Positions 1 to 64,000 of a stretch of 64,000 bases of DNA are shown here, in pieces (within the stretch, counting starts at the first letter, position 1; each line of letters begins with the position of its first letter). The position numbers and the translations under genes are program-made. The notes beneath the pieces are model-generated. The model was not told the origin of the DNA and did not search any database. It saw only the letters and a list, made by a program, of their open reading frames with translations. Location: the NCBI GenBank assembly GCA_001769195.1, contig MEOK01000032.1, positions 62,001-126,000 on the forward strand, read 5' to 3'. The stretch is from Bacteroidetes bacterium GWF2_40_14. Lineage in GTDB: Bacteria > Bacteroidota > Bacteroidia > Bacteroidales > UBA932.

Positions 1-46
1 CGTACATTTATGATAACAAAAAATTTTCTGACAATTACTCTTTGGT

Positions 47-2911
47 ATGAAAAATTTTTATTTTAAAATAATCCTCCCTACTATACTGTCGGTTCTGTTG
101 TTTATTCTTACAATTTTTTTCATAATAATTCCTCGCTTTCAGGAGAATATTATGAATGGCAAGAGAGAGATGATAAAAGAGCTAACCAATTCTGCCTGGA
201 GTATTCTGGCAGAATATGAAGCAGATGAAAAAGAAGGAATTCTTTCCCGGAAAGAGGCTCAGATGACAGCCATGTCAAAAATTCAACACTTGAGATATGG
301 AGAAGAAAATAAAGATTATTTCTGGATAACAGACATGACCCCTACAATGATCATGCATCCCTACCGAAGAGACCTGGATGGTAAGGATTTATCAAATTTT
401 ACTGATCCTCACGGAAAAAGGTTGTTTGTAGAATTTGTAGAGACCGTTAAAAGATCAGAACAGGGATATGTAGATTATATGTGGCAATGGAAGGATGACT
501 CACTTCACATAGTTCCCAAGCTGTCTTATGTTAAAATATTAAAATCCTGGAACTGGGTCATAGGAACCGGTATCTATATTGAAGATGTAAAAAAAGAGAT
601 CTCGGCACTCACAAAAAGGATGCTCTGGATATCAATAAGTATCTCCTTCTTAATTGCTTTTCTTCTTTTATATATTTTTAAACAAAGTCTTAATATAGAA
701 CGCAAAAGAATCAAGGCCGAAAATCAATTACATGAGTCCAAAGAAAGATACCGAACTCTTGTAGAGGCATCAACTGATGGTTTAATAATGCTAATAGACG
801 GGAAAATAAGTTTCTCGAATAATGTTATAAGTCTAATGACCGGTTATGAAAACAACGAACTTGTCAACCTTTCAATCGGAGAGATAATCAGCGAGAACAA
901 TAATAATGATATTATTGAGATTTTTTTAAAAAATTCTGTAATTAAAGAAGGACAGTTTGAATTAAATATTAAAAAGAAAAATGGAGGATTTGTAGAGACT
1001 TTAGTTAAATCATCAACCGCTCTTTTTTCAGGTAAAACCGTCAATATCATAATTGTCAAAAACCTAAGCGTAGACCAAAGCTTGAATTATTCCAATATCG
1101 ATTATCAAAAATTAATCAGCATTTTAAACTTGGGGGTTTTTAAAACAAGTCTTGACTCCAGAGGTAAGTTTATTTATGCCAATGAAAAGGCAATTCGAAT
1201 ATTTGGTTTTGATAATTTCAATGACCTGTCTGAGATGAATTTTTTTAAGTTATTTGTTGACTCCCAGGAAAGAGAAAATATCAGACAACGCCTAAAGACA
1301 GATGGTTATATAAAAAATAAGGTTCTTAAAATCTTTAATAAAAACAAAGACTGTTCAATTGTAGCTCTCACTCTTGTAGCTTTTAACAATGAAAATTCAG
1401 AATACTTTATTTGTGATGGAATAATTGAAGATATTACTTCACAGGAAAATGAAAAAAATGAAACAAGTAATCTCATTGCAGAACTAAAATCAAATGGGTT
1501 TTTAATTGAGCAACCCATTAAAGATTATTTAATTCCTTTTTATTCAGTAGATAATGATTCTACAATAAGCGATTCTATTGAAATATTATCGAAACGAAAA
1601 ACTGACAGTTTATTGCTGACAAAAAATGAAAAGGATTTTATTGGAATTATAACAAACAGTGATATTCAAAAACGAGTGCTATCACTAAAGCTAAGTTTAG
1701 AAAACCCTGTTTTCTTAATTATGAGCTCTCCCATTATTTATTGTAGTGCGGCTACTCCGGTGGGAGATGCAATATCTGTTTGTGACGAAAATAATATAAA
1801 TCATCTGGTTGTAAGAGATGAGACAAACAAAATCATTGGAATATTTAGTACTAAGGAAATTTTTAAAAGCTTAACAAATTCTCTTTCCTTTTTAATTGAC
1901 AAGATAAAAAAATCAGAAACAACAGAAGAGCTTAAGCAATGTTACAAATTGCTTCAATTATTTATAAAACCATTAATTAACAGTGATATCTCCGTTAAGC
2001 ACCTAATTAATCTTACATCCTCTTTTTCAGATTCTGTAATTAAAAGAATAATTGAATTAACCATTAGAGAAATTGGAGAGCCACCTGTAAGTTTCTCCTT
2101 TATATGTCTTGGAAGCGAAGGGAGAAGAGAGGAAAGCTTGTTTACAGATCAGGACAATGCAATAATTTATGAGGATGTTGCAAAAGAAAAAGAAGGTTTA
2201 GTATGTGATTACTTCCGCGTCCTGGGTGAGATGGTGTGCGACTCATTAAACTTTGCAGGTTACTCTTTTTGCAAAGGAAATATTATGGCAAAAAATCCAC
2301 TGTGGAACAAACCACTAAGCACTTGGGAGAAATATTTCACAAACTGGATAATGACTCCTGAGCCTCAAAACCTTTTGGATGCAATAATTTTCTTTGATTT
2401 CAGAAATGTTTATGGAAACGAAGAGTTTGCAGAACATCTTAGAGAAACTGTCAATTCATTAGTTTCGCAACAGTCGGTATTTTTCTATCATCTTGCCACT
2501 AATGCGTCCAACATTAAAACCCAGCAAATATCTTCCAGCCATATAATTACGGACAAAAATGCCGAAATAATTGATTTAAAAAGCAGTATTAATAATATTA
2601 TAATGTTTGCCCGAATATATTCCCTTCAAAATAATATTTGGTGCACAAACACTATTGAACGGTTAAATGCATTAAAATCGAAGCAAATTATTGATGAAAG
2701 CGTTATTGATGAAATTATTTTTGTTTACAATTTTTTAATGCAACTGAGGTTCAAAAATCAGATAATCTTGCTTGGAAACAATACCCCTTTATCAAATTTA
2801 CTGAACACAAAATACCTGATGGAGATTGAAGTATCCATGCTCAAGAAAGTTTTGTCACAAATTCCTGCTTATCAGAACAAAATGAGTCTTGATTTTAGAA
2901 TAAAAACATAG
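47..2911 (+). CDS. Cache-PAS-PAS-CBS-DUF294 membrane signalling protein
   Basis: This 954-residue protein has a TM segment (about 8-30), an extracytoplasmic single-Cache domain (about 35-185), a second TM (about 193-211), two PAS-like regions (about 225-340 and 355-470), a CBS pair (about 490-620), then a nucleotidyltransferase-like DUF294 domain and an all-helical C-terminal domain. The nucleotidyltransferase motif is clear: G689-S-E-G-R-R-E-E and T700-D-Q-D-N-A, as in GlnD-type enzymes. There is no kinase, GGDEF or response-regulator domain. CBS-DUF294 proteins are often encoded beside DUF4212/VC_2705 sodium:solute symporters, and such a pair starts 1 kb downstream, so I infer it senses a ligand outside the cell and controls that transporter. 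Fusion to a Cache-PAS sensor is the odd part; the output reaction is unknown. The start is only 46 bases from the window edge, so the promoter is not assessable. Confidence 0.85.
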   Translation: MKNFYFKIILPTILSVLLFILTIFFIIIPRFQENIMNGKREMIKELTNSAWSILAEYEADEKEGILSRKEAQMTAMSKIQHLRYGEENKDYFWITDMTPTMIMHPYRRDLDGKDLSNFTDPHGKRLFVEFVETVKRSEQGYVDYMWQWKDDSLHIVPKLSYVKILKSWNWVIGTGIYIEDVKKEISALTKRMLWISISISFLIAFLLLYIFKQSLNIERKRIKAENQLHESKERYRTLVEASTDGLIMLIDGKISFSNNVISLMTGYENNELVNLSIGEIISENNNNDIIEIFLKNSVIKEGQFELNIKKKNGGFVETLVKSSTALFSGKTVNIIIVKNLSVDQSLNYSNIDYQKLISILNLGVFKTSLDSRGKFIYANEKAIRIFGFDNFNDLSEMNFFKLFVDSQERENIRQRLKTDGYIKNKVLKIFNKNKDCSIVALTLVAFNNENSEYFICDGIIEDITSQENEKNETSNLIAELKSNGFLIEQPIKDYLIPFYSVDNDSTISDSIEILSKRKTDSLLLTKNEKDFIGIITNSDIQKRVLSLKLSLENPVFLIMSSPIIYCSAATPVGDAISVCDENNINHLVVRDETNKIIGIFSTKEIFKSLTNSLSFLIDKIKKSETTEELKQCYKLLQLFIKPLINSDISVKHLINLTSSFSDSVIKRIIELTIREIGEPPVSFSFICLGSEGRREESLFTDQDNAIIYEDVAKEKEGLVCDYFRVLGEMVCDSLNFAGYSFCKGNIMAKNPLWNKPLSTWEKYFTNWIMTPEPQNLLDAIIFFDFRNVYGNEEFAEHLRETVNSLVSQQSVFFYHLATNASNIKTQQISSSHIITDKNAEIIDLKSSINNIIMFARIYSLQNNIWCTNTIERLNALKSKQIIDESVIDEIIFVYNFLMQLRFKNQIILLGNNTPLSNLLNTKYLMEIEVSMLKKVLSQIPAYQNKMSLDFRIKT

Positions 2912-2922
2912 GAGACAAATAA

Positions 2923-3678
2923 TCAAACCGAGAAATAGGCATTATGTTTAAAGTTCTTATGTTCATTACTATGAACATATCCAAGCTGATTAGTAAGCAA
3001 AATGGTATTTCCAATATATAATGGTTTCTGATTAAAATGGCTGTGACCGTAAATCCAGAAATTGGCATTACAACCCCTTATATATTCTGTCAAATCCACG
3101 CAAAAGGCTTCATTTAGAGGACTGTTATTGTGTAACGGAGAATTACATAAACCTGACGGGAGGTGATGTGTCACTACAACAGTATTGCCTTTTTTATTCA
3201 TTAATGAGTGCTTCATGAAGGTTAAACTATCGTGATGCAATTTATTGAAATCTGTTGCTTTTAACTTTCTGTTTTTGTTGGTAATACAGTCAAAATCCAT
3301 TACACACTGCTCAATTTTCTTTTCATTATCATTTCCAATTTTAGACCATAAAGTTGTAAAAACGAATTGAATGTTTTCGTATTTCAGCTCTATGTTGTTC
3401 ACAATATTAAAATTTTCTCTTAACTGAATATTATATGACTTGCTGAAATCGTCGATGTCCTTATGATAAAATTCGTGATTGCCCGGAATCCAGAATACTT
3501 GTTTGTAATTATCCGTAACAAAACTAAAAAAGGAGTTATTTAAAAACTCATCGTGCAATGGTACAATGTCTCCGGCTAAAATTAAAATTTCGCCACTAAC
3601 CTTAAGTGGTTTATTTAATAAATATTTATTGTTGTGTTCAAATTCAAGGTGCAAATCTGAACAATATTGAATTCTCAT
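2923..3678 (-). CDS. metallophosphoesterase (calcineurin-like)
   Basis: The 251-residue protein begins with the calcineurin-like phosphoesterase signature: SDLHLE near residue 7, LAGDIVPL near 34, GNHEFY near 66, THHLP near 170 and GHSH near 212. These supply the dimetal-binding Asp, His and Asn residues. No signal peptide is visible, so it is probably cytoplasmic. The substrate cannot be read from sequence; relatives cleave phosphomonoesters, phosphodiesters or cyclic nucleotides. It lies tail-to-tail with the Cache-CBS-DUF294 gene (11 bases apart) and diverges from the symporter operon, so it may belong functionally to neither. Confidence 0.85.
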   Translation of the reverse strand: MRIQYCSDLHLEFEHNNKYLLNKPLKVSGEILILAGDIVPLHDEFLNNSFFSFVTDNYKQVFWIPGNHEFYHKDIDDFSKSYNIQLRENFNIVNNIELKYENIQFVFTTLWSKIGNDNEKKIEQCVMDFDCITNKNRKLKATDFNKLHHDSLTFMKHSLMNKKGNTVVVTHHLPSGLCNSPLHNNSPLNEAFCVDLTEYIRGCNANFWIYGHSHFNQKPLYIGNTILLTNQLGYVHSNEHKNFKHNAYFSV

Positions 3679-3833
3679 AGTCTGTCCAAAAGATGATGTT
3701 AAATGGGTTATAAATATACTGCAAATTACTTAACTGACCGAATTTTGTATTTAGCGGCTATATAATACAGAACCGCTGATAATTATGTATACTATTAAAA
3801 TTAACATAACTTTACTGCAAATGTTTTATTTCA

Positions 3834-3863
3834 TTTGCAATTTTATTTTTATTAATATCTTTG
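3834..3863 (+). promoter_or_regulatory. Bacteroidota-type promoter of the symporter operon
   Basis: A TTTG box at 3834-3837 and TATCTTTG (matching TAnnTTTG) at 3856-3863 are 18 bases apart, near the usual Bacteroidota spacing. The start codon at 3905 follows, with an unusually good AGGAG-like site at 3895-3899. Confidence 0.6.
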
Positions 3864-3904
3864 GTACAATGAATAAAAAAAATTAACTAACAAAAGGAGC
3901 ATAT

Positions 3905-4177
3905 ATGTTACATAAACCGGCAACAAACACTGGAACTGACAAAGCAGCAGCGAAGAAAGCAAAATTAGGTGTAAAAATGTTTTTTGTGTACACTTTAGTT
4001 TATTCTGGCTTTGTACTTATTGGTTTAACCAAACCCGAAATAATGGGATTGGAATTAATCGGCGGACAAAACATTGCTATTATCTATGGTTTTGGTTTGA
4101 TAGTACTGGCAATAATTATGGGATTCGTCTATAATTATTTCTGTACACGAATGGAAAACAAAATGAATAAAAACTGA
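3905..4177 (+). CDS. DUF4212 protein, small subunit of sodium:solute symporter
   Basis: A 90-residue protein with two predicted membrane helices (about 25-47 and 58-80) and a charged, Lys-rich N-terminus. Length, topology and position immediately before a VC_2705-type symporter match the DUF4212 family, annotated as small subunits of solute:sodium symporters. It is cotranscribed with the large subunit, with 16 bases between the genes. Its promoter and ribosome-binding site are the clearest in this region. Role in assembly or activity of the transporter is inferred from family context. Confidence 0.85.
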   Translation: MLHKPATNTGTDKAAAKKAKLGVKMFFVYTLVYSGFVLIGLTKPEIMGLELIGGQNIAIIYGFGLIVLAIIMGFVYNYFCTRMENKMNKN

Positions 4178-4193
4178 TTAATAAATAATTGAT

Positions 4194-6116
4194 ATGATTT
4201 ACGAAGTTTCAAATCTGGCAATAATAATTTTTTTATTTATAGTCGGTTTAGTCTTAGGATTATCTTTCTACTTTGCACGCAAAACAAAATCGTCTGCCAG
4301 CTATTATGCCGCAGGTGGAAATATTCACTGGGCTGTAAATGGTATTGCATTTGCAGGTGATTATTTATCAGCCGCATCATTTTTAGGAATCTGCGGAATG
4401 ATCGCATATTCCGGATATGATGGTTTTTTATACTCAATCGGGTACCTTGCCGGATGGGTAGTTGCCCTGTTTTTAGTAGCAGAACCTCTGAAAAAACTTG
4501 GGAAATATACATTTACAGATGCTTTAGATTCAAAGTTCAATTCAAAATATATTAAATTGACTGCTTCAATAAGTACTCTCATTGTTTCAATATTTTATCT
4601 TATTCCTCAAATGGTTGGTGCGGGAGATCTTGTTGTTCCCCTTCTTGGACTGCCACACTGGATGGGAGTAGTGATTGTCGGTTCAATTGTAATATTTATA
4701 GTCGCAACGGCTGGTATGACATCAACTACCTATGTTCAATTTATTAAAGGTACATTATTGGTTATATTTTCAACAATACTTACTATTTACATATTAACCA
4801 ACGGATTATCATTAACTCCGAACGACAACTATCACAAATTTACTCAAACTCAAGCGTTAATCACAAATGATACCATTGTAAGCACTACCGACCCGGCCTT
4901 TGTTGTGAAAAACACAAGAGTTGTAGACAAATTAATTTTTGTAAAACTTGAAAAAGATGGCGTTGATTGCTGGTACAAATTAAATAAAAAGGAAGACAAA
5001 GCCACTCTTGAAGAAATGCTTTATATTGTCTTAACTCCCAATGGCGAAAAATTATATAACGGAGCTCCAAAATCTGAAAATAAATTCTATCAGGTAGGGC
5101 ACCTTAGCAAAATAGTAGTTGATGGCAAAGAAGTTGATAAAACAGGTCCTGTAGGCCCTTTTGAATTCATAAAAACAATTGAAAAAAGCGAGATTGTTCG
5201 TTTCTCCAAAAAAGCATTTACAGATGGAGAAGACAAAATAACTGTTTGGTACCAAAATCCCACTAAGGGTGAAGATGTTATGAAACCCGGCCTTTTATAC
5301 AAGCTGTCAAAAGCAGCAGGGGCATCATTCTGGGATAAATTAAACTTCTTGTCTTTAATGCTTGCTCTGTTTTTGGGAACCTCAGCTCTTCCGCACATCT
5401 TAATAAGATATTATACAGTACCAAGTCAGCGCGCCGCAAGAAAATCGACAATTGTTGCTATTGCAGCGATTGGATTTTTCTATGTGTTAACTCTTTATAT
5501 GGGACTAGGCTCAATGATTAGCGGTGCTTTAGATGTTGAAAGCAGCAATATGTCTGCACCTCTGTTGGCAAAAACATTTGGTGTGGGAATATTTTCAATA
5601 ATATCTGCGATAGCTTTTGCAACAGTTCTTGGTACTGTCAGCGGGTTGATTGTAGCTTCTTCCGGAGCCATTGCTCACGACTTTATTGACAAGTATCTGC
5701 AAGTAGAGATGACTGACAAAGCTAAAGTTAAGGCAGGAAAAATGGCAGCTGTATGTGTTGGGATTTTTGCAATTATTTTAGGTATATTGTTTAAAGGCAT
5801 GAATGTATCCTTCCTGGTCGGTCTTGCATTTGCTGTTGCTGCTTCTGCCAATCTACCGGCTATTTTATTCCTTTTATTCTGGAAAAAAACAACTGCAAAA
5901 GGTATTGCTTGGTCAATTATCGTAGGAATAGTCTCTTCTATTGGAATAATACTGTTTTCTCCCACCATGTACGATAAATATGGACTTATACCTAAGGACG
6001 CTCCTATACCACTGGACAATCCTGGTATTATTTCAATTCCATTGGCTGTAATCACTTTAATTATAGTTTCTTTGTTGACTCAAAAGGAAAATCACACAAA
6101 AGATTTTAGTAAATAA
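4194..6116 (+). CDS. sodium:solute symporter, VC_2705-like large subunit
   Basis: A 640-residue polytopic membrane protein of the SSS family. The N-terminal half carries the typical SSYYAAGGNIHW and AFAGDYLSAASFLG segments of acetate/monocarboxylate-type symporters, and the conserved LPHILIRYYTVPS segment follows residue 395. Pairing with the DUF4212 gene points to the VC_2705 subfamily rather than ActP itself. Residues about 205-385 form a hydrophilic insertion between membrane helices. This makes the protein longer than the 550-590 residues I expect for the family. The likely job is Na+-coupled uptake of a small organic acid, but the substrate is not determinable. The next gene encodes a porin-like protein that could supply the outer membrane step. 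Confidence 0.88.
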   Translation: MIYEVSNLAIIIFLFIVGLVLGLSFYFARKTKSSASYYAAGGNIHWAVNGIAFAGDYLSAASFLGICGMIAYSGYDGFLYSIGYLAGWVVALFLVAEPLKKLGKYTFTDALDSKFNSKYIKLTASISTLIVSIFYLIPQMVGAGDLVVPLLGLPHWMGVVIVGSIVIFIVATAGMTSTTYVQFIKGTLLVIFSTILTIYILTNGLSLTPNDNYHKFTQTQALITNDTIVSTTDPAFVVKNTRVVDKLIFVKLEKDGVDCWYKLNKKEDKATLEEMLYIVLTPNGEKLYNGAPKSENKFYQVGHLSKIVVDGKEVDKTGPVGPFEFIKTIEKSEIVRFSKKAFTDGEDKITVWYQNPTKGEDVMKPGLLYKLSKAAGASFWDKLNFLSLMLALFLGTSALPHILIRYYTVPSQRAARKSTIVAIAAIGFFYVLTLYMGLGSMISGALDVESSNMSAPLLAKTFGVGIFSIISAIAFATVLGTVSGLIVASSGAIAHDFIDKYLQVEMTDKAKVKAGKMAAVCVGIFAIILGILFKGMNVSFLVGLAFAVAASANLPAILFLLFWKKTTAKGIAWSIIVGIVSSIGIILFSPTMYDKYGLIPKDAPIPLDNPGIISIPLAVITLIIVSLLTQKENHTKDFSK

Positions 6117-6148
6117 TAAATTGTTAAATAATATTTAAAACCCATAAA

Positions 6149-7432
6149 ATGAAGCAATTAATTATAGTGTTTCTACTTATTATTTCTCTTAAAATTCAAG
6201 CACAAGAGAAAAAAGAAGAGACTAAATTCGGCATCAGTTTTTCTGGATTTATTAAATCAGATTTGTATTATGATTCAAGACAGACAGTTAATATAAGGGA
6301 AGGTCACTTTCTGCTTTATCCGGAAAATCAAAAACTTGACTTCAATGGCAAAGATATAAACAGCAAAGACCAGTTTGGGATTCTTTCCATTCAAAGCAGG
6401 TTGACCGGAAAAATTACAGGTCCCGATGTGTTCAGGGCAAAAACTTCTGCATTGGTCGAAGCCGATTTCTTTGGTAATGAAAACACAAATTTTGGAGATG
6501 TAAACGGTTTCAGGCTTAGACACGCCATCATTAAACTCAACTGGAAGACTACTGAGCTTTTGGTAGGGCAGTACTGGCATCCGTTATTTATTCCCGAATG
6601 TTTTCCTGATGTAGTCTCTTTTAACACTGGTGCTCCTTTTCAGCCATTTTCACGCAATCCGCAAATTAGATTAAGTCAGAAAATAAACAATTTCAAACTA
6701 ATAATAGCTCTTGCGGAACAACGTGATTTTTCGAGCAATGGGCCTGATGGTGCCAGTACAAAATACCTTAGAAACGCCGTTCTCCCAGATTTGAACATTC
6801 ATATGCAATATTCTAAATCATGGAACAAACAAAATGAATTTCTGATTGGAGTAGGCGGGGAATATAAACAATTGACCCCGCGACTATTTTCTCAGGCAGA
6901 TAAAAATCTGAAAGATGGAAAAGACAGTATATATTTTACCGGCAAAGACTATGTGAAATCCTTTGCTGTTGCATTGTATTCTAAGCTTCGTTTAAAACCC
7001 GTTACTGTTAAAGCATATGTTGTTTACGGAAACAATTTGTTCGATCTGGTAATGCTTGGCGGATATGCTGTTTCTTCTACAATTGAAAGACCGCAATTGA
7101 AATACAATTATTCACCTGTTAATAATCTATCTCTTTGGGCAGAATTTGCAACAAACGGTAAAATTCAAGCCGGCTTTTTTGGAGGATTTACCAAAAATCT
7201 TGGCACAGGTATAAATAATACAGGTATATATTATAGCAGAGGAGTTAACATTAACCATGTTTTACGATTTTCTCCACGCATTATATTTAATATGGAAAAA
7301 TTCCGAATAGCACCAGAAATTGAATATACTGCTGTTCAATATGGAAAAGAGGGCTCAGATGGGCTTGTTAATTCAAATTTAACAAATGTATCAAACCTTA
7401 GAGTTTTGCTGGCATTTTATTATTTCTTCTAA
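6149..7432 (+). CDS. porin-like outer membrane beta-barrel protein
   Basis: A 427-residue protein with a Sec signal peptide (about 1-19, ending in QAQ), then alternating amphipathic strands and a C-terminal aromatic residue (YYFF), all typical of an outer membrane barrel. Motifs such as GFIKSDLYYDSRQ near the N-terminus and LLVGQYWHPLF resemble Bacteroidota porin-type proteins annotated as hypothetical. It lies 32 bases after the symporter with no terminator visible, so I infer one operon and a role in letting the symporter substrate cross the outer membrane. Its stop codon abuts a 7-bp tandem repeat array. Confidence 0.75.
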   Translation: MKQLIIVFLLIISLKIQAQEKKEETKFGISFSGFIKSDLYYDSRQTVNIREGHFLLYPENQKLDFNGKDINSKDQFGILSIQSRLTGKITGPDVFRAKTSALVEADFFGNENTNFGDVNGFRLRHAIIKLNWKTTELLVGQYWHPLFIPECFPDVVSFNTGAPFQPFSRNPQIRLSQKINNFKLIIALAEQRDFSSNGPDGASTKYLRNAVLPDLNIHMQYSKSWNKQNEFLIGVGGEYKQLTPRLFSQADKNLKDGKDSIYFTGKDYVKSFAVALYSKLRLKPVTVKAYVVYGNNLFDLVMLGGYAVSSTIERPQLKYNYSPVNNLSLWAEFATNGKIQAGFFGGFTKNLGTGINNTGIYYSRGVNINHVLRFSPRIIFNMEKFRIAPEIEYTAVQYGKEGSDGLVNSNLTNVSNLRVLLAFYYFF

Positions 7433-7493
7433 TGCCCATTGCCTATTGCCTATTGCCTATTGCCCATTGCCTATTGCCCATTGCCTATTGCCT
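7431..7493. repeat. 7-bp tandem repeat ATTGCCY, overlapping two gene ends
   Basis: Eight perfect tandem copies of ATTGCCT/ATTGCCC occupy 7438-7493, preceded by a degenerate copy (AATGCCC) at 7431-7437. The array begins inside the stop codon of the porin-like gene and extends through the stop codon (7485-7487) and two last sense codons of ispE on the other strand. The unit length is not a multiple of three. Confidence 0.95.
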
Positions 7494-8264
7494 AAACAAC
7501 CCAAACACTGCCGAGCCACTTCCGCTCATTGAGGCGTAAAGTGCTTTTTGACTATAGAGTGCCATTTTGTGCTCGCCAATTTGTGGATGTTTTTCAAAGA
7601 CAGTTCTCTCAAAATCATTTGTTATTGCTTCTTTCCACTCTTCTATAGGTCTAATAAGCAGTTCTTTGAGTGAGATTTGAGGCTTTTGTGGAGCCACTCC
7701 TCCATATGCTTCGGCTGTTGACACAAAAACCGGCGGCACCACTGTCTTTATTTTAATACCCTTAAGTTGCGGAATTGTAAAAGGAGTAAGAATTTCTCCT
7801 CGTCCCTCTGCTAACATTCCCTCTCCCTCTTCTGTATTAAGCCTCTTTGAGTAGATAAAGAAAGGGCAGTCGCTTCCAAGCCGGGCTGCGTATTCGGCAA
7901 GGGTTTCGTGGCTCAGGTGGAGACAAAACAACTTGTTGAGAGCAATAAGTGCATGTGCGGCATCTGACGATCCTCCTCCCAGACCTGCTCCCGGAGGAAT
8001 TCTTTTAAAGAGATGAATCTCTACAGGTGGAAGTTTAAAGTCTTTTGATAACAGTTCATATGCTCTAATACACAGGTTGTCTTCCTGCCGACCCTCCAGA
8101 CTTATTCCATAAAGAGAGAGTGTAGTCTCCTCAGATTCTACAATCTCAAGTATATCTGTTAGCTCGATGGGAAAAAAGAAGGTCTCAAGATTATGAAAAC
8201 CGTCCGGGCGTTTTTCAATAACCTTAAGACCAATATTGATTTTTGCGTTAGGATAGAGTATCAT
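7485..8264 (-). CDS. ispE: 4-diphosphocytidyl-2-C-methyl-D-erythritol kinase
   Basis: IspE phosphorylates CDP-methylerythritol in the non-mevalonate isoprenoid pathway, in the cytoplasm. The protein starts with PNAKINIGLKV, the IspE N-terminal signature, and has the GHMP-kinase ATP loop PPGAGLGGGSSDAAHAL near residues 85-100. A C-terminal SGSGSAVFGLF motif matches GHMP motif 3. I chose ATG at 8264 (260 residues) because homologues start just before the PNAKIN motif; a longer frame to 8291 would overlap the nrdJ end. The last two codons and the stop lie inside the tandem repeat, so the C-terminus could vary between strains. It is probably cotranscribed with upstream nrdJ. Confidence 0.95.
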   Translation of the reverse strand: MILYPNAKINIGLKVIEKRPDGFHNLETFFFPIELTDILEIVESEETTLSLYGISLEGRQEDNLCIRAYELLSKDFKLPPVEIHLFKRIPPGAGLGGGSSDAAHALIALNKLFCLHLSHETLAEYAARLGSDCPFFIYSKRLNTEEGEGMLAEGRGEILTPFTIPQLKGIKIKTVVPPVFVSTAEAYGGVAPQKPQISLKELLIRPIEEWKEAITNDFERTVFEKHPQIGEHKMALYSQKALYASMSGSGSAVFGLFRQ

Positions 8265-8281
8265 TATCCAAACTTTAAAAA

Positions 8282-10804
8282 TTATCCGCACTTTGAGTAT
8301 CCGCAGGAGATGCAGTTAAGGCATCCTTCCTGGTAAACCAGTTCACTGGAACCACACTTCTCGCATTTTTTACCGGAATCATCCTTGGTTCCGTCCGGAA
8401 TATATCTTTTTAGCGTTCTCTCTACGCCATTTTTCCAGGTATTGATTGCCTCACTGTCAAGCTGAAGACCATTTACAAGATTTACAATATCTACAATAGG
8501 CATTCCGTTGCGCAATACACCTGATATCAGTTTTGCATAGTTCCAGTACTCCTTGTTGAACATATGAGATATGCCCCCTACAGTGTTTTTGTAACCATAT
8601 CTGTCTATATACTGGAAATCGTATCTGGAATTACCTGCTTCATCTTTCTCTTTTACAATGAATCCCATTGTAACAGACTTGGGTATGTTTCTGGTATCTT
8701 CATCAAGAAGACCTGTGAAGATTTCATACGGCACTCCCTTCATGAGACCTACCAGTGCTATCCATTGCTCTGCCCCGTTTTTAAAGCGGATAACCTCTGC
8801 CTCCAGTGATATGGGACGTTCACGTTTCCTAAGCACCGATTCCTTAACCTCGTTCTCTTTAGTTGAAACTAGCACACCCGACCGTGAACCATCTCTGTAC
8901 ACTGTAACACCTTTACAGCCATATTCCCAGGCTGTCTTGTAAACATCCGAAACCAGTTCTTCAGTTGCACTGTTCGGCAAGTTCACGGTTACGCTAATAG
9001 AGTGGTCAACCCATTTTTGCATTCTACCCTGCATCTTAACTTTTGCGAGCCAGTCAATATCGTTTGAAGTTGCTTTGAAATACGGCGACCTTTTGACTAG
9101 ATCGTCTACCTGAGAGCCCCTCATTGCAAGTACCTGTTCCTTGTTTAGTCCATTCATCTCGCACCATATAAGGAACTTATGATGAAAAACGTAATACTCC
9201 TCCCAGGCATCTCCAACATCGTCCCTGAATGATATTGTAACGTTCTTGTCATTCGGGTTAACCTTCCTTCTGCGTTTGTAAACAGGAAGGAACACCGGTT
9301 CGATTCCCGATGTAGTCTGGGTCATGAGAGATGTTGTTCCAGTAGGAGCAATTGTCAACATAGATATATTTCTCCTTCCGTGCCTTACCATCATATCGTA
9401 GAGCTCCTCATCCTCCTTGCGGATCCTGGCAATCATCGGGTTGTTGGTTTCTCGCTTTGCATCATAAATTGGAAAAGCACCTCTCTCCTGAGCCATCTGT
9501 GTTGAAGAACGATAAGCCTCTACAGCAAGTGTTTTCTGAATCTCAACTGAAAAGTCTATGGCTTTGTCGCTGCCGTACATGAGTCCGAGAGCAGCAAGCA
9601 TGTCTCCCTCCGCGGTAATTCCAAGACCGGTTCTTCTACCGCCAAGTGTTTTATCTTGTATCTTTTTCCAGAGAGTAAGTTCTGCTCTTTTTACCTCCTC
9701 ATCCTCAGGGTCTGCCTTGATTTTTGCAAGGATCCCTTCTATTTTTTCCATCTCCAGCTCTATAAGGTCATCGTTGAGTCTCATACCTTTCCTTGCATGA
9801 TCCTTAAACAACTCCATATTGAAGCTTGCCTTTGGAGTAAATGGGTTGTCTACATATGAGAAGAGGTTAATAGCAATCAGACGGCATGAGTCGTATGGGC
9901 AGAGAGGAATTTCACCGCATGGATTAGTACTTACTGTTTTATAACCCAGATCTGCATAACAATCCGGTAAGGATTCCCTTATGATTGTATCCCAGAACAG
10001 AACCCCCGGCTCGGCCGACTTCCATGCATTATGGATGATCTTTTTCCAAAGTGCATTTGCGTCAATCTCCTTAACTACCTTTGGGACTGCTGCTTCAACC
10101 GGATACTGTTGTGTATAAGGCTTATTTTTCAGGGCTGCCCTCATGAATTCGTCATCTATCTTTACCGATACATTTGCTCCGGTAACCTTACCCTGCTCAA
10201 GCTTTGCATCTATGAAATGTTCAGAATCCGGGTGTTTGATGGAGATACTTAGCATAAGAGCTCCTCTGCGCCCATCCTGAGCCACCTCACGAGTGGAATT
10301 GGAGTAACGCTCCATAAATGGTACCACACCTGTGGATGTGAGAGCACTGTTAAGAACCGCACTACCGGCCGGCCTGATATGTGAAAGATCGTGCCCCACC
10401 CCACCTCTTCTCTTCATCAACTGAACCTGCTCCTCGTCTATACGCATTATTCCACCGTAGGAATCAGCAGGTTTGTCGTGACCAATTACAAAGCAGTTTG
10501 AAAGTGATGCTATCTGATGGTTGTTGCCAATTCCGGTCATAGGCCCACCTTGAGGAACAATATATTTGAACTCCTTTAAAAGATCATATACCTCCTTTGC
10601 TGTCAGTGGGTTTGGAAATTTCTCCTCTATTCTGGCAAATTCATTTGCCAGTCTCCAGTGCATATCCTCAGGAGAGTGCTCGAATAAGTTGCCGAAGGAG
10701 TCCTTCATGGCATATTTACCGATCCACACCGATGCTGCAAGTTCGTCCCCCTTAAAATATTCCAGGCTGGCTGCCATTGCCTCTTCGTAGGTATATGTCT
10801 TCAT
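8282..10804 (-). CDS. nrdJ: adenosylcobalamin-dependent ribonucleotide reductase (class II)
   Basis: An 840-residue class II ribonucleotide reductase, which makes deoxyribonucleotides with an adenosylcobalamin-derived radical and needs no oxygen. Visible are the N-terminal active-site Cys in SLSNCFVIG, the finger-loop NPCGEIPLC motif, and APTGTTSLM near the substrate loop. A TSCPD-type region lies near 640-740, and a C-terminal zinc-ribbon-like tail has CEKC plus a cluster of further Cys ending in YSKCG. The tail probably carries the reducing Cys pair. Length matches Bacteroidales NrdJ. The protein implies that this organism makes or imports cobalamin. A TAATTTTG promoter box lies about 55 bases upstream of the start; no B12 riboswitch is recognisable in that short leader. 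Confidence 0.95.
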   Translation of the reverse strand: MKTYTYEEAMAASLEYFKGDELAASVWIGKYAMKDSFGNLFEHSPEDMHWRLANEFARIEEKFPNPLTAKEVYDLLKEFKYIVPQGGPMTGIGNNHQIASLSNCFVIGHDKPADSYGGIMRIDEEQVQLMKRRGGVGHDLSHIRPAGSAVLNSALTSTGVVPFMERYSNSTREVAQDGRRGALMLSISIKHPDSEHFIDAKLEQGKVTGANVSVKIDDEFMRAALKNKPYTQQYPVEAAVPKVVKEIDANALWKKIIHNAWKSAEPGVLFWDTIIRESLPDCYADLGYKTVSTNPCGEIPLCPYDSCRLIAINLFSYVDNPFTPKASFNMELFKDHARKGMRLNDDLIELEMEKIEGILAKIKADPEDEEVKRAELTLWKKIQDKTLGGRRTGLGITAEGDMLAALGLMYGSDKAIDFSVEIQKTLAVEAYRSSTQMAQERGAFPIYDAKRETNNPMIARIRKEDEELYDMMVRHGRRNISMLTIAPTGTTSLMTQTTSGIEPVFLPVYKRRRKVNPNDKNVTISFRDDVGDAWEEYYVFHHKFLIWCEMNGLNKEQVLAMRGSQVDDLVKRSPYFKATSNDIDWLAKVKMQGRMQKWVDHSISVTVNLPNSATEELVSDVYKTAWEYGCKGVTVYRDGSRSGVLVSTKENEVKESVLRKRERPISLEAEVIRFKNGAEQWIALVGLMKGVPYEIFTGLLDEDTRNIPKSVTMGFIVKEKDEAGNSRYDFQYIDRYGYKNTVGGISHMFNKEYWNYAKLISGVLRNGMPIVDIVNLVNGLQLDSEAINTWKNGVERTLKRYIPDGTKDDSGKKCEKCGSSELVYQEGCLNCISCGYSKCG

Positions 10805-10858
10805 AGTTTGAAAAAATTATTGAAAGAAAAAGCCGAAAGATTTCTCCTTCGACTCTGA

Positions 10859-10866
10859 CAAAATTA
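10859..10866 (-). promoter_or_regulatory. -7 box of nrdJ
   Basis: TAATTTTG on the minus strand matches TAnnTTTG. It predicts a leader of about 50 bases before the nrdJ start codon. No convincing -33 box was identified. Confidence 0.5.
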
Positions 10867-10915
10867 TATTAAATAGACGGACTTCTTCCGAAAAATCAGC
10901 AAATCTTATCAACAC

Positions 10916-11365
10916 TTAATTAACACCGGCGGCTGGCTCCCATGTCTGATTTCTTCCCAAAAGGCCCCAACCGTCCAGAGAGCCTCGTACTTTGAGCTTT
11001 CCTGTTTTTTTGTCAAACGACATTGAACAGCTGTAGATTTTGCCATCCAAAGGATCAAGTATTGTTCCTCCGGTCAGTTTATCATTATCTGCTTTCATGT
11101 TCTTTATAAACTTCAGACCAACAACGGGTTTGTTCTTGTCTGCTCCTGTGCATTGAGTACAAAGTCTTTTAGGGTCCCCGGTTAAAAGTATCTCAATGAC
11201 ACCTTCGTATGTACCGTTTGGTGCCTGATAGATATTGACGAGAGATTTTTTTCTTCCCTCCTCATCTATAGTATACCATTTACCAACAATCTTGTTTGTT
11301 TGAGCAAATGCCGACAAACCTATCAGCATAAAAAGCATTGATGCCAGAATTGTAATTTTTTTCAT
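10916..11365 (-). CDS. DUF2147 secreted protein
   Basis: A 149-residue protein with a Sec signal peptide (about 1-21, ending in AFAQ) followed by a DUF2147 domain. The recognisable pieces are IVGKWYTIDEEGRKKSLVNIY near the start, CTQCTG near 77, and GGTILDPLDGKIYSC then LKVRGSL later. Two of the three Cys form a CxxC pair. The family is periplasmic or envelope-located and functionally uncharacterised. It lies between nrdJ and sufD on the same strand. The 62-base gap to sufD contains a TATATTCG element that could be its own weak promoter. Confidence 0.85.
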   Translation of the reverse strand: MKKITILASMLFMLIGLSAFAQTNKIVGKWYTIDEEGRKKSLVNIYQAPNGTYEGVIEILLTGDPKRLCTQCTGADKNKPVVGLKFIKNMKADNDKLTGGTILDPLDGKIYSCSMSFDKKTGKLKVRGSLDGWGLLGRNQTWEPAAGVN

Positions 11366-11427
11366 TTTTCTATTGTTTTATACTGTTCGAATATAGCAAT
11401 AATTTCACTTATACATGTAATTTACCC

Positions 11428-12468
11428 TCAACAGCAGTTCATGCTGCAGTTTGTACAATGGCCAAACTCCCCCCGAAGTCTTGCCTCAACCAGATCCAGA
11501 AGTCTCTGACGGAGTTCTTCGTTGTATATTTTCTCCAGAACTGCATATACAAAGGCAAGCTGCTGAAGAATCTTTGCCTCCTCTGCACCAATGCCTCTTG
11601 ATCGCATATAAAAGAGTGCCATTTCATCCAACCGGCCACTTGTGGCACCATGAGAACACTTAACATCGTCTGCATAAATTTCAAGCTGAGGTTGTGCATA
11701 CACTTTTGCCTTTCTCGACAGCAACAGGTTATGGTTAGCCTGATATGCCTCCGTTTTCTGGGCATCCTGAGAGACTTTTATCTTTCCAAAAAAGAGCGCC
11801 TTTGACTCATCGTCAAGTATTCCTTTGAACAACTGACGACTGGTGCATCTGGGAACAAGATGGTGCATATTCACCGTTGTATGAATCTCCTGAGTTCCAT
11901 CTACAAGATAAATACCATTAAGTTCGCATGTTGCCCCCTCTCCTGTGAGTCTTGCCTCTATCTCATTCTCAAGCATTCCCCCGTGCAGAGAGACAATATT
12001 GATGCGTATATATGAGTCTTTGGCAAGGTTGACATTAAACCTGACCTTATGCAAAGATCTGTTGTGTTCGTTTTGCATTACCACAATATTTACCCTCGCC
12101 CCCTCATAAACATTGATATTCATCTCAGAATCTGTCTTAAATTCGTCCATTGAGAGTGTGTGGGAACATAAAAGTATATTAGACTCAGACATGGCCCCAA
12201 ACGACAGGTTGTTCGTATAACTGATTGGCTCCGTATTTTCCGAATCCCTCACAGTTATTATTTGCAAACTGTCCGGTAAAATTGTCCCCTTGGTCACATT
12301 CAGGTTAAAACCCAGTGGGCTGCCCGCTTCAATCTTTAAAAGAGAATCTTCTCCCTCCTCCTCTCTGAGCTTTCCGTTCATAAGAAAGGCCTGACGTGTC
12401 CCATGCAGAGGGACCCTGCATCGGAAAACCTCCGGAATTTCAGGAGAATATGTGTATTTTTCTGCCAT
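11428..12468 (-). CDS. sufD: Fe-S cluster assembly protein SufD
   Basis: SufD (346 residues) is the partner of SufB in the SufBC2D scaffold that builds Fe-S clusters. The C-terminal half has the characteristic CSHGATSGRLDEMALFYMRSRGI segment, including the conserved His used for cluster assembly in the family. The N-terminal part is shorter and divergent, as usual for Bacteroidota SufD. It starts 2 bases after sufC and ends the operon. A Cys-rich end (HCTNCSMNCC) is an unusual addition that could bind metal; I have not seen this noted and treat it as inference. No sufS or sufE follows. Confidence 0.93.
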   Translation of the reverse strand: MAEKYTYSPEIPEVFRCRVPLHGTRQAFLMNGKLREEEGEDSLLKIEAGSPLGFNLNVTKGTILPDSLQIITVRDSENTEPISYTNNLSFGAMSESNILLCSHTLSMDEFKTDSEMNINVYEGARVNIVVMQNEHNRSLHKVRFNVNLAKDSYIRINIVSLHGGMLENEIEARLTGEGATCELNGIYLVDGTQEIHTTVNMHHLVPRCTSRQLFKGILDDESKALFFGKIKVSQDAQKTEAYQANHNLLLSRKAKVYAQPQLEIYADDVKCSHGATSGRLDEMALFYMRSRGIGAEEAKILQQLAFVYAVLEKIYNEELRQRLLDLVEARLRGEFGHCTNCSMNCC

Positions 12469-12470
12469 GT

Positions 12471-13214
12471 CTATGGGTTTATCAGCCAGTCGTAACCCCT
12501 GCTCTCAACCTCAAGAGCCAGCTCCTTACCGGCAGTTTTTATTATCCTTCCATCGTAAAGTATATGCACGATATCGGGAACAATGTAGTCCAGAAGTCTC
12601 TGGTAGTGTGTGATTATAATAAAGGCATTATCCGGTTTTTTAAGCTTGTTAACTCCTGCGGCAACTATTCTAAGCGCGTCAATGTCTAGTCCGCTGTCAG
12701 TCTCGTCTAGTATTGCCAGCTTAGGTTCCAGCATGGCCATCTGAAAAATCTCGTTCCTTTTCTTCTCTCCTCCGGAAAATCCTACGTTCACACCTCTGCT
12801 TGAGAATGATTTATCCATTTCAACAACCTCCATCTTCTCCCTCATAAGCTTCAGAAATTCTGCGGCTGTGAGCGGCGGCAGGTTCATATGTTTCCTCTTC
12901 TCGTTAATGGCAGTCTTCATAAAGTTGACATTGCTGACACCGGGTATCTCTACCGGATACTGAAACCCCAGGAAAATACCGTTTCTTGCCCTGTCTTCGG
13001 GAGAGAGTTTCAAAAGATCGAACCCTTCATACATAACCTCACCCGCAGTAACATCAAAGTGGTCCCTTCCTGCCAGAACAGCAGATAGTGTGCTTTTACC
13101 GGAACCGTTGGGCCCCATTATGGCATGAATCTCTCCTGCTTTTACCGAGAAATCAATCCCTTTAAGTATCTCCTTTCCCTCGATTGAGGCGTGCAAGCCT
13201 TTTATCTCTAACAT
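12471..13214 (-). CDS. sufC: Fe-S cluster assembly ATPase SufC
   Basis: SufC (247 residues) is the ABC-type ATPase of the SufBC2D complex. Walker A is GPNGSGKST near residue 34, the signature is FSGGEKKRNEIFQ near 146, and Walker B with the SufC-specific ending is LAILDETDSGLDID near 168. The H-loop His follows in IIITHYQR. There is no membrane domain in the operon, as expected for this soluble ATPase. It is followed 2 bases later by sufD and preceded by pnuC, from which it is separated by 20 bases. Confidence 0.96.
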   Translation of the reverse strand: MLEIKGLHASIEGKEILKGIDFSVKAGEIHAIMGPNGSGKSTLSAVLAGRDHFDVTAGEVMYEGFDLLKLSPEDRARNGIFLGFQYPVEIPGVSNVNFMKTAINEKRKHMNLPPLTAAEFLKLMREKMEVVEMDKSFSSRGVNVGFSGGEKKRNEIFQMAMLEPKLAILDETDSGLDIDALRIVAAGVNKLKKPDNAFIIITHYQRLLDYIVPDIVHILYDGRIIKTAGKELALEVESRGYDWLINP

Positions 13215-13234
13215 ATTATAATATTATTTCAATT

Positions 13235-13888
13235 TTAATTATTCAACTTCCACTGTTTTTTCCACATGGAAAAACCAAAAAATGCCAGCACCAGGTAAGC
13301 AGCACTTACAATTGGCATAAATACAAGACCTGCCAGCATGTATAAACTAATATTGGTTATGTTTACTGTAAACCACGCGGCCCAACACTCAAGTTTCTTC
13401 TGGGCAGAGAGATACTGTGCCGTCAATATAGTTATTGTAATAAATGCATCCAGATAAGGAGTCCTTGCCTCTTTGAAAATGTCCGGCCAAATGTTGTCCA
13501 GATATGTGAGAGCAGTGCCCCATATTACCGCCAGAACAATTATCTGAGCAACAAAATACACCCTTTTACCGTTTGTCATGAGCGATATCTTAAGTTGATG
13601 CTGGCTGTTCTCCTCCTCCTTTTTAGGGTGGGTCCAACGATAGTGTCCAAAGAAATTGATTGCAAAAGAGACAGGCTGCACAAGCATGCTCGAATATAGT
13701 CCTTTCTGATAAAAGAGAATAAACAGGATTATATTATATGCATATCCTATCCAGAAGTTTGCAACCTTGGCCCTTGTTGCCAGATATACACATGATAATC
13801 CGCTAAGTACCGCTATTATCTCAATAAGGCTGACCCCCTGTCCGCCAATAGAAAAAAGAATATTTTTTATACTGAAAATGTAATCCAT
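13235..13888 (-). CDS. pnuC: nicotinamide riboside/mononucleotide transporter PnuC
   Basis: A 217-residue inner membrane protein with about seven hydrophobic helices. Two internal repeats typical of PnuC are visible: the FGHYRWTHP segment near residue 80 (family YGWYxW) and LAFFGFSMWKKQWK at the C-terminus. PnuC imports nicotinamide riboside for NAD synthesis. Its position is odd: it interrupts the suf operon between sufB and sufC with gaps of only 13 and 20 bases, so it is almost certainly cotranscribed with Fe-S assembly genes. No thiamine or NAD riboswitch is recognisable. A different vitamin-type substrate (PnuT/PnuX-like) cannot be excluded. Confidence 0.85.
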   Translation of the reverse strand: MDYIFSIKNILFSIGGQGVSLIEIIAVLSGLSCVYLATRAKVANFWIGYAYNIILFILFYQKGLYSSMLVQPVSFAINFFGHYRWTHPKKEEENSQHQLKISLMTNGKRVYFVAQIIVLAVIWGTALTYLDNIWPDIFKEARTPYLDAFITITILTAQYLSAQKKLECWAAWFTVNITNISLYMLAGLVFMPIVSAAYLVLAFFGFSMWKKQWKLNN

Positions 13889-13901
13889 CTTTTAAACATT
13901 T

Positions 13902-15338
13902 TTAACCAACACTACCCTCAAGCGTTATCTGAAGCAACTTCTGAGCCTCAACAGCAAACTCCATCGGGAGCTGATTGAGAACCTCCTTTGCATATCCATT
14001 TACTATAAGACCAACTGCATCTTCTGTTCCGATGCCCCTCTGCTGGCAGTAGAATAGCTGATCTTCACTTATTTTTGATGTAGTTGCCTCATGTTCCAGA
14101 ATAGCGGTCTCGTTTTCGTTCTCAATATAAGGAAAGGTGTGTGCACCACATTTGTCGCCAAGCAAAAGAGAGTCACATTGAGTGTAGTTCCTCGAAAATT
14201 CTGCATTTGGAAGTATTTTTACAAGACCCCTGTAACTGTTCTGGCTATGTCCGGCTGAGATACCCTTGCTGACTATCCTGCTTTTTGTGTTTTTGCCTAT
14301 GTGTATCATTTTTGTTCCGGTATCTGCCTGCTGATAGTTGTTTGTAACAGCAACAGAGTAAAACTCCGATATTGAGTTGTCGCCCCTTAGTATTGTACTC
14401 GGATACTTCCAGGTAATTGCAGAGCCTGTCTCTACCTGTGCCCAGAACAACTTGCTGTTTTCGCCCTTGCAGATGCCCCTTTTTGTTACAAAGTTGAATA
14501 TCCCCCCTTTGCCGTTTACATCTCCCGGATACCAGTTCTGGACAGTTGAATACTTCACCTCGGCATCCTTCATTACAATAATCTCAACAACTGCTGCGTG
14601 CAGCTGGTTCTCGTCACGCTGCGGTGCTGTACACCCTTCCAGATAACTAACATAAGATCCCTCCTCTGCTACAATAAGCGTTCTCTCAAACTGGCCTGTT
14701 CCCTTTGCGTTTATCCTGAAATAGCTCGACAGCTCCATAGGGCAGCGTACACCCTTAGGTATATAACAGAAAGATCCGTCACTGAACACTGCCGAATTCA
14801 ATGCTGCATAGAAGTTGTCGCCATAAGGGACAACAGATGCAAGATGCTTTTTGACAAGTTCCGGATAGTCCCTCACAGCCTCAGAGAAAGAGCAGAAAAT
14901 TATCCCTTTCTCGGCAAGTGACTCTCTGAATGTAGTCTTTACAGAAACCGAATCGAAAACAGCGTCCACTGCTACACCTGCCAGTACGTTCCTCTCGTCC
15001 AGGGGAATCCCGAGTTTATCAAAGGTAGCCTGAAGTTCAGGATCAATTCCTGACCCCTCTGCTCTTTTCTTTGGTGCGGCAAAATAAATTATATTCTGAT
15101 AATCTATCTCCGGAATAGTAAGATGTGGCCATGTTGGCATCTTCATGGTGAGCCATTTGTTATATGCCTTTAACCTGAATTCCAGCATCCATTCCGGCTC
15201 CTCTTTTTTGGCCGAAATCATTCTTACTGTATTTTCATTCAATCCTTTCGGAAAAAACTCCTGGTCGAGTTCTGTTACAAAGCCGTGTTCATAATCGGAC
15301 TCTGTTATTTTTTGAATTATATCATTTTCACTCATCAT
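13902..15338 (-). CDS. sufB: Fe-S cluster assembly scaffold SufB
   Basis: SufB (478 residues) accepts sulfur and builds the nascent cluster with SufC and SufD. Conserved segments include [12 protein letters not shown] near residue 48, [36 protein letters not shown] in the middle, and the C-terminal [39 protein letters not shown] with the conserved Cys. It is first in the operon sufB-pnuC-sufC-sufD. The start may be at 15338 or at the next codon (Met-Met). A TAACTTTG promoter box lies only 4 bases before the ATG, so the mRNA may be leaderless. Confidence 0.96.
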
Positions 15339-15342
15339 GAGG

Positions 15343-15350
15343 CAAAGTTA
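15343..15350 (-). promoter_or_regulatory. -7 box of the suf operon
   Basis: TAACTTTG on the minus strand matches TAnnTTTG, directly upstream of the sufB ATG at 15336-15338. With transcription starting 5-7 bases after the box, the leader would be zero or nearly so. Confidence 0.5.
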
Positions 15351-15363
15351 TATCATTTTAACC

Positions 15364-15371
15364 TATTTTTG
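15364..15371 (+). promoter_or_regulatory. -7 box of the thiL-like gene
   Basis: TATTTTTG on the plus strand matches TAnnTTTG, 17 bases before the ATG at 15389. It lies back to back with the suf promoter inside a 50-base divergent region. Confidence 0.5.
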
Positions 15372-15388
15372 CACACAAATATAGTGTG

Positions 15389-16414
15389 ATGACAAAAGCA
15401 GGAAACGGCAAACCAAAAAAAACACAAGTAGCGGATGAAGGAAAAATGAACCTTATAAACCGACTGCTTTCACAGACCGATACAAAAATTCAGGGTCGTT
15501 TTCAAGAAGAACAGCCGGAGGGTTGTATTTGGTTGAATTCTCACAAGCTTCTTCTGGAAGGGCTTGACTTCGACCTGGTTTACACCCCCTTGAGGCACCT
15601 TGGTTATAAGGCTGTAATAAGCCTTCTTGGTCCCCTCTATGCAAAAAACCATGTTCCCTACTCTGTTTCTGTCAATATGGGCCTCTCCGTTAAGTATTTC
15701 GTAGAGGATATTGAAGAACTTTGGTCTGGTATGGTTGCCGCTCTTGAGGAACACAAAATAAACAATGTTGAATTAAACCTTCTTCCTTCACTCACCGGAC
15801 TAACTATTAGTCTGTCGTCTCTGGGAAAACAACAGAGGGAACTTTTTGTTCAAAGCCCGACACCAATTTCGGGTGATCTCATATGCATTTCAGGCAATCT
15901 TGGAGCTGCCTATATGGGTCTTCAGCTACTGGAAAGAGAGAAAGCACTCTTTACTGACAATCCCGATATACAGCCAAACCTGCAGCAATATAAGTTCATT
16001 CTTAAATCATACCTCAACCCCAATCTTGACACCTCGGCTATAGAGGCTCTTAACCTGAACTCAATATATCCCTCCGACGGCGCATTTATCTCAGACGGAC
16101 TTGCAGACGCAGTTAAAAGAGTCTGTAAAAGAAACAACCTTGGAGCAAAGATCTTCCTAGACAAGATTCCGATTGCCTCACAGACATTTCAGATGGCCGA
16201 AGAACTTGGTATAGATGCTACTACTGCAGCTTTAAACGGAGGGGACGACTTTCAGTTCCTGTATACGGTTCCTCTATCAATGTATGAATCACTTCAAAAG
16301 GAGGTTGCTCAGTTAGATATAATAGGTCACCTCTGTTCTGCCGATTTTGGCACTCTGCTTATAACTCCGGACGGTACAGAACTTAATCTAAAAGCTCAGG
16401 GCTGGAGTGAATGA
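15389..16414 (+). CDS. ThiL-like protein with degenerate N-terminal active site
   Basis: A 341-residue homologue of thiamine-monophosphate kinase (AIR synthase-related fold). The frame can be followed along canonical ThiL: LLLEGLDFDLVYTPLRHLGYKA, then GAAYMGLQLLEREK, then FISDGLADAVKRV and LNGGDDFQFLYT. However, the Mg-ATP residues of the N-terminal half are gone. The GDDAA motif is replaced by EGCIW, TTD by NSH, NLSDLAAMG by SLLGPLYAKN, and GGDTT by an LLPSLTG stretch. I therefore do not assign kinase activity; it may be a pseudoenzyme or have a new role. The ATG at 15389 was preferred over the overlapping GTG at 15386. The gene ends convergently and overlaps the end of dnaE by 27 bases. Confidence 0.75.
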   Translation: MTKAGNGKPKKTQVADEGKMNLINRLLSQTDTKIQGRFQEEQPEGCIWLNSHKLLLEGLDFDLVYTPLRHLGYKAVISLLGPLYAKNHVPYSVSVNMGLSVKYFVEDIEELWSGMVAALEEHKINNVELNLLPSLTGLTISLSSLGKQQRELFVQSPTPISGDLICISGNLGAAYMGLQLLEREKALFTDNPDIQPNLQQYKFILKSYLNPNLDTSAIEALNLNSIYPSDGAFISDGLADAVKRVCKRNNLGAKIFLDKIPIASQTFQMAEELGIDATTAALNGGDDFQFLYTVPLSMYESLQKEVAQLDIIGHLCSADFGTLLITPDGTELNLKAQGWSE

Positions 16415-19400
16415 GTATTCCAAAGGAACTGAGTCAAGATAGCCGAACAACTCTTTGTTTAAGGATACCTTGAATTTTGTTGAGAAGAACTCTACTGCCA
16501 GCTGGTTTTCGTAATCCAGGGCCTTTATAATGACCATTGTGTTTCCTTTGTGCTCCTTAAACCTGCCAATCAGCTCCTTTCTGAAATTACTATCCAGTGC
16601 TCTAATAGGAATATTTATAGTAATCTGCTTTATGAAATCCTCCTTTGTATTTGCAAGGTGCCTTATACTCTTTATTTTCAACTCATAATCCACATTCTTT
16701 GCCGCCTCCTGCTTTGCTGCGCCAAACCCGTATTTTGGAGCAATCGTACATTTAAGCAACAGCGGAAGGTTCTGTTGGGTATACTGCATAAGGTTCTCAT
16801 AATCCTTGCCAAAAACAGTGAAGCTTACAGATCCGTTGAAGTCCTCAATGGTGAAACTGGCAAATGGACGTCCGGTACTTCTTGTGTATGAGATTTTTAC
16901 ATTCGTGACTATTCCGGCGATGATAATCTCTTTCCCTTGCAATGCCTCTTCCTTTGATGCCAGGTTCACCATCTCAACGGCTTGCACCAGAGAATGTGTG
17001 GTGAAATTCTTTACCTCAAAATCGAATTGGTCAAGCGGGTGGGCAGAGAGGTACATACCAACTAGCTCCTTCTCTCTTTTTAAAAGGTCATTCTGACTTA
17101 CCTCCACATTTTGCGGAATTTCCGGGGGAACCAGCTTTATGGTTTCACTCAGTCCAAACAGTGAGTGTCCGCCATTAAGTACATCCGACTGGTATATATT
17201 CCCATACTTGTACAGAGCGTCAAGAAAAGGCTCCTCTTTTGAATTTGATGCAAGGTACTGCTCCCTTCTGACAGGCTCAAAACTGTCGAAAGCTCCTGCG
17301 TATACAAGAGACTCGATAGTTTTTCTTCCCACGGAGCTAAGGTTTACCCTCTCCACAAAATCGAAAATAGATATGAAGTTACCCCCGTCATTCTCTTCTC
17401 TTGCCTTGACAATATTTTCAACAGCACCTGCTCCTACCCCTTTTATTCCAGCCATACCAAAACGAATGTTCCCCTTTTTGTTAACTGTAAAGGTATCGAC
17501 GCTCTCATTTACATCAGGCCCCAAAACTGCTATCCCCATCCTTTTGCACTCATCCATGAGTTTGGTAATCTCCTCTATGTCATTAAGGTTCCTGCTTAAT
17601 GTGGCGGCCATATACTCTGCCGGGAAGTTTGCTTTTAGGTATGCTGTCTGGTACCCTATCCATGCATAACATGTAGAGTGCGATTTGTTGAATGCATATT
17701 CGGCAAACGCTTCCCAGTCTTTCCATATCTTTTCAAGGGTCTCGGCGGAGTGGTTCCTCTCTGTTCCTCCAGCCATGAATTTCTCCTTGAGCTTGTCAAT
17801 CATCTTCTTGTCCTTCTTCCCCATACCCTTTCTAAGCTGATCGGCATCACCCTTGGTAAGTCCCGCAATCTTCTGGGAAAGAAGCATAACCTGTTCCTGA
17901 TATACCGTAACACCATAGGTATCAGATAGTATTTGTTCCATCTCCGGCAGGTCATACTGAATTTGTTTAAGCCCCTTTTTTCTGTCTACGAAGTCCGGGA
18001 TATACTCCATAGGACCCGGTCTGTAAAGGGCATTCATGGCAATAAGGTCTTCAAACCTATTGGGTTTTAGCTCTCTCAGCCATTTCCTCATTCCGTCGCT
18101 TTCAAACTGGAACGTTGCCACAGAATCACCCCGGCTGAACATTGCATAGGTAGCCTTGTCGTCTATAGGTATCGAATCTATGTCCAGATCAATTCCTCTT
18201 GAGTGTTTTATGTTTTTGACGGCATCTTTGATTATTGAAAGTGTCTTTAGCCCCAGAAAGTCCATCTTGAGCATTCCAACCTTCTCTATCTGAGATCCTT
18301 CATACTGAGAGACCCAGATCTCCTCGCCTGTCTCCTTATCCTTTGCAATTGATATGGGGATGTATTCTCTGAGATCGTCCCTGCCTATGATAATGGCACA
18401 GGCATGAACACCCACGTTTCTGACGTTGCCTTCAAGCTTCTGGGCATACTCCATTGTCTCCCTTATAAGCGGGTCGGGTGAGTTAAAAGCCTCCTGAATC
18501 TCCGGCACGTATTTTATGCAGTTTTCCAGCGTAACAGCAACTTTGTCTCCATTTTTGTCTGGCGGGAGTTTAATAGGTATCAGTTTAGCAAGCCTGTCAG
18601 ATTCACTCAATGGGAGCTTCTGTATCCTGGCAATATCCCTGATTGCGCTTTTGGCTGCCATAGTACCGAAAGTAATTACATGCGACACATGGTCCTTCCC
18701 GTATTTTTCCTCTACATACCTGAGAACCTTTGACCTGCCGTCATCATCAAAGTCAATGTCAATATCTGGCATAGAGATACGGTCGGGATTAAGGAAACGC
18801 TCAAACAGAAGATCATACTTGAGAGGGTCAATATCTGTTATTCTAAGACAGTAGGCTACCACTGAACCGGCTGCCGAACCCCTGCCCGGCCCCACAGATA
18901 CATCCATTCCGCGCGCAGCAGCAATAAAGTCCTGAACTATAAGAAAATAGTCCGGGAAACCCATTTTTTTGATTGTGGCAAGTTCAAACTCAATTCTCTC
19001 CTTATGTGAGTCGGTAAGTTCTCCATACCTGCTTGTTGCCCCCATGTAGGTGAGATCTTTAAGGTACTCGTTTGAATCTGAATAACTTGCAGGGATAGGG
19101 AAGTTGGGCATTATTGGAACTGAATCCAGACTGTAAACCTCAACTTTATTGGCAATTTCGATAGTGTTTTCCAGAATTTCCGGAACATCCCTGAAAATCT
19201 CCTCCATCTCTGCCTGACTCTTCAAATACTCTTGCTTGGAATATCTCAATCTTTTAGGGTCGTCGTATTCTGCATTTGTGGTGAGACATATCAGCCTGTC
19301 ATGAGCCTCACGGTCCTCCTGTGCTACAAAATGCACATCATTTGTAGCTATGCACTTAATGTTATGTTTGGCAGCAAGTTCCAGGATTCCCTTGTTTACA

Positions 19401-19981
19401 AGTTGCTGGGCAGGAAAAACAGAGGTGTCTGCTCCAGGTGCATCCGTCTCATGTCTCTGAAGTTCCAGATAATAGTCGTCTCCAAAAAGATTCTTGTACC
19501 AAAGTACTGTCTCCTCTGCCTCCTTCATGTTTCCCGCAGTTATTGCCCTGGAAACCTCTCCTGCAAGACAGGCCGACGAACAGATAAGGTCCGACGAATA
19601 TCTTTCCAGCAACTCTCTGTCTATCCTCGGCTTATAGTAATACCCCTCAATGAAGGCATACGATGTCAGCTTTATGAGGTTTTTATATCCAGCATGGTTC
19701 TTTGCGAGTAAGACAAGATGGTAACTGCTCTGATCCTCCTTGCCTCTCCTAAGGTCACGCCCCTCCTTTGACACATAAAACTCACACCCAACAATAGGCT
19801 TTACATTTGGATAGCTTAATGCGGCATCCAGAAACTCCTTAACCCCGAACATGTTTCCATGGTCAGTAATAGCAAGGGCTATCTGATTATCATCTGATGC
19901 ACTTTTGAAAAGGCGTTTTATAGGTGCAGCACCATCTAAAATTGAGTATTGTGTATGTACGTGGAGGTGAACGAAAGACAT
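16388..19981 (-). CDS. dnaE: DNA polymerase III subunit alpha
   Basis: DnaE (1197 residues) is the replicative polymerase. It begins with the PHP domain (FVHLHVHTQYSILDG) over about residues 3-210. The catalytic core has the Asp triad motif PDIDIDFDDDGR near 400, followed by the finger and clamp-binding regions and an OB-fold domain near 960-1040 (IIAGIVTNVKISYTRSTGRPFASFTIED). The C-terminus is full length for the Bacteroidota DnaE1 type. The start ATG is followed directly by the PHP motif. Its 3' end overlaps the convergent thiL-like gene. It lies 92 bases downstream of gpmI, with a hairpin between them. Confidence 0.97.
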   Translation of the reverse strand: MSFVHLHVHTQYSILDGAAPIKRLFKSASDDNQIALAITDHGNMFGVKEFLDAALSYPNVKPIVGCEFYVSKEGRDLRRGKEDQSSYHLVLLAKNHAGYKNLIKLTSYAFIEGYYYKPRIDRELLERYSSDLICSSACLAGEVSRAITAGNMKEAEETVLWYKNLFGDDYYLELQRHETDAPGADTSVFPAQQLVNKGILELAAKHNIKCIATNDVHFVAQEDREAHDRLICLTTNAEYDDPKRLRYSKQEYLKSQAEMEEIFRDVPEILENTIEIANKVEVYSLDSVPIMPNFPIPASYSDSNEYLKDLTYMGATSRYGELTDSHKERIEFELATIKKMGFPDYFLIVQDFIAAARGMDVSVGPGRGSAAGSVVAYCLRITDIDPLKYDLLFERFLNPDRISMPDIDIDFDDDGRSKVLRYVEEKYGKDHVSHVITFGTMAAKSAIRDIARIQKLPLSESDRLAKLIPIKLPPDKNGDKVAVTLENCIKYVPEIQEAFNSPDPLIRETMEYAQKLEGNVRNVGVHACAIIIGRDDLREYIPISIAKDKETGEEIWVSQYEGSQIEKVGMLKMDFLGLKTLSIIKDAVKNIKHSRGIDLDIDSIPIDDKATYAMFSRGDSVATFQFESDGMRKWLRELKPNRFEDLIAMNALYRPGPMEYIPDFVDRKKGLKQIQYDLPEMEQILSDTYGVTVYQEQVMLLSQKIAGLTKGDADQLRKGMGKKDKKMIDKLKEKFMAGGTERNHSAETLEKIWKDWEAFAEYAFNKSHSTCYAWIGYQTAYLKANFPAEYMAATLSRNLNDIEEITKLMDECKRMGIAVLGPDVNESVDTFTVNKKGNIRFGMAGIKGVGAGAVENIVKAREENDGGNFISIFDFVERVNLSSVGRKTIESLVYAGAFDSFEPVRREQYLASNSKEEPFLDALYKYGNIYQSDVLNGGHSLFGLSETIKLVPPEIPQNVEVSQNDLLKREKELVGMYLSAHPLDQFDFEVKNFTTHSLVQAVEMVNLASKEEALQGKEIIIAGIVTNVKISYTRSTGRPFASFTIEDFNGSVSFTVFGKDYENLMQYTQQNLPLLLKCTIAPKYGFGAAKQEAAKNVDYELKIKSIRHLANTKEDFIKQITINIPIRALDSNFRKELIGRFKEHKGNTMVIIKALDYENQLAVEFFSTKFKVSLNKELFGYLDSVPLEYSFTPALSF

Positions 19982-20019
19982 TTTTTGATTGGGTATTGTA
20001 GGTGTATAAAGGTATAAAA

Positions 20020-20047
20020 TTTAGGCTGACAAGATAGCCAGCCTAAA
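20020..20047 (-). terminator. hairpin terminator after gpmI
   Basis: On the minus strand a 9-bp perfect stem (TTTAGGCTG and CAGCCTAAA) with a 10-base loop is followed by TTTTAT. It lies 26 bases past the gpmI stop and upstream of dnaE. The T-run is short, so termination may be partial. Confidence 0.6.
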
Positions 20048-20073
20048 AAAAATTTATCAACAATCTTGTTGAA

Positions 20074-21591
20074 TCAGACCAGTGCTTTGCCGGTCATATC
20101 TTTAGGAGCGGCAATGCCCATAAGCTTAAGAATCGTAGGAGCAATGTCGGCAAGAATTCCGTTTTCCACTTTTTTTATCTGGTCATCAACCACAATGAAT
20201 GGTACCGGATTAAGCGAATGTGCGGTGTTCGGCGATCCGTCTGCATTCAGAGCGAAGTCTGCGTTTCCGTGGTCCGCTGTAATTATTACGGTATATCCCA
20301 TCTCCCTTGCAACCCAAACAACCTCCGATGCACATTTGTCAACTGTTTCAACCGCTTTACGTATTGCCCTGTAGACGCCTGTATGACCTACCATGTCGCC
20401 ATTGGCAAAGTTAAGGATAATCAAATCCTGCTTTCCGGTTTTAAGTTCTTCAATAAGAGCATCTCTCAATTCTGGCGCACTCATCTCTGGTTTGAGATCA
20501 TATGTTGCAACCTTAGGAGAATTTACAAGAATTCTTCTTTCATTTTTAAAAACCTCTTCTCTTCCTCCTGAAAAGAAAAATGTAACATGGGCATACTTCT
20601 CTGTTTCAGCTATCCTTAGCTGATTTTTACCGGCTGCTGCAACCACCTCGCCCAGAGTATTCTGAACATTGTCTTTGTCATATAGTATATGAAGACCCTT
20701 GAACTTGTCGTCATATGGGGTGAGCGTGCAGTAGTAAAGAGGAATTGTCTTCATTCCTGCCTCAGGCATATCACTCTGTGTAAGCACGCTGGTAATCTCT
20801 CTCGCTCTGTCGTTACGGAAATTGAAGAAGATTACAGCATCTCCCTCCATAAGTGTCCCAACAGAGTTTCCCTGGCTATCCACTGCTGCATGGGGCATTA
20901 TGAATTCATCTGTAACACCGTTGTCGTAACTCTGTTGCATAGCATCAACTCCGTTAGTAAACTTCTCGCCTTTGCCTTCAACTAAAAGATCATATGCAAG
21001 TTTCACCCTCTCCCATCTTTTATCCCTGTCCATAGCATAGTATCGGCCAATTATGGAGGCAAGCCTACCTGTAGATTTTTTAAGATGAGCCTCTAATTCT
21101 GTTATATAGCCCTTGCCGCTCCTCGGGTCGGTATCTCTTCCATCCATGAAAGCGTGTATATAAACCTTACTGATATCCATCTCATGTGCCGCATCCAGAA
21201 AACCATAAAGGTGCTCCATTGCACTGTGAACGCCACCGTCACTCATCAGACCCATAAAATGCAGAGCCTTGCCGGAACTCTTCACATATTCATAAACAGC
21301 CTTTATCTCTCCATTTTCCATAAGTCTCTTCTCACGACAAGCTTTGTTTATCTTGACAAGATCCTGATAAACCACTCTTCCCGCTCCTATATTCAGATGG
21401 CCCACTTCAGAATTTCCCATCTGTCCTTCCGGAAGACCAACGTCTTCTCCACTTGCAGAGAGTAGCGACATTGGATATTTGGCCCGTATAGCGTCAATAT
21501 TTGGTTCTCCCTGAGTATAAATTACATTCGATTTGTCCTTCTTCCCTTCGCCCCAACCGTCGAGAATCATCAATAGTACCTTTTTATCCAT
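20074..21591 (-). CDS. gpmI: 2,3-bisphosphoglycerate-independent phosphoglycerate mutase
   Basis: GpmI (505 residues) interconverts 3- and 2-phosphoglycerate in glycolysis using two Mn2+ ions. The alkaline-phosphatase-fold motifs are present: MILDGWGEG at the N-terminus, [14 protein letters not shown] with the phospho-accepting Ser, [26 protein letters not shown], and TADHGNAD at the C-terminus. I chose ATG at 21591, just before the [11 protein letters not shown] motif, instead of a longer frame that would run into the divergent rnr promoter. It shares a 38-base divergent region with rnr. Confidence 0.97.
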
Positions 21592-21600
21592 ATTATTACT

Positions 21601-21608
21601 TAAATTTG
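21601..21608 (+). promoter_or_regulatory. -7 box of rnr
   Basis: TAAATTTG matches TAnnTTTG, 21 bases before the rnr ATG at 21630. It lies almost back to back with the gpmI box. Confidence 0.55.
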
Positions 21609-21614
21609 TGGCTG

Positions 21615-21622
21615 CAAAATTA
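21615..21622 (-). promoter_or_regulatory. -7 box of gpmI
   Basis: TAATTTTG on the minus strand matches TAnnTTTG, 23 bases before the gpmI ATG. The two divergent -7 boxes are only 6 bases apart, so polymerases at the two promoters should interfere. Confidence 0.55.
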
Positions 21623-21629
21623 TACAATT

Positions 21630-23747
21630 ATGCCTAGAAATAAAAACAGAGAGAGAGACAGTAAGTTTAACAGGAACCCGAAAAATGTCTCTAAGGCTCC
21701 AAAAGAGGAGTCAGTCGGAAGGGTCAGCATGACAAGAGAGGGCTATGCATTCATTATAAGAGAAGGATTGGAAGACGATATTTTCATATCGGCAAGAAAG
21801 TTAAGAGGTGCCCTGCATGGCGACACCGTGAGAATTGTCGCTCAAAGTCCAAAGACTGCCACAAGACGGATTGAAGGCGAGGTAATAGAGATTATCGAAC
21901 GCACAAAAAAACCGTTTATAGGTATTCTGCAGATAACGGGAAATCAGGCATGGGTTATTACTGAGGGAAAGAATATGCCTTACGACATAAGAATTCCGAT
22001 TGATGGCGTACAGGACATCCACAATGGTATGAAGGTGGCTGCAATTGTAGACGAGTGGCCAAGAAGGTCCGATGAGCCTATAGGACACATAATTGATGTG
22101 CTTGGGACACCTGGTGACAATAATACAGAGATGCACGCTATTCTCGCCGAATTCGGTCTTCCATACAAATTTGACCCTGCGGTTGAGAAGGATGCAGACA
22201 AGATTCCAGACAAAATCACAAGTGAAGATATCAAAGCCAGAAGAGACTTCAGAGGTATTACCACCTTTACTATTGACCCTACAGATGCAAAGGACTTTGA
22301 CGATGCTCTGTCTATTCAGAAGCTGGAGAGCGGAAACTGGGAAATTGGCGTACATATTGCCGATGTAACACATTACGTGAGACCCGGTTCCCTTGTAGAG
22401 AAAGAGGCCCTTGAGAGAGCAACATCTGTCTATTTGGTAGATCGTACGGTTCCTATGTTACCGGAAAAGCTATCCAACAAACTATGCTCTTTAAGGCCAA
22501 ATGAGGAAAAGCTCTGTTTTTCAGCAGTCTTTGAGATTAATGAAAAAGGAAAGGTTCTGGGCCGATGGTTCGGCAGGACAATTATAGAATCGGATTACAG
22601 GTTCGATTATGGACAGGCACAGCAGATAATCGAAACCGGAGAGGGACCGCTCAAAGACGAAATGCTTAAGCTTCACTATCTGGCAGGATTGCTTAGAGAA
22701 GAGAGGTTCCGCAGAGGCGCAATCAGCTTCGAACGACCTGAGATGAAGGTAGAGGTGGACGAGAACGGTAAACCTATACGAATATATTCCAAGATGAGCT
22801 CAGATTCTAACTGGCTTATAGAAGAGTTCATGCTACTGGCAAACCGCGAAGTGGCCCAACTTATTGGTGGAGTAAAAGATGGCAAGAACGCTAAGACTTT
22901 CGTGTACCGTATTCACGAGGAACCTAACCCGGAAAAAATAGTGTTGTTCCGGACATTCATAAAACACTTCGGGTACGACATGAAGCCTACAAAGAACGGC
23001 CGTGAACTTTCGAGTGAAATCAACAACCTTCTGTCAACTGCTAAAGGCAAACCGGAAGAGGGAGCAATAGAGATAATGGCACTCCGTTCTATGGCAAGGG
23101 CTCGTTATTCCACAGACAATGTAGGGCACTATGGTCTGGCCTTCGACTACTACACACACTTCACATCTCCAATAAGAAGGTACCCCGACATGATGGTACA
23201 CAGACTTCTTGCAATGTACCTCGATAACGCAAAGTCTCAGGATAAGAACTATTTCGAGGAGAGATGCAAGTATTCAAGCGAAAGGGAGCAAATAGCCACT
23301 GAGGCAGAGAGAGCCAGCATAAAATACAAGATGGTTGAGTTCATGCAGGACAAGGTGGGTCAGATATATGAAGGTAACATCTCCGGACTTACAGACTGGG
23401 GTATGTTTGTGGAACTTGCAGATACCAAGATAGAGGGATTGGTTGCACTAAGGGAGATAAAGGAGGATTATCTTGTCTTCAACGAAGAGTCTTTCTCTCT
23501 GTTAGGAAAGCGCAGCGGCAAGAAATTTATGCTTGGCGACTCCGTAAAGGTAAAGGTCGAGAAGGCAAATCTTGAGCAAAAGCAGCTTGACTATTCACTC
23601 ATATGGGAAGACTCCATTGAAACTCCACAGCAGGACAAACATAAGACAAGAAAGACAATTCCAAGAGTGAACCCTAAAAAAGTGAGGGACCACAAGAGTT
23701 TCGTAAAAACCCACGTGAAAGAATTTATTCCCGGCAAGGACTCATAG
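21630..23747 (+). CDS. rnr: ribonuclease R
   Basis: A 705-residue 3'-5' exoribonuclease of the RNB family. Cold-shock-type OB folds lie near residues 25-160. The RNB catalytic domain follows with the TIDPTDAKDFDDALSI motif holding the metal-binding Asp residues, then YTHFTSPIRRYPDMMVHRLL. An S1 domain (IYEGNISGLTDWGMFVEL) lies near 590-670, followed by a basic tail. RNase R degrades structured RNA and helps in rRNA quality control. I chose ATG at 21630 because a longer upstream frame would overlap the gpmI start and its promoter. The stop overlaps the convergent barrel gene by 6 bases. Confidence 0.96.
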   Translation: MPRNKNRERDSKFNRNPKNVSKAPKEESVGRVSMTREGYAFIIREGLEDDIFISARKLRGALHGDTVRIVAQSPKTATRRIEGEVIEIIERTKKPFIGILQITGNQAWVITEGKNMPYDIRIPIDGVQDIHNGMKVAAIVDEWPRRSDEPIGHIIDVLGTPGDNNTEMHAILAEFGLPYKFDPAVEKDADKIPDKITSEDIKARRDFRGITTFTIDPTDAKDFDDALSIQKLESGNWEIGVHIADVTHYVRPGSLVEKEALERATSVYLVDRTVPMLPEKLSNKLCSLRPNEEKLCFSAVFEINEKGKVLGRWFGRTIIESDYRFDYGQAQQIIETGEGPLKDEMLKLHYLAGLLREERFRRGAISFERPEMKVEVDENGKPIRIYSKMSSDSNWLIEEFMLLANREVAQLIGGVKDGKNAKTFVYRIHEEPNPEKIVLFRTFIKHFGYDMKPTKNGRELSSEINNLLSTAKGKPEEGAIEIMALRSMARARYSTDNVGHYGLAFDYYTHFTSPIRRYPDMMVHRLLAMYLDNAKSQDKNYFEERCKYSSEREQIATEAERASIKYKMVEFMQDKVGQIYEGNISGLTDWGMFVELADTKIEGLVALREIKEDYLVFNEESFSLLGKRSGKKFMLGDSVKVKVEKANLEQKQLDYSLIWEDSIETPQQDKHKTRKTIPRVNPKKVRDHKSFVKTHVKEFIPGKDS

Positions 23748-26294
23748 AGTAAAGCTATACCCCAGCATTATATTGCCCGGTCTGAGCCTGAACTCTCTTT
23801 CAATATTTGTAAGCTCGCTGAAGTACGAAAATCTGTACTCCCTCTTGTTGAATATATTTGTCCAGTCCATTGTAAGTTCTCCCCCACCAATTTTGTAAGC
23901 AATTTTTATGTCTGTAAAAAGGAAGTTTTTCCTTACTCCGTTGGCCAATTCATTTATATAGCAGTCAAACTTTATCTGTGACCTGAATCTCTCTTTGGGT
24001 CTATAACTTAATAATAGTGCCGGATTATAGTCTGTTCGAGTGAACGATGAGCTCCCACCTTCGAAAGCGGTTCTTTTTGAAACGGTTATTTTTGTGTTCA
24101 GTGCAATTTCCAGAGAATTGAAAAGAGTTGCCTCTATTTTTGGAACTGCCGACCATATCAAAGTCCTGAATTTTACATCTGCTCCCTGCTGAATCATTGA
24201 GTTGTCTGCAATTGTGCAGTTGCTCTTAATATCAAGCAATAAAGGCAAGTCAAAAAAACTTTTTGTTGCCGAAAACAGTAATGACAATCCGGAGCTCTCT
24301 CTCTGCTCGGGCAGAATGGTGCGTACATTATAAAAATCCTCATATTGCATAGAGACCGTATACCCATTCATGTTTCTGTTATAATTTACAGCCCCGTACA
24401 GGTTTACAAGTTTAAGGGGATTACTGTACTGTGCCCTGGCAGATATTACTTCTATGCGACTCGCAAGCATTTTATTGTAACCTCTGTATATTGAGCGGTA
24501 ATCCATTAACACCATAGAGGGATTCATATTTAGAATATCCGTCTGACTGTTATTTGCGTCATATGTTATCCAACCCTCCCAGAATGGAGAAAATTTATAT
24601 CTGAGAGCAAGGCCCGGAGTGACCCTAAACATTCCATTCTGTAGCTTCAGTGGAAATTTCGCAGTAATCCTTAAAGCTTCATTTTCATATTTTAACGAAG
24701 GGATAACAAATAGCTCCGTAAAGAACCATCTGACACTGTTTTTCTCGTTAAAACCAGTTAGGTCCGATTCCAGTTTCTGATATGTGATATTGGCGCCTCC
24801 TTTAATGTCGGCAGAAAACCTTCCTATTGGTATTATAATTCCGGCGGAATTGTTTGACTGAACCTGAAAAAGGCTTATGACCTGACTTATGTCGTCTGTT
24901 GCAATAGTAAGTGATTGTGGAAGTGACTTTATCTGAGTATTGGAACTCACCCTTAAGATAGATTTTTTAACCGGCTTGATAAACGTAAATATCTCTGAGA
25001 AGTCATACTGCCTGAGCCCGGCACTCTGATTAATGGACTTTGTACCCGTAGTATTTGCAATGTTGTTGCAGAAACGTAAACTCCCGTTTATTCTGTTCTG
25101 AATGAAACTTCTTGGTGTATTAGATTTTATGACAATGTCTAATTCCGGAGAATGCATTAGTCCTCTGTAGCTGTTGTTTTCTTGTATTGCAATATTCTCT
25201 GATCCCTCTATAATGTATTCTGTTCTCTCATTCTGCCACCTCTCCTGAAGGTCATATAAATAGTTCAGCTTTACAACTCCTTCAATATCTTTTGCCAAAT
25301 AAAAGAGTGAGTTGGAAGATATCAGCAAGCTCTGGTTGAACATGTCCCTTTGCTCCCCTATTGGAGGAGATGCTTTTCCTGTTACTTTCAATAGGTCCTT
25401 GTCCTCATTGCTTATTATCTGAGATTCTGCCGCCGATCCCAGATTTTGCTCATTCACCTCGCCTCTTATATTCATCCCTGCATTGTTGCCCTTAACTACA
25501 TTCATAGACTGAACGTTCTTGTTAAACTGAAAAAGCAACAAAGCCGAATTCCATAAAAAGGGAGAGGCTCCCACTCCTAAATCTGCAGACATTATCCACT
25601 CCCCTTTCGCCTTTGGATTCAGTATAAGATTGATTGCTGCATTTTCTGAAGTAGTAGTATTCTGCAGTACCTTAACAGGTTGGTGGTTTTTAAATATCTG
25701 TATGAGAGAAACAATATCCGGATTGATATTTTGGGTAGCAATCCCATACTTTCCGTCCAAAAGATTCTTTCCGTCTATATAAAGGGCATTTATTGGCTTG
25801 TCGTTTAGTGTAACCAGACCACTTTTTGTAACATCTATTCCAGGCAGCCTTTTTAATACATCTCCTATAGATCGGTCTTGTTCCCTGACAAAACCCGCTG
25901 TCAGATAATTCAGGGTGTCTCCTGCTTCAGAAACTTTAGGCGCCTTTATCGTCACCTCCTTGAGTTGGAAATCCGACCTCGCAAGCTCTATTTTCAATGT
26001 TCCGACAGGGTACTGGTCGAATCTTATCCTGTTTTTTGCAAAACCCATAGATGAGACCTCCAGAAAAAAACAACCTTCCATAGCAGGTTTTAAGTTAAAG
26101 GTACCGTCTTTAAGAGAGAAGGTGTAACCAAGCATATTCTTCCCCTCCGAATCATAAATACACACCTGAGCATTTGAGATTACTGTACCATCATCTTTTG
26201 AGACAACCACTCCTTTAATATGGTCCTGAGAAAAAAGTTTTCCTGCTGAGAGAAAAAAAAGAAAAAGCAGTATCCTTATAGACGCGTTATTCAT
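23742..26294 (-). CDS. TonB-receptor-like outer membrane protein with carboxypeptidase-regulatory domain
   Basis: An 850-residue outer membrane protein. It has a signal peptide (about 1-22), a carboxypeptidase-regulatory-like beta sandwich (IKGVVVSKDDGTVISNAQV, about 28-110), and a plug-like region (RSIGDVLKRLPGIDVTKSG, then INALYIDGKNLLDG). A long barrel follows, ending NIMLGYSFTL. It follows the GLPGLI gene with an 8-base overlap, so the two are translationally linked. Such pairs are common in Bacteroidota and their cargo is not known. It probably belongs to the same regulon as the divergent SusC/SusD operon because the ECF sigma gene lies upstream on the same strand. Confidence 0.85.
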   Translation of the reverse strand: MNNASIRILLFLFFLSAGKLFSQDHIKGVVVSKDDGTVISNAQVCIYDSEGKNMLGYTFSLKDGTFNLKPAMEGCFFLEVSSMGFAKNRIRFDQYPVGTLKIELARSDFQLKEVTIKAPKVSEAGDTLNYLTAGFVREQDRSIGDVLKRLPGIDVTKSGLVTLNDKPINALYIDGKNLLDGKYGIATQNINPDIVSLIQIFKNHQPVKVLQNTTTSENAAINLILNPKAKGEWIMSADLGVGASPFLWNSALLLFQFNKNVQSMNVVKGNNAGMNIRGEVNEQNLGSAAESQIISNEDKDLLKVTGKASPPIGEQRDMFNQSLLISSNSLFYLAKDIEGVVKLNYLYDLQERWQNERTEYIIEGSENIAIQENNSYRGLMHSPELDIVIKSNTPRSFIQNRINGSLRFCNNIANTTGTKSINQSAGLRQYDFSEIFTFIKPVKKSILRVSSNTQIKSLPQSLTIATDDISQVISLFQVQSNNSAGIIIPIGRFSADIKGGANITYQKLESDLTGFNEKNSVRWFFTELFVIPSLKYENEALRITAKFPLKLQNGMFRVTPGLALRYKFSPFWEGWITYDANNSQTDILNMNPSMVLMDYRSIYRGYNKMLASRIEVISARAQYSNPLKLVNLYGAVNYNRNMNGYTVSMQYEDFYNVRTILPEQRESSGLSLLFSATKSFFDLPLLLDIKSNCTIADNSMIQQGADVKFRTLIWSAVPKIEATLFNSLEIALNTKITVSKRTAFEGGSSSFTRTDYNPALLLSYRPKERFRSQIKFDCYINELANGVRKNFLFTDIKIAYKIGGGELTMDWTNIFNKREYRFSYFSELTNIEREFRLRPGNIMLGYSFTL

Positions 26295-27108
26295 AGTACT
26301 CTATGGCGTTCATCCGTTTTTTCTGAATTTCGGCATTGATTCCCTTTTCATCAGTCACAGAAACAATTGTCAATCCTTGCGAGGCAAGAGAATTTTTCAG
26401 ATCTTCTACACTTTTTCTTTTGATTTGAATAAATGTCCTGCCATCGGTCTTGACGTATTTGTTTTTATAAGCTTCAACAGGTAGAAATATTTCCTTTTTT
26501 GGCATCAGCAGAGAAATTCCTTTACATATAAAACTGAACTCACCCTTTGCATCAACTGCCTTTAATATGAGTCCCGGGAGTCCACAAAGTTTCCACGGAC
26601 CTTCAATCATAGGAATATCAGGAGTATACCATGCTATCCACTCCCGTCCCCTGAACATGCAGGTTGCTTTTAAACAGTTATAGCTCTCAATAATGGCAGT
26701 ATCTTTGGATAACACCCAGTTCTGTCTCTCAAGAGACTCTTCGTAAAAATAATCCTGGGCAAATACGTTAGAAAGAAACATCAGTGTGTTGTTCTCATAG
26801 TTTTTGTAAATTTTATCCTCCGAACCCCTTTTCAAACTTTTGGTTTTTTTAAAAATTTCTTCATTAGAAAGCCCCGATAAAAGTAGAGAACGTTTTGTAG
26901 AATCTGAGAAATTATCGTAAAAACTATAAAAAACAGAGGCGGTTACTCCTGCATCAAGATAGAACCAGTCGCTAAAAATCTTGTCACTGTCTGCCATGTT
27001 TTTGGATTTTGCCTCATACTGAACCCTTATATATGCAGAATCCAGAATCTGCGCAAACAGGCACTGGGAAAGCAACAGAGACATAATTAACGGCAATATT
27101 CTTTTCAT
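26287..27108 (-). CDS. GLPGLI family secreted protein
   Basis: A 273-residue protein with a signal peptide (MKRILPLIMSLLLSQCLFAQ, processed near residue 20). The family signature appears as LCGLPGLILKA, preceded by a Trp-rich segment (GREWIAWYTPDIPMIEGPW). GLPGLI proteins are widespread in Bacteroidota, are exported, and lack a known function. ATG at 27108 puts the signal peptide at the N-terminus; a longer frame to 27129 adds seven unlikely residues. The 3' end overlaps the barrel gene. It is about 100 bases downstream of the sigma factor gene. Confidence 0.88.
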   Translation of the reverse strand: MKRILPLIMSLLLSQCLFAQILDSAYIRVQYEAKSKNMADSDKIFSDWFYLDAGVTASVFYSFYDNFSDSTKRSLLLSGLSNEEIFKKTKSLKRGSEDKIYKNYENNTLMFLSNVFAQDYFYEESLERQNWVLSKDTAIIESYNCLKATCMFRGREWIAWYTPDIPMIEGPWKLCGLPGLILKAVDAKGEFSFICKGISLLMPKKEIFLPVEAYKNKYVKTDGRTFIQIKRKSVEDLKNSLASQGLTIVSVTDEKGINAEIQKKRMNAIEYYE

Positions 27109-27208
27109 AAAGATGGTTTTGCCATACAAATATAAAAAAAGTTGCTTAATAAACGGTTAACCATGCAACTTATGGAAATTGTAAAAACCAGCGAACTGTT
27201 TTACACTC

Positions 27209-27805
27209 TTATAGGAAAATCCCTAAAATGTGCTTCAATGTTTCTCTATCAAAATTCTCGGCAAGGTTTCTCTTTAGAATTTTGTAAGCCCTGCTTTTGA
27301 GGGTTTTAACAGTGTTGACAGAAATCCCCAGTTTTATTGAAATTTCAGGATTTGAATATCCGGCAAGATTGTAGACAAGAATTTTTCTGGTTTGTGGGGC
27401 AAGTGAACCTATCACTTTATAGATAAGCCGATCGGTCTCTTCTTCTATAATCTGGTTCTGGAAAAACTCCTCACTGTAAATATCATCGTAATTATTTAGA
27501 TACTTTTGTTCTACTTTCTGGTGTTTTAGGTAGTTAATGCAGCTGTTTCTCACAGATGCATATAAAAAACTCTTTATTGAATTAATTGTGTGAAGATTTT
27601 CTCTGTTTTCCCACATTGATACAAAGACATCCTGAACTATATCTTCGCTTACTGCCATATTTGCCACGAATTTATTGGAGAAAGACATAAGAGACGAGTA
27701 AAAACTTCTGAAAAGAGAATGAACCTCACTCTCTTCACTTAGTTGTCCAATCACTTCGCTATCAGAATATTTAAATTTCTCTTTTTGCCACATCTGGCCG
27801 GACAT
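27209..27805 (-). CDS. ECF-type RNA polymerase sigma-70 factor
   Basis: A 198-residue ECF sigma factor. Region 2 is seen in ANMAVSEDIVQDVFVSMWENRENL and region 4 in YSNPEISIKLGISVNTVKTLKSRAYKILK, which contains the helix-turn-helix. It resembles Bacteroidota sigma factors that are held by FecR proteins and switch on SusC/SusD operons. The FecR gene here is on the opposite strand, 154 bases away, instead of directly downstream. Start at 27805 (MSGQMWQK) or 27793 are both possible; a longer frame to 27862 adds a non-homologous hydrophobic stretch. Confidence 0.9.
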   Translation of the reverse strand: MSGQMWQKEKFKYSDSEVIGQLSEESEVHSLFRSFYSSLMSFSNKFVANMAVSEDIVQDVFVSMWENRENLHTINSIKSFLYASVRNSCINYLKHQKVEQKYLNNYDDIYSEEFFQNQIIEEETDRLIYKVIGSLAPQTRKILVYNLAGYSNPEISIKLGISVNTVKTLKSRAYKILKRNLAENFDRETLKHILGIFL

Positions 27806-27887
27806 TATTTGTTTTCCCTTAAGCAATGAAAAATAATTATATAATTTCAGAACAATGTACACAATCCAAACTAATACTACAAGCGAA

Positions 27888-27895
27888 CAAAAATA
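27888..27895 (-). promoter_or_regulatory. -7 box of the ECF sigma gene
   Basis: TATTTTTG on the minus strand matches TAnnTTTG and would give a leader of about 75 bases. No similar box precedes the divergent fecR gene, which may use an ECF-specific promoter. Confidence 0.45.
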
Positions 27896-27958
27896 ATCGT
27901 TCCCAGTGTCACCCTATTCCCAAGGTTAGTTGTCTTATATGTAGTATCGTGAGATTTA

Positions 27959-29089
27959 ATGGCTATAAATATGAGAGATAACAATACAATTTCAAAAATA
28001 ATATTCTCTAAGATATTTTCAAAATTATCGAAAGCGGAGGAGGTGATTCTAAACGAGTGGCTTAAAGACGATAGTAATAAAAAGCTTTACGAGAAAATCA
28101 CAGATCCCGAAAGGATTCTAAATAAGGCCGAAGAATATGATAAGTATTCGGAAAAATTAAGAAAGCCCAAACTTTCAGACAGATACTGGTTATTAAAGCG
28201 TTACGCTGCAGTACTTATTCCTCTTACAATAATTATAAGCAGTTTGTTTCTTATTAACCCATTTAAGAAAGAGATTACATATCAGGATCTGTGTAATACC
28301 GGTTCAACTCCTTCAATAATTCTGAGTAACGGGAACAAAATGGATATCTCTGATAAGAATAAAGAGGTGATTAACTCCATAGGTATTGTAATCAAAGACA
28401 CTATGGATTTATTAACGTGTGCCTTAGCTCAAAATGTAGACGAGGAGAATATTCAGAACATTGAGATATTGACACCCATTGGTAAGAGGATGACTATCAC
28501 TCTATCCGACGGAACTAAGGTTTACATGAACAGCGGTTCTAAAATTAAATTCCCCAACAAATTCAAGGAAAATAACAGAGAGGTTTTCATTGAAGGAGAG
28601 TTCTTTTTTGATGTAGCTCCAGATAAAAGGCACCCATTTATCGTTCAGATGAACAGATCTAAAGTAGTTGTGGTTGGAACTGAGTTCAACATCCGTTCCT
28701 ATCCAGATGAAATCACGGTGCAAACAACTGTAAGTTCAGGAGTTGTGGTTTTTTCATCCGAGAACAGTTCAGTAAATTTAATTTCTGGTGAGCAATCGGT
28801 TTTTAACCAAATTAGCTTGGGGATAGAGAAAAATATTGTGGACATATATGATTTTACGGCATGGAAAGAGGGCATGTTCTACTTTAATAACAGAACATTG
28901 GAAGATATAATGTCGGAGTTAAAAAAATGGTATGGGTTTGAGTATATTTTTGACAATGAGGTCTCAAAACATGAGCGATTTGGAATTGAACTCAAAAGAG
29001 ATGTCCCTTTGGACAAAGTGATTGATTTAATTAACAGCACAAATACCATTCAAATTTATATTGACGAGAAAATTGTTCATATAAAATAG
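27959..29089 (+). CDS. FecR family anti-sigma factor
   Basis: A 376-residue protein with a cytoplasmic N-terminal part (about 1-75), a TM helix (YAAVLIPLTIIISSLFLI, about 80-100), and a periplasmic FecR domain (about 170-260; MTITLSDGTKVYMNSGSKIKFP and VEGEFFFDVAPDKRHPFIV-type strands). A C-terminal DUF4974-like domain (EDIMSELKKWYGFEYIFDN, about 300-375) completes it. It should hold the sigma factor until a signal arrives through the N-terminal domain of the SusC protein encoded 85 bases downstream. Orientation opposite to its sigma gene is unusual. Met1 and Met5 are both possible starts. Confidence 0.9.
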   Translation: MAINMRDNNTISKIIFSKIFSKLSKAEEVILNEWLKDDSNKKLYEKITDPERILNKAEEYDKYSEKLRKPKLSDRYWLLKRYAAVLIPLTIIISSLFLINPFKKEITYQDLCNTGSTPSIILSNGNKMDISDKNKEVINSIGIVIKDTMDLLTCALAQNVDEENIQNIEILTPIGKRMTITLSDGTKVYMNSGSKIKFPNKFKENNREVFIEGEFFFDVAPDKRHPFIVQMNRSKVVVVGTEFNIRSYPDEITVQTTVSSGVVVFSSENSSVNLISGEQSVFNQISLGIEKNIVDIYDFTAWKEGMFYFNNRTLEDIMSELKKWYGFEYIFDNEVSKHERFGIELKRDVPLDKVIDLINSTNTIQIYIDEKIVHIK

Positions 29090-29099
29090 TTAAAAAAAT

Positions 29100-29131
29100 G
29101 GAGTGAGAAATGCGCCAACACTTCCCACTCC
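29100..29131 (+). other. hairpin between fecR and susC-like gene
   Basis: GGAGTG at 29100-29105 pairs with CACTCC at 29126-29131, with extra GAA/TTC pairing inside. No T-run follows, so it is not a plain terminator. It could lower or protect the downstream transcript. Confidence 0.45.
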
Positions 29132-29174
29132 CAGATTTAAACAGAATTTAAACCCTTACTTAATTTGCAATTTT

Positions 29175-32100
29175 ATGAAAAAAAAACGGATCCTACAACA
29201 GGTCTTTGTCAAAATGTTAAGAGGCTTTAGGTGTTTCCTCGCGTCACTTATTCTTTTCATTAGTCTTGCTTCAACTATTCACGCTCAAAGACAGCGTGCA
29301 GAAATTAACTTAAGCTTTGAAAAAGCAACACTTAAAGAGGTTTTTGAATCAATAACCACTCAGGTTGGTTACACTTTTGTATATAATGAAAAGTCCATTC
29401 AAAGTGTTGGATATGTCAACATTAAAATTCATAGCGAAAACCTTACCGATGTACTGGATAAATGTCTTGCTGGGACACAACTGGCATATAAGATAGATAA
29501 AAATGTTATTGTTATATCTGAAAACAAGAAGAATAGTCCTGTCAATATCTCTTTAAATCAGACCATTAAAAAGAAAATAACCGGTTCTGTAGTCGATGAA
29601 TCGGGTGTTTCCCTTCCGGGGGTCACGATTTTAATAAAGGGGTTAAAAAGAGGGACAGTAACAGATGTGGATGGAAATTTCACATTAGAACTGGAAAATG
29701 CGGAAAAGCAGACCCTTGTCTTTTCTTTTTTGGGGATGGAGACTCAGGAGGTTCTAGTTGGTAACAAGGAGAAACTTGTAATAAAACTAAAGGGAAGCGG
29801 ATTTGCAATTTCAGATGTTGTTGTAACCGGATTCTTTGAAAGAAAGAAAGAGAGTTTTACAGGGGCCATTGCATCTTTTACCGGTGAAGAGTTAAAAAAT
29901 GCGAACTCTGTAAATATTTTGGCAGCAATATCAATTCTTGAACCCTCATTCAAAGTTGTAGAGAACGACATTGCCGGATCTAACCCCAATGTTATCCCCG
30001 ACTTTGTAATACGTGGAGAGGCCAGCTTGCCAAACCTTGTCGGAGATTATAAAGGGAATCCAAACAATCCGATTTTTATTCTGGACGGATTTGAGATATC
30101 TGCAGAGAAGGTTTTTGATATGGACCCCACTCAGGTAGGATCAATAACCATCCTTAAAGATGCAGCATCTACAGCAATATACGGTTCCCGAGCTTCTAAC
30201 GGAGTTGTTGTTATTGAGACTAAAAAGACAGCTGATGGAACCATAAATGTTTCATATAATCTGGATCTTTCGGTAATTATGCCCGATTTGCGCGGATATA
30301 ACATTCTTAATTCAAGCCAGAAACTGGAGCTTGAAAGACAAGCCGGTTATTACGACAAATCCGGAAGTGCTTCAGAGGACGAGAAGAGGGCAGATGAGTA
30401 TAATGCAAAGCTTCAGCTTATAATGATGGGAAACAACACCTATTGGTTAAACAAACCACTCCAGAACTCAGTAGGTCATAAACACTCATTTACAATTGAC
30501 GGCGGCGAAAACTCATTAAGATACTCCCTTAATGCAAACTACGACAATAACCCCGGAGTTATGATTGGTTCAAAGCGAGATAAAATTGGAGTAGTATCTA
30601 CTCTCCAATACAGATTCAAAAATGTCACTTTTAAAAATTATCTGAGCGTAGATAACGTAACCTCTTTCAACTCGCCATACGGGAATTTTAGTCAGTATTC
30701 TAAAATAAACCCATACTTCGCGTTCAACGATAATCAAGGGAATTACGTAAAGAGCTTTGAGACCGGATCCTGGTGGTTAAATATCGGAAATCCGCTTTAC
30801 AACACTACCCTAAACACCAAGAACGAGAGTTCATACAGTATGTTCATCAACAATTTCAGCATTGACTGGAACATCATTCCTCAGTTAAGATTGCAGGCAA
30901 ACTTGTCGATGAACCAGAGAAAAGATGAGGGGGTGATTTTTATGCCTGCAGACCACACAGATTTCCTCGGTTACAGCATACCAAATTATCACTTAAGAGG
31001 TTCTTATAAGTCTTCCGAAGGTAAATCATTTTCATATGACGGAAAAGTAATGCTCAATTACTATAACAATTACAAGAATCATATGATAAATGCCGGTCTT
31101 GCTATAAATATGCAAATGATGGACGGCGAGGATTATTCATTTTCGGTACAGGGATTCCCCAATGACAAGCTTGATTATCTTATTTTCGGATTGCAATATC
31201 AAGAGGGAACAAGGCCCGTTGGTACAGATACCAGATCCCGTCTTATTGGAGCTCTCGGAAGTTTAAACTATTCCTATAATTCAAAGTATTTGCTGGATCT
31301 CTCATTCAGAACAGATGCTTCTTCAAAATTCGGTGCTGACAACCGTTGGGCTCCTTTCTGGTCTGCAGGTCTGGGATGGAACTTGCACAACGAAAAATTT
31401 ATAAAAGATCTCCGGTTTGTAGATAAACTCCGGTTAAAAGCGTCGTACGGTGTGACAGGATCTCAGAACTTTGACCCTTATCAGTCCATAACGCGCTACC
31501 AGTTTTATCTCACCGATAAATATAACTACGCAATGGGTTCATATATGATGGCTCTTGGAAACTCCTCTCTTAAATGGCAGACAACATATCAATTGAACAC
31601 CGGTTTTGAGTTTGGGTTTTTGAAGAGGTTCGATGTGCTGGTTAACGTATACCGAAACTTATCTACAAGCCTTCTTTCGGACATTACACTGCCTCCTTCA
31701 CTGGGTTTCTCTACATACAAGGAGAACATTGGAGAGATGCTTAATGTAGGTTATGAAGCCTATCTCAAGGCAAACATAATCAAGAAAAAAAATGTATATC
31801 TTAACATCAACATCGGAGTTATTCACAATGAAAATACAGTAGAAAAAATCTCGAACAGTCTTAGAGCCTGGAACGACTCTCAGGATGAGGAGCTCACATC
31901 CGGCAGTAATAAACCGAGGGTAAGATATATTGAGGGACAATCTATAAACACAATCTGGGGTGTTCCTTCGGTTGGGATAAATCCTGCAAACGGTAAAGAG
32001 ATCTTTATTACTCCAAACGGAGAGAGAACAGATGTGTGGAACGCCGGATACCAGCAGCCTATAGGCGGAACAGATCCCGATCTTGAAGGAAACGCAGGTT

Positions 32101-32525
32101 TCAATCTGGGCTACAAGGGCCTGTCATTAAGCCTCTACTTCCGATACAGAATGGGAGGGCAGATGTATAACTCTACATTGGTGGAGCGTGTTGAAAATGC
32201 AGATAAGAGGTACAATTGCGACATCAGGGTCCTTGAGGAGAGATGGAAAAATCCCGGAGATATAACCTTCTTTAAAGATATCAAAGATAACACCCTAACC
32301 AGACCTACCTCTAGATTTGTAGAGGATTACAGCTTTCTTCAACTCTCAACCGTAAATCTCTATTACGATTTTAACAAAAATCTTTTATCAAAATTTAATG
32401 TTAAAAGCCTAAGGTTATCGTTCTCAATGAATGATATTTTCCGGTTAACAACCGTTAAGGCAGAGAGGGGAATAAGCTATCCATTCTCTTCAAGCTTCAG
32501 AACCTCATTAAGAATAATGTTTTAA
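29175..32525 (+). CDS. SusC/RagA family TonB-dependent receptor with STN domain
   Basis: An 1116-residue outer membrane receptor. After a long signal peptide (ending near STIHAQ) comes an STN signalling domain (INLSFEKATLKEVFESITTQVGYTFVYNEKSI), which in this family talks to a FecR anti-sigma factor. A carboxypeptidase-like domain (ITGSVVDESGVSLPGVTILIKG) follows, then the plug with the SusC-specific motif GSRASNGVVVIETK, and the beta barrel. It should import a ligand captured by the SusD protein encoded next. I chose ATG at 29175 because it starts the signal peptide; the longer GTG frame adds 24 residues lying over the hairpin. The ligand is unknown. Confidence 0.93.
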   Translation: MKKKRILQQVFVKMLRGFRCFLASLILFISLASTIHAQRQRAEINLSFEKATLKEVFESITTQVGYTFVYNEKSIQSVGYVNIKIHSENLTDVLDKCLAGTQLAYKIDKNVIVISENKKNSPVNISLNQTIKKKITGSVVDESGVSLPGVTILIKGLKRGTVTDVDGNFTLELENAEKQTLVFSFLGMETQEVLVGNKEKLVIKLKGSGFAISDVVVTGFFERKKESFTGAIASFTGEELKNANSVNILAAISILEPSFKVVENDIAGSNPNVIPDFVIRGEASLPNLVGDYKGNPNNPIFILDGFEISAEKVFDMDPTQVGSITILKDAASTAIYGSRASNGVVVIETKKTADGTINVSYNLDLSVIMPDLRGYNILNSSQKLELERQAGYYDKSGSASEDEKRADEYNAKLQLIMMGNNTYWLNKPLQNSVGHKHSFTIDGGENSLRYSLNANYDNNPGVMIGSKRDKIGVVSTLQYRFKNVTFKNYLSVDNVTSFNSPYGNFSQYSKINPYFAFNDNQGNYVKSFETGSWWLNIGNPLYNTTLNTKNESSYSMFINNFSIDWNIIPQLRLQANLSMNQRKDEGVIFMPADHTDFLGYSIPNYHLRGSYKSSEGKSFSYDGKVMLNYYNNYKNHMINAGLAINMQMMDGEDYSFSVQGFPNDKLDYLIFGLQYQEGTRPVGTDTRSRLIGALGSLNYSYNSKYLLDLSFRTDASSKFGADNRWAPFWSAGLGWNLHNEKFIKDLRFVDKLRLKASYGVTGSQNFDPYQSITRYQFYLTDKYNYAMGSYMMALGNSSLKWQTTYQLNTGFEFGFLKRFDVLVNVYRNLSTSLLSDITLPPSLGFSTYKENIGEMLNVGYEAYLKANIIKKKNVYLNINIGVIHNENTVEKISNSLRAWNDSQDEELTSGSNKPRVRYIEGQSINTIWGVPSVGINPANGKEIFITPNGERTDVWNAGYQQPIGGTDPDLEGNAGFNLGYKGLSLSLYFRYRMGGQMYNSTLVERVENADKRYNCDIRVLEERWKNPGDITFFKDIKDNTLTRPTSRFVEDYSFLQLSTVNLYYDFNKNLLSKFNVKSLRLSFSMNDIFRLTTVKAERGISYPFSSSFRTSLRIMF

Positions 32526-32535
32526 ACTGTAAATT

Positions 32536-33900
32536 ATGAAAAAAATATACATACTTATATCTATGTCTTTATTAATCAGCCTCTTTTCGTGTGAAAAATG
32601 GCTGGACGTAGACCCGAGATCGGTAGTAAAAGAGGAGGAGATGTTCAATGATATTAAGGGTTTTCAATCTGCACTGCTTGGCGTATACACAAAAATGGCA
32701 GGCAAATCTCTTTATGGTGTCAATCTATCTTTTGGCTACCTTGATGTGCTTGCACAGTATTATAATATCGAGTCAGGGCAACACTCCTTTTATTCAGCAG
32801 CAAACTACAAATACAACGAGGCTGTAAGCTACGTGAATAATATATGGGGAGAGGGCTACAATGCCATTGCCAATATAAACAATATCCTCAAATGGCTGCC
32901 ATTAAGAAAAGATCTTTTCGGCCCGGGAGAGTACGATCTTATTCGTGCTGAGGCTATTGCATTAAGAGCATTTATCCATTTTGACATCCTTCGATTATAT
33001 GCTCCCTCATATACGGTGAATCCAAATGCAAAGGCCATTCCTTATGTAAATAAGCTGGCTAACAGTCCATTTCCGCAATTAACCGTCAAGGAGGTTACAG
33101 ATGCCGCTTTGGCAGATCTTACTGAGGCAGCAGAGATACTCTCCGAAATTGACCCAATTTCTCCAAATTATACCGATGTAGTAGAGAGCGGTACCGCTAC
33201 TCCTCAGTTCTTTACATTCCGTTACGAGAGAATGAACTACTTTGCTGTATATGGGACAATGGCAAGAATTGCTCTTTGGAGAGGAGATAAAGAGAAAGCA
33301 TTTGAATACGCTACTGAGGCCTATAAATCAGCATCTGTCATGTTTTCACTTTTTACCGATAAATCATGGGACAATAGTGATTTATACTTCAACAGCCAAG
33401 CAAGTGTAAACTCAAAACTCACAATTACAGATGGTAAAAAGCAACAACTGTATGAGACAGAAAAATATGGTTCACTTGATACACGATATAAAGATTGGTT
33501 CAGATTTTCGGCAGGGAGCAACGAAGAGTTCATGGCAAAATATATGCGTCCGGTTAACCTGAGTGGTAACCCTCCAAACATCGTTGTTATGCGCAGAGAT
33601 GAGATGGCTTATATTTTAAGCGAGTGCTCACCCGACGACGCCACTGCTATAACCTATCTAAACGCAATCCGTTCGTTTTACGGAATAAAAGGGCAGAATG
33701 CTCTGGTTGCTGGTAGTTGTGTTGTTGAGGAGGAGATTTTTAAAGAGTACCGAAAAACATTTATCGGAGAGGGACAGCTCTTCTTTTACATCAAAAGAAA
33801 GAACTATGCTACTATCCCTTTTTCTCTGGTAGAAGATGTACAGTCGGCATTCGTTATGCCAATTCCTGATATAGAAATTGAGTTTGGTATTATAAATTAA
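32536..33900 (+). CDS. SusD/RagB family outer membrane lipoprotein
   Basis: A 454-residue surface lipoprotein with lipobox LISLFSC at about residue 19. The SusD fold is indicated by CEKWLDVDPRSVVKEEEMFNDIKGFQSALLGVYTKMA, the IIA-like LIRAEAIALRAFIHFDILRLYAP segment, and a C-terminal EYRKTFIGEGQLFFYIKRKNYATIPF region. It acts as a lid on the SusC barrel. It starts 10 bases after the susC-like gene. Nothing in the sequence points to glycans, and no carbohydrate-active enzyme is encoded nearby, so peptide or metal-complex uptake is at least as likely as sugar uptake. Confidence 0.92.
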   Translation: MKKIYILISMSLLISLFSCEKWLDVDPRSVVKEEEMFNDIKGFQSALLGVYTKMAGKSLYGVNLSFGYLDVLAQYYNIESGQHSFYSAANYKYNEAVSYVNNIWGEGYNAIANINNILKWLPLRKDLFGPGEYDLIRAEAIALRAFIHFDILRLYAPSYTVNPNAKAIPYVNKLANSPFPQLTVKEVTDAALADLTEAAEILSEIDPISPNYTDVVESGTATPQFFTFRYERMNYFAVYGTMARIALWRGDKEKAFEYATEAYKSASVMFSLFTDKSWDNSDLYFNSQASVNSKLTITDGKKQQLYETEKYGSLDTRYKDWFRFSAGSNEEFMAKYMRPVNLSGNPPNIVVMRRDEMAYILSECSPDDATAITYLNAIRSFYGIKGQNALVAGSCVVEEEIFKEYRKTFIGEGQLFFYIKRKNYATIPFSLVEDVQSAFVMPIPDIEIEFGIIN

Positions 33901-33911
33901 AGTAAAAACTT

Positions 33912-34601
33912 ATGAAAAATATATTTAAAATCTGCATCATATATTGCTTAATTTTGAGCTCGTGTAGCTACAACGATCTCAAAACATACAACGACAAGAC
34001 CAGTCTCTACTTTGCCGGAGATACAGATATGGACTTCTCTTTTACTAAGTACAGAGGAGGCAACACAGCCGTAATATTGGTTCCTGTAGAGATTGGAGGT
34101 TACAAAAGTGATGTGGACAGGAGTTTCAAAATGGAATTGGTAAATGATAGTACAACAGCTACTCCTGTACTGCACTTCAAGAACCCGGGTACGTCATTCA
34201 TTATGCCTAAAGACTCTTTTAAGGTCCACGTCCCTCTGGAGATTTACAACACAGATCCTGAGCTGAAAAACAATAAGGTAAGGGTATATCTGAGAATCCT
34301 CCCTAACGAAACCTTCATTAACGGTGTTAACTATAAGCAGAACCTATCACTTTACATTTCTGATATCCTGATAAAACCAAAAATCTGGGATTCTGTATAC
34401 TCTCTTTTCTTTGGAGTTTATAGTGAGAACAAGCATCGCAAGATTCTTGAAATATGCGATATAGCAGAGGTTCCCGATGTTTATGACGGTGGAAGTTATA
34501 ACTACAAATGGAATGCATTTGGCAGAGCTGTCAACAATTTTTATCGCGATAACTATCCGCAATACGACGAGAATAATCAAATTATTGAACCTTGGTTTTA
34601 A
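33912..34601 (+). CDS. DUF4843 lipoprotein
   Basis: A 229-residue lipoprotein (lipobox LILSSC, Cys near residue 18) matching the DUF4843 pattern: SLYFAGDTDMDFSFTKYRGG, then repeated beta-strand segments (VILVPVEIGGY, FKVHVPLEIYN), and a C-terminal YSLFFGVYSENKHRKILEIC region. The family occurs almost only in SusC/SusD operons, and is probably an accessory surface subunit of the transporter. It follows the SusD gene by 11 bases. Its molecular role is not established. Confidence 0.85.
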   Translation: MKNIFKICIIYCLILSSCSYNDLKTYNDKTSLYFAGDTDMDFSFTKYRGGNTAVILVPVEIGGYKSDVDRSFKMELVNDSTTATPVLHFKNPGTSFIMPKDSFKVHVPLEIYNTDPELKNNKVRVYLRILPNETFINGVNYKQNLSLYISDILIKPKIWDSVYSLFFGVYSENKHRKILEICDIAEVPDVYDGGSYNYKWNAFGRAVNNFYRDNYPQYDENNQIIEPWF

Positions 34602-34632
34602 TGGCCAATTAACTAATAAAAGCAATAAATAG

Positions 34633-36144
34633 ATGAAAAAAATATATATAATAATAGGACTTCTGTCTCTAATGTTCTATTCCTGCAAAAAAGAGTTAGG
34701 AACTTATGACAGGTTGGATGTTAACAAGGTGATTGTTGATACAATCCCTACTATTACAATTCAGTTGGGAGACACCCTTAGTATAACCCCTGTAATAGCA
34801 CAGACAATAGAGAAATCCGATGATAATCTGGAATATTCGTGGTACTGGTATAAGTTCGGATTCACTCAGGTGGATACGCTTTCAAAAGAGCGTAACATCA
34901 ACTATATAATTCCAATGAGTACCTCCTTGGGTACATACACAACAGTCTGCAAAGTATTCGACAAAAAAACGGGGCTCTTCGGAAAGTGGATGTTTAACGT
35001 TAACGTACAAGCTGCCAATGCAGAAGGTATTTTAGTGCTTAGTAATCTGGCCGGAAATGCAGAGTTGGGGCTGCTTAACCTTATGAGAAACTACAACGGA
35101 GGTTTGTACTTCGAAGCTAATGGTTCTCATCCGGGCCAAAATCCGGTTTGGGTAGGGTTTACAAAGGTAAACTCCGTACCTTATCTTAACTCAATCATCA
35201 TTATGTGTGACGACGGAAATGGCGGAGTTGTAACAAACCATATGGATTTCAAAAAGATGTATGATTACAAAAAACATTTCTTCATTGCCCCATCTGTAAT
35301 TAAGCCTCAATCATATTACAACGGTATCTCTGGTCTCGATGCCAGATACGACTTTATTATAAACAATAACCATCTTCATGTGAGAGAGTACAGAAATGCT
35401 CAGAAAACCGAGGAGAAAACCTTCTTTAAACCGGAGCTAATGCCTACCAGTGCAGAGATCTCTCATTATGCAATTGCAGATCCGTTCGCGCTACTTTTCT
35501 ACGATAATACAAATATGAAATTTGTCCGTGTCGGAGTTCAGTCCCTACAGTATTTGAGTACAGCATTCCTTCCGATAGCAATTGGAACCCAGAATCCTGC
35601 AACTATGCCTTTTGATCCAAACAATGTAGGTCTTAGAATGATTAATATGGACATAGGATGGAAGAAACTTGGGTTTGGTATCTTTAAAAACCTGACCACG
35701 GGTCAGCTTTACAGACTTAACTTTTCCTTTGCGTCCCTGGCATTCAGTGCCTCAATGTCTGCATATTACAAAAAGCCGATAACAGATGCTCCAAATATTG
35801 AGACCGCATCAAGTTACGTCTACTCTATCCTGGATCCTTATCTCTACTACTCAAAAGATAATCTGCTTTACAGATACGACCTGGAGTTTGATAAAACACA
35901 AGCAATTTACAACTTGGATACAGTAATTGCAAACAGCAAAATAGACAAACTCTATATGAGATATTACGCTGGTCAGACCACCCATAGCGGTACACTTTAT
36001 CTGGGTAGCTCCGAGCAGGGCAAATCGGGTAAAAACGGGAGTCTGCACGTCTTAAAACTGGACAGAAGCGGAACTGTTTCGGATGTAGATACAGTCTACA
36101 GAAACATCTCCGGTAAAATTGTCGGTATGGATTATAAGTTTTAA
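34633..36144 (+). CDS. PKD-like family lipoprotein
   Basis: A 503-residue lipoprotein (lipobox LMFYSC, Cys about residue 18). The N-terminal part (about 45-125) is a PKD-like beta sandwich: LEYSWYWYKFG and the FDKKTGLFGKWMFNVNV strand. The remainder looks like a six-bladed propeller-type or beta-rich region, starting EGILVLSN. These proteins typically sit with DUF4843 lipoproteins downstream of SusC/SusD. I infer a ligand-binding surface subunit. The reading frame is intact and starts 31 bases after the DUF4843 gene. Confidence 0.8.
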   Translation: MKKIYIIIGLLSLMFYSCKKELGTYDRLDVNKVIVDTIPTITIQLGDTLSITPVIAQTIEKSDDNLEYSWYWYKFGFTQVDTLSKERNINYIIPMSTSLGTYTTVCKVFDKKTGLFGKWMFNVNVQAANAEGILVLSNLAGNAELGLLNLMRNYNGGLYFEANGSHPGQNPVWVGFTKVNSVPYLNSIIIMCDDGNGGVVTNHMDFKKMYDYKKHFFIAPSVIKPQSYYNGISGLDARYDFIINNNHLHVREYRNAQKTEEKTFFKPELMPTSAEISHYAIADPFALLFYDNTNMKFVRVGVQSLQYLSTAFLPIAIGTQNPATMPFDPNNVGLRMINMDIGWKKLGFGIFKNLTTGQLYRLNFSFASLAFSASMSAYYKKPITDAPNIETASSYVYSILDPYLYYSKDNLLYRYDLEFDKTQAIYNLDTVIANSKIDKLYMRYYAGQTTHSGTLYLGSSEQGKSGKNGSLHVLKLDRSGTVSDVDTVYRNISGKIVGMDYKF

Positions 36145-36180
36145 AATAAATGATAACCAATAGAATTCAAAAAAATAAAA

Positions 36181-37503
36181 ATGATAAAAAAAATAGTGAT
36201 TCTGGCAGGAGTATTTTTGATAGCATCCTGCACTCTCTTTGCTCAGGCAAAACAGGCTAAAATAAATATAGATTTTAACGGAGTTGACTCCCCTTTTACT
36301 CTATCCACATTAGAAACATCAATCTCCGTAAAACCTCTAAATACAACAATAACTCTGGATATAAAATATCCTCAGTATATAAAATTGGCAAGAACAAATA
36401 TAGCAGAGTATATTTATGTGTGTCCGGGTGATGAAATTAGCATGAAAGTAACAGGTAGCGCAAGGGGAGAACTTACATTCAGCGGTTCAAATGCAAAAAT
36501 CAATGCATATCTTTCCGATGTTGCAAATGCGCCAAAAGTAGCCGGAATTGGAGGAGAGGAGGCAGATTTCATAGGAAGGTTAACAAAAAATGTAGAGGCG
36601 ACTACATTAAGATTGAAATCACACTCTTTTGACGAGAATTTTACAAAAATTGAAGAGAAGCGCATCTGGTCAAAGATCTACACCTCTCTTGTCTCTTATC
36701 CCTCTCTTAGAAAAAGGACAGAAAGAAGCTACAGGCCGTCTGAATACTTTTACAATTTTGTGAAGAGTGTAACTTTTGAGCAGGCAGATCTGCTCAACTT
36801 AGACGAGTATAGAGGTCTTTTGGAGTATCTTGTTCAACTTTACGCTATTAAGGATATATTAAAATACGATGCATACGAATATTCCATTACAACCTTGAAC
36901 TATGTAGTTAATAATATCAAAGATGTTCAGATAAAGAGGTATCTGATAAACTACTATGCTTACGATTATCTTAAGCGTCACGGAACTGAGAAAATCGAAA
37001 AAATCTCCGAGATATTTTACAAGTTTGTGACAGACTCTAAGGATATTAAAAAATACAGCGAGACTGTGGAGACCTGGTCAAAGATTGCCAAGGGGACAAA
37101 AATAAAAGAGTACGAATTTCACGACATAGATGGTAAGAGTGTTATGCTTTCGTCTTTTATGGGTAAATATGTCTATATAGATATGTGGGCAACCTGGTGT
37201 AAACCTTGTATTGCCGAGATTCCTTCCCTGAAAAAGCTTGAGCACGAATTAGAGGGAACTAATATTGTTTTCGTTAGCATCTCCACAGATAAAGATGGAG
37301 AGGCTTGGAAAAGGATGGTTATAACAGATCAAATGAAAGGAGTACAACTGCACGCAAGAAAGAGAGATTTTTCTAACGACTTCCTGGTTGTGAGCATTCC
37401 TCGCTTCATCTTACTGGACCCTCAGGGAAGAATTGTGGAGCATGACATGCTCAGACCAAGCAATGCTCAAACATTACCCTATCTGAGATCAATATTGAAA
37501 TAA
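36181..37503 (+). CDS. TlpA-like thioredoxin-domain exported protein
   Basis: A 440-residue exported protein. A signal peptide (about 1-22, ending ALFAQ-like) precedes a helical/beta region of about 300 residues (DUF4369-like position), then a C-terminal thioredoxin fold. The active site is W339-C340-K341-P342-C343 in WATWCKPCIAEIPSLKKLE, with the cis-Pro in VVSIPRFILL. It is probably periplasmic and either reduces disulfides of the imported ligand or of operon partners. It is the last gene before a clear terminator. The pairing of SusC/SusD with a disulfide oxidoreductase favours a Cys-containing cargo, which is inference. Confidence 0.9.
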   Translation: MIKKIVILAGVFLIASCTLFAQAKQAKINIDFNGVDSPFTLSTLETSISVKPLNTTITLDIKYPQYIKLARTNIAEYIYVCPGDEISMKVTGSARGELTFSGSNAKINAYLSDVANAPKVAGIGGEEADFIGRLTKNVEATTLRLKSHSFDENFTKIEEKRIWSKIYTSLVSYPSLRKRTERSYRPSEYFYNFVKSVTFEQADLLNLDEYRGLLEYLVQLYAIKDILKYDAYEYSITTLNYVVNNIKDVQIKRYLINYYAYDYLKRHGTEKIEKISEIFYKFVTDSKDIKKYSETVETWSKIAKGTKIKEYEFHDIDGKSVMLSSFMGKYVYIDMWATWCKPCIAEIPSLKKLEHELEGTNIVFVSISTDKDGEAWKRMVITDQMKGVQLHARKRDFSNDFLVVSIPRFILLDPQGRIVEHDMLRPSNAQTLPYLRSILK

Positions 37504-37595
37504 ATATGAAACAATTTAACTTGTCAATTGCCAATATTTGCAATGAAGACAGGTTATGAGCTGAGAAGTTAATAGTAAAATGTTACGTAAGAAGG

Positions 37596-37622
37596 CGCCT
37601 GAAATCTCTTTCAGGCGTTTTT
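37596..37622 (+). terminator. intrinsic terminator of the SusC/SusD operon
   Basis: A perfect 9-bp stem (CGCCTGAAA and TTTCAGGCG) with loop TCTC is followed by TTTTT. It lies 93 bases past the thioredoxin gene and just before the convergent rrf2 stop. Confidence 0.85.
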
Positions 37623-37630
37623 CAATGACT

Positions 37631-38047
37631 TTAAACGATCAGTTTATCAAGTGTGGTATTCGCCAATTTATTATAAGTGTACTCCCTTATGTCTTTAAAT
37701 GTCCCTCTTATTGAACAGGTTGCCTCATCTTTACAGTGCTCACAAGGTTGATAGAACTTTTCTGAAGTGCATTTTAACATGGCAATGCTGCCTTCAAAAA
37801 TTCTTACTATCTCCAACAGGCTGATTTTTTCCGGACTTTTCAACAGATAGTACCCACCCTTCTTCCCGAGCTTGCTTGCAAGATAGCCTTGTTTCTTGAG
37901 TTCAAGAAGTATTGATTCCAGAAAACGCTTTGGTATTCTCTCGCTTTCTGCTATCTCGCTTATCATTAAAGTACCCTTACCATACTCTCTTGCGAGTCTG
38001 GTCAAGGCTAACATTGAATATCTTGTTTTTTGTGTAAGCATGGTCAT
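37631..38047 (-). CDS. Rrf2 family transcriptional regulator with Cys cluster
   Basis: A 138-residue Rrf2 protein. The N-terminal winged helix (YSMLALTRLAREYGKGTLMISEIAESERIPKRFLESILLELKKQGYLASKLGKKGGYYL) is typical, and four Cys at 93, 102, 105 and 111 lie in the region where IscR, RsrR and NsrR bind an Fe-S cluster. It therefore probably senses cluster status, nitric oxide or oxygen. Its start overlaps the crp/fnr-like stop by ATGA, which suggests translational coupling. It lies in a two-regulator operon divergent from the ABC-GTPase-nifS-FeS operon, the obvious target. Confidence 0.9.
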   Translation of the reverse strand: MTMLTQKTRYSMLALTRLAREYGKGTLMISEIAESERIPKRFLESILLELKKQGYLASKLGKKGGYYLLKSPEKISLLEIVRIFEGSIAMLKCTSEKFYQPCEHCKDEATCSIRGTFKDIREYTYNKLANTTLDKLIV

Positions 38048-38733
38048 CCTATTTTACTGATAAATTTTAACTTTTCGCTATCAATTATCTTAATCATCTT
38101 CTTATCCAAAGAGATTATCTCTTCATTTTGCCACTTTGACAGAGTCATAATTACGTTTTCCACGGAACATCCGGCATATTCTGCCAGTTCTTTTCTTGTT
38201 AAGGATACCTGAAATGAGTAGCCGTGATAAACCTCTTTTGCAAGGTAGAGAATTATATCCGCAACCCTTCCCTCCTTTTGTTTGTATGCAAGGCTTATAA
38301 AATTCAGAATTGATTGTTTAAACATTTCTGATGCTATCTGGAACATAACCATAGCATACCTGGAATTATCCATCAGAACAGATTCCAATATTTTACTGTC
38401 AATTAGAATTATATCACAATCCTCAAGTGCCACTATAGAAAAAAGGTTGTTGTCCTTATAAAAAAGGTTTGCTCCTCCAAGTATTTTAGGCGCTGCCACA
38501 ACCGTAAGAATTAGGTTTTTACCAGTTTCGTTTTCATAATTGAACTTGACAATTCCGTTTTCAAGACATGCAATATTTGTAGGGTGGCTCCCCTGCTTAA
38601 GAATGGTTTCTCCTTTTTTAAACTGCAATCTTACAGATGTCCTGTCGATTTTATCGAACTCTTTCTCAGTGATAAATTGTAATGAAATTCTCTTTAACTG
38701 AGAATACTCGTTAGTGAAGTTTGAATTTTTCAT
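38044..38733 (-). CDS. Crp/Fnr family transcriptional regulator
   Basis: A 229-residue regulator with an N-terminal cyclic-nucleotide-binding-like domain (KKGETILKQGSHPTNIACLENGIVKF and LGGANLFYKDNNLFSIVALEDCDIILID) and a C-terminal helix-turn-helix (SLTRKELAEYAGCSVENVIMTLSKWQNEEII). The N-terminus lacks the Cys cluster of true Fnr, so direct [4Fe-4S] oxygen sensing is unlikely; effector unknown. It is coupled to the downstream rrf2 gene. The two regulators probably act on the divergent operon that starts 139 bases away. Confidence 0.9.
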   Translation of the reverse strand: MKNSNFTNEYSQLKRISLQFITEKEFDKIDRTSVRLQFKKGETILKQGSHPTNIACLENGIVKFNYENETGKNLILTVVAAPKILGGANLFYKDNNLFSIVALEDCDIILIDSKILESVLMDNSRYAMVMFQIASEMFKQSILNFISLAYKQKEGRVADIILYLAKEVYHGYSFQVSLTRKELAEYAGCSVENVIMTLSKWQNEEIISLDKKMIKIIDSEKLKFISKIG

Positions 38734-38808
38734 AGAGTGATGGATAAACCTATTTTAATACACTATTTTTTATTGAATATTAAATGGAAATGGCTTTAAA
38801 CAACAATA

Positions 38809-38816
38809 CAAATATA
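38809..38816 (-). promoter_or_regulatory. -7 box of the crp/fnr-rrf2 operon
   Basis: TATATTTG on the minus strand matches TAnnTTTG, about 75 bases before the start codon. An identical box serves the divergent operon 25 bases away. Confidence 0.55.
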
Positions 38817-38840
38817 CATCATCCCGATAGACTTTATAGA

Positions 38841-38848
38841 TATATTTG
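38841..38848 (+). promoter_or_regulatory. -7 box of the ABC-GTPase-nifS-FeS operon
   Basis: TATATTTG on the plus strand matches TAnnTTTG and gives a leader of about 20 bases before the GTG at 38873. There is no clear -33 box, as expected if an activator is needed. Confidence 0.55.
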
Positions 38849-38872
38849 TAGACAATTATTAAAAAATTTATT

Positions 38873-39667
38873 GTGGATATTCAGAAAATAACTGTAAAAG
38901 GAGGCCTTGGGAAAGATGGACGAAAAGAGAACGTAGAATCTTTTGACCTTAAAATAGGAGACATTGTAAGTATAGTTGGACCTACAGGGTGTGGTAAAAC
39001 AACCCTTATCAATGACATAGAGTTGTTTGCCAATCAGAACACTCCATCAGGACGGCAAATACTAATAAATGATGAGGTTATTCCTGAGGATTTCTCTTTC
39101 GATCCCTCAAAACACCCTATCGCCCTCATCTCCCAACATACAAATTTTTTAAGCGATTTGCCTGTAGGCGAATTCCTTACAATTCATGCAACGGTTCGTG
39201 GTGCAGAAGATATTGAGAATGTTGTCTCAGAGACTATAAGTTTTGCCAACAAGCTTACAGGAGAAGCAATAATAAAAGAGACTGCAATGACAGAATTATC
39301 TGGAGGGCAGACCCGTTCACTCTTAATTGCCGATGCTGTAATTATTGGAAACTCTCCCATTATCCTGCTGGACGAGATTGAGAATGCCGGTATAAATAAA
39401 ACTAAGGCGATTGAACTTCTCAAAGGATACAACAAAATATTTGTTTTTGTTACGCACGATCCTACAATTGCTCTTTTTTCCGACTTCAGAATAATCATGA
39501 AGAACGGAGCCATGCAAAAATTGATTCAATCTAACGAGGGAGAGAGAGCTACAGCAGACAAGCTTAAGACCATGGATAACATAATTTTGTACTACCGCGG
39601 ATTAATCCGGGCCGGTGAAGAGATAAATATAAACAAGCTGGATGAACTATCATTATTATTAAAATAA
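38873..39667 (+). CDS. soluble ABC-type ATPase of putative metallocofactor operon
   Basis: A 264-residue stand-alone ABC ATPase starting with GTG. Walker A is G36-P-T-G-C-G-K42-T-T, the signature LSGGQ is at 142-146, Walker B is IILLDE with D167-E168, followed by IENAG where transporters usually have PTSGLD. The H-loop His is H195. No membrane partner is encoded in the operon, so a transport role is unlikely; SufC is a precedent for a soluble ABC ATPase in cluster assembly. The N-terminal sequence (MDIQKITVKGGLGKDGRKE) is unlike SufC. The gene ends 6 bases before the GTPase gene. I know of no assigned function. Confidence 0.85.
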   Translation: MDIQKITVKGGLGKDGRKENVESFDLKIGDIVSIVGPTGCGKTTLINDIELFANQNTPSGRQILINDEVIPEDFSFDPSKHPIALISQHTNFLSDLPVGEFLTIHATVRGAEDIENVVSETISFANKLTGEAIIKETAMTELSGGQTRSLLIADAVIIGNSPIILLDEIENAGINKTKAIELLKGYNKIFVFVTHDPTIALFSDFRIIMKNGAMQKLIQSNEGERATADKLKTMDNIILYYRGLIRAGEEININKLDELSLLLK

Positions 39668-39673
39668 ACCATC

Positions 39674-40381
39674 ATGAATATGAAATTAATTGTATTTGCC
39701 GGCCCTCCTACTTGTGGAAAAACAACTGTTATCCGGCAGGTTATAAAAAGAATGATTGCTAAAGGATTAAAAACTTCATATATAAAAATAGATGTCCTTT
39801 ATGCGGATGAAGATCAAGCAATAAAAAAAGAGTTCGGTATTCCTGTAAAGAAAATATATTCCGGCGAACTTTGTCCCGACCATTGCAACGTGGTAGTTCT
39901 TGACGAGGCAGTAGAGTGGGCAGAAAGGGTTGGCTCAAATTTTCTTTTTGTTGAGACTGCTGGATTGTGTCTGCGTTGTTCTCCCTACGTAGAAAACTCT
40001 TTGGGAGTGGCTGTGCTTGAAGCAACAAGTGGTATGAATCTGCCCAGAAAGATTGGTCCGATGCTTACACTGGCAGACATCTGTGTTATAACAAAAATTG
40101 ACCTTATATCTCAGGCAGAAAGGGAGGTATTCAGATATAGGGTACTGGAATCGGCAAATGAGATATCGATAGTTGAGAGTAATGCTCTTTATGGAATCGG
40201 GATTGACCCTATTATTAAAAAAATTATAAACACATCCGAAATAGAGTTTCCCATGTATCTCCGCGGAAATCCTCCTGTTGGCACATGTACAATCTGTGCC
40301 GGAAAAAAAGAGATTGGATCCAAACACCATTTTGGTGTGTTGAGAACTATGGAGCAAGAGCTATTTTACGTAGGTGAGTAA
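39674..40381 (+). CDS. HypB/UreG-like P-loop GTPase with Cys/His metal-site candidates
   Basis: A 235-residue protein of the HypB/UreG/CobW (SIMIBI) type. Walker A is G10-P-P-T-C-G-K16-T-T, the switch region is VETAGLCLRC, and the guanine-specificity motif is ITKIDLIS. Relatives insert nickel or other metals into enzymes. Several Cys motifs are conserved-looking: CPDHC near 68-72, CLRC near 100, and C205-x2-C208 followed by H218-H219 at the C-terminus. It is not HypB or UreG proper, because no hydrogenase or urease genes are near and it lacks their His-rich tails. The start may be Met1 or Met3. It lies 8 bases before nifS in a tight operon. Confidence 0.82.
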   Translation: MNMKLIVFAGPPTCGKTTVIRQVIKRMIAKGLKTSYIKIDVLYADEDQAIKKEFGIPVKKIYSGELCPDHCNVVVLDEAVEWAERVGSNFLFVETAGLCLRCSPYVENSLGVAVLEATSGMNLPRKIGPMLTLADICVITKIDLISQAEREVFRYRVLESANEISIVESNALYGIGIDPIIKKIINTSEIEFPMYLRGNPPVGTCTICAGKKEIGSKHHFGVLRTMEQELFYVGE

Positions 40382-40389
40382 TTATTGTT

Positions 40390-41550
40390 ATGGAAAGAGT
40401 ATACCTGGATTATGCGGCAACTACCCCTGTAGACGACAGAGTGTCAGAAATTATCTCTCAATATAATAATGACATCTTTGGAAATCCCTCCAGTCTCCAT
40501 TCTTTTGGAACAGAAGCAAAGGATGTTGTAACAAACTCCAGGGCAATTATTGCAAATTATATTGGTGCTAAGCCCGAGGAGGTATGCTTTACATCCGGAG
40601 GAACCGAGTCAAACAATTTTGCTATAAAAGGGATAGCTTATTCCAGGAAAAATCAGGGGAACCATATTATTGTATCTTCAATCGAACATGATTGTATTCT
40701 GAACAGTTGCAAATGGCTTGAATCACAGGGATTCGAGATAACACTTCTTCCCGTTGATAGTAAGGGTACCCTCGATCGGGAAATTCTTATGGATGCGATC
40801 AGACAAAATACCATTCTAGTCTCTGTGATGTCTGCAAATAATGAAATCGGCACTCTGGAACCTATTGATGACATAGGAAGAATCTGTCAAGAAAAGGGAG
40901 TTTTGTTTCATTGTGATGCCTGCCAAAGTTTCGGCAAGCTTCCATTAAATGTAGAAAAATCCAATATTGACCTGCTAACTATAAACTCTCATAAAATATA
41001 CGGCCCTAAAGGAGTCGGTGCCCTCTATATCAGAAAAGGGGTGACAATCACGCCTCTGCTACATGGTGGCGGACAGGAGAGCGGACTCAGATCAACTACA
41101 GAAAACATTCCTGGTATTGCAGGTTTTGCAAAGGCAGCAGAAATATGTCATACTGAAATGGAGTCAGAATTTTCCAGGCTAACAGCCTTAAGGAAAAAAT
41201 TATCCGATTTTCTTATCCATAATTTCGATGGGGCGTATATAAATGGAGATGAGCTCAACAGGCTTCCCTGTCATCTTAGCTTCTGCTTAGGCGGCCTGGA
41301 AGGAGAAACAATAAGATTGCTCTTTCTCCTTGATGAAATGGGTTTTGCTGTCTCTGCAGGATCGGCGTGTTCGTCCAATCACTCCAATGGCTCTTCTCAT
41401 GTACTTAGGGCCATCGGGTTGGATCAGTTTCAGGCAAGAGGGGGCATCAGAGTTACCTTTGGCCGTTTTACTACTGAGGCTGATCTTTTGCTATTTATGG
41501 ATTCCTTAAAAATTGCAACAAAAAAATTAAATAACATTTTCTCTAATTAA
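40390..41550 (+). CDS. cysteine desulfurase, NifS/IscS-like
   Basis: A 386-residue PLP enzyme that removes sulfur from cysteine to give a persulfide. It begins MERVYLDYAATTPVD, has PLP Lys202 in SHKIYGPKGVGALY, and a catalytic Cys327 in the short loop SAGSACSS typical of group I NifS/IscS desulfurases, not the SufS type. The gene is third of four in the operon. No IscU, NifU or IscA gene is next to it; the Cys-rich protein encoded 8 bases downstream may take that place. It may or may not serve the suf genes at 11-15 kb, which lack sufS here. Confidence 0.92.
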   Translation: MERVYLDYAATTPVDDRVSEIISQYNNDIFGNPSSLHSFGTEAKDVVTNSRAIIANYIGAKPEEVCFTSGGTESNNFAIKGIAYSRKNQGNHIIVSSIEHDCILNSCKWLESQGFEITLLPVDSKGTLDREILMDAIRQNTILVSVMSANNEIGTLEPIDDIGRICQEKGVLFHCDACQSFGKLPLNVEKSNIDLLTINSHKIYGPKGVGALYIRKGVTITPLLHGGGQESGLRSTTENIPGIAGFAKAAEICHTEMESEFSRLTALRKKLSDFLIHNFDGAYINGDELNRLPCHLSFCLGGLEGETIRLLFLLDEMGFAVSAGSACSSNHSNGSSHVLRAIGLDQFQARGGIRVTFGRFTTEADLLLFMDSLKIATKKLNNIFSN

Positions 41551-41558
41551 CATTAAAT

Positions 41559-42239
41559 ATGATACCAGAAAAAAATCAAATCATACTTCCAAATTTAAAT
41601 TGTGGAGCATGCGGCTACAAATCATGCAATGACTTTGAAAGAGCTATCATGGATGGAAAGGCAGAAATAGCTAAGTGCATCCACATAACAGAGAAGAAGA
41701 AACCCGATTTTACCACAGCGAAACCATGTTCAAGTTGTGTCGGAGACGAAAACTTAGGCGAAAAACTCGAGTGGAAAGATAGCTTGAAAAGAGAATTTGA
41801 CTTTATTCTTGATATAATTGATGGTGAACCAGGTCCAAAAGAGACAATTCTTCCTTATAACCCGGCTCTTGTTAAAGATTTGGATATTAAGAAAGGTGAC
41901 GTTATGATAGGCAGACCAATGGGTATGTCTTGTGGCTGTCCTGTAACACATTGTGGTGTAGTATATGATGTAGATGCCCGTAATGGTGTTATCTACTGGA
42001 ATGTAACCGGACCACTAAGACCCAGGGCCGAGGGATTTAAAGATATTGGATTTTATGTTTCACAAGCGTATGAAGGAATAATCAGAGAGACTCGAGAAGA
42101 GATAAAATTGGGACGTCGCTACTGGTTTCTACCTCACCGATGCATGCTGCAATGGCGCCACAGCGGACTTGTAAATGCTGTAACAAAAATGAGAGACGGC
42201 TCCTACAAAGTAAGAATAGAGGGACTGTATATTGGGTAG
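41559..42239 (+). CDS. Cys-rich Fe-S binding protein
   Basis: A 226-residue protein. The N-terminus has the Fe-S domain motif C15-x2-C18-x4-C23-x16-C40, as in corrinoid Fe-S proteins and RnfB. C57-x2-C60 follows, and the central part has C125-x-C127-x4-C132 within GMSCGCPVTHCGVVYDVD. The C-terminal half is not one I recognise; it has a short conserved-looking RRYWFLPHRCMLQWRHSGLVN. It is the last gene in the operon with the ABC ATPase, GTPase and desulfurase. It may be the scaffold, an electron carrier, or the substrate of the module. It is not a ferredoxin, because the spacing and length differ. Confidence 0.75.
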   Translation: MIPEKNQIILPNLNCGACGYKSCNDFERAIMDGKAEIAKCIHITEKKKPDFTTAKPCSSCVGDENLGEKLEWKDSLKREFDFILDIIDGEPGPKETILPYNPALVKDLDIKKGDVMIGRPMGMSCGCPVTHCGVVYDVDARNGVIYWNVTGPLRPRAEGFKDIGFYVSQAYEGIIRETREEIKLGRRYWFLPHRCMLQWRHSGLVNAVTKMRDGSYKVRIEGLYIG

Positions 42240-42253
42240 TCGGATTTCAGCAC

Positions 42254-42281
42254 AAAAAAACCCGGATGCTTCCAGCCGGGT
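42254..42281 (-). terminator. intrinsic terminator of tnaA
   Basis: On the minus strand ACCCGG and CCGGGT pair around a 10-base loop and run into a T-run of seven. It lies beyond the ATTAGCAY repeat, so the repeat is part of the tnaA 3' untranslated region. The reverse orientation could weakly end the Fe-S operon. Confidence 0.8.
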
Positions 42282-42317
42282 ATGAAATATTTTGTAAGGG
42301 CAACCCCTCATTTGCAA

Positions 42318-42397
42318 ATTAGCACATTAGCATATTAGCACATTAGCATATTAGCACATTAGCACATTAGCATATTAGCACATTAACCCATTAACCC
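42318..42397. repeat. 8-bp tandem repeat ATTAGCAY overlapping tnaA stop
   Basis: Eight perfect tandem copies of ATTAGCAC/ATTAGCAT fill 42318-42381, followed by two copies of ATTAACCC to 42397. The last unit contains the tnaA stop codon (42391-42393, minus strand). Confidence 0.95.
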
Positions 42398-43767
42398 GGT
42401 CCCAGTTCCACAGTAAAGTGCCTCATTATAGGAAGCTCCTTCAGTATAACATATCCCTTTGTGATTGACTCTCTGCGGTCATAAACATTTTTAATTGCGG
42501 CTGCAACATAGTCCATGTGATTGTTTGTGTACACCCTGCGTGGTATTGCCAGTCGAAGGAGTTCAAGTTCCGGATAGCGGTTTTCTCTGGTTTCAGGGTC
42601 ACGGTCGGCAAGCAGACAACCAATTTCCACTCCTCTTATGCCAGCCTCAAGATATAGTTCTATGCCCAGTGTCTGTGCTATAAGTTGCTCCTTTGGAACA
42701 TGTGTCAGAATTTTTTTTGCGTCAAGAAAAATTGCATGTCCCCCGGCAGGTCTCTGATAAGGAATTCCGTACTCATCTAGTTTTTTGCCTAGATATGCTA
42801 TCTGGTTTATGCGGGTTTCAAGGTATTCGAAGTCCGTACCTTCTCTGAGTCCCTGAGCAAGAGCGTTCATGTCTCTGCCCGACATACCGCCATATGTGAT
42901 AAATCCCTCAAACATAATATTGTACATCTGACACTTTTGCCAATCTTCCTCATTACGGAAAGCAAGGAAACCACCCATGTTTACAATTGCATCCTTCTTA
43001 GAAGACATTGTCATAAAGTCGCCATAGCTGAACATCTCTAAGGCAATCTCCCTGATACTCTTGTCGGCATAACCCTCCTCTCTTGTTTTGATGAAGTATG
43101 CATTTTCTGCAAAACGAGCCGAATCGAACAGTATTTTTACTCCATATTTTTTTGCCAGTGCAGAGACGCCTTTAACATTTGCCATAGAAACAGGTTGGCC
43201 TCCGGCAGTATTGTTGGTAATAGTAACCACAATGCAAGGGATTTTCTCCTTCGGATATTTTTTAAGCACCTCTTCCAGCTTGTTAAGGTCCATATTACCT
43301 TTAAACGGAAGTTCTATGGTTGTGTCCTTTGCCTCTTCTATGGTGCAATCAATAGCATGGGCCTTGCGGAACTCTATGTGCCCCTTGGTTGTGTCGAAGT
43401 GTGAATTCCCCGGAACCATGTCGTCTGCCTTTATAATAGCAGAAAAAAGCACGTTTTCAGCTGCCCTCCCCTGATGAGTAGGAAGAAAATATGGGAAACC
43501 CGTAATATCCTTAATGCTCTCCTTTAAATTATAGTACGACCTCGCCCCTGCATAACTCTCATCGCCCTCCATCATAGCTGCCCACTGTTTGTCACTCATG
43601 GCACCTGTGCCTGAATCTGTAAGAAGATCGATAAATACATAGTCACTTTTTAGGTTGAACAGATTGTACTTTGCCTCTTTCATCCACTTTTCTCTCTCTT
43701 CTCTTGTACTCTTTTTTATGGTCTCTACCATTTTAATTTTAAAGGATTCTGCAAAAGGAAGTTTCAT
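42391..43767 (-). CDS. tnaA: tryptophanase
   Basis: A 458-residue PLP beta-eliminating lyase that splits tryptophan to indole, pyruvate and ammonia. The family lines up along its whole length: DLLTDSGTGAMSDKQWAAMM, THQGRAAEN, NNTAGGQPVSMAN, PLP Lys258 in MSSKKDA, and LRLAIPRRVYTNNHMD. I chose tryptophanase over tyrosine phenol-lyase because the active-site segment reads GVEIGCLLADRDP, like TnaA, and lacks the Arg of the MERG segment of tyrosine phenol-lyase. There is no tnaC leader peptide: the promoter box is 27 bases upstream. The stop codon lies within a tandem repeat. Confidence 0.92.
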   Translation of the reverse strand: MKLPFAESFKIKMVETIKKSTREEREKWMKEAKYNLFNLKSDYVFIDLLTDSGTGAMSDKQWAAMMEGDESYAGARSYYNLKESIKDITGFPYFLPTHQGRAAENVLFSAIIKADDMVPGNSHFDTTKGHIEFRKAHAIDCTIEEAKDTTIELPFKGNMDLNKLEEVLKKYPKEKIPCIVVTITNNTAGGQPVSMANVKGVSALAKKYGVKILFDSARFAENAYFIKTREEGYADKSIREIALEMFSYGDFMTMSSKKDAIVNMGGFLAFRNEEDWQKCQMYNIMFEGFITYGGMSGRDMNALAQGLREGTDFEYLETRINQIAYLGKKLDEYGIPYQRPAGGHAIFLDAKKILTHVPKEQLIAQTLGIELYLEAGIRGVEIGCLLADRDPETRENRYPELELLRLAIPRRVYTNNHMDYVAAAIKNVYDRRESITKGYVILKELPIMRHFTVELGPG

Positions 43768-43794
43768 TTTATTATCAATTTTGAATATTTACTG

Positions 43795-43802
43795 CAAAGT
43801 TA
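43795..43802 (-). promoter_or_regulatory. -7 box of tnaA
   Basis: TAACTTTG on the minus strand matches TAnnTTTG, giving a leader of about 22 bases. This is too short for an attenuating leader peptide. Confidence 0.55.
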
Positions 43803-44093
43803 ATAATATAATGCAGAAAAGCTGACCAAACATTCTGTTTTTGTTGCTGACACTGATAACAGTACAATTTTAGTACTATCAGGTTTTTTTATATTCGCAA
43901 CCTATTCAATAGGCTAACTCACCACCAGCACTGTTGTTTTTTGCCGCTTCACTCACGTAGTGGGCGCCCAAATGCATCCTTTGCAATGCCATTGCAGACT
44001 ATCGCACATAATTTACTTTCTTGATTTTTTAGTTCCTTCTATTTTCCATTTTGATCCCTTTTGGGAGCCAGTGTTTTCCTATGCTGAATTTTC
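43803..44093. other. non-coding region between tnaA and secDF with one palindrome
   Basis: No gene is supported here. An ORF starting at 43960 runs antisense into secDF and has no coding character. The only structure is an interrupted palindrome at 43853-43882 (CTGATA-GTAC type arms around an AT-rich loop), flanked by a T-run at 43884-43890. It lies about 60 bases upstream of the tnaA promoter and could be an operator. Confidence 0.5.
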
Positions 44094-44139
44094 CAAAAAA
44101 ATAATAGGGACCAAAAATTACTTTTCAGCCCCTATTATT
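44094..44139 (-). terminator. intrinsic terminator of secDF
   Basis: On the minus strand AATAATAGGG and CCCTATTATT pair around a loop of about 20 bases and run into a T-rich tract. The stem begins 20 bases past the secDF stop. Confidence 0.75.
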
Positions 44140-44159
44140 GTTGGTTTTATATCAAAAAT

Positions 44160-47100
44160 TTATTTTTTCAGTTCAAGGGTTTTCTTTTCCTGTCTCTTGA
44201 AGATGTCAAAAACAATTGGTGTAGCGATAAATACAGAGGAGTATGTACCGATTATAACACCAACTATAAGAGCAACCGAGAAACCTCTGATAACCTCTCC
44301 GCCGAACAGTGCAATTGCCAGCAATACAACCAGTGTTGTACCTCCTGTATTTACGGTTCTTGCAAGGGTGCTGTTTACAGCTTCGTTGATGTTTCTTGCA
44401 AGATCGTGCTTAGGATATAGCTTCCTATACTCACGAATCCTGTCGAAGATAATAACGGTGTCATTTATAGAATATCCAATAACAGTAAGAATTGCAGCAA
44501 TGAACGTCTGGTCAATATCAAGACTGAATGGAAGTATCCCTGAGAAAATAGAGAAGAATCCAATAACAAATATTGAGTCATGCAACAGGGCTACCACACC
44601 TCCTGTTCCCCAGGACCAGTTTCTGAAGCGTAGCCCTATATAGATGAATATTGCAAAGAGTGCAACAATTACTGCAATAACAGCATTTCTCTTTATATCG
44701 TCAGCTATTGTTGGTCCAACTTTTTCTGAACTTATTATTCCGTTAGGATTATCTGTAGTGGCTGTAAATTCATCAAGAGTAATAGATGTTGCAAACTTAT
44801 CTTTAAGAGCGTTGTACAATTTACCATCTACAATAGCATCTGTTTCTGGTGAGTTGTCGTTTATGAGATACTTGGTTGTAATCTTCATCTGACTACCACC
44901 ACCATACTGCTTAACCTCTATACCCTCCTTGAATTCGGCCAAAACGGCTGCACGTACTTCGCTTGTAGTAACCTCTTTGTCGAACCTGACAACATATGTA
45001 CGACCACCCGTAAAGTCAACACCATAGCTGAATCCCTTAGTAAATACAAACGCCAGGGATATTACAATAACAGATATTGAGAAGATGTATGCATACTTAC
45101 GTATAGACACAAAGTCAAATTTGGTATTGGTAAGGAAGTTCTTTGTGAACTTGTTAGAGAACGTGATAGGTTTGTTTTTGGTAAGTCTCCATTCAAAAAT
45201 CAACCTAGTTATAAAGATTGAGGTTATAAGCGAAGTGATTATACCAATAACCAATGTTGTTGCAAAACCTTGAACCGGACCTGTTCCGAATACTGCCAGG
45301 ACAATACCTGTAATAATGGTTGTAAGGTTACCGTCAATAATAGCAGAGTATGCATTACTGTAGCCGTCTGCAATTGCAAGCCGCAGACCCTTACCCGCTC
45401 TCAGCTCCTCTTTAATACGCTCATAAATAATAACGTTTGCATCTACCGCCATACCCATGGTAAGAACGATACCGGCGATACCCGGCAATGTGAGAACAGC
45501 TCCAAATGACACAAGTGCGCCAAGCAGGAATAAAACGTTGCATACAAGAGCAATACTTGCAACCAAACCCGCTCCTGCATAGAAAAGAATCATATATGCA
45601 AGAACCAGAAGGAACGCAAGCGCAAAGGAGAAGAAACCGGCATTGATTGATTCGCTACCCAGTGTTGGTCCAACAACTGCCTCCTGAACAATTCTTGCAG
45701 GCGCCGGAAGCTTACCCGACTTAAGAACGTTGGCAAGGTCATCAGCCTCCTGTATTGTAAAGTGTCCCGAAATTGCAGAACGTCCTCCTGTAATCTCACC
45801 ATTTACTCTTGGATATGAATAAACCATACCATCCAATACAATCGCTATACAACGGCCAACATTATTGGCAGTCATTGTTGCCCATGTCCTTGCACCCTCG
45901 GCATTCATTCCCATACCAACTTCAGGTGCTCCGCTGCTCCCGAATTCCTTACGGGCATCGGTCACAACACCCCCGTCTAAAGGAGCTTTTCCGTCACGAG
46001 TATTTACTTTTATAGCTACAAGTTCAAATATAACACCAGCAGGATCAATAGCCTTAACGGTCCACATAGGTTTAAGGTCGGCAGGAAGAATTGCCAAAAT
46101 CTGAGGCATTCTCAGCCACGAGCCAATTTTTGCAGTATCTCTGTAGTGAGCCCTTCCAATACATGGTCCGGGGATCAGCTGTCCTTGCGACACATTTGGA
46201 TTCAACAGGAAGAACAGTGGATTCTCCTTTGCCACAGCAGCCTGGTCTACACTAAGAGAATCGTCGGCTTTGATTTCGCTAAGAAGGGCAGCACTGGCCT
46301 TAGATGAGTCTCCGGCAGCTTTTAGAGTGTCGGTAGTTGTTGCCACGGCCGCAATAAGTGAGTCCGAAGGAGAAGTTGCATATGCTTCTGAAAGTTCTTT
46401 AACTGCCTTATTTGCTTCTACAAGAAACTGATATATCTCCTGATTTTCGTATGTTTCCCAGAACTCGAGCGAAGCTGTTCCCTGAAGAAGCTTGCGTACA
46501 CGGTCAGGTTCCTTGACACCTGGAAGTTCAACAAGAATACGTCCTGAGTTGCCAATTTTCTGAATATTTGGCTGAGTTACACCAAAACGGTCTATACGAT
46601 TTCTAAGAACATTGAAAGAGTTTGAGATTGCGCTCTCTGCCTCTTCTCTAATAACCTCTATAACATCGGCGTTTGAAGTTTCCGGCTTGATTCTGTCGCG
46701 CATTTCATATGTCCCGAAAATCTGCGAAAGTCTTTGTCCCGGAGCTACCTTATCCCAAGCCTCTCCGAAAAGAGTGATAAAATCTGTACGGGAACTGGCC
46801 ATATTTGTTTTTGCCAGTTTAATTGCCTCCGTAAACTGCGGTGAGGTATTGTTGTTTGCAAGAGAGTTAACCAGTTCGGCCACACTTACCTCAAGCATTA
46901 CGTTCATACCTCCCTTAAGGTCAAGACCAAGGCTTATCTCCTTCTCTTTAACCTCTTTGTAAGTAAAACCAAGATATACCTTCTCGGCAGAAATTGAGTC
47001 TATGTAGAATTTCTCTTTTCTAGCACTTACAGAATCCAGATAAAAAGCTTTATCCAGATCAGAAACATTTGAAAAAGAAGGTAAAGCTTGTTCTGCTTTA

Positions 47101-47228
47101 ACTGCACTGGCTGCAAATTCTCTTGATTTTTTCTCTTGATGTTTGGTTGCCCAAGTAAACGATAGCTGGTATAAGCAGGCTAGGGCGATTACAATTGCCA
47201 AAACACGAATGGCACCTTTACTTTGCAT
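44160..47228 (-). CDS. secDF: fused protein translocase subunit SecDF
   Basis: A 1022-residue fusion of SecD and SecF, the usual form in Bacteroidota. It uses the proton gradient to help Sec-dependent export. SecD motifs include LGLDLKGGMNVMLEVSV near residue 100 and MGMAVDANVIIYERIKEELRAGK; SecF motifs include GVDFTGGRTYVVRF and YSINDTVIIFDRIREYRK. About twelve TM helices are visible. A long periplasmic insertion in SecD near residues 290-350 is Ala/Ser/Asp-rich, which is common in this phylum. Monocistronic: its own -7 box lies 44 bases upstream, and a terminator follows. Confidence 0.97.
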   Translation of the reverse strand: MQSKGAIRVLAIVIALACLYQLSFTWATKHQEKKSREFAASAVKAEQALPSFSNVSDLDKAFYLDSVSARKEKFYIDSISAEKVYLGFTYKEVKEKEISLGLDLKGGMNVMLEVSVAELVNSLANNNTSPQFTEAIKLAKTNMASSRTDFITLFGEAWDKVAPGQRLSQIFGTYEMRDRIKPETSNADVIEVIREEAESAISNSFNVLRNRIDRFGVTQPNIQKIGNSGRILVELPGVKEPDRVRKLLQGTASLEFWETYENQEIYQFLVEANKAVKELSEAYATSPSDSLIAAVATTTDTLKAAGDSSKASAALLSEIKADDSLSVDQAAVAKENPLFFLLNPNVSQGQLIPGPCIGRAHYRDTAKIGSWLRMPQILAILPADLKPMWTVKAIDPAGVIFELVAIKVNTRDGKAPLDGGVVTDARKEFGSSGAPEVGMGMNAEGARTWATMTANNVGRCIAIVLDGMVYSYPRVNGEITGGRSAISGHFTIQEADDLANVLKSGKLPAPARIVQEAVVGPTLGSESINAGFFSFALAFLLVLAYMILFYAGAGLVASIALVCNVLFLLGALVSFGAVLTLPGIAGIVLTMGMAVDANVIIYERIKEELRAGKGLRLAIADGYSNAYSAIIDGNLTTIITGIVLAVFGTGPVQGFATTLVIGIITSLITSIFITRLIFEWRLTKNKPITFSNKFTKNFLTNTKFDFVSIRKYAYIFSISVIVISLAFVFTKGFSYGVDFTGGRTYVVRFDKEVTTSEVRAAVLAEFKEGIEVKQYGGGSQMKITTKYLINDNSPETDAIVDGKLYNALKDKFATSITLDEFTATTDNPNGIISSEKVGPTIADDIKRNAVIAVIVALFAIFIYIGLRFRNWSWGTGGVVALLHDSIFVIGFFSIFSGILPFSLDIDQTFIAAILTVIGYSINDTVIIFDRIREYRKLYPKHDLARNINEAVNSTLARTVNTGGTTLVVLLAIALFGGEVIRGFSVALIVGVIIGTYSSVFIATPIVFDIFKRQEKKTLELKK

Positions 47229-47271
47229 GGAATATTAGTTTAAATTATATAATTCAAGGAAAATTAGGGTA

Positions 47272-47279
47272 CAAAAGTA
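47272..47279 (-). promoter_or_regulatory. -7 box of secDF
   Basis: TACTTTTG on the minus strand matches TAnnTTTG, predicting a leader of about 38 bases. Confidence 0.55.
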
Positions 47280-47309
47280 GTATTTTTTCCCAAAACATAA
47301 AGAAATTCG

Positions 47310-47317
47310 TACTTTTG
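47310..47317 (+). promoter_or_regulatory. -7 box of the PD40/SPOR-like gene
   Basis: TACTTTTG on the plus strand matches TAnnTTTG, 22 bases before the ATG at 47340. It has the same sequence as the divergent secDF box. Confidence 0.55.
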
Positions 47318-47339
47318 TTGGTCAATATATTAATGATGT

Positions 47340-49217
47340 ATGAAAAAGTCTATCCTCGCGCTCACAATTTCGATGCTTGCAGGAAGTCTTTTAGTTGGAC
47401 AAACACCAGATGAAAAAACAAGGTTTTCCCGTGCAGAAGAACTGAGAAAGAGCTACAATTTTAATGATGCTATTGTTCTTTATAAAGAAATTTATGCTGC
47501 CACAACAGATACAAGTTTTCAGAAAGCCCTTATAGATCAGATTGCCCGGAGTGAAAACGGAATCAAGATGCTAGAATATGGCATCAGACCCAAAGTTTAC
47601 GGTTCGGTGGATGTCCCTTTAAAAGATTTTTTCCTTTATTATCCCGATATTAAGGATAGTACATGGATTCTGGTACCCTCTTTTCTGAACAAGAACAAAG
47701 GTGACTATCCTATCTATAATGCAATGGTTCACAGAGAAGGTGAGAATGTAATGTACTTTTCTGCGCAAGATAAAAAGGGGGCATGGGACATATACTCCAC
47801 CCAATATATAGATGGCGACAAATGGACTCCCCCGCAGCTTTTGAATAACATTGTAAACTCTTCCGGAGATGAGCTTTTTCCTGTCCTTAGCCCGGACAAG
47901 AGAAAATTATTCTTTTCATCAAATGGCCATTATGGAATGGGCGGGTTTGACCTTTATGTCAGCATTTGGGATGAGAAAACCGGCAACTGGGGAGTTCCTC
48001 AGAATCTTGGCTTCCCCTACTCCTCTCCCGACGATGATTATCTGTTTATTAATTCAGATGATGAAAACTATTCAATTTTTGCCTCCACGAGGAGCATATC
48101 AGCAAAAGACAGCATAAGGATATATAAACTCGAATTCGAAAACACTCCTGTAAAAAGCGCAATAACAACAGAAGAGGCTATTGAAATATCTTCTCTAAGG
48201 GCTGAATATGACACCTCCGCTAATATCCGGGAGAATAAAACCTTAAAGGATAAAGACTCTCTTGGTACAAATCCCCAAACCAGCGACTATACAAATATGG
48301 TAAAAGATGTAAGGAGGATACAGAACGAAATATCTAAATCAAACAAAGAGATAAACGCAAACAGGGCTTTATATGACACACTGTCTAATACAGACGACAA
48401 AACTCTTCTTGGTAAAAAAATTAGCGAGGCCGAATTGTTGCTTCTGGAGCAACAATCAAAACTAAGTGCTGTAAATCAGCTGATTCAGGAGCGGGAAATG
48501 AATTTTCTGCGTCAGGGCGTACTGATACCCAGAGAGGATTTTTTCAACGATACAGTAGTTACCCCCGACTCAAATGCTCTCAGACAACCATTGGTAGCTA
48601 AAGTATCACTCTATGGAGCTCTCCCAAAAATGGAGATCCTTTCTCCTGTTGTTCTTGTAGATTACACATTCAAAATTCAGGAAGAACCGGTAATTATTAC
48701 CAATGATTCCATTCCTGACGGATTGGTGTACAGCATTCAGTTATTCCTTCTCTCCAATAAAGCAGACACTGAAGCACTAAACGGATTAAGCCCGGTATTT
48801 GAAACCATTACCCCTTCGGGAAAATACAACTATACCGTGGGGAGATTCTCATCATATGCAGAGCTATCATTGGCACTTGCCAAGGTAAAAGCCCTGAATT
48901 TTCCTAAGGTAATCGCTATAGCTTACCATAATGGAAAAAGTATCGGCATAAAAGAGGCAAGGATGCTTGAAAGCAGAGGTATACCCGATATAGAGAAAAG
49001 CTACCACGTAAAACTTGGACGGTATCCAGAAGGACTACCACAACCGGTTCTTGATTTGATAAGAAAAACCACCGACAGAGATATAGCAATGAAAGTGATT
49101 GATGGTAAAACCATTTATTTTGTAGGCCCTTTCAACAATAAGCAGGAAGCCGACCAATTGACAGCACTTTTAAGCGAGATAGCAGAAGGTGTGAGTACCG
49201 AAGCTATATCAAACTAA
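47340..49217 (+). CDS. exported PD40-repeat protein with SPOR-like C-terminus
   Basis: A 625-residue exported protein with a signal peptide (about 1-20). A TPR-like start (RAEELRKSYNFNDAIVLYKEIYA) precedes WD40/PD40 beta-propeller segments: NVMYFSAQDKKGAWDIYSTQ, GDELFPVLSPDKRKLFFSSNGHYGMGGFDLYVS and DDDYLFINSDDENYSIFASTR. A coiled-coil stretch (about 320-390) follows, then two SPOR-like repeats (YSIQLFLLSNKAD... and YHVKLGRYPEG...). Similar PD40/TPR proteins in Bacteroidota act in the envelope, some near type IX secretion proteins, often with an OmpA domain, which is missing here. SPOR-like repeats suggest peptidoglycan binding. Function not established. Confidence 0.78.
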   Translation: MKKSILALTISMLAGSLLVGQTPDEKTRFSRAEELRKSYNFNDAIVLYKEIYAATTDTSFQKALIDQIARSENGIKMLEYGIRPKVYGSVDVPLKDFFLYYPDIKDSTWILVPSFLNKNKGDYPIYNAMVHREGENVMYFSAQDKKGAWDIYSTQYIDGDKWTPPQLLNNIVNSSGDELFPVLSPDKRKLFFSSNGHYGMGGFDLYVSIWDEKTGNWGVPQNLGFPYSSPDDDYLFINSDDENYSIFASTRSISAKDSIRIYKLEFENTPVKSAITTEEAIEISSLRAEYDTSANIRENKTLKDKDSLGTNPQTSDYTNMVKDVRRIQNEISKSNKEINANRALYDTLSNTDDKTLLGKKISEAELLLLEQQSKLSAVNQLIQEREMNFLRQGVLIPREDFFNDTVVTPDSNALRQPLVAKVSLYGALPKMEILSPVVLVDYTFKIQEEPVIITNDSIPDGLVYSIQLFLLSNKADTEALNGLSPVFETITPSGKYNYTVGRFSSYAELSLALAKVKALNFPKVIAIAYHNGKSIGIKEARMLESRGIPDIEKSYHVKLGRYPEGLPQPVLDLIRKTTDRDIAMKVIDGKTIYFVGPFNNKQEADQLTALLSEIAEGVSTEAISN

Positions 49218-49248
49218 TTTTGCACATAAAAAGAAATTAGTATCTTTG
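49218..49248 (+). promoter_or_regulatory. strong promoter of tRNA-Ser
   Basis: TTTTG at 49218-49222 and TATCTTTG at 49241-49248 are 18 bases apart. The promoter begins directly after the stop codon of the preceding gene. Confidence 0.65.
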
Positions 49249-49299
49249 CACTCCTTTGCGGTACTTACCGCTTGTGAAAGCAATGTTACCCAACATTTT

Positions 49300-49386
49300 G
49301 GTGAGGTGGGTGAGTGGCTGAAACCAGCAGTTTGCTAAACTGCCGAACTCGTAAGGGTTCCGGGGGTTCGAATCCCCCCCTCACCG
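49300..49386 (+). tRNA. tRNA-Ser(GCT)
   Basis: An 87-base tRNA with acceptor arms GGTGAGG and CCTCACC, discriminator G, and a TTCGAAT T-loop. The anticodon loop is TTGCTAA, with anticodon GCT at 49334-49336 reading AGC/AGT serine codons. A long variable arm (CGAACTCGTAAGGGTTCCG region) confirms a type II tRNA. CCA is not encoded. A small hairpin (AATGTT-ACCC-AACATT, 49282-49297) lies in the 5' leader. Confidence 0.96.
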
Positions 49387-49393
49387 CAAAAGG

Positions 49394-49423
49394 AAAAAAG
49401 CCGGGCACAAGACCGGTTTTTTT
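49394..49423 (+). terminator. terminator of tRNA-Ser
   Basis: An A-run and CCGG pair with CCGG and a T-run of seven around an 8-base loop, immediately after the tRNA. It is the first of a chain of hairpins. Confidence 0.7.
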
Positions 49424-49645
49424 ATTTACAACAAGTGTAAAGCTTGCTTTAACACGAAGGTGTAAATAAAAAACCTATGCGCAGCATAAGGTTTTTTTCC
49501 TTTTAAGCCCCCAACTTGGGGAACGCCGAACGAAGTGAGGCAATCCCCAAAGGGGGCAAGCATAGTGAGGCAATCTCCAAAAGAAAGACCCGCATGAGCT
49601 TGCTCAGATGCGGGTTTTGCATTTTTAGCGACTGCCAAAGGCAGT
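49421..49645. repeat. array of palindromic hairpins
   Basis: No gene is present here. Successive inverted repeats follow: 49421-49470 (TTTATTTACA/TGTAAATAAA with inner GTGTAAAGC/GCTTTAACAC), 49468-49498 (AAACCTATGC/GCATAAGGTTT, then T-run), 49507-49557 (GCCCCC/GGGGGC), 49588-49615 (ACCCGCAT/ATGCGGGT with inner GAGC/GCTC), and 49631-49645 (ACTGCC-AAA-GGCAGT). Several end in T-runs and could be terminators, but such stacking is unusual. Confidence 0.8.
49493..49578. repeat. 86-bp direct repeat, copy 1
   Basis: Identical, as far as I can read by eye, to 49650-49735, at an offset of 157 bases. It starts with a T-run and contains the GCCCCC/GGGGGC palindrome and two GTGAGGCAAT(C) elements. Confidence 0.92.
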
Positions 49646-49649
49646 TGGC

Positions 49650-49735
49650 TTTTTTCCTTTTAAGCCCCCAACTTGGGGAACGCCGAACGAAGTGAGGCAA
49701 TCCCCAAAGGGGGCAAGCATAGTGAGGCAATCTCC
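49650..49735. repeat. 86-bp direct repeat, copy 2
   Basis: Second copy of the 86-bp element, ending 5 bases before the end of the DUF4143 ATPase gene. On the minus strand it could act as that gene's terminator. Confidence 0.92.
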
Positions 49736-49740
49736 TATCA

Positions 49741-51021
49741 TCAATCACAACTCCCCAAAAAACGACCTAATTCCCAAGCCCTCAGATGTTTAATCCCACC
49801 TTTTAATGGCAAGGCACTATCATCAAGCGAAACAACGATTTTATCAAAATTGTCATCAATCGCTTCGAGAGCAGAATAGTCACGTTCGATGGTTGCTTCG
49901 TCTGTTAACATATAGGTGCTTTGCAAATAAATTACCCGATCTGCTTTTTTTGCGACAAAATCTACTTCCTTATTTCGTAGAGTTCCCACATAAACATCGA
50001 ATCCTGCACGACGCAGTTCCAGATAGACCAAATTTTCGACAAGATAACCAAATCCGTAACCGAATCCCGGATAAAGGTAATTTTTGAAAGCCAAGTCGTT
50101 GATATAGAACTTAGCGTTACCCGAAAGTGTATCTTTCCCTTTTATATCATATCGGTCGCAACGATGTATAAGAAAGCAGTCTTCTATATACCCAATATAA
50201 TTCGATATGGCATCGTAGCTTACTTTCCGTCCCTGCCCCTTGAAGTACTTAACGATATTGGATATTGATATAAGATTGGAAGCATTATTCACTAAAAAAA
50301 TAAAAATATCTTCAAGTAGTTTCGGTTCTCGGATATTGTTTCTTTGGATAATATCACGAAGTAAAACCGTATCTTTAATAGCCGATATATAATTGCGTTT
50401 CAATTCTTGTTTCTGCAGCATAAACAATTCGGGAAGTCCACCGCTGTTCATATACTCCATGTAACTTTGACGGCCACGTTCCTGATTTGTTATACCTAAA
50501 AATTCAGAGTAACTGAAAGGGAAAACCTCTAAAGAGACGTACCGTCCTGACAAAAGTGTGGCTAATTCTCCTGACAGCATTTTAGAATTTGAGCCGGTGA
50601 TAAATAACTCGTAGCTGTCGGAATAATCTTGGGAGTATGAATTGACAACCTTTTCCCATTCCTCAATTATCTGTATTTCATCTATAAAAATGTAAATTTT
50701 GCCCGTTGGCTGAAGTTCCTTTTTATATAGTTTTATAAGTTCATCCAACTCTTTATAGGTTTTCAGGAAATCAAGGTCGGCAAATTCCCTATTGATAAAC
50801 AGTGTATTTTCAGGTTTTACTCCTTTGTCGATAAGCTGTCTGGCTGCCTGTCGCAGGATGTAACTTTTACCTGAACGTCTTTGACCAACAAGCACTTTGA
50901 TGAGTCGATTGCCGACATAATCATTTATCTTATTAGTGTATTCATCGCGTTTAAATCCAAAATCAAACGATTCTGAATTCCAAAAATTATACTTTCCTAG
51001 TAGTTTGATTTTTTCGTCCAT
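49741..51021 (-). CDS. AAA_14/DUF4143 family ATPase
   Basis: A 426-residue ATPase of the AAA_14-DUF4143 type. Walker A is G46-Q-R-R-S-G51-K52-S53; Walker B is IFIDEIQ with D114-E115; sensor-like ITGSNSKML follows. The DUF4143 domain with GRYVSLEVFPFSYSEFL and a nuclease-like C-terminal part (LVENLVYLELRRAGFDVYVGTLRNKEVDFVAKK) completes the protein. Residues of the last segment resemble PD-(D/E)xK nuclease folds (E..., E-V-D-F, K). These genes are common, often in accessory regions, and have no firm function. It sits next to a tRNA gene and the hairpin/direct-repeat region, which hints at a variable locus. Confidence 0.9.
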   Translation of the reverse strand: MDEKIKLLGKYNFWNSESFDFGFKRDEYTNKINDYVGNRLIKVLVGQRRSGKSYILRQAARQLIDKGVKPENTLFINREFADLDFLKTYKELDELIKLYKKELQPTGKIYIFIDEIQIIEEWEKVVNSYSQDYSDSYELFITGSNSKMLSGELATLLSGRYVSLEVFPFSYSEFLGITNQERGRQSYMEYMNSGGLPELFMLQKQELKRNYISAIKDTVLLRDIIQRNNIREPKLLEDIFIFLVNNASNLISISNIVKYFKGQGRKVSYDAISNYIGYIEDCFLIHRCDRYDIKGKDTLSGNAKFYINDLAFKNYLYPGFGYGFGYLVENLVYLELRRAGFDVYVGTLRNKEVDFVAKKADRVIYLQSTYMLTDEATIERDYSALEAIDDNFDKIVVSLDDSALPLKGGIKHLRAWELGRFLGSCD

Positions 51022-51164
51022 AGTCGAATATTTTGTGCAAAAATAACATTTTTTCGATTATAAACGAAAATTCTTAGAATATCGTTGTATGTTAACATGC
51101 TGCCTATTGCTTCTTGCAAATTCTATTTCCAGAAGTTATATTTATGCTCAAAACCTAAAACAAT

Positions 51165-51386
51165 ATGAACAATCCTGGTTTTATTCGTATCATATTCTTC
51201 ACTCTTAAGATAGTCCTCGTATATGTTTTGTATTTAGTATTAAACGTTTATATCGACGGTAATCCTTTTTCTTTCTTGGCATACCCATGGGATGCACCGA
51301 TAGCATCTAGTATATTCGTTGGCTTTATAATTTCAATAATTATTAATGTGGCAAAATCAAAAAAACAAAAAAATAATTATTATTAG
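51165..51386 (+). CDS. small two-helix membrane protein
   Basis: A possible 73-residue membrane protein with helices at about 9-28 and 43-64 and a basic, Lys-rich C-terminus. No homologue is recognised. Support comes from the hydrophobic pattern and isolated position between two minus-strand genes; the 3' end overlaps the HTH-kinase stop by 4 bases. It could be a spurious frame. Confidence 0.5.
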   Translation: MNNPGFIRIIFFTLKIVLVYVLYLVLNVYIDGNPFSFLAYPWDAPIASSIFVGFIISIIINVAKSKKQKNNYY

Positions 51387-52285
51387 AGATTTCTGTTATA
51401 CGGGATTGTAAAATAAAACGTCGACCCTTTTCCTGTTTCGCTGTCAATCCATATTTTGCCACCCAGCATCTCTACATAGCTCTTCACTATAGAGAGGCCA
51501 AGTCCAGCCCCACTAAAAGTTCTTTTATCTTTTGTGTCTGCCTGGACAAAGCGATTGAAAATTGCCTGATGACTCTCTTTAGGTATTCCTATCCCCGTAT
51601 CTTTCACGTAGAACTCAATATAACTGTCTTTTCTCTTGCACCCTAAGGCAATTGTCCCTTTATCGCTGTATTTCACTGCATTTTTAACAAGGTTCATAAG
51701 TATGGCATTGATCTTTTCTTTGTCTGTAATTATTGTGGATTCATTCTCGGGCATGCAGGCATCAGCAGAAATCATTATGCCCTTCCGCTCTGTCTCCGGT
51801 CTGAAAAAAGCACAGATAAATTCTATCCGCTCCTTTATATTGGTCTCTGAGAGACACACAGTCATCTGGCCTGATTCAATCTTTGATATACAGATTATAT
51901 CATTGACAATATGAAGAATCCGTGCTCCACAATCCTCAATTATCCTTATATACCGGTGTCGTTCATCGAGGGTAAGATTAGTGCTCTTCATAAGATCTGC
52001 AAAACCCAGAATGCCATTCATCGGAGTCCTTATTTCATGACTCATATCGGCAAGAAGAGTCCTAAGGCGGTTACACTCTTCACTTTGAGAGGCAGAATCA
52101 TCACTCTCTTTCCCGAATTTCATTTTATACATCTGCCTTACCCTTTCGGACAGTGTTCCCTTTGTGTTTTTCATAAGAGCATTACTTACAGTAACCCTGT
52201 GGCATCCCAGAATTTTTGCTATCTCATTTATATAACCATGAGGAGGAGGAGTAACCTTCGATTTTTTTGTTATATTTGTTGACAT
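51383..52285 (-). CDS. soluble histidine kinase with N-terminal helix-turn-helix
   Basis: A 300-residue protein from the ATG at 52285. Residues about 18-58 form a helix-turn-helix (YINEIAKILGCHRVTVSNALM, then a basic helix) like short Bacteroidota DNA-binding proteins. A HisKA domain with phospho-accepting H83 (DMSHEIRTPMNG) and a HATPase domain (N-box NLVKNAVKYSDKG, DTGIGIP, GAGLGLSIVKSYVE) follow. There is no TM, sensor or receiver domain. A longer frame to 52378 adds 31 residues crossing probable operator sequences, so I prefer 52285. DNA binding joined directly to a kinase core is unusual. The kinase core is close to that of the CHASE4 hybrid kinase at 53.8 kb, a possible partner. Confidence 0.85.
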   Translation of the reverse strand: MSTNITKKSKVTPPPHGYINEIAKILGCHRVTVSNALMKNTKGTLSERVRQMYKMKFGKESDDSASQSEECNRLRTLLADMSHEIRTPMNGILGFADLMKSTNLTLDERHRYIRIIEDCGARILHIVNDIICISKIESGQMTVCLSETNIKERIEFICAFFRPETERKGIMISADACMPENESTIITDKEKINAILMNLVKNAVKYSDKGTIALGCKRKDSYIEFYVKDTGIGIPKESHQAIFNRFVQADTKDKRTFSGAGLGLSIVKSYVEMLGGKIWIDSETGKGSTFYFTIPYNRNL

Positions 52286-52299
52286 GTTACATATGTTAG

Positions 52300-52340
52300 T
52301 GATACGCACTTTATTGATACGCAATTTAGAACATTGTTCT
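52300..52340. promoter_or_regulatory. candidate operators between HTH-kinase and XRE genes
   Basis: Two direct copies of TGATACGCA start 15 bases apart (52300-52308 and 52315-52323). A perfect inverted repeat AGAAC-ATT-GTTCT follows at 52328-52340. They lie in the 112-base divergent region and could bind either encoded regulator. Confidence 0.5.
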
Positions 52341-52397
52341 GTGTTTTCAAAATATTTTAGAGCTAACCTCTGTGTCATTTTTAAAACACCCTCATAA

Positions 52398-52781
52398 ATG
52401 TCTGTAAAAGAGCGAATTAAATTCTTTTTGGAATATAAGGAACTGAGTCAGTCCGCCTTCGAAAAAAGGTGCGGACTCTCAAACGGGTATGTTAATAACA
52501 TTAGAAAGTCTATAAGTGATAACATCTTACAGAAAGTTGCTCTAACGTTTCCCGAGCTGAATCCTGTATGGTTGAGAATGGGAGAGGGAAGTATGTTGTT
52601 AAACGAGACTGACCACGACATTCAGAAAAATGACAAGCCCCATGTTTTGACCGACAAGACAGTAGAATATATGACCATCCCTGTTGAAATTTTCAAGTTG
52701 ATTCAAACACAGGCAGAAACTATTCTCTCTCAACAGAGAGTTATTGAGGGGCGACTTTCTTCCCCCAAAGATACAAATTGA
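52398..52781 (+). CDS. XRE-like helix-turn-helix regulator
   Basis: A 127-residue protein with an N-terminal Xre-type helix-turn-helix (residues about 4-60: ERIKFFLEYKELSQSAFEKRCGLSNGYVNNIRKSISDNILQKVALTFPELNPVWLRMGEG). The C-terminal part has a predicted amphipathic helix (EIFKLIQTQAETILSQQRVIEGRL) that may allow dimerisation. Such proteins are common in Bacteroidota and resemble phage CI-type repressors without the peptidase domain. It diverges from the HTH-kinase gene. No phage genes are nearby. Confidence 0.85.
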   Translation: MSVKERIKFFLEYKELSQSAFEKRCGLSNGYVNNIRKSISDNILQKVALTFPELNPVWLRMGEGSMLLNETDHDIQKNDKPHVLTDKTVEYMTIPVEIFKLIQTQAETILSQQRVIEGRLSSPKDTN

Positions 52782-52798
52782 AAGTTTTTGAACATTTT

Positions 52799-52829
52799 TT
52801 TGCATATTAACAATTCCTATATAACTTTG
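52799..52829 (+). promoter_or_regulatory. strong promoter of tRNA-Pro
   Basis: TTTG at 52799-52802 and TAACTTTG at 52822-52829 are 19 bases apart, a near-ideal Bacteroidota promoter. A leader hairpin (ATCCCTTT/AAAGGGAT, 52832-52851) follows before the tRNA. Confidence 0.7.
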
Positions 52830-52862
52830 CAATCCCTTTCCAAAAAGGGATAGTTCTTTTTT

Positions 52863-52936
52863 CGGGGTGTGGCGCAGTTGGCTAGCGCACCTGCTTTGGG
52901 AGCAGGGGGTCCTCCGTTCGAGTCGGAGTACCCCGA
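52863..52936 (+). tRNA. tRNA-Pro(TGG)
   Basis: A 74-base tRNA with acceptor arms CGGGGTG and TACCCCG, discriminator A, D-loop AGTTGGCTAGC, and T-loop GTTCGAGTC. The anticodon loop is TTTGGGA with anticodon TGG at 52897-52899, for proline. CCA is not encoded. Confidence 0.96.
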
Positions 52937-52956
52937 CAAAATGAGAGCTTCTCAAT

Positions 52957-52992
52957 AAAAAACCTGTAAATCGTATGATTTGCAGGTTTTTT
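52957..52992 (+). terminator. terminator of tRNA-Pro
   Basis: A 10-bp stem (CCTGTAAATC and GATTTGCAGG, one T-G pair) with loop GTAT, flanked by an A-run and a T-run, lies 20 bases after the tRNA. Confidence 0.85.
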
Positions 52993-53022
52993 ATTTATGT
53001 ATAAATATTGTCTTACAAATGT

Positions 53023-53030
53023 TATATTTG
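53023..53030 (+). promoter_or_regulatory. -7 box of the outer membrane protein and hybrid kinase genes
   Basis: TATATTTG matches TAnnTTTG, 25 bases before the ATG at 53056. No further promoter is visible before the kinase gene. Confidence 0.5.
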
Positions 53031-53055
53031 TATAGAATATTTTAACTCTTTGCCA

Positions 53056-53769
53056 ATGCAAGCAAATATCACCACGAAAGTGTTTGTCGTGTTTTTTCTT
53101 CTGTCTACCTGCAGCATTTCTCTGTCAGCACAGCAAGACTCTACAAAATCAGTCACTTTTTCCGGAAGCGCAGATATATTCAGCCAATATATATGGAGGG
53201 GTCAGGATTATGGACATGTTCCAAGCCTGCAGCCCGGAGTGTCAGCGTCATGGAAAAATTTTACAATAGGCGCTTGGGGGGCCTTCAGAATAGCGGGTCC
53301 GGGCGATGATGAACTTGATTTTTATATATCAAAAGAGATTGGGCCGGTATCGCTGTCTGTATGGGATTACTGGTCTTACAGCAAAACAAATCCGTCTGCC
53401 TATTTTAATTATTCCCGCGAATCTACATCGCACCTCCTGGAAGGTCAGATTCTGCTCTCGGGCGGAGATAAGTTGCCGTTTAATCTTTTGGGTAGCTATT
53501 TTTTCTATGGCTCGGACCCTTCAAAAAGCATTTATCTGGAACTGCAGTTTGTCCAACCTATTAAAAGAGCGGAACTCATGATATTTACCGGTTTTCAGCC
53601 AAAGGGATCTTTTTATGCAGAAAAAGCAGGGTTTGTGAATTTAGGTGCAACATTCAGACAGCCGATGCTATTTTCTGACAACTGTAACTTTGACTTGCTG
53701 CTCAGTCTGATTGCAAACCCGCAGACAAAAACAATTTTTTTCACAATCGGGGTAAGCTTGTATAAATAA
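53056..53769 (+). CDS. outer membrane beta-barrel protein, TorF-like
   Basis: A 237-residue protein with a signal peptide (about 1-28, ending LSAQQ). It then has alternating strands: VTFSGSADIFSQYIWRGQDYGHVPSLQPGVSASWKNFTIGAWGAF is the recognisable portion and resembles barrel proteins of the TorF type. Amphipathic strands continue to a C-terminal IGVSLYK. The start at 53056 gives a proper signal peptide; a longer frame to 53008 would cover the promoter. It lies 8 bases upstream of the hybrid kinase, implying cotranscription. A role as sensory porin or ligand partner is a guess. Confidence 0.75.
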   Translation: MQANITTKVFVVFFLLSTCSISLSAQQDSTKSVTFSGSADIFSQYIWRGQDYGHVPSLQPGVSASWKNFTIGAWGAFRIAGPGDDELDFYISKEIGPVSLSVWDYWSYSKTNPSAYFNYSRESTSHLLEGQILLSGGDKLPFNLLGSYFFYGSDPSKSIYLELQFVQPIKRAELMIFTGFQPKGSFYAEKAGFVNLGATFRQPMLFSDNCNFDLLLSLIANPQTKTIFFTIGVSLYK

Positions 53770-53777
53770 TTTTTCAG

Positions 53778-55889
53778 ATGAAAAGGAATTATGGCGTAAA
53801 CAGCAGATTGCTCCTTATTATAACAATAACCGGGGTGTTGTTTATTCTTGTTATGATGGCTCTGTATTTGTCAGAAAGAAGATCCTACAACATTGTTTTT
53901 GATTCATCACAGAAACAGCTGGAACAGGAAGTAAATGCTCTTATCAAAATAAGTAACAGAACCCAGGGAGACGTGGCTTGGGATTATACCTACTGGGACG
54001 AGTTCGTTAGTGCATTGAAATACAACGATAAGGACTGGTATCAAGAGAACATCTCTACAATAATCTCCTCTTTTCATATGGATTATGTCTCTGTGTATGA
54101 CCCAACTTTGAACATCATTCATGAAGCATCCTCGGATGATGTAAAAATTAGACATTTTATTCCGGATTCTGTTTTTTCTGAGTTTGTAAAAAGCCCTGAA
54201 ATAAGCTTTTATATTGCAACTTCCGAAGGAATTTTTGAGATAAACGGGGCATCGGTACATCCTTCAAATGACCCGACACATGAAGCAACAAAACCCAGCG
54301 GCTACTTATTTGTTGCAAAACTATGGAACAACCGGTTTATAGAAGAACTCTCTAACCTGAGCGGGACAACAATTTCATTACTGGAACCTGACAACACTCC
54401 GGCAAAGCAAGACAAGTTTATGGTCTCTACATCTGTTAATCTTAACGGATGGAATGGTAAACCAATCAGAAGTATAATGTTCACAAGAGAGCATGAAGGG
54501 TTGAAACTTTTCAAACAAAGTTCTTCCCGCATGATTTTATTGCTGTTGGCATCAATTATTGTTTCATGGTTGCTTATTCGTTTTTCTCTCATAAGGTGGG
54601 TTGTTAGACCCCTTAACCTCATAAAATCTATTATTGCCACTGAAGATCTTATGCATGTCGGTGAGCTCCGGAAGGTACCAGGGGAATTCAAGCAAATCGC
54701 AGAAATATTCGGACTACATCTCAGGCAGAAAGAGGAACTTATTGCTGCTAAAGAGAAAGCCGAGGAATCTGAGCGGCTCAAGTCCTCATTTCTTACTAAC
54801 ATCAGTCATGAAATAAGAACCCCTATGAATGGCATCATGGGGTTTGCCGGATTGCTAAAAGAGCCTGACCTTACCGGAGAACAACAGCAAAAATATATAA
54901 AGATAATTGAAGAGAGTGGTACCCGCATGATTAATATAATCAACGATTTGGTTAATATCTCCAAAATTGAGTCCGGTCTGCTTGACCTGAACATAACTCA
55001 ATTTAACCTGAACGAGTTGCTGGACTACATATATGCATATTTTAAACCGGAAGTTGAAAGAAAGGGCATTCAGCTTTTGCTGGATAAAAAGCTTCCCACC
55101 AATGAGGTAACAATTAAGTCGGACAGAGAAAAAGTATATTCAATAGTCACAAACCTTGTCAAAAACGCTTCCAAATTTACCAATGACGGGTTTATCAAGT
55201 TTGGTTTCGACAAAGTAGATAATGAACTCACATTTTTTGTACATGACACAGGAATTGGTATATCAAGTGAGAAACAGAAGGTTATTTTTAACCGTTTTAT
55301 TCAGGCAGATACATCTCTTTCTAAGGATTATGAGGGAGCTGGCCTGGGTCTGACTATCACAAAGGCCTATGTTGAGGCTCTTGGGGGTAAAATATGGGTA
55401 AAAAGCGAACCTGACTTTGGTTCGAGCTTCTATTTTACAATCCCTTGCGAGAGTATGCCAAAATGTGAACCTCAGACAAATAATCCAACAAATAAAAAAT
55501 CCGGTTTAAAATCATCGAGTATGTTAAAAGTATTAATTGCAGAAGACGACAACTCCTCCGACATTCTTCTTACCCAGTTTCTTAATGAGATTGATGCGGA
55601 TATTCTGCATGCCAGAAACGGAAAAGAGGCTATTGAGATTTTTAAACAGAATCCCGATATTGATATCATCCTTATGGATATCAAGATGCCAAAAATGGAT
55701 GGTCTTGAAGCAACAAAGGAGATCCGTTCATTTAACGAAGATGTCATCATTATTGCCCAGACGGCCTATGCGCTTTCAAACGACAGAGAAATGGTTATCA
55801 CGGCCGGTTGTAACGACCACATTTCCAAACCAATCATCAAGAAAGAATTATTCTCCATTCTCTCTAAATACGCAAAATTAGCAAATTAG
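53778..55889 (+). CDS. CHASE4 hybrid sensor histidine kinase/response regulator
   Basis: A 703-residue membrane kinase. TM1 (about 10-30), a periplasmic CHASE4 domain (about 55-205, with WDYTYWDEFV), TM2 (about 255-275), a linker, HisKA with H344 (NISHEIRTPMNG), HATPase (NLVKNASKFTNDG, DTGIGIS, GAGLGLTITKAYVE), and a C-terminal receiver domain (about 580-700) with phospho-acceptor D634 in ILMDIKMPKMDG. CHASE4 ligands are mostly unknown. The kinase core closely resembles that of the HTH-kinase at 51.4 kb. The receiver lacks a DNA-binding output, so a further protein must act. The stop codon lies in a short run of ATTAGCAN-type repeats. Confidence 0.93.
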   Translation: MKRNYGVNSRLLLIITITGVLFILVMMALYLSERRSYNIVFDSSQKQLEQEVNALIKISNRTQGDVAWDYTYWDEFVSALKYNDKDWYQENISTIISSFHMDYVSVYDPTLNIIHEASSDDVKIRHFIPDSVFSEFVKSPEISFYIATSEGIFEINGASVHPSNDPTHEATKPSGYLFVAKLWNNRFIEELSNLSGTTISLLEPDNTPAKQDKFMVSTSVNLNGWNGKPIRSIMFTREHEGLKLFKQSSSRMILLLLASIIVSWLLIRFSLIRWVVRPLNLIKSIIATEDLMHVGELRKVPGEFKQIAEIFGLHLRQKEELIAAKEKAEESERLKSSFLTNISHEIRTPMNGIMGFAGLLKEPDLTGEQQQKYIKIIEESGTRMINIINDLVNISKIESGLLDLNITQFNLNELLDYIYAYFKPEVERKGIQLLLDKKLPTNEVTIKSDREKVYSIVTNLVKNASKFTNDGFIKFGFDKVDNELTFFVHDTGIGISSEKQKVIFNRFIQADTSLSKDYEGAGLGLTITKAYVEALGGKIWVKSEPDFGSSFYFTIPCESMPKCEPQTNNPTNKKSGLKSSSMLKVLIAEDDNSSDILLTQFLNEIDADILHARNGKEAIEIFKQNPDIDIILMDIKMPKMDGLEATKEIRSFNEDVIIIAQTAYALSNDREMVITAGCNDHISKPIIKKELFSILSKYAKLAN

Positions 55890-55900
55890 CACATTACAAA
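55877..55900. repeat. short ATTAGCAN repeat overlapping the kinase stop codon
   Basis: Two copies (ATTAGCAA, ATTAGCAC) and one degenerate copy (ATTACAAA) run through the stop codon at 55887-55889. The unit is that of the larger array at 42318-42397. Confidence 0.7.
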
Positions 55901-56095
55901 TTATAACATTGGCGTTTTAAACCATTAGCATTTTTAATAGTCCTAAGGTATAACCGAAACTGATTAAGTAAGAATTTGTCGTGATTTTTCAAATTTTTTC
56001 TTACATTGCAAACCCTTATGGACATTAGGATGTAGGTGTTTTTTTTATAACCTGATAGTACTCAATGTTATTAACTATCTATATCAATACATACT

Positions 56096-58615
56096 GTGAA
56101 AAACTACTCCATCAAACTGAAAGTCTGCAAAGCAATTACAGCAGGCATGGTTTTAATTCTCGCTTTATCTCCAATTAAATCATTTGCTCAGGAAGAGGTA
56201 AAAGAGGGAACAGAAAATGCAGCGGAAACCGCCAAGGAAAAGGCGACCCCTCCATCTGTGATAAAGCCTTACAAAGACGTCATTACATCTAAGGCTATAT
56301 CGCAACAAGGGATGTTTGCCATACATCAGGTTGGAGAAAAGTACTATTTCGAAATTCCCAAAGCCATTTTAGGAAGAGAGGTCCTCCTGGTTGTAAGAAC
56401 CGTCAAGACAGGTGGAGGAGCAGGATATGGAGGAGAGTCTCTGAGTGAAACCCTTTTTCGCTGGGAGAAATCGCTGAACGGCAAGAAAATATATATACGC
56501 TCTCCTTATATTTATAACGTTGCAGATAAAGAGAGTGATATTTACACGGCCTTTACGAATTCATTTGTTGAACCAATCTTCTTTTCGTTTGACATAAAGA
56601 GCTTCGGTCCGGACTCTTCAGTTGTTATTGATGTAACTGATTTTTATTCTAAAGATGCTATAACATTTGGTCTGGCAGAAATGAAAAAATCTTCTTTCGG
56701 CATTGGAACAATAGAGGACAACAAGAGTTTCATACACTACATGAAGTCTTTCCCTACAAACATAGAGTGCAGGACCCAGAAAACATACAAAAAAGCAGGG
56801 AAGACAAAAAGCAGCGTAGAAACTAATGGATTCATAACTTTCGAGATAAACCACTCTATGCTTCTTCTTCCCGAGAAACCGATGATGCCAAGAATTGCAG
56901 ATGACCGGATAGGTATGTTCACACAAGGTCAGACCGACTTCTCATATGACTACTTCAGAATTAAAGGAACGCAATATATTCGTCGCTGGAAGCTCGAACC
57001 AAAGGATATGGAGGCATATTTAAGAGGAGAGTTGGTCGAACCTAAAAATCCCATAGTATTTTACATAGACCCTGCCACACCTAAAAAGCTTGTAAAGTAT
57101 TTCAAGCAAGGCATTGAGGACTGGCAAGCCGCATTTGAGGTTGCCGGTTTCAAGAATGCAATTCTGGCAAAGGATGTTCCGTCAAAAGAGGAAAATCCAG
57201 ACTGGGATTCAATGGATACTCGCTATTCCATGGTTAACTACCTCGCTTCGGAAGAGGAGAATGCTTACGGGCCGCATGTTGCAGATCCAAGATCAGGTGA
57301 GATTGTTGGCACCCATGTGTGTGTTTACCACAATCTTATGAAGTTAGTGTCCACCTGGTACAAAATACAGACAGCAGCATCCAATCCGCAGGCACGTACT
57401 CTTACATTGAGCGACGAGGTAATGGGAGAACTTTACAGGCAGGTTGTCTGTCATGAGGTTGGCCATTCATTAGGTCTGCCGCACAACTTTGCAGCAAGCT
57501 CGGCAATACCTGTAGATTCGCTCAGGTCACCAACATTTACTGAAAAATTCGGGACCACAATGTCTATAATGGACTATTCAAGATACAACTATATCGCACA
57601 ACCCGGAGACGGTGTTAAAAGATATATCCCAATAGTGGGACCATATGACAAGTATGTGATTAACTGGGCATATCGTATTATTCCCGGTGCAAAGACTCCT
57701 CGTGAGGAGATATCCATACTTGACAAAATAGTAGAAGAGAAAGTTGGAGACAGAACCTATCTCTATATCAAACATGGCCTTACTCAGAACGACCCGAGAG
57801 GTCAGACAGAGGATCTAGGTAACGATCCAATGCTTGCAGGAGAGTACGGACTTAAAAACTTACAATACGTAGTGGCCAATTTTGATAAATGGATTGTTGA
57901 GCCTCACGAAAGCTATTCTCCGGTAAAGGACTTTTACGAAGAAACTGTCAACCAGTGGAGAAGATATGTCCGTCACGTGAGCACAAATATTGGTGGTATA
58001 TATGAGACCTATAAAAAACAGAGTCAGCAGGGAGCAGCATATTTACCTGTTGAAAAAACTCAGCAGAAAAGGGCTCTCAAATTTATTGAGGAGAATGTGT
58101 TCGAAATGCCACAATGGCTCATAAGAAGGGATCTTATTGCCAAATTTGATGCTTCGGGAATGTATGAGCGAAATATCCGCTCCATTCAGGCAGGAGTCCT
58201 TAGCGATATTCTCACTATGGCTGCACTTTCGAGAATGTTGGATGCTTCTTATAATTACCCCGATGCATATAAGGCGGAAGAGCTTTTAAGCGATATCAGA
58301 CATTCTCTGTTTAAGGAAGCTTACAAAGGAGAACCGATGGATGTAAACAAGAGGAGCCTTCATAAAATATATATCGACAGACTTAAGGGGCTTGCTCCAA
58401 AAAATGTTGCGGACGTCTCAAAGACAATGGGAGTAAACATTCTTTATCTGAATGACCTGCAAACCATTGTTTGGAACGAACTTAATGAACTTAAAGCCGA
58501 CCTTGCTTCATCGGCCAGAAGATACAGGAAGGGATCGATAGACAGAGGGCACATTGAGCTACAACTTGAGGGTGTGAAATCTATTATTAACAGCATTAAA
58601 GTTACAGATAAATAA
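56096..58615 (+). CDS. zinc-dependent metalloprotease (DUF5117/DUF4953-like)
   Basis: An 839-residue exported protein. A signal peptide (about 1-32, ending SFAQ) and a charged stretch precede an N-terminal beta-rich region. The zinc motif H453-E454-V-G-H457-S-L-G-L-P-H463-N is typical of metzincin-like proteases, with a Met-turn TMSIMDYSRYN about 35 residues later. Bacteroidota proteins of this layout (DUF5117, DUF4953) are annotated as zinc-dependent metalloproteases; their substrates are unknown. The start codon is GTG; it places the signal peptide correctly. It precedes a TonB-dependent receptor by 49 bases, and probably works with it. Confidence 0.88.
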   Translation: MKNYSIKLKVCKAITAGMVLILALSPIKSFAQEEVKEGTENAAETAKEKATPPSVIKPYKDVITSKAISQQGMFAIHQVGEKYYFEIPKAILGREVLLVVRTVKTGGGAGYGGESLSETLFRWEKSLNGKKIYIRSPYIYNVADKESDIYTAFTNSFVEPIFFSFDIKSFGPDSSVVIDVTDFYSKDAITFGLAEMKKSSFGIGTIEDNKSFIHYMKSFPTNIECRTQKTYKKAGKTKSSVETNGFITFEINHSMLLLPEKPMMPRIADDRIGMFTQGQTDFSYDYFRIKGTQYIRRWKLEPKDMEAYLRGELVEPKNPIVFYIDPATPKKLVKYFKQGIEDWQAAFEVAGFKNAILAKDVPSKEENPDWDSMDTRYSMVNYLASEEENAYGPHVADPRSGEIVGTHVCVYHNLMKLVSTWYKIQTAASNPQARTLTLSDEVMGELYRQVVCHEVGHSLGLPHNFAASSAIPVDSLRSPTFTEKFGTTMSIMDYSRYNYIAQPGDGVKRYIPIVGPYDKYVINWAYRIIPGAKTPREEISILDKIVEEKVGDRTYLYIKHGLTQNDPRGQTEDLGNDPMLAGEYGLKNLQYVVANFDKWIVEPHESYSPVKDFYEETVNQWRRYVRHVSTNIGGIYETYKKQSQQGAAYLPVEKTQQKRALKFIEENVFEMPQWLIRRDLIAKFDASGMYERNIRSIQAGVLSDILTMAALSRMLDASYNYPDAYKAEELLSDIRHSLFKEAYKGEPMDVNKRSLHKIYIDRLKGLAPKNVADVSKTMGVNILYLNDLQTIVWNELNELKADLASSARRYRKGSIDRGHIELQLEGVKSIINSIKVTDK

Positions 58616-58664
58616 CACGAATTTACGCAACTATATCTTATATATTAAACTAACTATCACAACT

Positions 58665-61538
58665 ATGAAAAGGAAACTATTAGTGTTTTTTCTTCTCTGT
58701 TTTGGGCTAACAACAATTATGTCGGCTCAGACAACCAGAAAGCTCTACTCAGTTAAGGGCGTCATTTACGAAACTGATTCGAAGACTCCCATTGAGATGG
58801 CTTTGATAAATCTTCCTGAGCTCAGCCTTTGGGCCACAACTAACGCAAAGGGTGAATTTACAATCAACAAGGTATCGGCTGGTACTACAAAGCTTGAAAT
58901 CACATGTCTGGGATATCAGACACAGGTGATTAACATTACTATAGAAAAAGACCTCGATAACCTTGTCTTTAAACTAAACGAAGACAACCTCAAACTACAG
59001 ACAGTAGTGGTGACCGCTCAGGAAAATAAGAGTGCATTGAGTACTTCCACCAAGATGAACAGACAGGCTATAGATCACCTCCAGGTCATTAAAGCTACAG
59101 ACATTATGAGTCTGATGCCGGGGGGTAAAACCCAGAAACTCGATCTTTTGGAGAAAAGCATATTCACAATCAGAGGCGGAGACGGTAATGGTTCATTTGG
59201 TACAGCAGTTGAAGTTGATGGTGTCCGATTATCCTCCAACAGCAGCCTTGCAGACGCATCCGGTGTCGATACAAGGAACCTCTCTGCCTCCAACTTTGAG
59301 TCGGTAGAGGTGATAACAGGAGTTCCATCAGTTGAATATGGTGACATGACTTCCGGGATGGTAATAATCAAGACTAAAAAGGGTTATTCCCCCTACTCTG
59401 CCACTATCTCTATGAATCCTACAACAAAACAGCTTTCACTCAGCAAGGGATTTGACTTATTAAAGGACAGAGGTATTCTTAACATTAATGCAGAGTATGC
59501 AACTGCGTTTAAAAATCCTGTCACACCTTATACTACATACTATAGAAATGGTTATGGGGTCAACTACTCAAATACCTTTAACCGCGAAACTCAGCCCATT
59601 CAGTTTAACTTTAATATTAGCGGAACAATTGGTCATCAGGATGTAAAACAAGATCCTGATGCATATAAAGACACCTGGGAATCTACCGCAGATAACGCCA
59701 TTCGTGTTGGCACTTCTGCCAACTGGCTTATTAACAGCAATTGGATTACAACTCTTAATCTGACCCTTAACGGCAGCTATAAAGATGAGAACTATAAAAA
59801 ACAGGAATACCACTCTTTTTCCACAACAATGCCTTCAGTTAATTCCACTGAAAGTGGTTATTATGAGGCAAATTATCTCCCTGCACAGTATTATGACCTG
59901 AGGATAGACGACAGCAAGGGATTGTCACTAGGAGCAGATCTTAAAGCAAATCTCAACAGGAAATACGGAAAGGTACTCAATAAGGCAAAAGCCGGTTTGG
60001 GCTGGAGTACCAGTGGGAACATAGGTAAAGGAGTATATTATGCAGATGACCTTTATCCTGACGGAAAAAGGCCAAGACCTTATACCGATATTCCTTTTTT
60101 AAACAATATCAATGCATATATTGAGGACAATGCAGTGATCCCTATCGGTAAAACATCTCTCTCCCTAATAGGAGGAGTGCGGATGGATGCCAATTTTATA
60201 AAAGGAATGGTATATAAGAAAGCAATCTCTCTTTCGCCTCGTTTCAACGCACGATATACACTGATAGAAAAGACGGCATCTGAAAAGAGATTCTTTCGCA
60301 ATCTGAGTATAAGGGGCGGTTGGGGTATCATGGAGAAATTACCTTCTCTATCTGTGCTTTACCCGCTTGATGAATACAAAGACATACGGGTATATTCCAA
60401 GAACTATGGGACGCAGAACAATTACTTCTATGTAGCCAATACACATGTATTTCGGGAATTTTTCAACCCCAATCTCGAGTGGTCCAGAAGCCGCAACATA
60501 GAGGCTGGCATAGAAGGTAATCTGGGAGGAATAGGATTCTCCCTGATATATTACAATAATAAGGCACAAAATCCATATGAAACCTATACCTATTATGTCC
60601 CTTACGCCTATTCAAAAACCGACGAGAACTACACCGTACCAAACAATCCACAGTTCAGGGTAGACAAGGTTACAGGTGATATATTTGTAAAAGACCTTGA
60701 TAACTCATCATCTGTAGAAGTTTTAATCCCTAAATCGATAAGAGATACGCTTTTTGTTCAGAATGGGATGCAGTCTAATGGAATGCCAAGTACCCGGCAG
60801 GGAGTTGAGCTCTCTCTGGATTTTGGCAAAATTGAGGCGATCCGCACTTCTTTCCGTTTTGATGCCAGTTACTCCTATTCAAAATTCGTATCTGAGAAAC
60901 TATATCCTAGTTACTCCAGCAGACCTCACACAACCCTGCCTACCACTGCCGGGCGTTCTTTTGAGTTTATTGGATTTTATCTGGGGGGCACCAGTAATGT
61001 TTCAACGTATAACGGATCATGGGCAGATGGTGTAAATGCCAATTTTACTGCCACCACACATATTCCTGAGATAAGGATGACAATCTCCCTTAGAATAGAG
61101 GGAACTCTCTATGCACAAACTCAGAATCTAACATACTATAACGGCAAAGAATGGGCATATCTTACCGACGGGAACGGAAACAGGATAGAGGGCAGCGTAT
61201 ATAACCAGAAGGAATACTTCTCCGGGATGTGGCCTGTAGCCTATATGACTTTCGACCAGAAGGTAAAACCTTTTACCGCTGTTGAAGCTGCTGATCCAAG
61301 ATTTGCATACCTGCTTGGCCGCTCCAACAATGTCTTTACATATGTCAGGAATGGTAACGGTCCCTATTTTATGTCCAACTTAAGTATTACCAAAGAGATC
61401 GGAGATATTGCATCCCTGTCGTTTTATGTTAACAACTTTACAAAGAGCAATCCATTTATCCGTAGCTGGGCTACCGGAGTTAAGTCTTCGAGGAACATCG
61501 ATTTTGCATACGGAGCAACACTCAGAATTAAATTTTAA
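58665..61538 (+). CDS. TonB-dependent receptor with carboxypeptidase-like domain
   Basis: A 957-residue outer membrane receptor. Signal peptide (about 1-22, ending MSAQ), carboxypeptidase-like domain (YSVKGVIYETDSKTPIEMALINLPELS, about 28-110), plug domain (about 120-235: FTIRGGDGNGSFGTAVEVDGVRLSSN and FESVEVITGVPSVEYGDMTSGMVIIKTKKG), then the barrel ending TLRIKF. It lacks SusC hallmarks and is not next to a SusD gene, so it is a siderophore/other-ligand type receptor. It is followed 12 bases later by a DUF4876 lipoprotein and then another barrel protein, a set I would expect to work as one uptake system. The cargo cannot be told from sequence. Confidence 0.9.
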   Translation: MKRKLLVFFLLCFGLTTIMSAQTTRKLYSVKGVIYETDSKTPIEMALINLPELSLWATTNAKGEFTINKVSAGTTKLEITCLGYQTQVINITIEKDLDNLVFKLNEDNLKLQTVVVTAQENKSALSTSTKMNRQAIDHLQVIKATDIMSLMPGGKTQKLDLLEKSIFTIRGGDGNGSFGTAVEVDGVRLSSNSSLADASGVDTRNLSASNFESVEVITGVPSVEYGDMTSGMVIIKTKKGYSPYSATISMNPTTKQLSLSKGFDLLKDRGILNINAEYATAFKNPVTPYTTYYRNGYGVNYSNTFNRETQPIQFNFNISGTIGHQDVKQDPDAYKDTWESTADNAIRVGTSANWLINSNWITTLNLTLNGSYKDENYKKQEYHSFSTTMPSVNSTESGYYEANYLPAQYYDLRIDDSKGLSLGADLKANLNRKYGKVLNKAKAGLGWSTSGNIGKGVYYADDLYPDGKRPRPYTDIPFLNNINAYIEDNAVIPIGKTSLSLIGGVRMDANFIKGMVYKKAISLSPRFNARYTLIEKTASEKRFFRNLSIRGGWGIMEKLPSLSVLYPLDEYKDIRVYSKNYGTQNNYFYVANTHVFREFFNPNLEWSRSRNIEAGIEGNLGGIGFSLIYYNNKAQNPYETYTYYVPYAYSKTDENYTVPNNPQFRVDKVTGDIFVKDLDNSSSVEVLIPKSIRDTLFVQNGMQSNGMPSTRQGVELSLDFGKIEAIRTSFRFDASYSYSKFVSEKLYPSYSSRPHTTLPTTAGRSFEFIGFYLGGTSNVSTYNGSWADGVNANFTATTHIPEIRMTISLRIEGTLYAQTQNLTYYNGKEWAYLTDGNGNRIEGSVYNQKEYFSGMWPVAYMTFDQKVKPFTAVEAADPRFAYLLGRSNNVFTYVRNGNGPYFMSNLSITKEIGDIASLSFYVNNFTKSNPFIRSWATGVKSSRNIDFAYGATLRIKF

Positions 61539-61550
61539 TCTCCAGGAAAC

Positions 61551-62816
61551 ATGAAAAGATTTTTATATATATCAATAATAGCTGTTATCACCATTCTTAC
61601 TTCTTGTCAGCAGGAACTGCAACGGCTACTCGATGAGAATCCCTATCTAGAAGGGTCTAAGAAACTTAATATTACACTTGTCTATCCAGAAGGATTCGAT
61701 GACGAGATTAAAGCAGGAGCTGAGATAAAAATCACCAATCCAAGTAATGGTGCCGTTTATAACCTCTCCTCCAATGATCAGGGTAAAGCTACAGTGGAAC
61801 TACAATATGGATTTTATCGTTTATCTGTCTCAGACAAAGGGACTCCGATTTCTGGAGCTATACCCATTTTTAACAGAAGTATAGATCAGGTTCGTATGAC
61901 AGATACTCTTAAGGGTGATCTGAACCTGTCGGTGGAACTTGTTCTCTCCTATGCAGGTCAGCTTATAATTAAAGAGCTCTACTACAGCGGATGCGTAGGA
62001 CCAGATAATAAGACATTCAATTATGATAAGTACTTCATAGTATACAATAACAGTGACGAAGTTGCTTATATGGATAGTGTCTGCTTTGCAACCGTAGACC
62101 CTTATAATGCACCTACCAGCCAGACTCCCTGGAGCTATATTGCTGCGGATGGCCAGAGGGTTATCAGCGACACTATCCCGATTGTTGAGGCTGTCTGGCA
62201 ATTCCCCGGAAGCGGGACCAGTCATCCTCTTCAACCGGGTGAGCAGGCTGTGGTAGCAATGAATGCTGCTATAGACCATACCATTCTGAGACCTAATTCT
62301 GTGAATCTAAATGTTCCCGGTTATTGGGTTTGTTATAATCAAAGATATACGAATGCCAGTTATCACCCATCTCCCGGACCAAATCTTGCAAATCACTGGC
62401 TGGACCTTCTCTGGAAGCAGGGAACATCCACTGCTTTTACATTTTCCGTTTCCAGTCCTTCAGCTGTAATATTCCGCATACCTGTCACCGGAGCACATGC
62501 TTATGTGAACGATCCTGCAAACAGAAAACGTAAACCAGGATCCTCTTCTGCCAATGAATATGTAATGATACCATCTTCCTGGATTTTGGACGGAGTTGAG
62601 TGTTTTGACAGAGATACAAAATTCAAAAGACTCCCTGGTTCGGTTGATTCAGGATATGCCCTTATGGGAGACGGCGACAGAAATATTGGTAAAACTCTAC
62701 ATAGAAAAATTGACGTCCTTGCCACTCAAAAAGCAGGAGGTCGAATTGTCTACATGGACACCAATAACTCCAATAACGATTTTGAGATAAGAGCCAGTCA
62801 ATCAATTAAAAACTAG
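61551..62816 (+). CDS. DUF4876 lipoprotein
   Basis: A 421-residue lipoprotein (lipobox ILTSC, Cys about residue 19). It has an N-terminal beta sandwich (about 35-115: LNITLVYPEGFDDEIKAGAEIKITNPSNGAVYNLSSNDQGKATVEL) and a C-terminal region with a lamin-tail-like topology (LIIKELYYSGCVGPDNKTFNYDKYFIVYNNSDEVAYMDSVCF). These features match DUF4876. It is probably surface exposed and works with the receptor encoded 12 bases upstream. Function unknown. Confidence 0.82.
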   Translation: MKRFLYISIIAVITILTSCQQELQRLLDENPYLEGSKKLNITLVYPEGFDDEIKAGAEIKITNPSNGAVYNLSSNDQGKATVELQYGFYRLSVSDKGTPISGAIPIFNRSIDQVRMTDTLKGDLNLSVELVLSYAGQLIIKELYYSGCVGPDNKTFNYDKYFIVYNNSDEVAYMDSVCFATVDPYNAPTSQTPWSYIAADGQRVISDTIPIVEAVWQFPGSGTSHPLQPGEQAVVAMNAAIDHTILRPNSVNLNVPGYWVCYNQRYTNASYHPSPGPNLANHWLDLLWKQGTSTAFTFSVSSPSAVIFRIPVTGAHAYVNDPANRKRKPGSSSANEYVMIPSSWILDGVECFDRDTKFKRLPGSVDSGYALMGDGDRNIGKTLHRKIDVLATQKAGGRIVYMDTNNSNNDFEIRASQSIKN

Positions 62817-62831
62817 AGAAAAACAGCGATT

Positions 62832-64000
62832 ATGAAATACAACCATAAATATATATTGATTATATCTGCACTCGTTCTCTCGCAGCTCTGTTTAAGTTTA
62901 CCAATAGCTGGCCAGAACAGAAGAAATGTGCAGGAGAAGTGTCTTTATCACTTTGAGGACCTTCAGAAAAAACAGACCTGGACAGATAGTTATAATGCAG
63001 CGGGACTGCACTTTATTGACTTCAGAAGTTCATCAATCATCGAAGCCTACATGGGCAAGAATGACGGAGGACTTGTCAGAAATTACGAATCAGATAACAG
63101 CTACAACTTTGGAATAAGATCTTCGTCATATACAAAGATTAATAAAACAACTTTTTTTGGCAAAATTGACTATAACAACTTTACAGGAAAGAATACAAGA
63201 TGGTCGGGTCTCATTTATCCTGAGAGATATCTTTTATCAGTTGCCAATGATAATCCCGGTGATTTTGTAAAAGAGAGCTATAAACTTTCTGGAGGGATAT
63301 CCACACCAATTGCCAAAGATCTCTTTATTGGAATGCTTATTAATTATGAAACCGCACTCGCTGCCAAGAGAAGAGACTTACGTCACAGAACAGACCTTCT
63401 TGACTTTGAGGCAACAGGGGGTCTGGCATATAAGACAGGTCATTTAAACATAGGGGTCAACTACTACTACAGAAAGTTTTTTGAAAAGGTTGCTTTTTCA
63501 AAAGTAGCAGATGACGATGTTGTCTATCAGGGGTACCTCTTCAAGGGACTTTGGTTTGGCATGGAGGGTACATGGACACAAGAAGCTCTTGATCTGTCAA
63601 GACCATTTACTGATGTGCAGCAGGGAGGCTCCCTTCAGTTGGAATTAGTAATGGACAACTTCCGCTTCTTTAATGAATTTACCTATAAGAGCCAGGAAGG
63701 GCTAACAGGACCAGGAGCAGACAAGGCTTTCTCCCAATCAGAGGCAAAGATCTATGAGTACAAAGGTAAGGCTCAGTATGAAACAAAAACATTACGTCAC
63801 TATCTGAATTTTAACACCAGCTACAGCGACGCTGTGAATTACGATAAGGTAACTACTCAGGAAAAAATAGGGGGATTGGAGTTTACATTCTACTATGGCC
63901 TCAACAGGGCATTCTCAAAGAGAAATTTTAATCTGAATGCCGAATACAATGTTGCTTTTGGCAGATATAAATGCAATCCTGGTCTTGACCTTAAAGTAGG
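62832..64000 (+). CDS. outer membrane beta-barrel protein (DUF6850-like), partial
   Basis: An open frame from ATG at 62832 to the window end (389 full codons, no stop), so the gene is cut off. It has a signal peptide (about 1-28, ending PIAGQ) and dense amphipathic strands: FGIRSSSYTKINKTTFFGKIDYNNFTGKNTRWSGLIYPERY, later LNIGVNYYYRKFFEKV. It resembles the barrel proteins often encoded after TonB receptor/DUF4876 pairs. It lies 15 bases after the DUF4876 gene, in the same probable operon. The family name is from memory of the gene order and is only moderately sure. Confidence 0.75.
   Translation, partial: MKYNHKYILIISALVLSQLCLSLPIAGQNRRNVQEKCLYHFEDLQKKQTWTDSYNAAGLHFIDFRSSSIIEAYMGKNDGGLVRNYESDNSYNFGIRSSSYTKINKTTFFGKIDYNNFTGKNTRWSGLIYPERYLLSVANDNPGDFVKESYKLSGGISTPIAKDLFIGMLINYETALAAKRRDLRHRTDLLDFEATGGLAYKTGHLNIGVNYYYRKFFEKVAFSKVADDDVVYQGYLFKGLWFGMEGTWTQEALDLSRPFTDVQQGGSLQLELVMDNFRFFNEFTYKSQEGLTGPGADKAFSQSEAKIYEYKGKAQYETKTLRHYLNFNTSYSDAVNYDKVTTQEKIGGLEFTFYYGLNRAFSKRNFNLNAEYNVAFGRYKCNPGLDLKV

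Follow-up and report, generated by a model that had tools for sequence, protein, structure and literature searches.

A conserved gene module of a soluble ABC ATPase, a HypB/UreG-class GTPase and an Fe-S protein, a candidate machine for a metal centre

The genes for a soluble ABC ATPase, a GTPase of the HypB/UreG class and an Fe-S protein occur together as a unit, in many cases accompanied by a cysteine desulfurase of their own. The strongest genomic context of this module is formed by cysteine, homocysteine and sulfate-activation genes, a context absent from the first-pass annotation of the locus. We put at about even the chance that the module is a self-contained cytoplasmic machine that makes or delivers an Fe-S or other metal centre and is tied to sulfur supply.

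Results

Organization of the locus

The module was analysed in a 64,000-nt stretch of DNA from Bacteroidetes bacterium GWF2_40_14, referred to hereafter as the window (Table 1). Coordinates, strands and gaps were re-read and agreed with the initial description of four tightly packed genes spaced by 6–8 bases: the ABC ATPase and GTPase genes are 6 bases apart (39667 to 39674), while gaps of 8 bases each separate GTPase from NifS (40381 to 40390) and NifS from the Fe-S protein (41550 to 41559). The span first given, however, omits most of the Rrf2 gene (37631–38047). The minus-strand Crp/Fnr and Rrf2 genes overlap by 4 bases, and 139 bases lie between the Crp start and the GTG start of the ABC gene. 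Pfam confirmed the Crp/Fnr and Rrf2 families of the two regulators that diverge from the operon, and four cysteines were located in the Rrf2 protein. No promoter motif common to the loci was found in the 139-base region, where only A+T-rich inverted repeats were seen. Crp/Fnr homologues adjoin the module in many Bacteroidota loci and the cysteine-bearing Rrf2 gene recurs next to it in that phylum; two kinds of Rrf2 gene, differing between phyla, flank the module.

Table 1. Features of the module and its regulators, with positions in the window and Pfam matches.
Feature	Positions	Strand	Pfam match
Rrf2-family regulator, Cys at 93, 102, 105, 111	37631-38047	-	Rrf2 9e-35
Crp/Fnr-family regulator, divergent	38044-38733	-	Crp domains
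Divergent intergenic region, 139 bases, presumed promoters	38734-38872		
Soluble ABC ATPase, 264 aa, GTG start	38873-39667	+	ABC_tran 5e-16
HypB/UreG-class GTPase, 235 aa	39674-40381	+	cobW 2.6e-12
NifS/IscS-type cysteine desulfurase, 386 aa, optional member	40390-41550	+	Aminotran_5 6e-76
Fe-S protein, 226 aa	41559-42239	+	PF04060 FeS 6e-13

Conservation and spread of the module

A scan across 84,980 species genomes gave at least 548 related stretches, of which the 80 best were taken as relatives. Gene order was kept in 79 of these 80, placing the linkage far above chance; co-occurrence of the gene set, proposed earlier as a check, was thereby borne out. The relatives span more than a dozen phyla, and those with kept order include Bacteroidota, Chloroflexota, Acidobacteriota and Pseudomonadota as well as one assembly named as archaeal. 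The original four-gene set stood only in part. The ABC gene (79/80) and the Fe-S gene (72/80, with seven of the eight misses running off a contig end) are near-constant partners, whereas NifS is present in 45 of the 80 and is dispensable, and the core therefore consists of the ABC ATPase, the GTPase and the Fe-S protein. The stop of the ABC gene overlaps the start of the GTPase gene in 41 of 80 comparisons; frame-broken ABC genes may account for a few of these.

In the order of Thioalkalivibrio denitrificans, the GTPase was found in a single genome of 47, that species' own, with no trait linked to its presence. Five loci of the order-level set duplicate the DNA of loci already among the 80 relatives (L016 = L041, L109 = L027, L110 = L037, L111 = L029 and L112 = L030). 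A plasmid search returned six records, the one good relative being a record of Fusobacterium vincentii that lacks gene annotation. Cultured strains account for two of the 80 relative records; Rhodoblastus sphagnicola and Thioalkalivibrio denitrificans are cultured carriers of the module. No description of the module was found in a literature search covering titles and the opening lines of abstracts.

In variant F, the Fe-S protein is replaced by a periplasmic-type binding protein, which is the third partner in six of seven variant F loci. This variant adjoins a FecCD gene in L102 and a Peripla_BP_2 gene in L105, and it contains DUF1858, which we take to be a domain linked to hybrid cluster proteins. 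The binding protein of variant F looks cytosolic.

Properties of the module proteins

The GTPase carries the motifs CPDH and ETAGLCLRC and a C-terminal CTIC...H. Aligned by profile with HypB, the CPDH motif places its Cys and His on the Cys-His of that protein; aligned with UreG, its Cys-Pro coincides with the Cys-Pro there, the UreG His being displaced by one residue. In the second segment, the HypB Cys and the second Cys of CxRC are at most one residue apart. These segments hold the metal ligands of HypB and UreG and, judged from sequence, the GTPase has Cys and His in the corresponding segments beside its switch as putative ligands. The C, P, D, H, C, R and C of the motifs are invariant in 19 sequences from three variants. 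An AlphaFold2 model (pLDDT 90) was searched with Foldseek, and the six best PDB matches were all UreG or HypB chains. Alignments and structural matches thus agree on the assignment, made at the outset, of a HypB/UreG-class GTPase with Cys/His motifs. Scores were nevertheless below the cut-offs of both the HypB model TIGR00073 (49.4 bits vs 121.2) and the UreG model TIGR00101 (32.3 bits vs 204.2).

Walker A, signature, Walker B and H-loop are visible by eye in the alignment of the ABC protein, which fell below every NCBIfam equivalog cut-off among the 25 of 163 models listed; no module protein reached such a cut-off among the models listed. Against the host SufC, named by eye, the ABC protein scored 30 bits, mainly from one 22-residue piece. 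The desulfurase scored 453.9 bits against the NifS model TIGR03402, below its cut-off of 530.75, and passed the broader IscS-subfamily model NF002806 (325.6 vs a cut-off of 304).

The Fe-S protein consists of a four-Cys N-terminal PF04060 domain and a conserved beta-rich C-terminal part. Its invariant residues in 58 sequences include C15, C18, C23 and C40 and, in the C-terminal part, C127, H131, C195 and H201. Over its whole length it is 39–60% identical to the window copy in most rows beyond close Bacteroidota, with conserved strings that include GCPxTH and CMLQWRHSG. The N-terminal domain matched a corrinoid/iron-sulfur protein chain at a profile E of 1e-6, while a fold search of the protein gave a best E of 0.049 and no usable PDB match. 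Since its C-terminal part is without a confident fold match, the protein may have an enzymatic role instead of that of a scaffold; no recognised catalytic family was found in it with Pfam or the NCBIfam models listed.

Sulfur genes near the module in part of the loci

In 18 of the 80 loci the module has cysteine, homocysteine or sulfate-activation genes in its neighbourhood, giving 43 matches in all, 27 of them within 3 kb. Control DNA totalling 757 kb, taken from genomes that bear the module, gave no matches even at E 1e-8 (59 stretches, one of which, L144, holds a type B module at its end, without a sulfur match). None of the seven sulfur genes was found in the other 62 loci, many of which are on short contigs, and clustering within 1 kb was not significant among loci with sulfur genes (p 0.058). 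CysK lies inside the operon in L040, CysE-CysK-ThiF after the module in L023, CysK-CysE in L090 and CysC-CysD-CysN after it in L044; this last group may serve sulfation, as the surrounding ORFs look by eye like polysaccharide genes. A cysteine-dioxygenase-like gene is present in L031. Pfam matches were tallied for 140 of 218 candidate neighbour ORFs, from 59 loci, with 10 near-duplicate loci left out and a codon-position G+C filter applied to ORFs of G+C-rich loci. Two of the 140 matched TauE (by eye, in L059 and L065), and no permease family recurred strongly among the first 25 of 200 families listed.

Candidate clients

A check for metalloenzymes sharing the phylogenetic profile of the module had been proposed; the partners tested never followed it strictly. 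HydF was over its cut-off in 18 of 41 module genomes, the host not among them, and was absent at that level from 23. HydE was present in 18 of the 41, and was not found in the host genome at E 1e-40. A HydE gene over the NCBIfam cut-off lies between the NifS and Fe-S genes in L034 and L039, whose genomes hold two HydE copies, and after the Fe-S gene in L040; a HydG gene over cut-off lies 1.7 kb from variant B in L017. An obligatory link to HydEFG was rejected on the absence of HydE from the host search and of HydF from the 23 genomes. Hcp was found in 17 of 23 module genomes as compared with 92 of 224 without the module (p 0.0035, uncontrolled for lifestyle and phylogeny), and an Hcp gene lies near variant B in L107. 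Hcp is thus enriched, yet it was not found in six of the 23 and is not required as a client.

Siroheme sulfite reductase is missing from 27 of 41 module genomes. Replacement of this enzyme by the module was rejected because NIR_SIR is equally rare throughout the order-level set (2/23 module genomes vs 14/224 others; 16/247 overall). Neither NIR_SIR nor CysD was found in the host genome, and sulfate activation was set aside as a partner (CysD in 19/23 module genomes vs 147/224, p 0.11). A nitrogenase-like client, such as methylthio-alkane reductase, was also rejected: PF00148 subunits occur in 11 of 49 module genomes as compared with 3 of 31 others, and none was found in the host at E 1e-15.

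Discussion

If the module builds or delivers a metal centre, sulfur would come from NifS, or from a housekeeping desulfurase where NifS is absent. The Fe-S protein would be the scaffold or carrier; its N-terminal domain would hold a [4Fe-4S] cluster, and a further metal or cluster would sit close to C127, H131, C195 and H201. By analogy with the action of SufC on SufB/D, a dimer of the ABC ATPase may work on the Fe-S protein in assembly or release, and the GTPase, with Cys and His adjacent to its switch, may load or gate metal. The product would pass to a client needed when the supply of cysteine or other sulfur is adjusted, and the Rrf2 and Crp/Fnr proteins may sense Fe-S, redox or cysteine status. 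The host has a SUF operon of its own, which suggests a dedicated client for the module. A more far-reaching reading, to which we give somewhat less than an even chance, is that this is a further, horizontally spread cofactor machine distinct from SUF, ISC, NIF, HYP and URE. Its ABC ATPase and HypB-class GTPase would together power an Fe-S protein of a new two-domain type, the novel centre would connect metal supply with sulfur assimilation, and variant F would reuse this engine with a cytosolic-looking binding protein.

The Fe-S protein may instead be an enzyme of sulfur metabolism, for example in sulfide release or thiol handling, with the ABC ATPase and GTPase as its activators or metal loaders. 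The enzyme-like conservation of the protein (its identity range and its GCPxTH and CMLQWRHSG strings), the Cys genes at L040, L023, L090 and L044, the TauE matches and the cysteine-dioxygenase-like gene all fit this reading. We consider it unlikely, though a serious alternative, since no known catalytic family was recognised, a plain swap for siroheme sulfite reductase is not seen, and the host searches gave neither CysD nor NIR_SIR. A repair or stress system acting on Fe-S or hybrid clusters after nitric oxide or oxygen damage would account for the Rrf2 and Crp/Fnr regulators, the Hcp enrichment, the Hcp gene near variant B and the DUF1858 of variant F; it is improbable, as it leaves the sulfur context unexplained, Hcp was not found in all module genomes and its enrichment may reflect lifestyle or phylogeny.

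Accessory maturation of the H-cluster of [FeFe]-hydrogenase, or of another organometallic iron centre, is suggested by the HydE and HydG genes beside some modules and by the doubled HydE of two genomes. As a general function this is already contradicted by the host, in which HydE was not found, and by the module genomes lacking HydF over cut-off, and we give the reading little credence. The least probable alternative is a metal-uptake auxiliary, in which the ABC ATPase powers an importer whose genes lie elsewhere and metal is stored by the GTPase. The FecCD and Peripla_BP_2 neighbours and the binding protein of variant F are in its favour; against it, the ABC protein is under all equivalog cut-offs among the models listed, no permease family recurs strongly among the neighbours, and neither the ORFs nor Pfam revealed a permease gene next to the window's module, in agreement with the first reading of an ABC ATPase without permease.

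We conclude that a machine for a metal centre is the preferred reading. That an order kept across phyla has no dedicated family model among those listed suggests that cofactor-assembly systems are incompletely catalogued. If the module does make or insert a new centre, the many species represented by the related stretches may harbour a metalloenzyme not yet recognised. The module is small and is present in two cultured strains, and is therefore open to testing.

Comparison with known systems

In the membership tests made for each of Suf, Isc, Nif, Hyp and Ure, the module fell outside the system concerned, as the first-pass annotation had held. It resembles SUF in having a soluble ABC ATPase without permease near a desulfurase and a cysteine-rich protein, but the host's two SufBD-core genes lie elsewhere, only in the separate SUF operon at 11428–15338, and the module has no SufC + SufB/SufD pairing. 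With NIF and ISC it shares a NifS/IscS-type desulfurase; this enzyme is, however, below the NifS cut-off, and no NifU/IscU domain was found with Pfam in the six operon and regulator proteins. The four-Cys PF04060 domain of the Fe-S protein is that of the corrinoid/iron-sulfur protein and RnfB, from which it differs in that Pfam found no corrinoid or Rnf domain. The GTPase is like the nickel GTPases HypB and UreG (PF02492) in fold, GTP motifs and the Cys/His of the metal-ligand segments, and differs in being far under both equivalog cut-offs and in its extra C-terminal CxxC...H region. The precedent set by HypB and UreG is nickel, not Fe-S, and their known partners are HypA and UreEFD; the GTPase of the module, in contrast, is partnered by an ABC ATPase and an Fe-S protein.

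The locus and its host

Re-reading of the window sequence confirmed the genes, frames and gaps that the first-pass annotation had described at 38044-42239 for the module (ABC ATPase, HypB/UreG-like GTPase, NifS-type desulfurase and Fe-S protein) and its divergent regulators. Its gene calls stood and the extent required correction, as the Rrf2 gene reaches 37631 and lies mostly outside that range. Immediately past the Fe-S gene, the 8-base unit CATTAGCA is repeated in tandem (10.6 copies), and a Beta_elim_lyase gene is convergent with the module.

The host assembly (G000) is Bacteroidales-like, as judged by named relatives, 3.36 Mb in size and 97.5% complete. Besides a SUF operon it has nine matches to Aminotran_5, one of them the module's NifS, and therefore the module is not the host's only Fe-S machinery. 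A membrane protein gene lies between SufC and SufB. NIR_SIR, CysD and PF00148 were not found in the host genome at the thresholds used.

Positions of features in the window and at loci from other genomes (L-numbers)
Feature	Sequence	Position	Strand	Assignment
SUF operon	window	11428-15338	-	
SufD	window	11428-12468	-	SufBD-core
SufC	window	12471-13214	-	by eye
Membrane protein	window	13235-13888		PnuC-like, by eye
SufB	window	13902-15338	-	SufBD-core
Tandem repeat	window	42309-42393		
Beta_elim_lyase	window	42391-43767	-	Pfam; tryptophanase/tyrosine phenol-lyase type by eye
HydE	L034	11910-13022		over cut-off
HydE	L039	11889-13001		over cut-off
Hybrid cluster protein	L107	2517-4169		
Type F ABC ATPase	L103	7757-8773		
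Type F ABC ATPase	L107	11289-12305		
Type F binding protein	L101	10823-12001		periplasmic type
Type F binding protein	L103	9632-10867		periplasmic type
Type F binding protein	L107	13458-14693		periplasmic type

Conservation and distribution

A scan of 84,980 species genomes gave at least 548 related stretches, the best 80 of which were used for counts. The first-pass view of the four genes as one set held, by tblastn in these 80, for the ABC gene (79/80), the Fe-S gene (72/80) and gene order as in the window (79/80), but NifS was present in only 45. The sole exception in order was L094, where the Fe-S gene is followed by NifS. In seven of the eight loci without an Fe-S gene the contig stops no more than 0.5 kb from the module, and L037 lacks the gene despite 1.6 kb more DNA past the module; the only locus without an ABC gene, L040, starts within the GTPase gene. 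Across 79 loci plus the window, the end of the ABC gene overlaps the beginning of the GTPase gene in 41 of 80 comparisons, a count that may include a few frame-broken ABC genes. Pairwise gene distances, species history included, covary (r 0.79 for GTPase/Fe-S, 0.84 for NifS/Fe-S, 0.68 for ABC/GTPase and 0.52 for ABC/Fe-S).

The distribution of the GTPase family is patchy: it was found in 23 of 247 genomes of the host's order (at E 1e-30) and in 1 of 47 of the order of Thioalkalivibrio denitrificans. A quick GTPase tree, in which 37 of 90 forks are open, intermixes the phyla: Omnitrophota, Acidobacteriota and Pseudomonadota all appear at several places. This is the pattern that horizontal transfer would be expected to give.

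Variants of the module

In type B loci (L017, L018, L107 and L108) the GTPase is accompanied by an Fe-S protein of divergent sequence, with about 30% identity to the window's in L017 and L018, and, where the contig reaches, by an ABC gene; the L018 contig stops before any ABC gene. No adjoining NifS was detected in these four loci. Type F loci (L102-L107 and the Fusobacterium vincentii record L101) combine GTPase and ABC genes, with a binding protein adjoining in 6 of 7. In the GTPase tree the two types are set apart in starred groups of their own, and both are present in L107, about 3 kb apart.

In the L101 binding protein an N-terminal DUF1858 is joined to SBP_bac_6, and a Pro-Cys is invariant in five aligned type F copies. 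No obvious signal peptide was seen by eye in the binding proteins of L101, L103 and L107, of which only the first was domain-scanned; judged from sequence, all three are possibly cytosolic. FecCD lies near the type F genes in L102 and a Peripla_BP_2 gene near those in L105, and genes near the L101 module resemble a metal ABC importer by eye. The type F ABC ATPases of L103 and L107 carry an N-terminal extension of ~90 residues, DUF1858-like by eye only, that is absent in type A, the window's arrangement. The L101 record (NZ_CP084075.1), by name a Fusobacterium vincentii 'plasmid', holds one annotated feature in all; its size of 2.1 Mb suggests a mislabelled chromosome.

Sulfur genes beside the module

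Sulfur genes recur beside type A modules. CysK lies within the operon in L040, CysE-CysK-ThiF past the module in L023 (CysK over and CysE below the NCBIfam cut-off), CysK-CysE near it in L090 (CysE over) and CysC-CysD-CysN past it in L044 (CysN over). MetY is near the module in L026, L030 (over cut-off) and L071, as is MetY or MetX in Omnitrophota loci. In L070 (Azospirillaceae) a binding protein of taurine/sulfonate type, scoring below its cut-off, and a monooxygenase of NtaA/DmoA type, scoring over its own, both lie within 8 kb.

At least one member of seven sulfur families was found, in the sequence covered, in 18 of the best 80 of at least 548 loci, within 3 kb in 14; matches totalled 43, of which 27 were within 3 kb. 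The same queries gave no match, also at E 1e-8, in 59 control stretches (757 kb) of module-bearing genomes, which were contig beginnings from 22 genomes rather than random draws; one, L144, includes a terminal type B module. Fisher tests gave p 1e-13 by match (27 in the 391 kb around the module versus 0 in 757 kb) and p 3e-4 by locus (14/80 versus 0/59 stretches), with adjacent sulfur genes non-independent, near relatives (L098/L099, L079/L082) all counted and a bias toward the loci from queries derived from them. In the loci with such genes, their excess within 1 kb was not significant (p 0.058).

Rrf2, HydE/HydG and Hcp genes

An Rrf2 gene adjoins the module, as read by eye, in 30 of the best 80 of at least 548 loci. 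The motif C-x8-C-x2-C-x5-C occurs in 20 of 44 Rrf2 matches overall and in 18 of 18 from Bacteroidota loci, a set in which the L031 match is far from the module and L112 duplicates L030; in other phyla, Rrf2 matches upstream of the module mostly lack it.

HydE scoring over its cut-off is part of the module or adjoins it in L034, L039 and L040, and in L017 a HydG gene is 1.7 kb away from type B; a search of the host genome did not find HydE. HydF and HydE are each over cut-off in 18 of 41 module genomes, the two sets differing by one genome. In L034 and L039, HydE is within the module operon and each genome has two HydE matches over cut-off; the operon copies are possibly paralogues with a new role. 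Hcp is enriched in module genomes (17/23 versus 92/224 without the module) but not required. In L107 a hybrid cluster protein gene adjoins an Rrf2 gene, with two genes between it and the type B module.

Proposed function and relation to HypB and UreG

The ABC protein matched ABC_tran and the GTPase the CobW/HypB/UreG domain (Pfam), and the desulfurase scored under the NifS cut-off and above that of the broader IscS-subfamily model. None of the four proteins reached an equivalog cut-off among the models listed (best 25 of 163 for the ABC protein, of 32 for the GTPase and of 35 for the desulfurase; all 14 for the Fe-S protein). In the Fe-S protein PF04060 covers residues 10-41, beyond which the family-model search gave no domain over a cut-off. 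Invariant residues in 58 aligned sequences include C15, C18, C23, C40, E95, R119, C127, H131, C195 and H201. The AlphaFold2 model of this protein (mean pLDDT 88.8, pTM 0.70) is beta-rich in the C-terminal part and had no Foldseek match in the PDB at E 0.001 or better, which is compatible with a yet-unsolved fold and is not proof of one.

Beside the demonstrated gene linkage, GTPase class, invariant Cys and His residues and sulfur context, we propose that a cluster or metal would be assembled on the Fe-S protein, with NifS as the putative sulfur donor. The ABC ATPase would drive a conformational change, GTP would gate metal loading, and control would be exerted by the status of Fe-S, redox or cysteine. 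The main alternative is an Fe-S protein that acts as a sulfur-metabolism enzyme in its own right. Text searches of open-licence papers returned no description of such a gene set; one may exist elsewhere.

In a GTPase profile of 19 sequences covering the three variants, the Cys and His of CPDH align on the HypB Cys-His, and its Cys-Pro on that of UreG, with the UreG His one residue off. ETAGLCxRC aligned to ENVGN..C of HypB, whose Cys is one residue from the second Cys of the module motif. The six best PDB matches of the window GTPase model (pLDDT 90) are UreG and HypB chains, among them entries solved with nickel or zinc. Because of this Cys/His alignment and these structural matches, the module GTPase is very probably, like HypB and UreG, a metal-binding GTPase.
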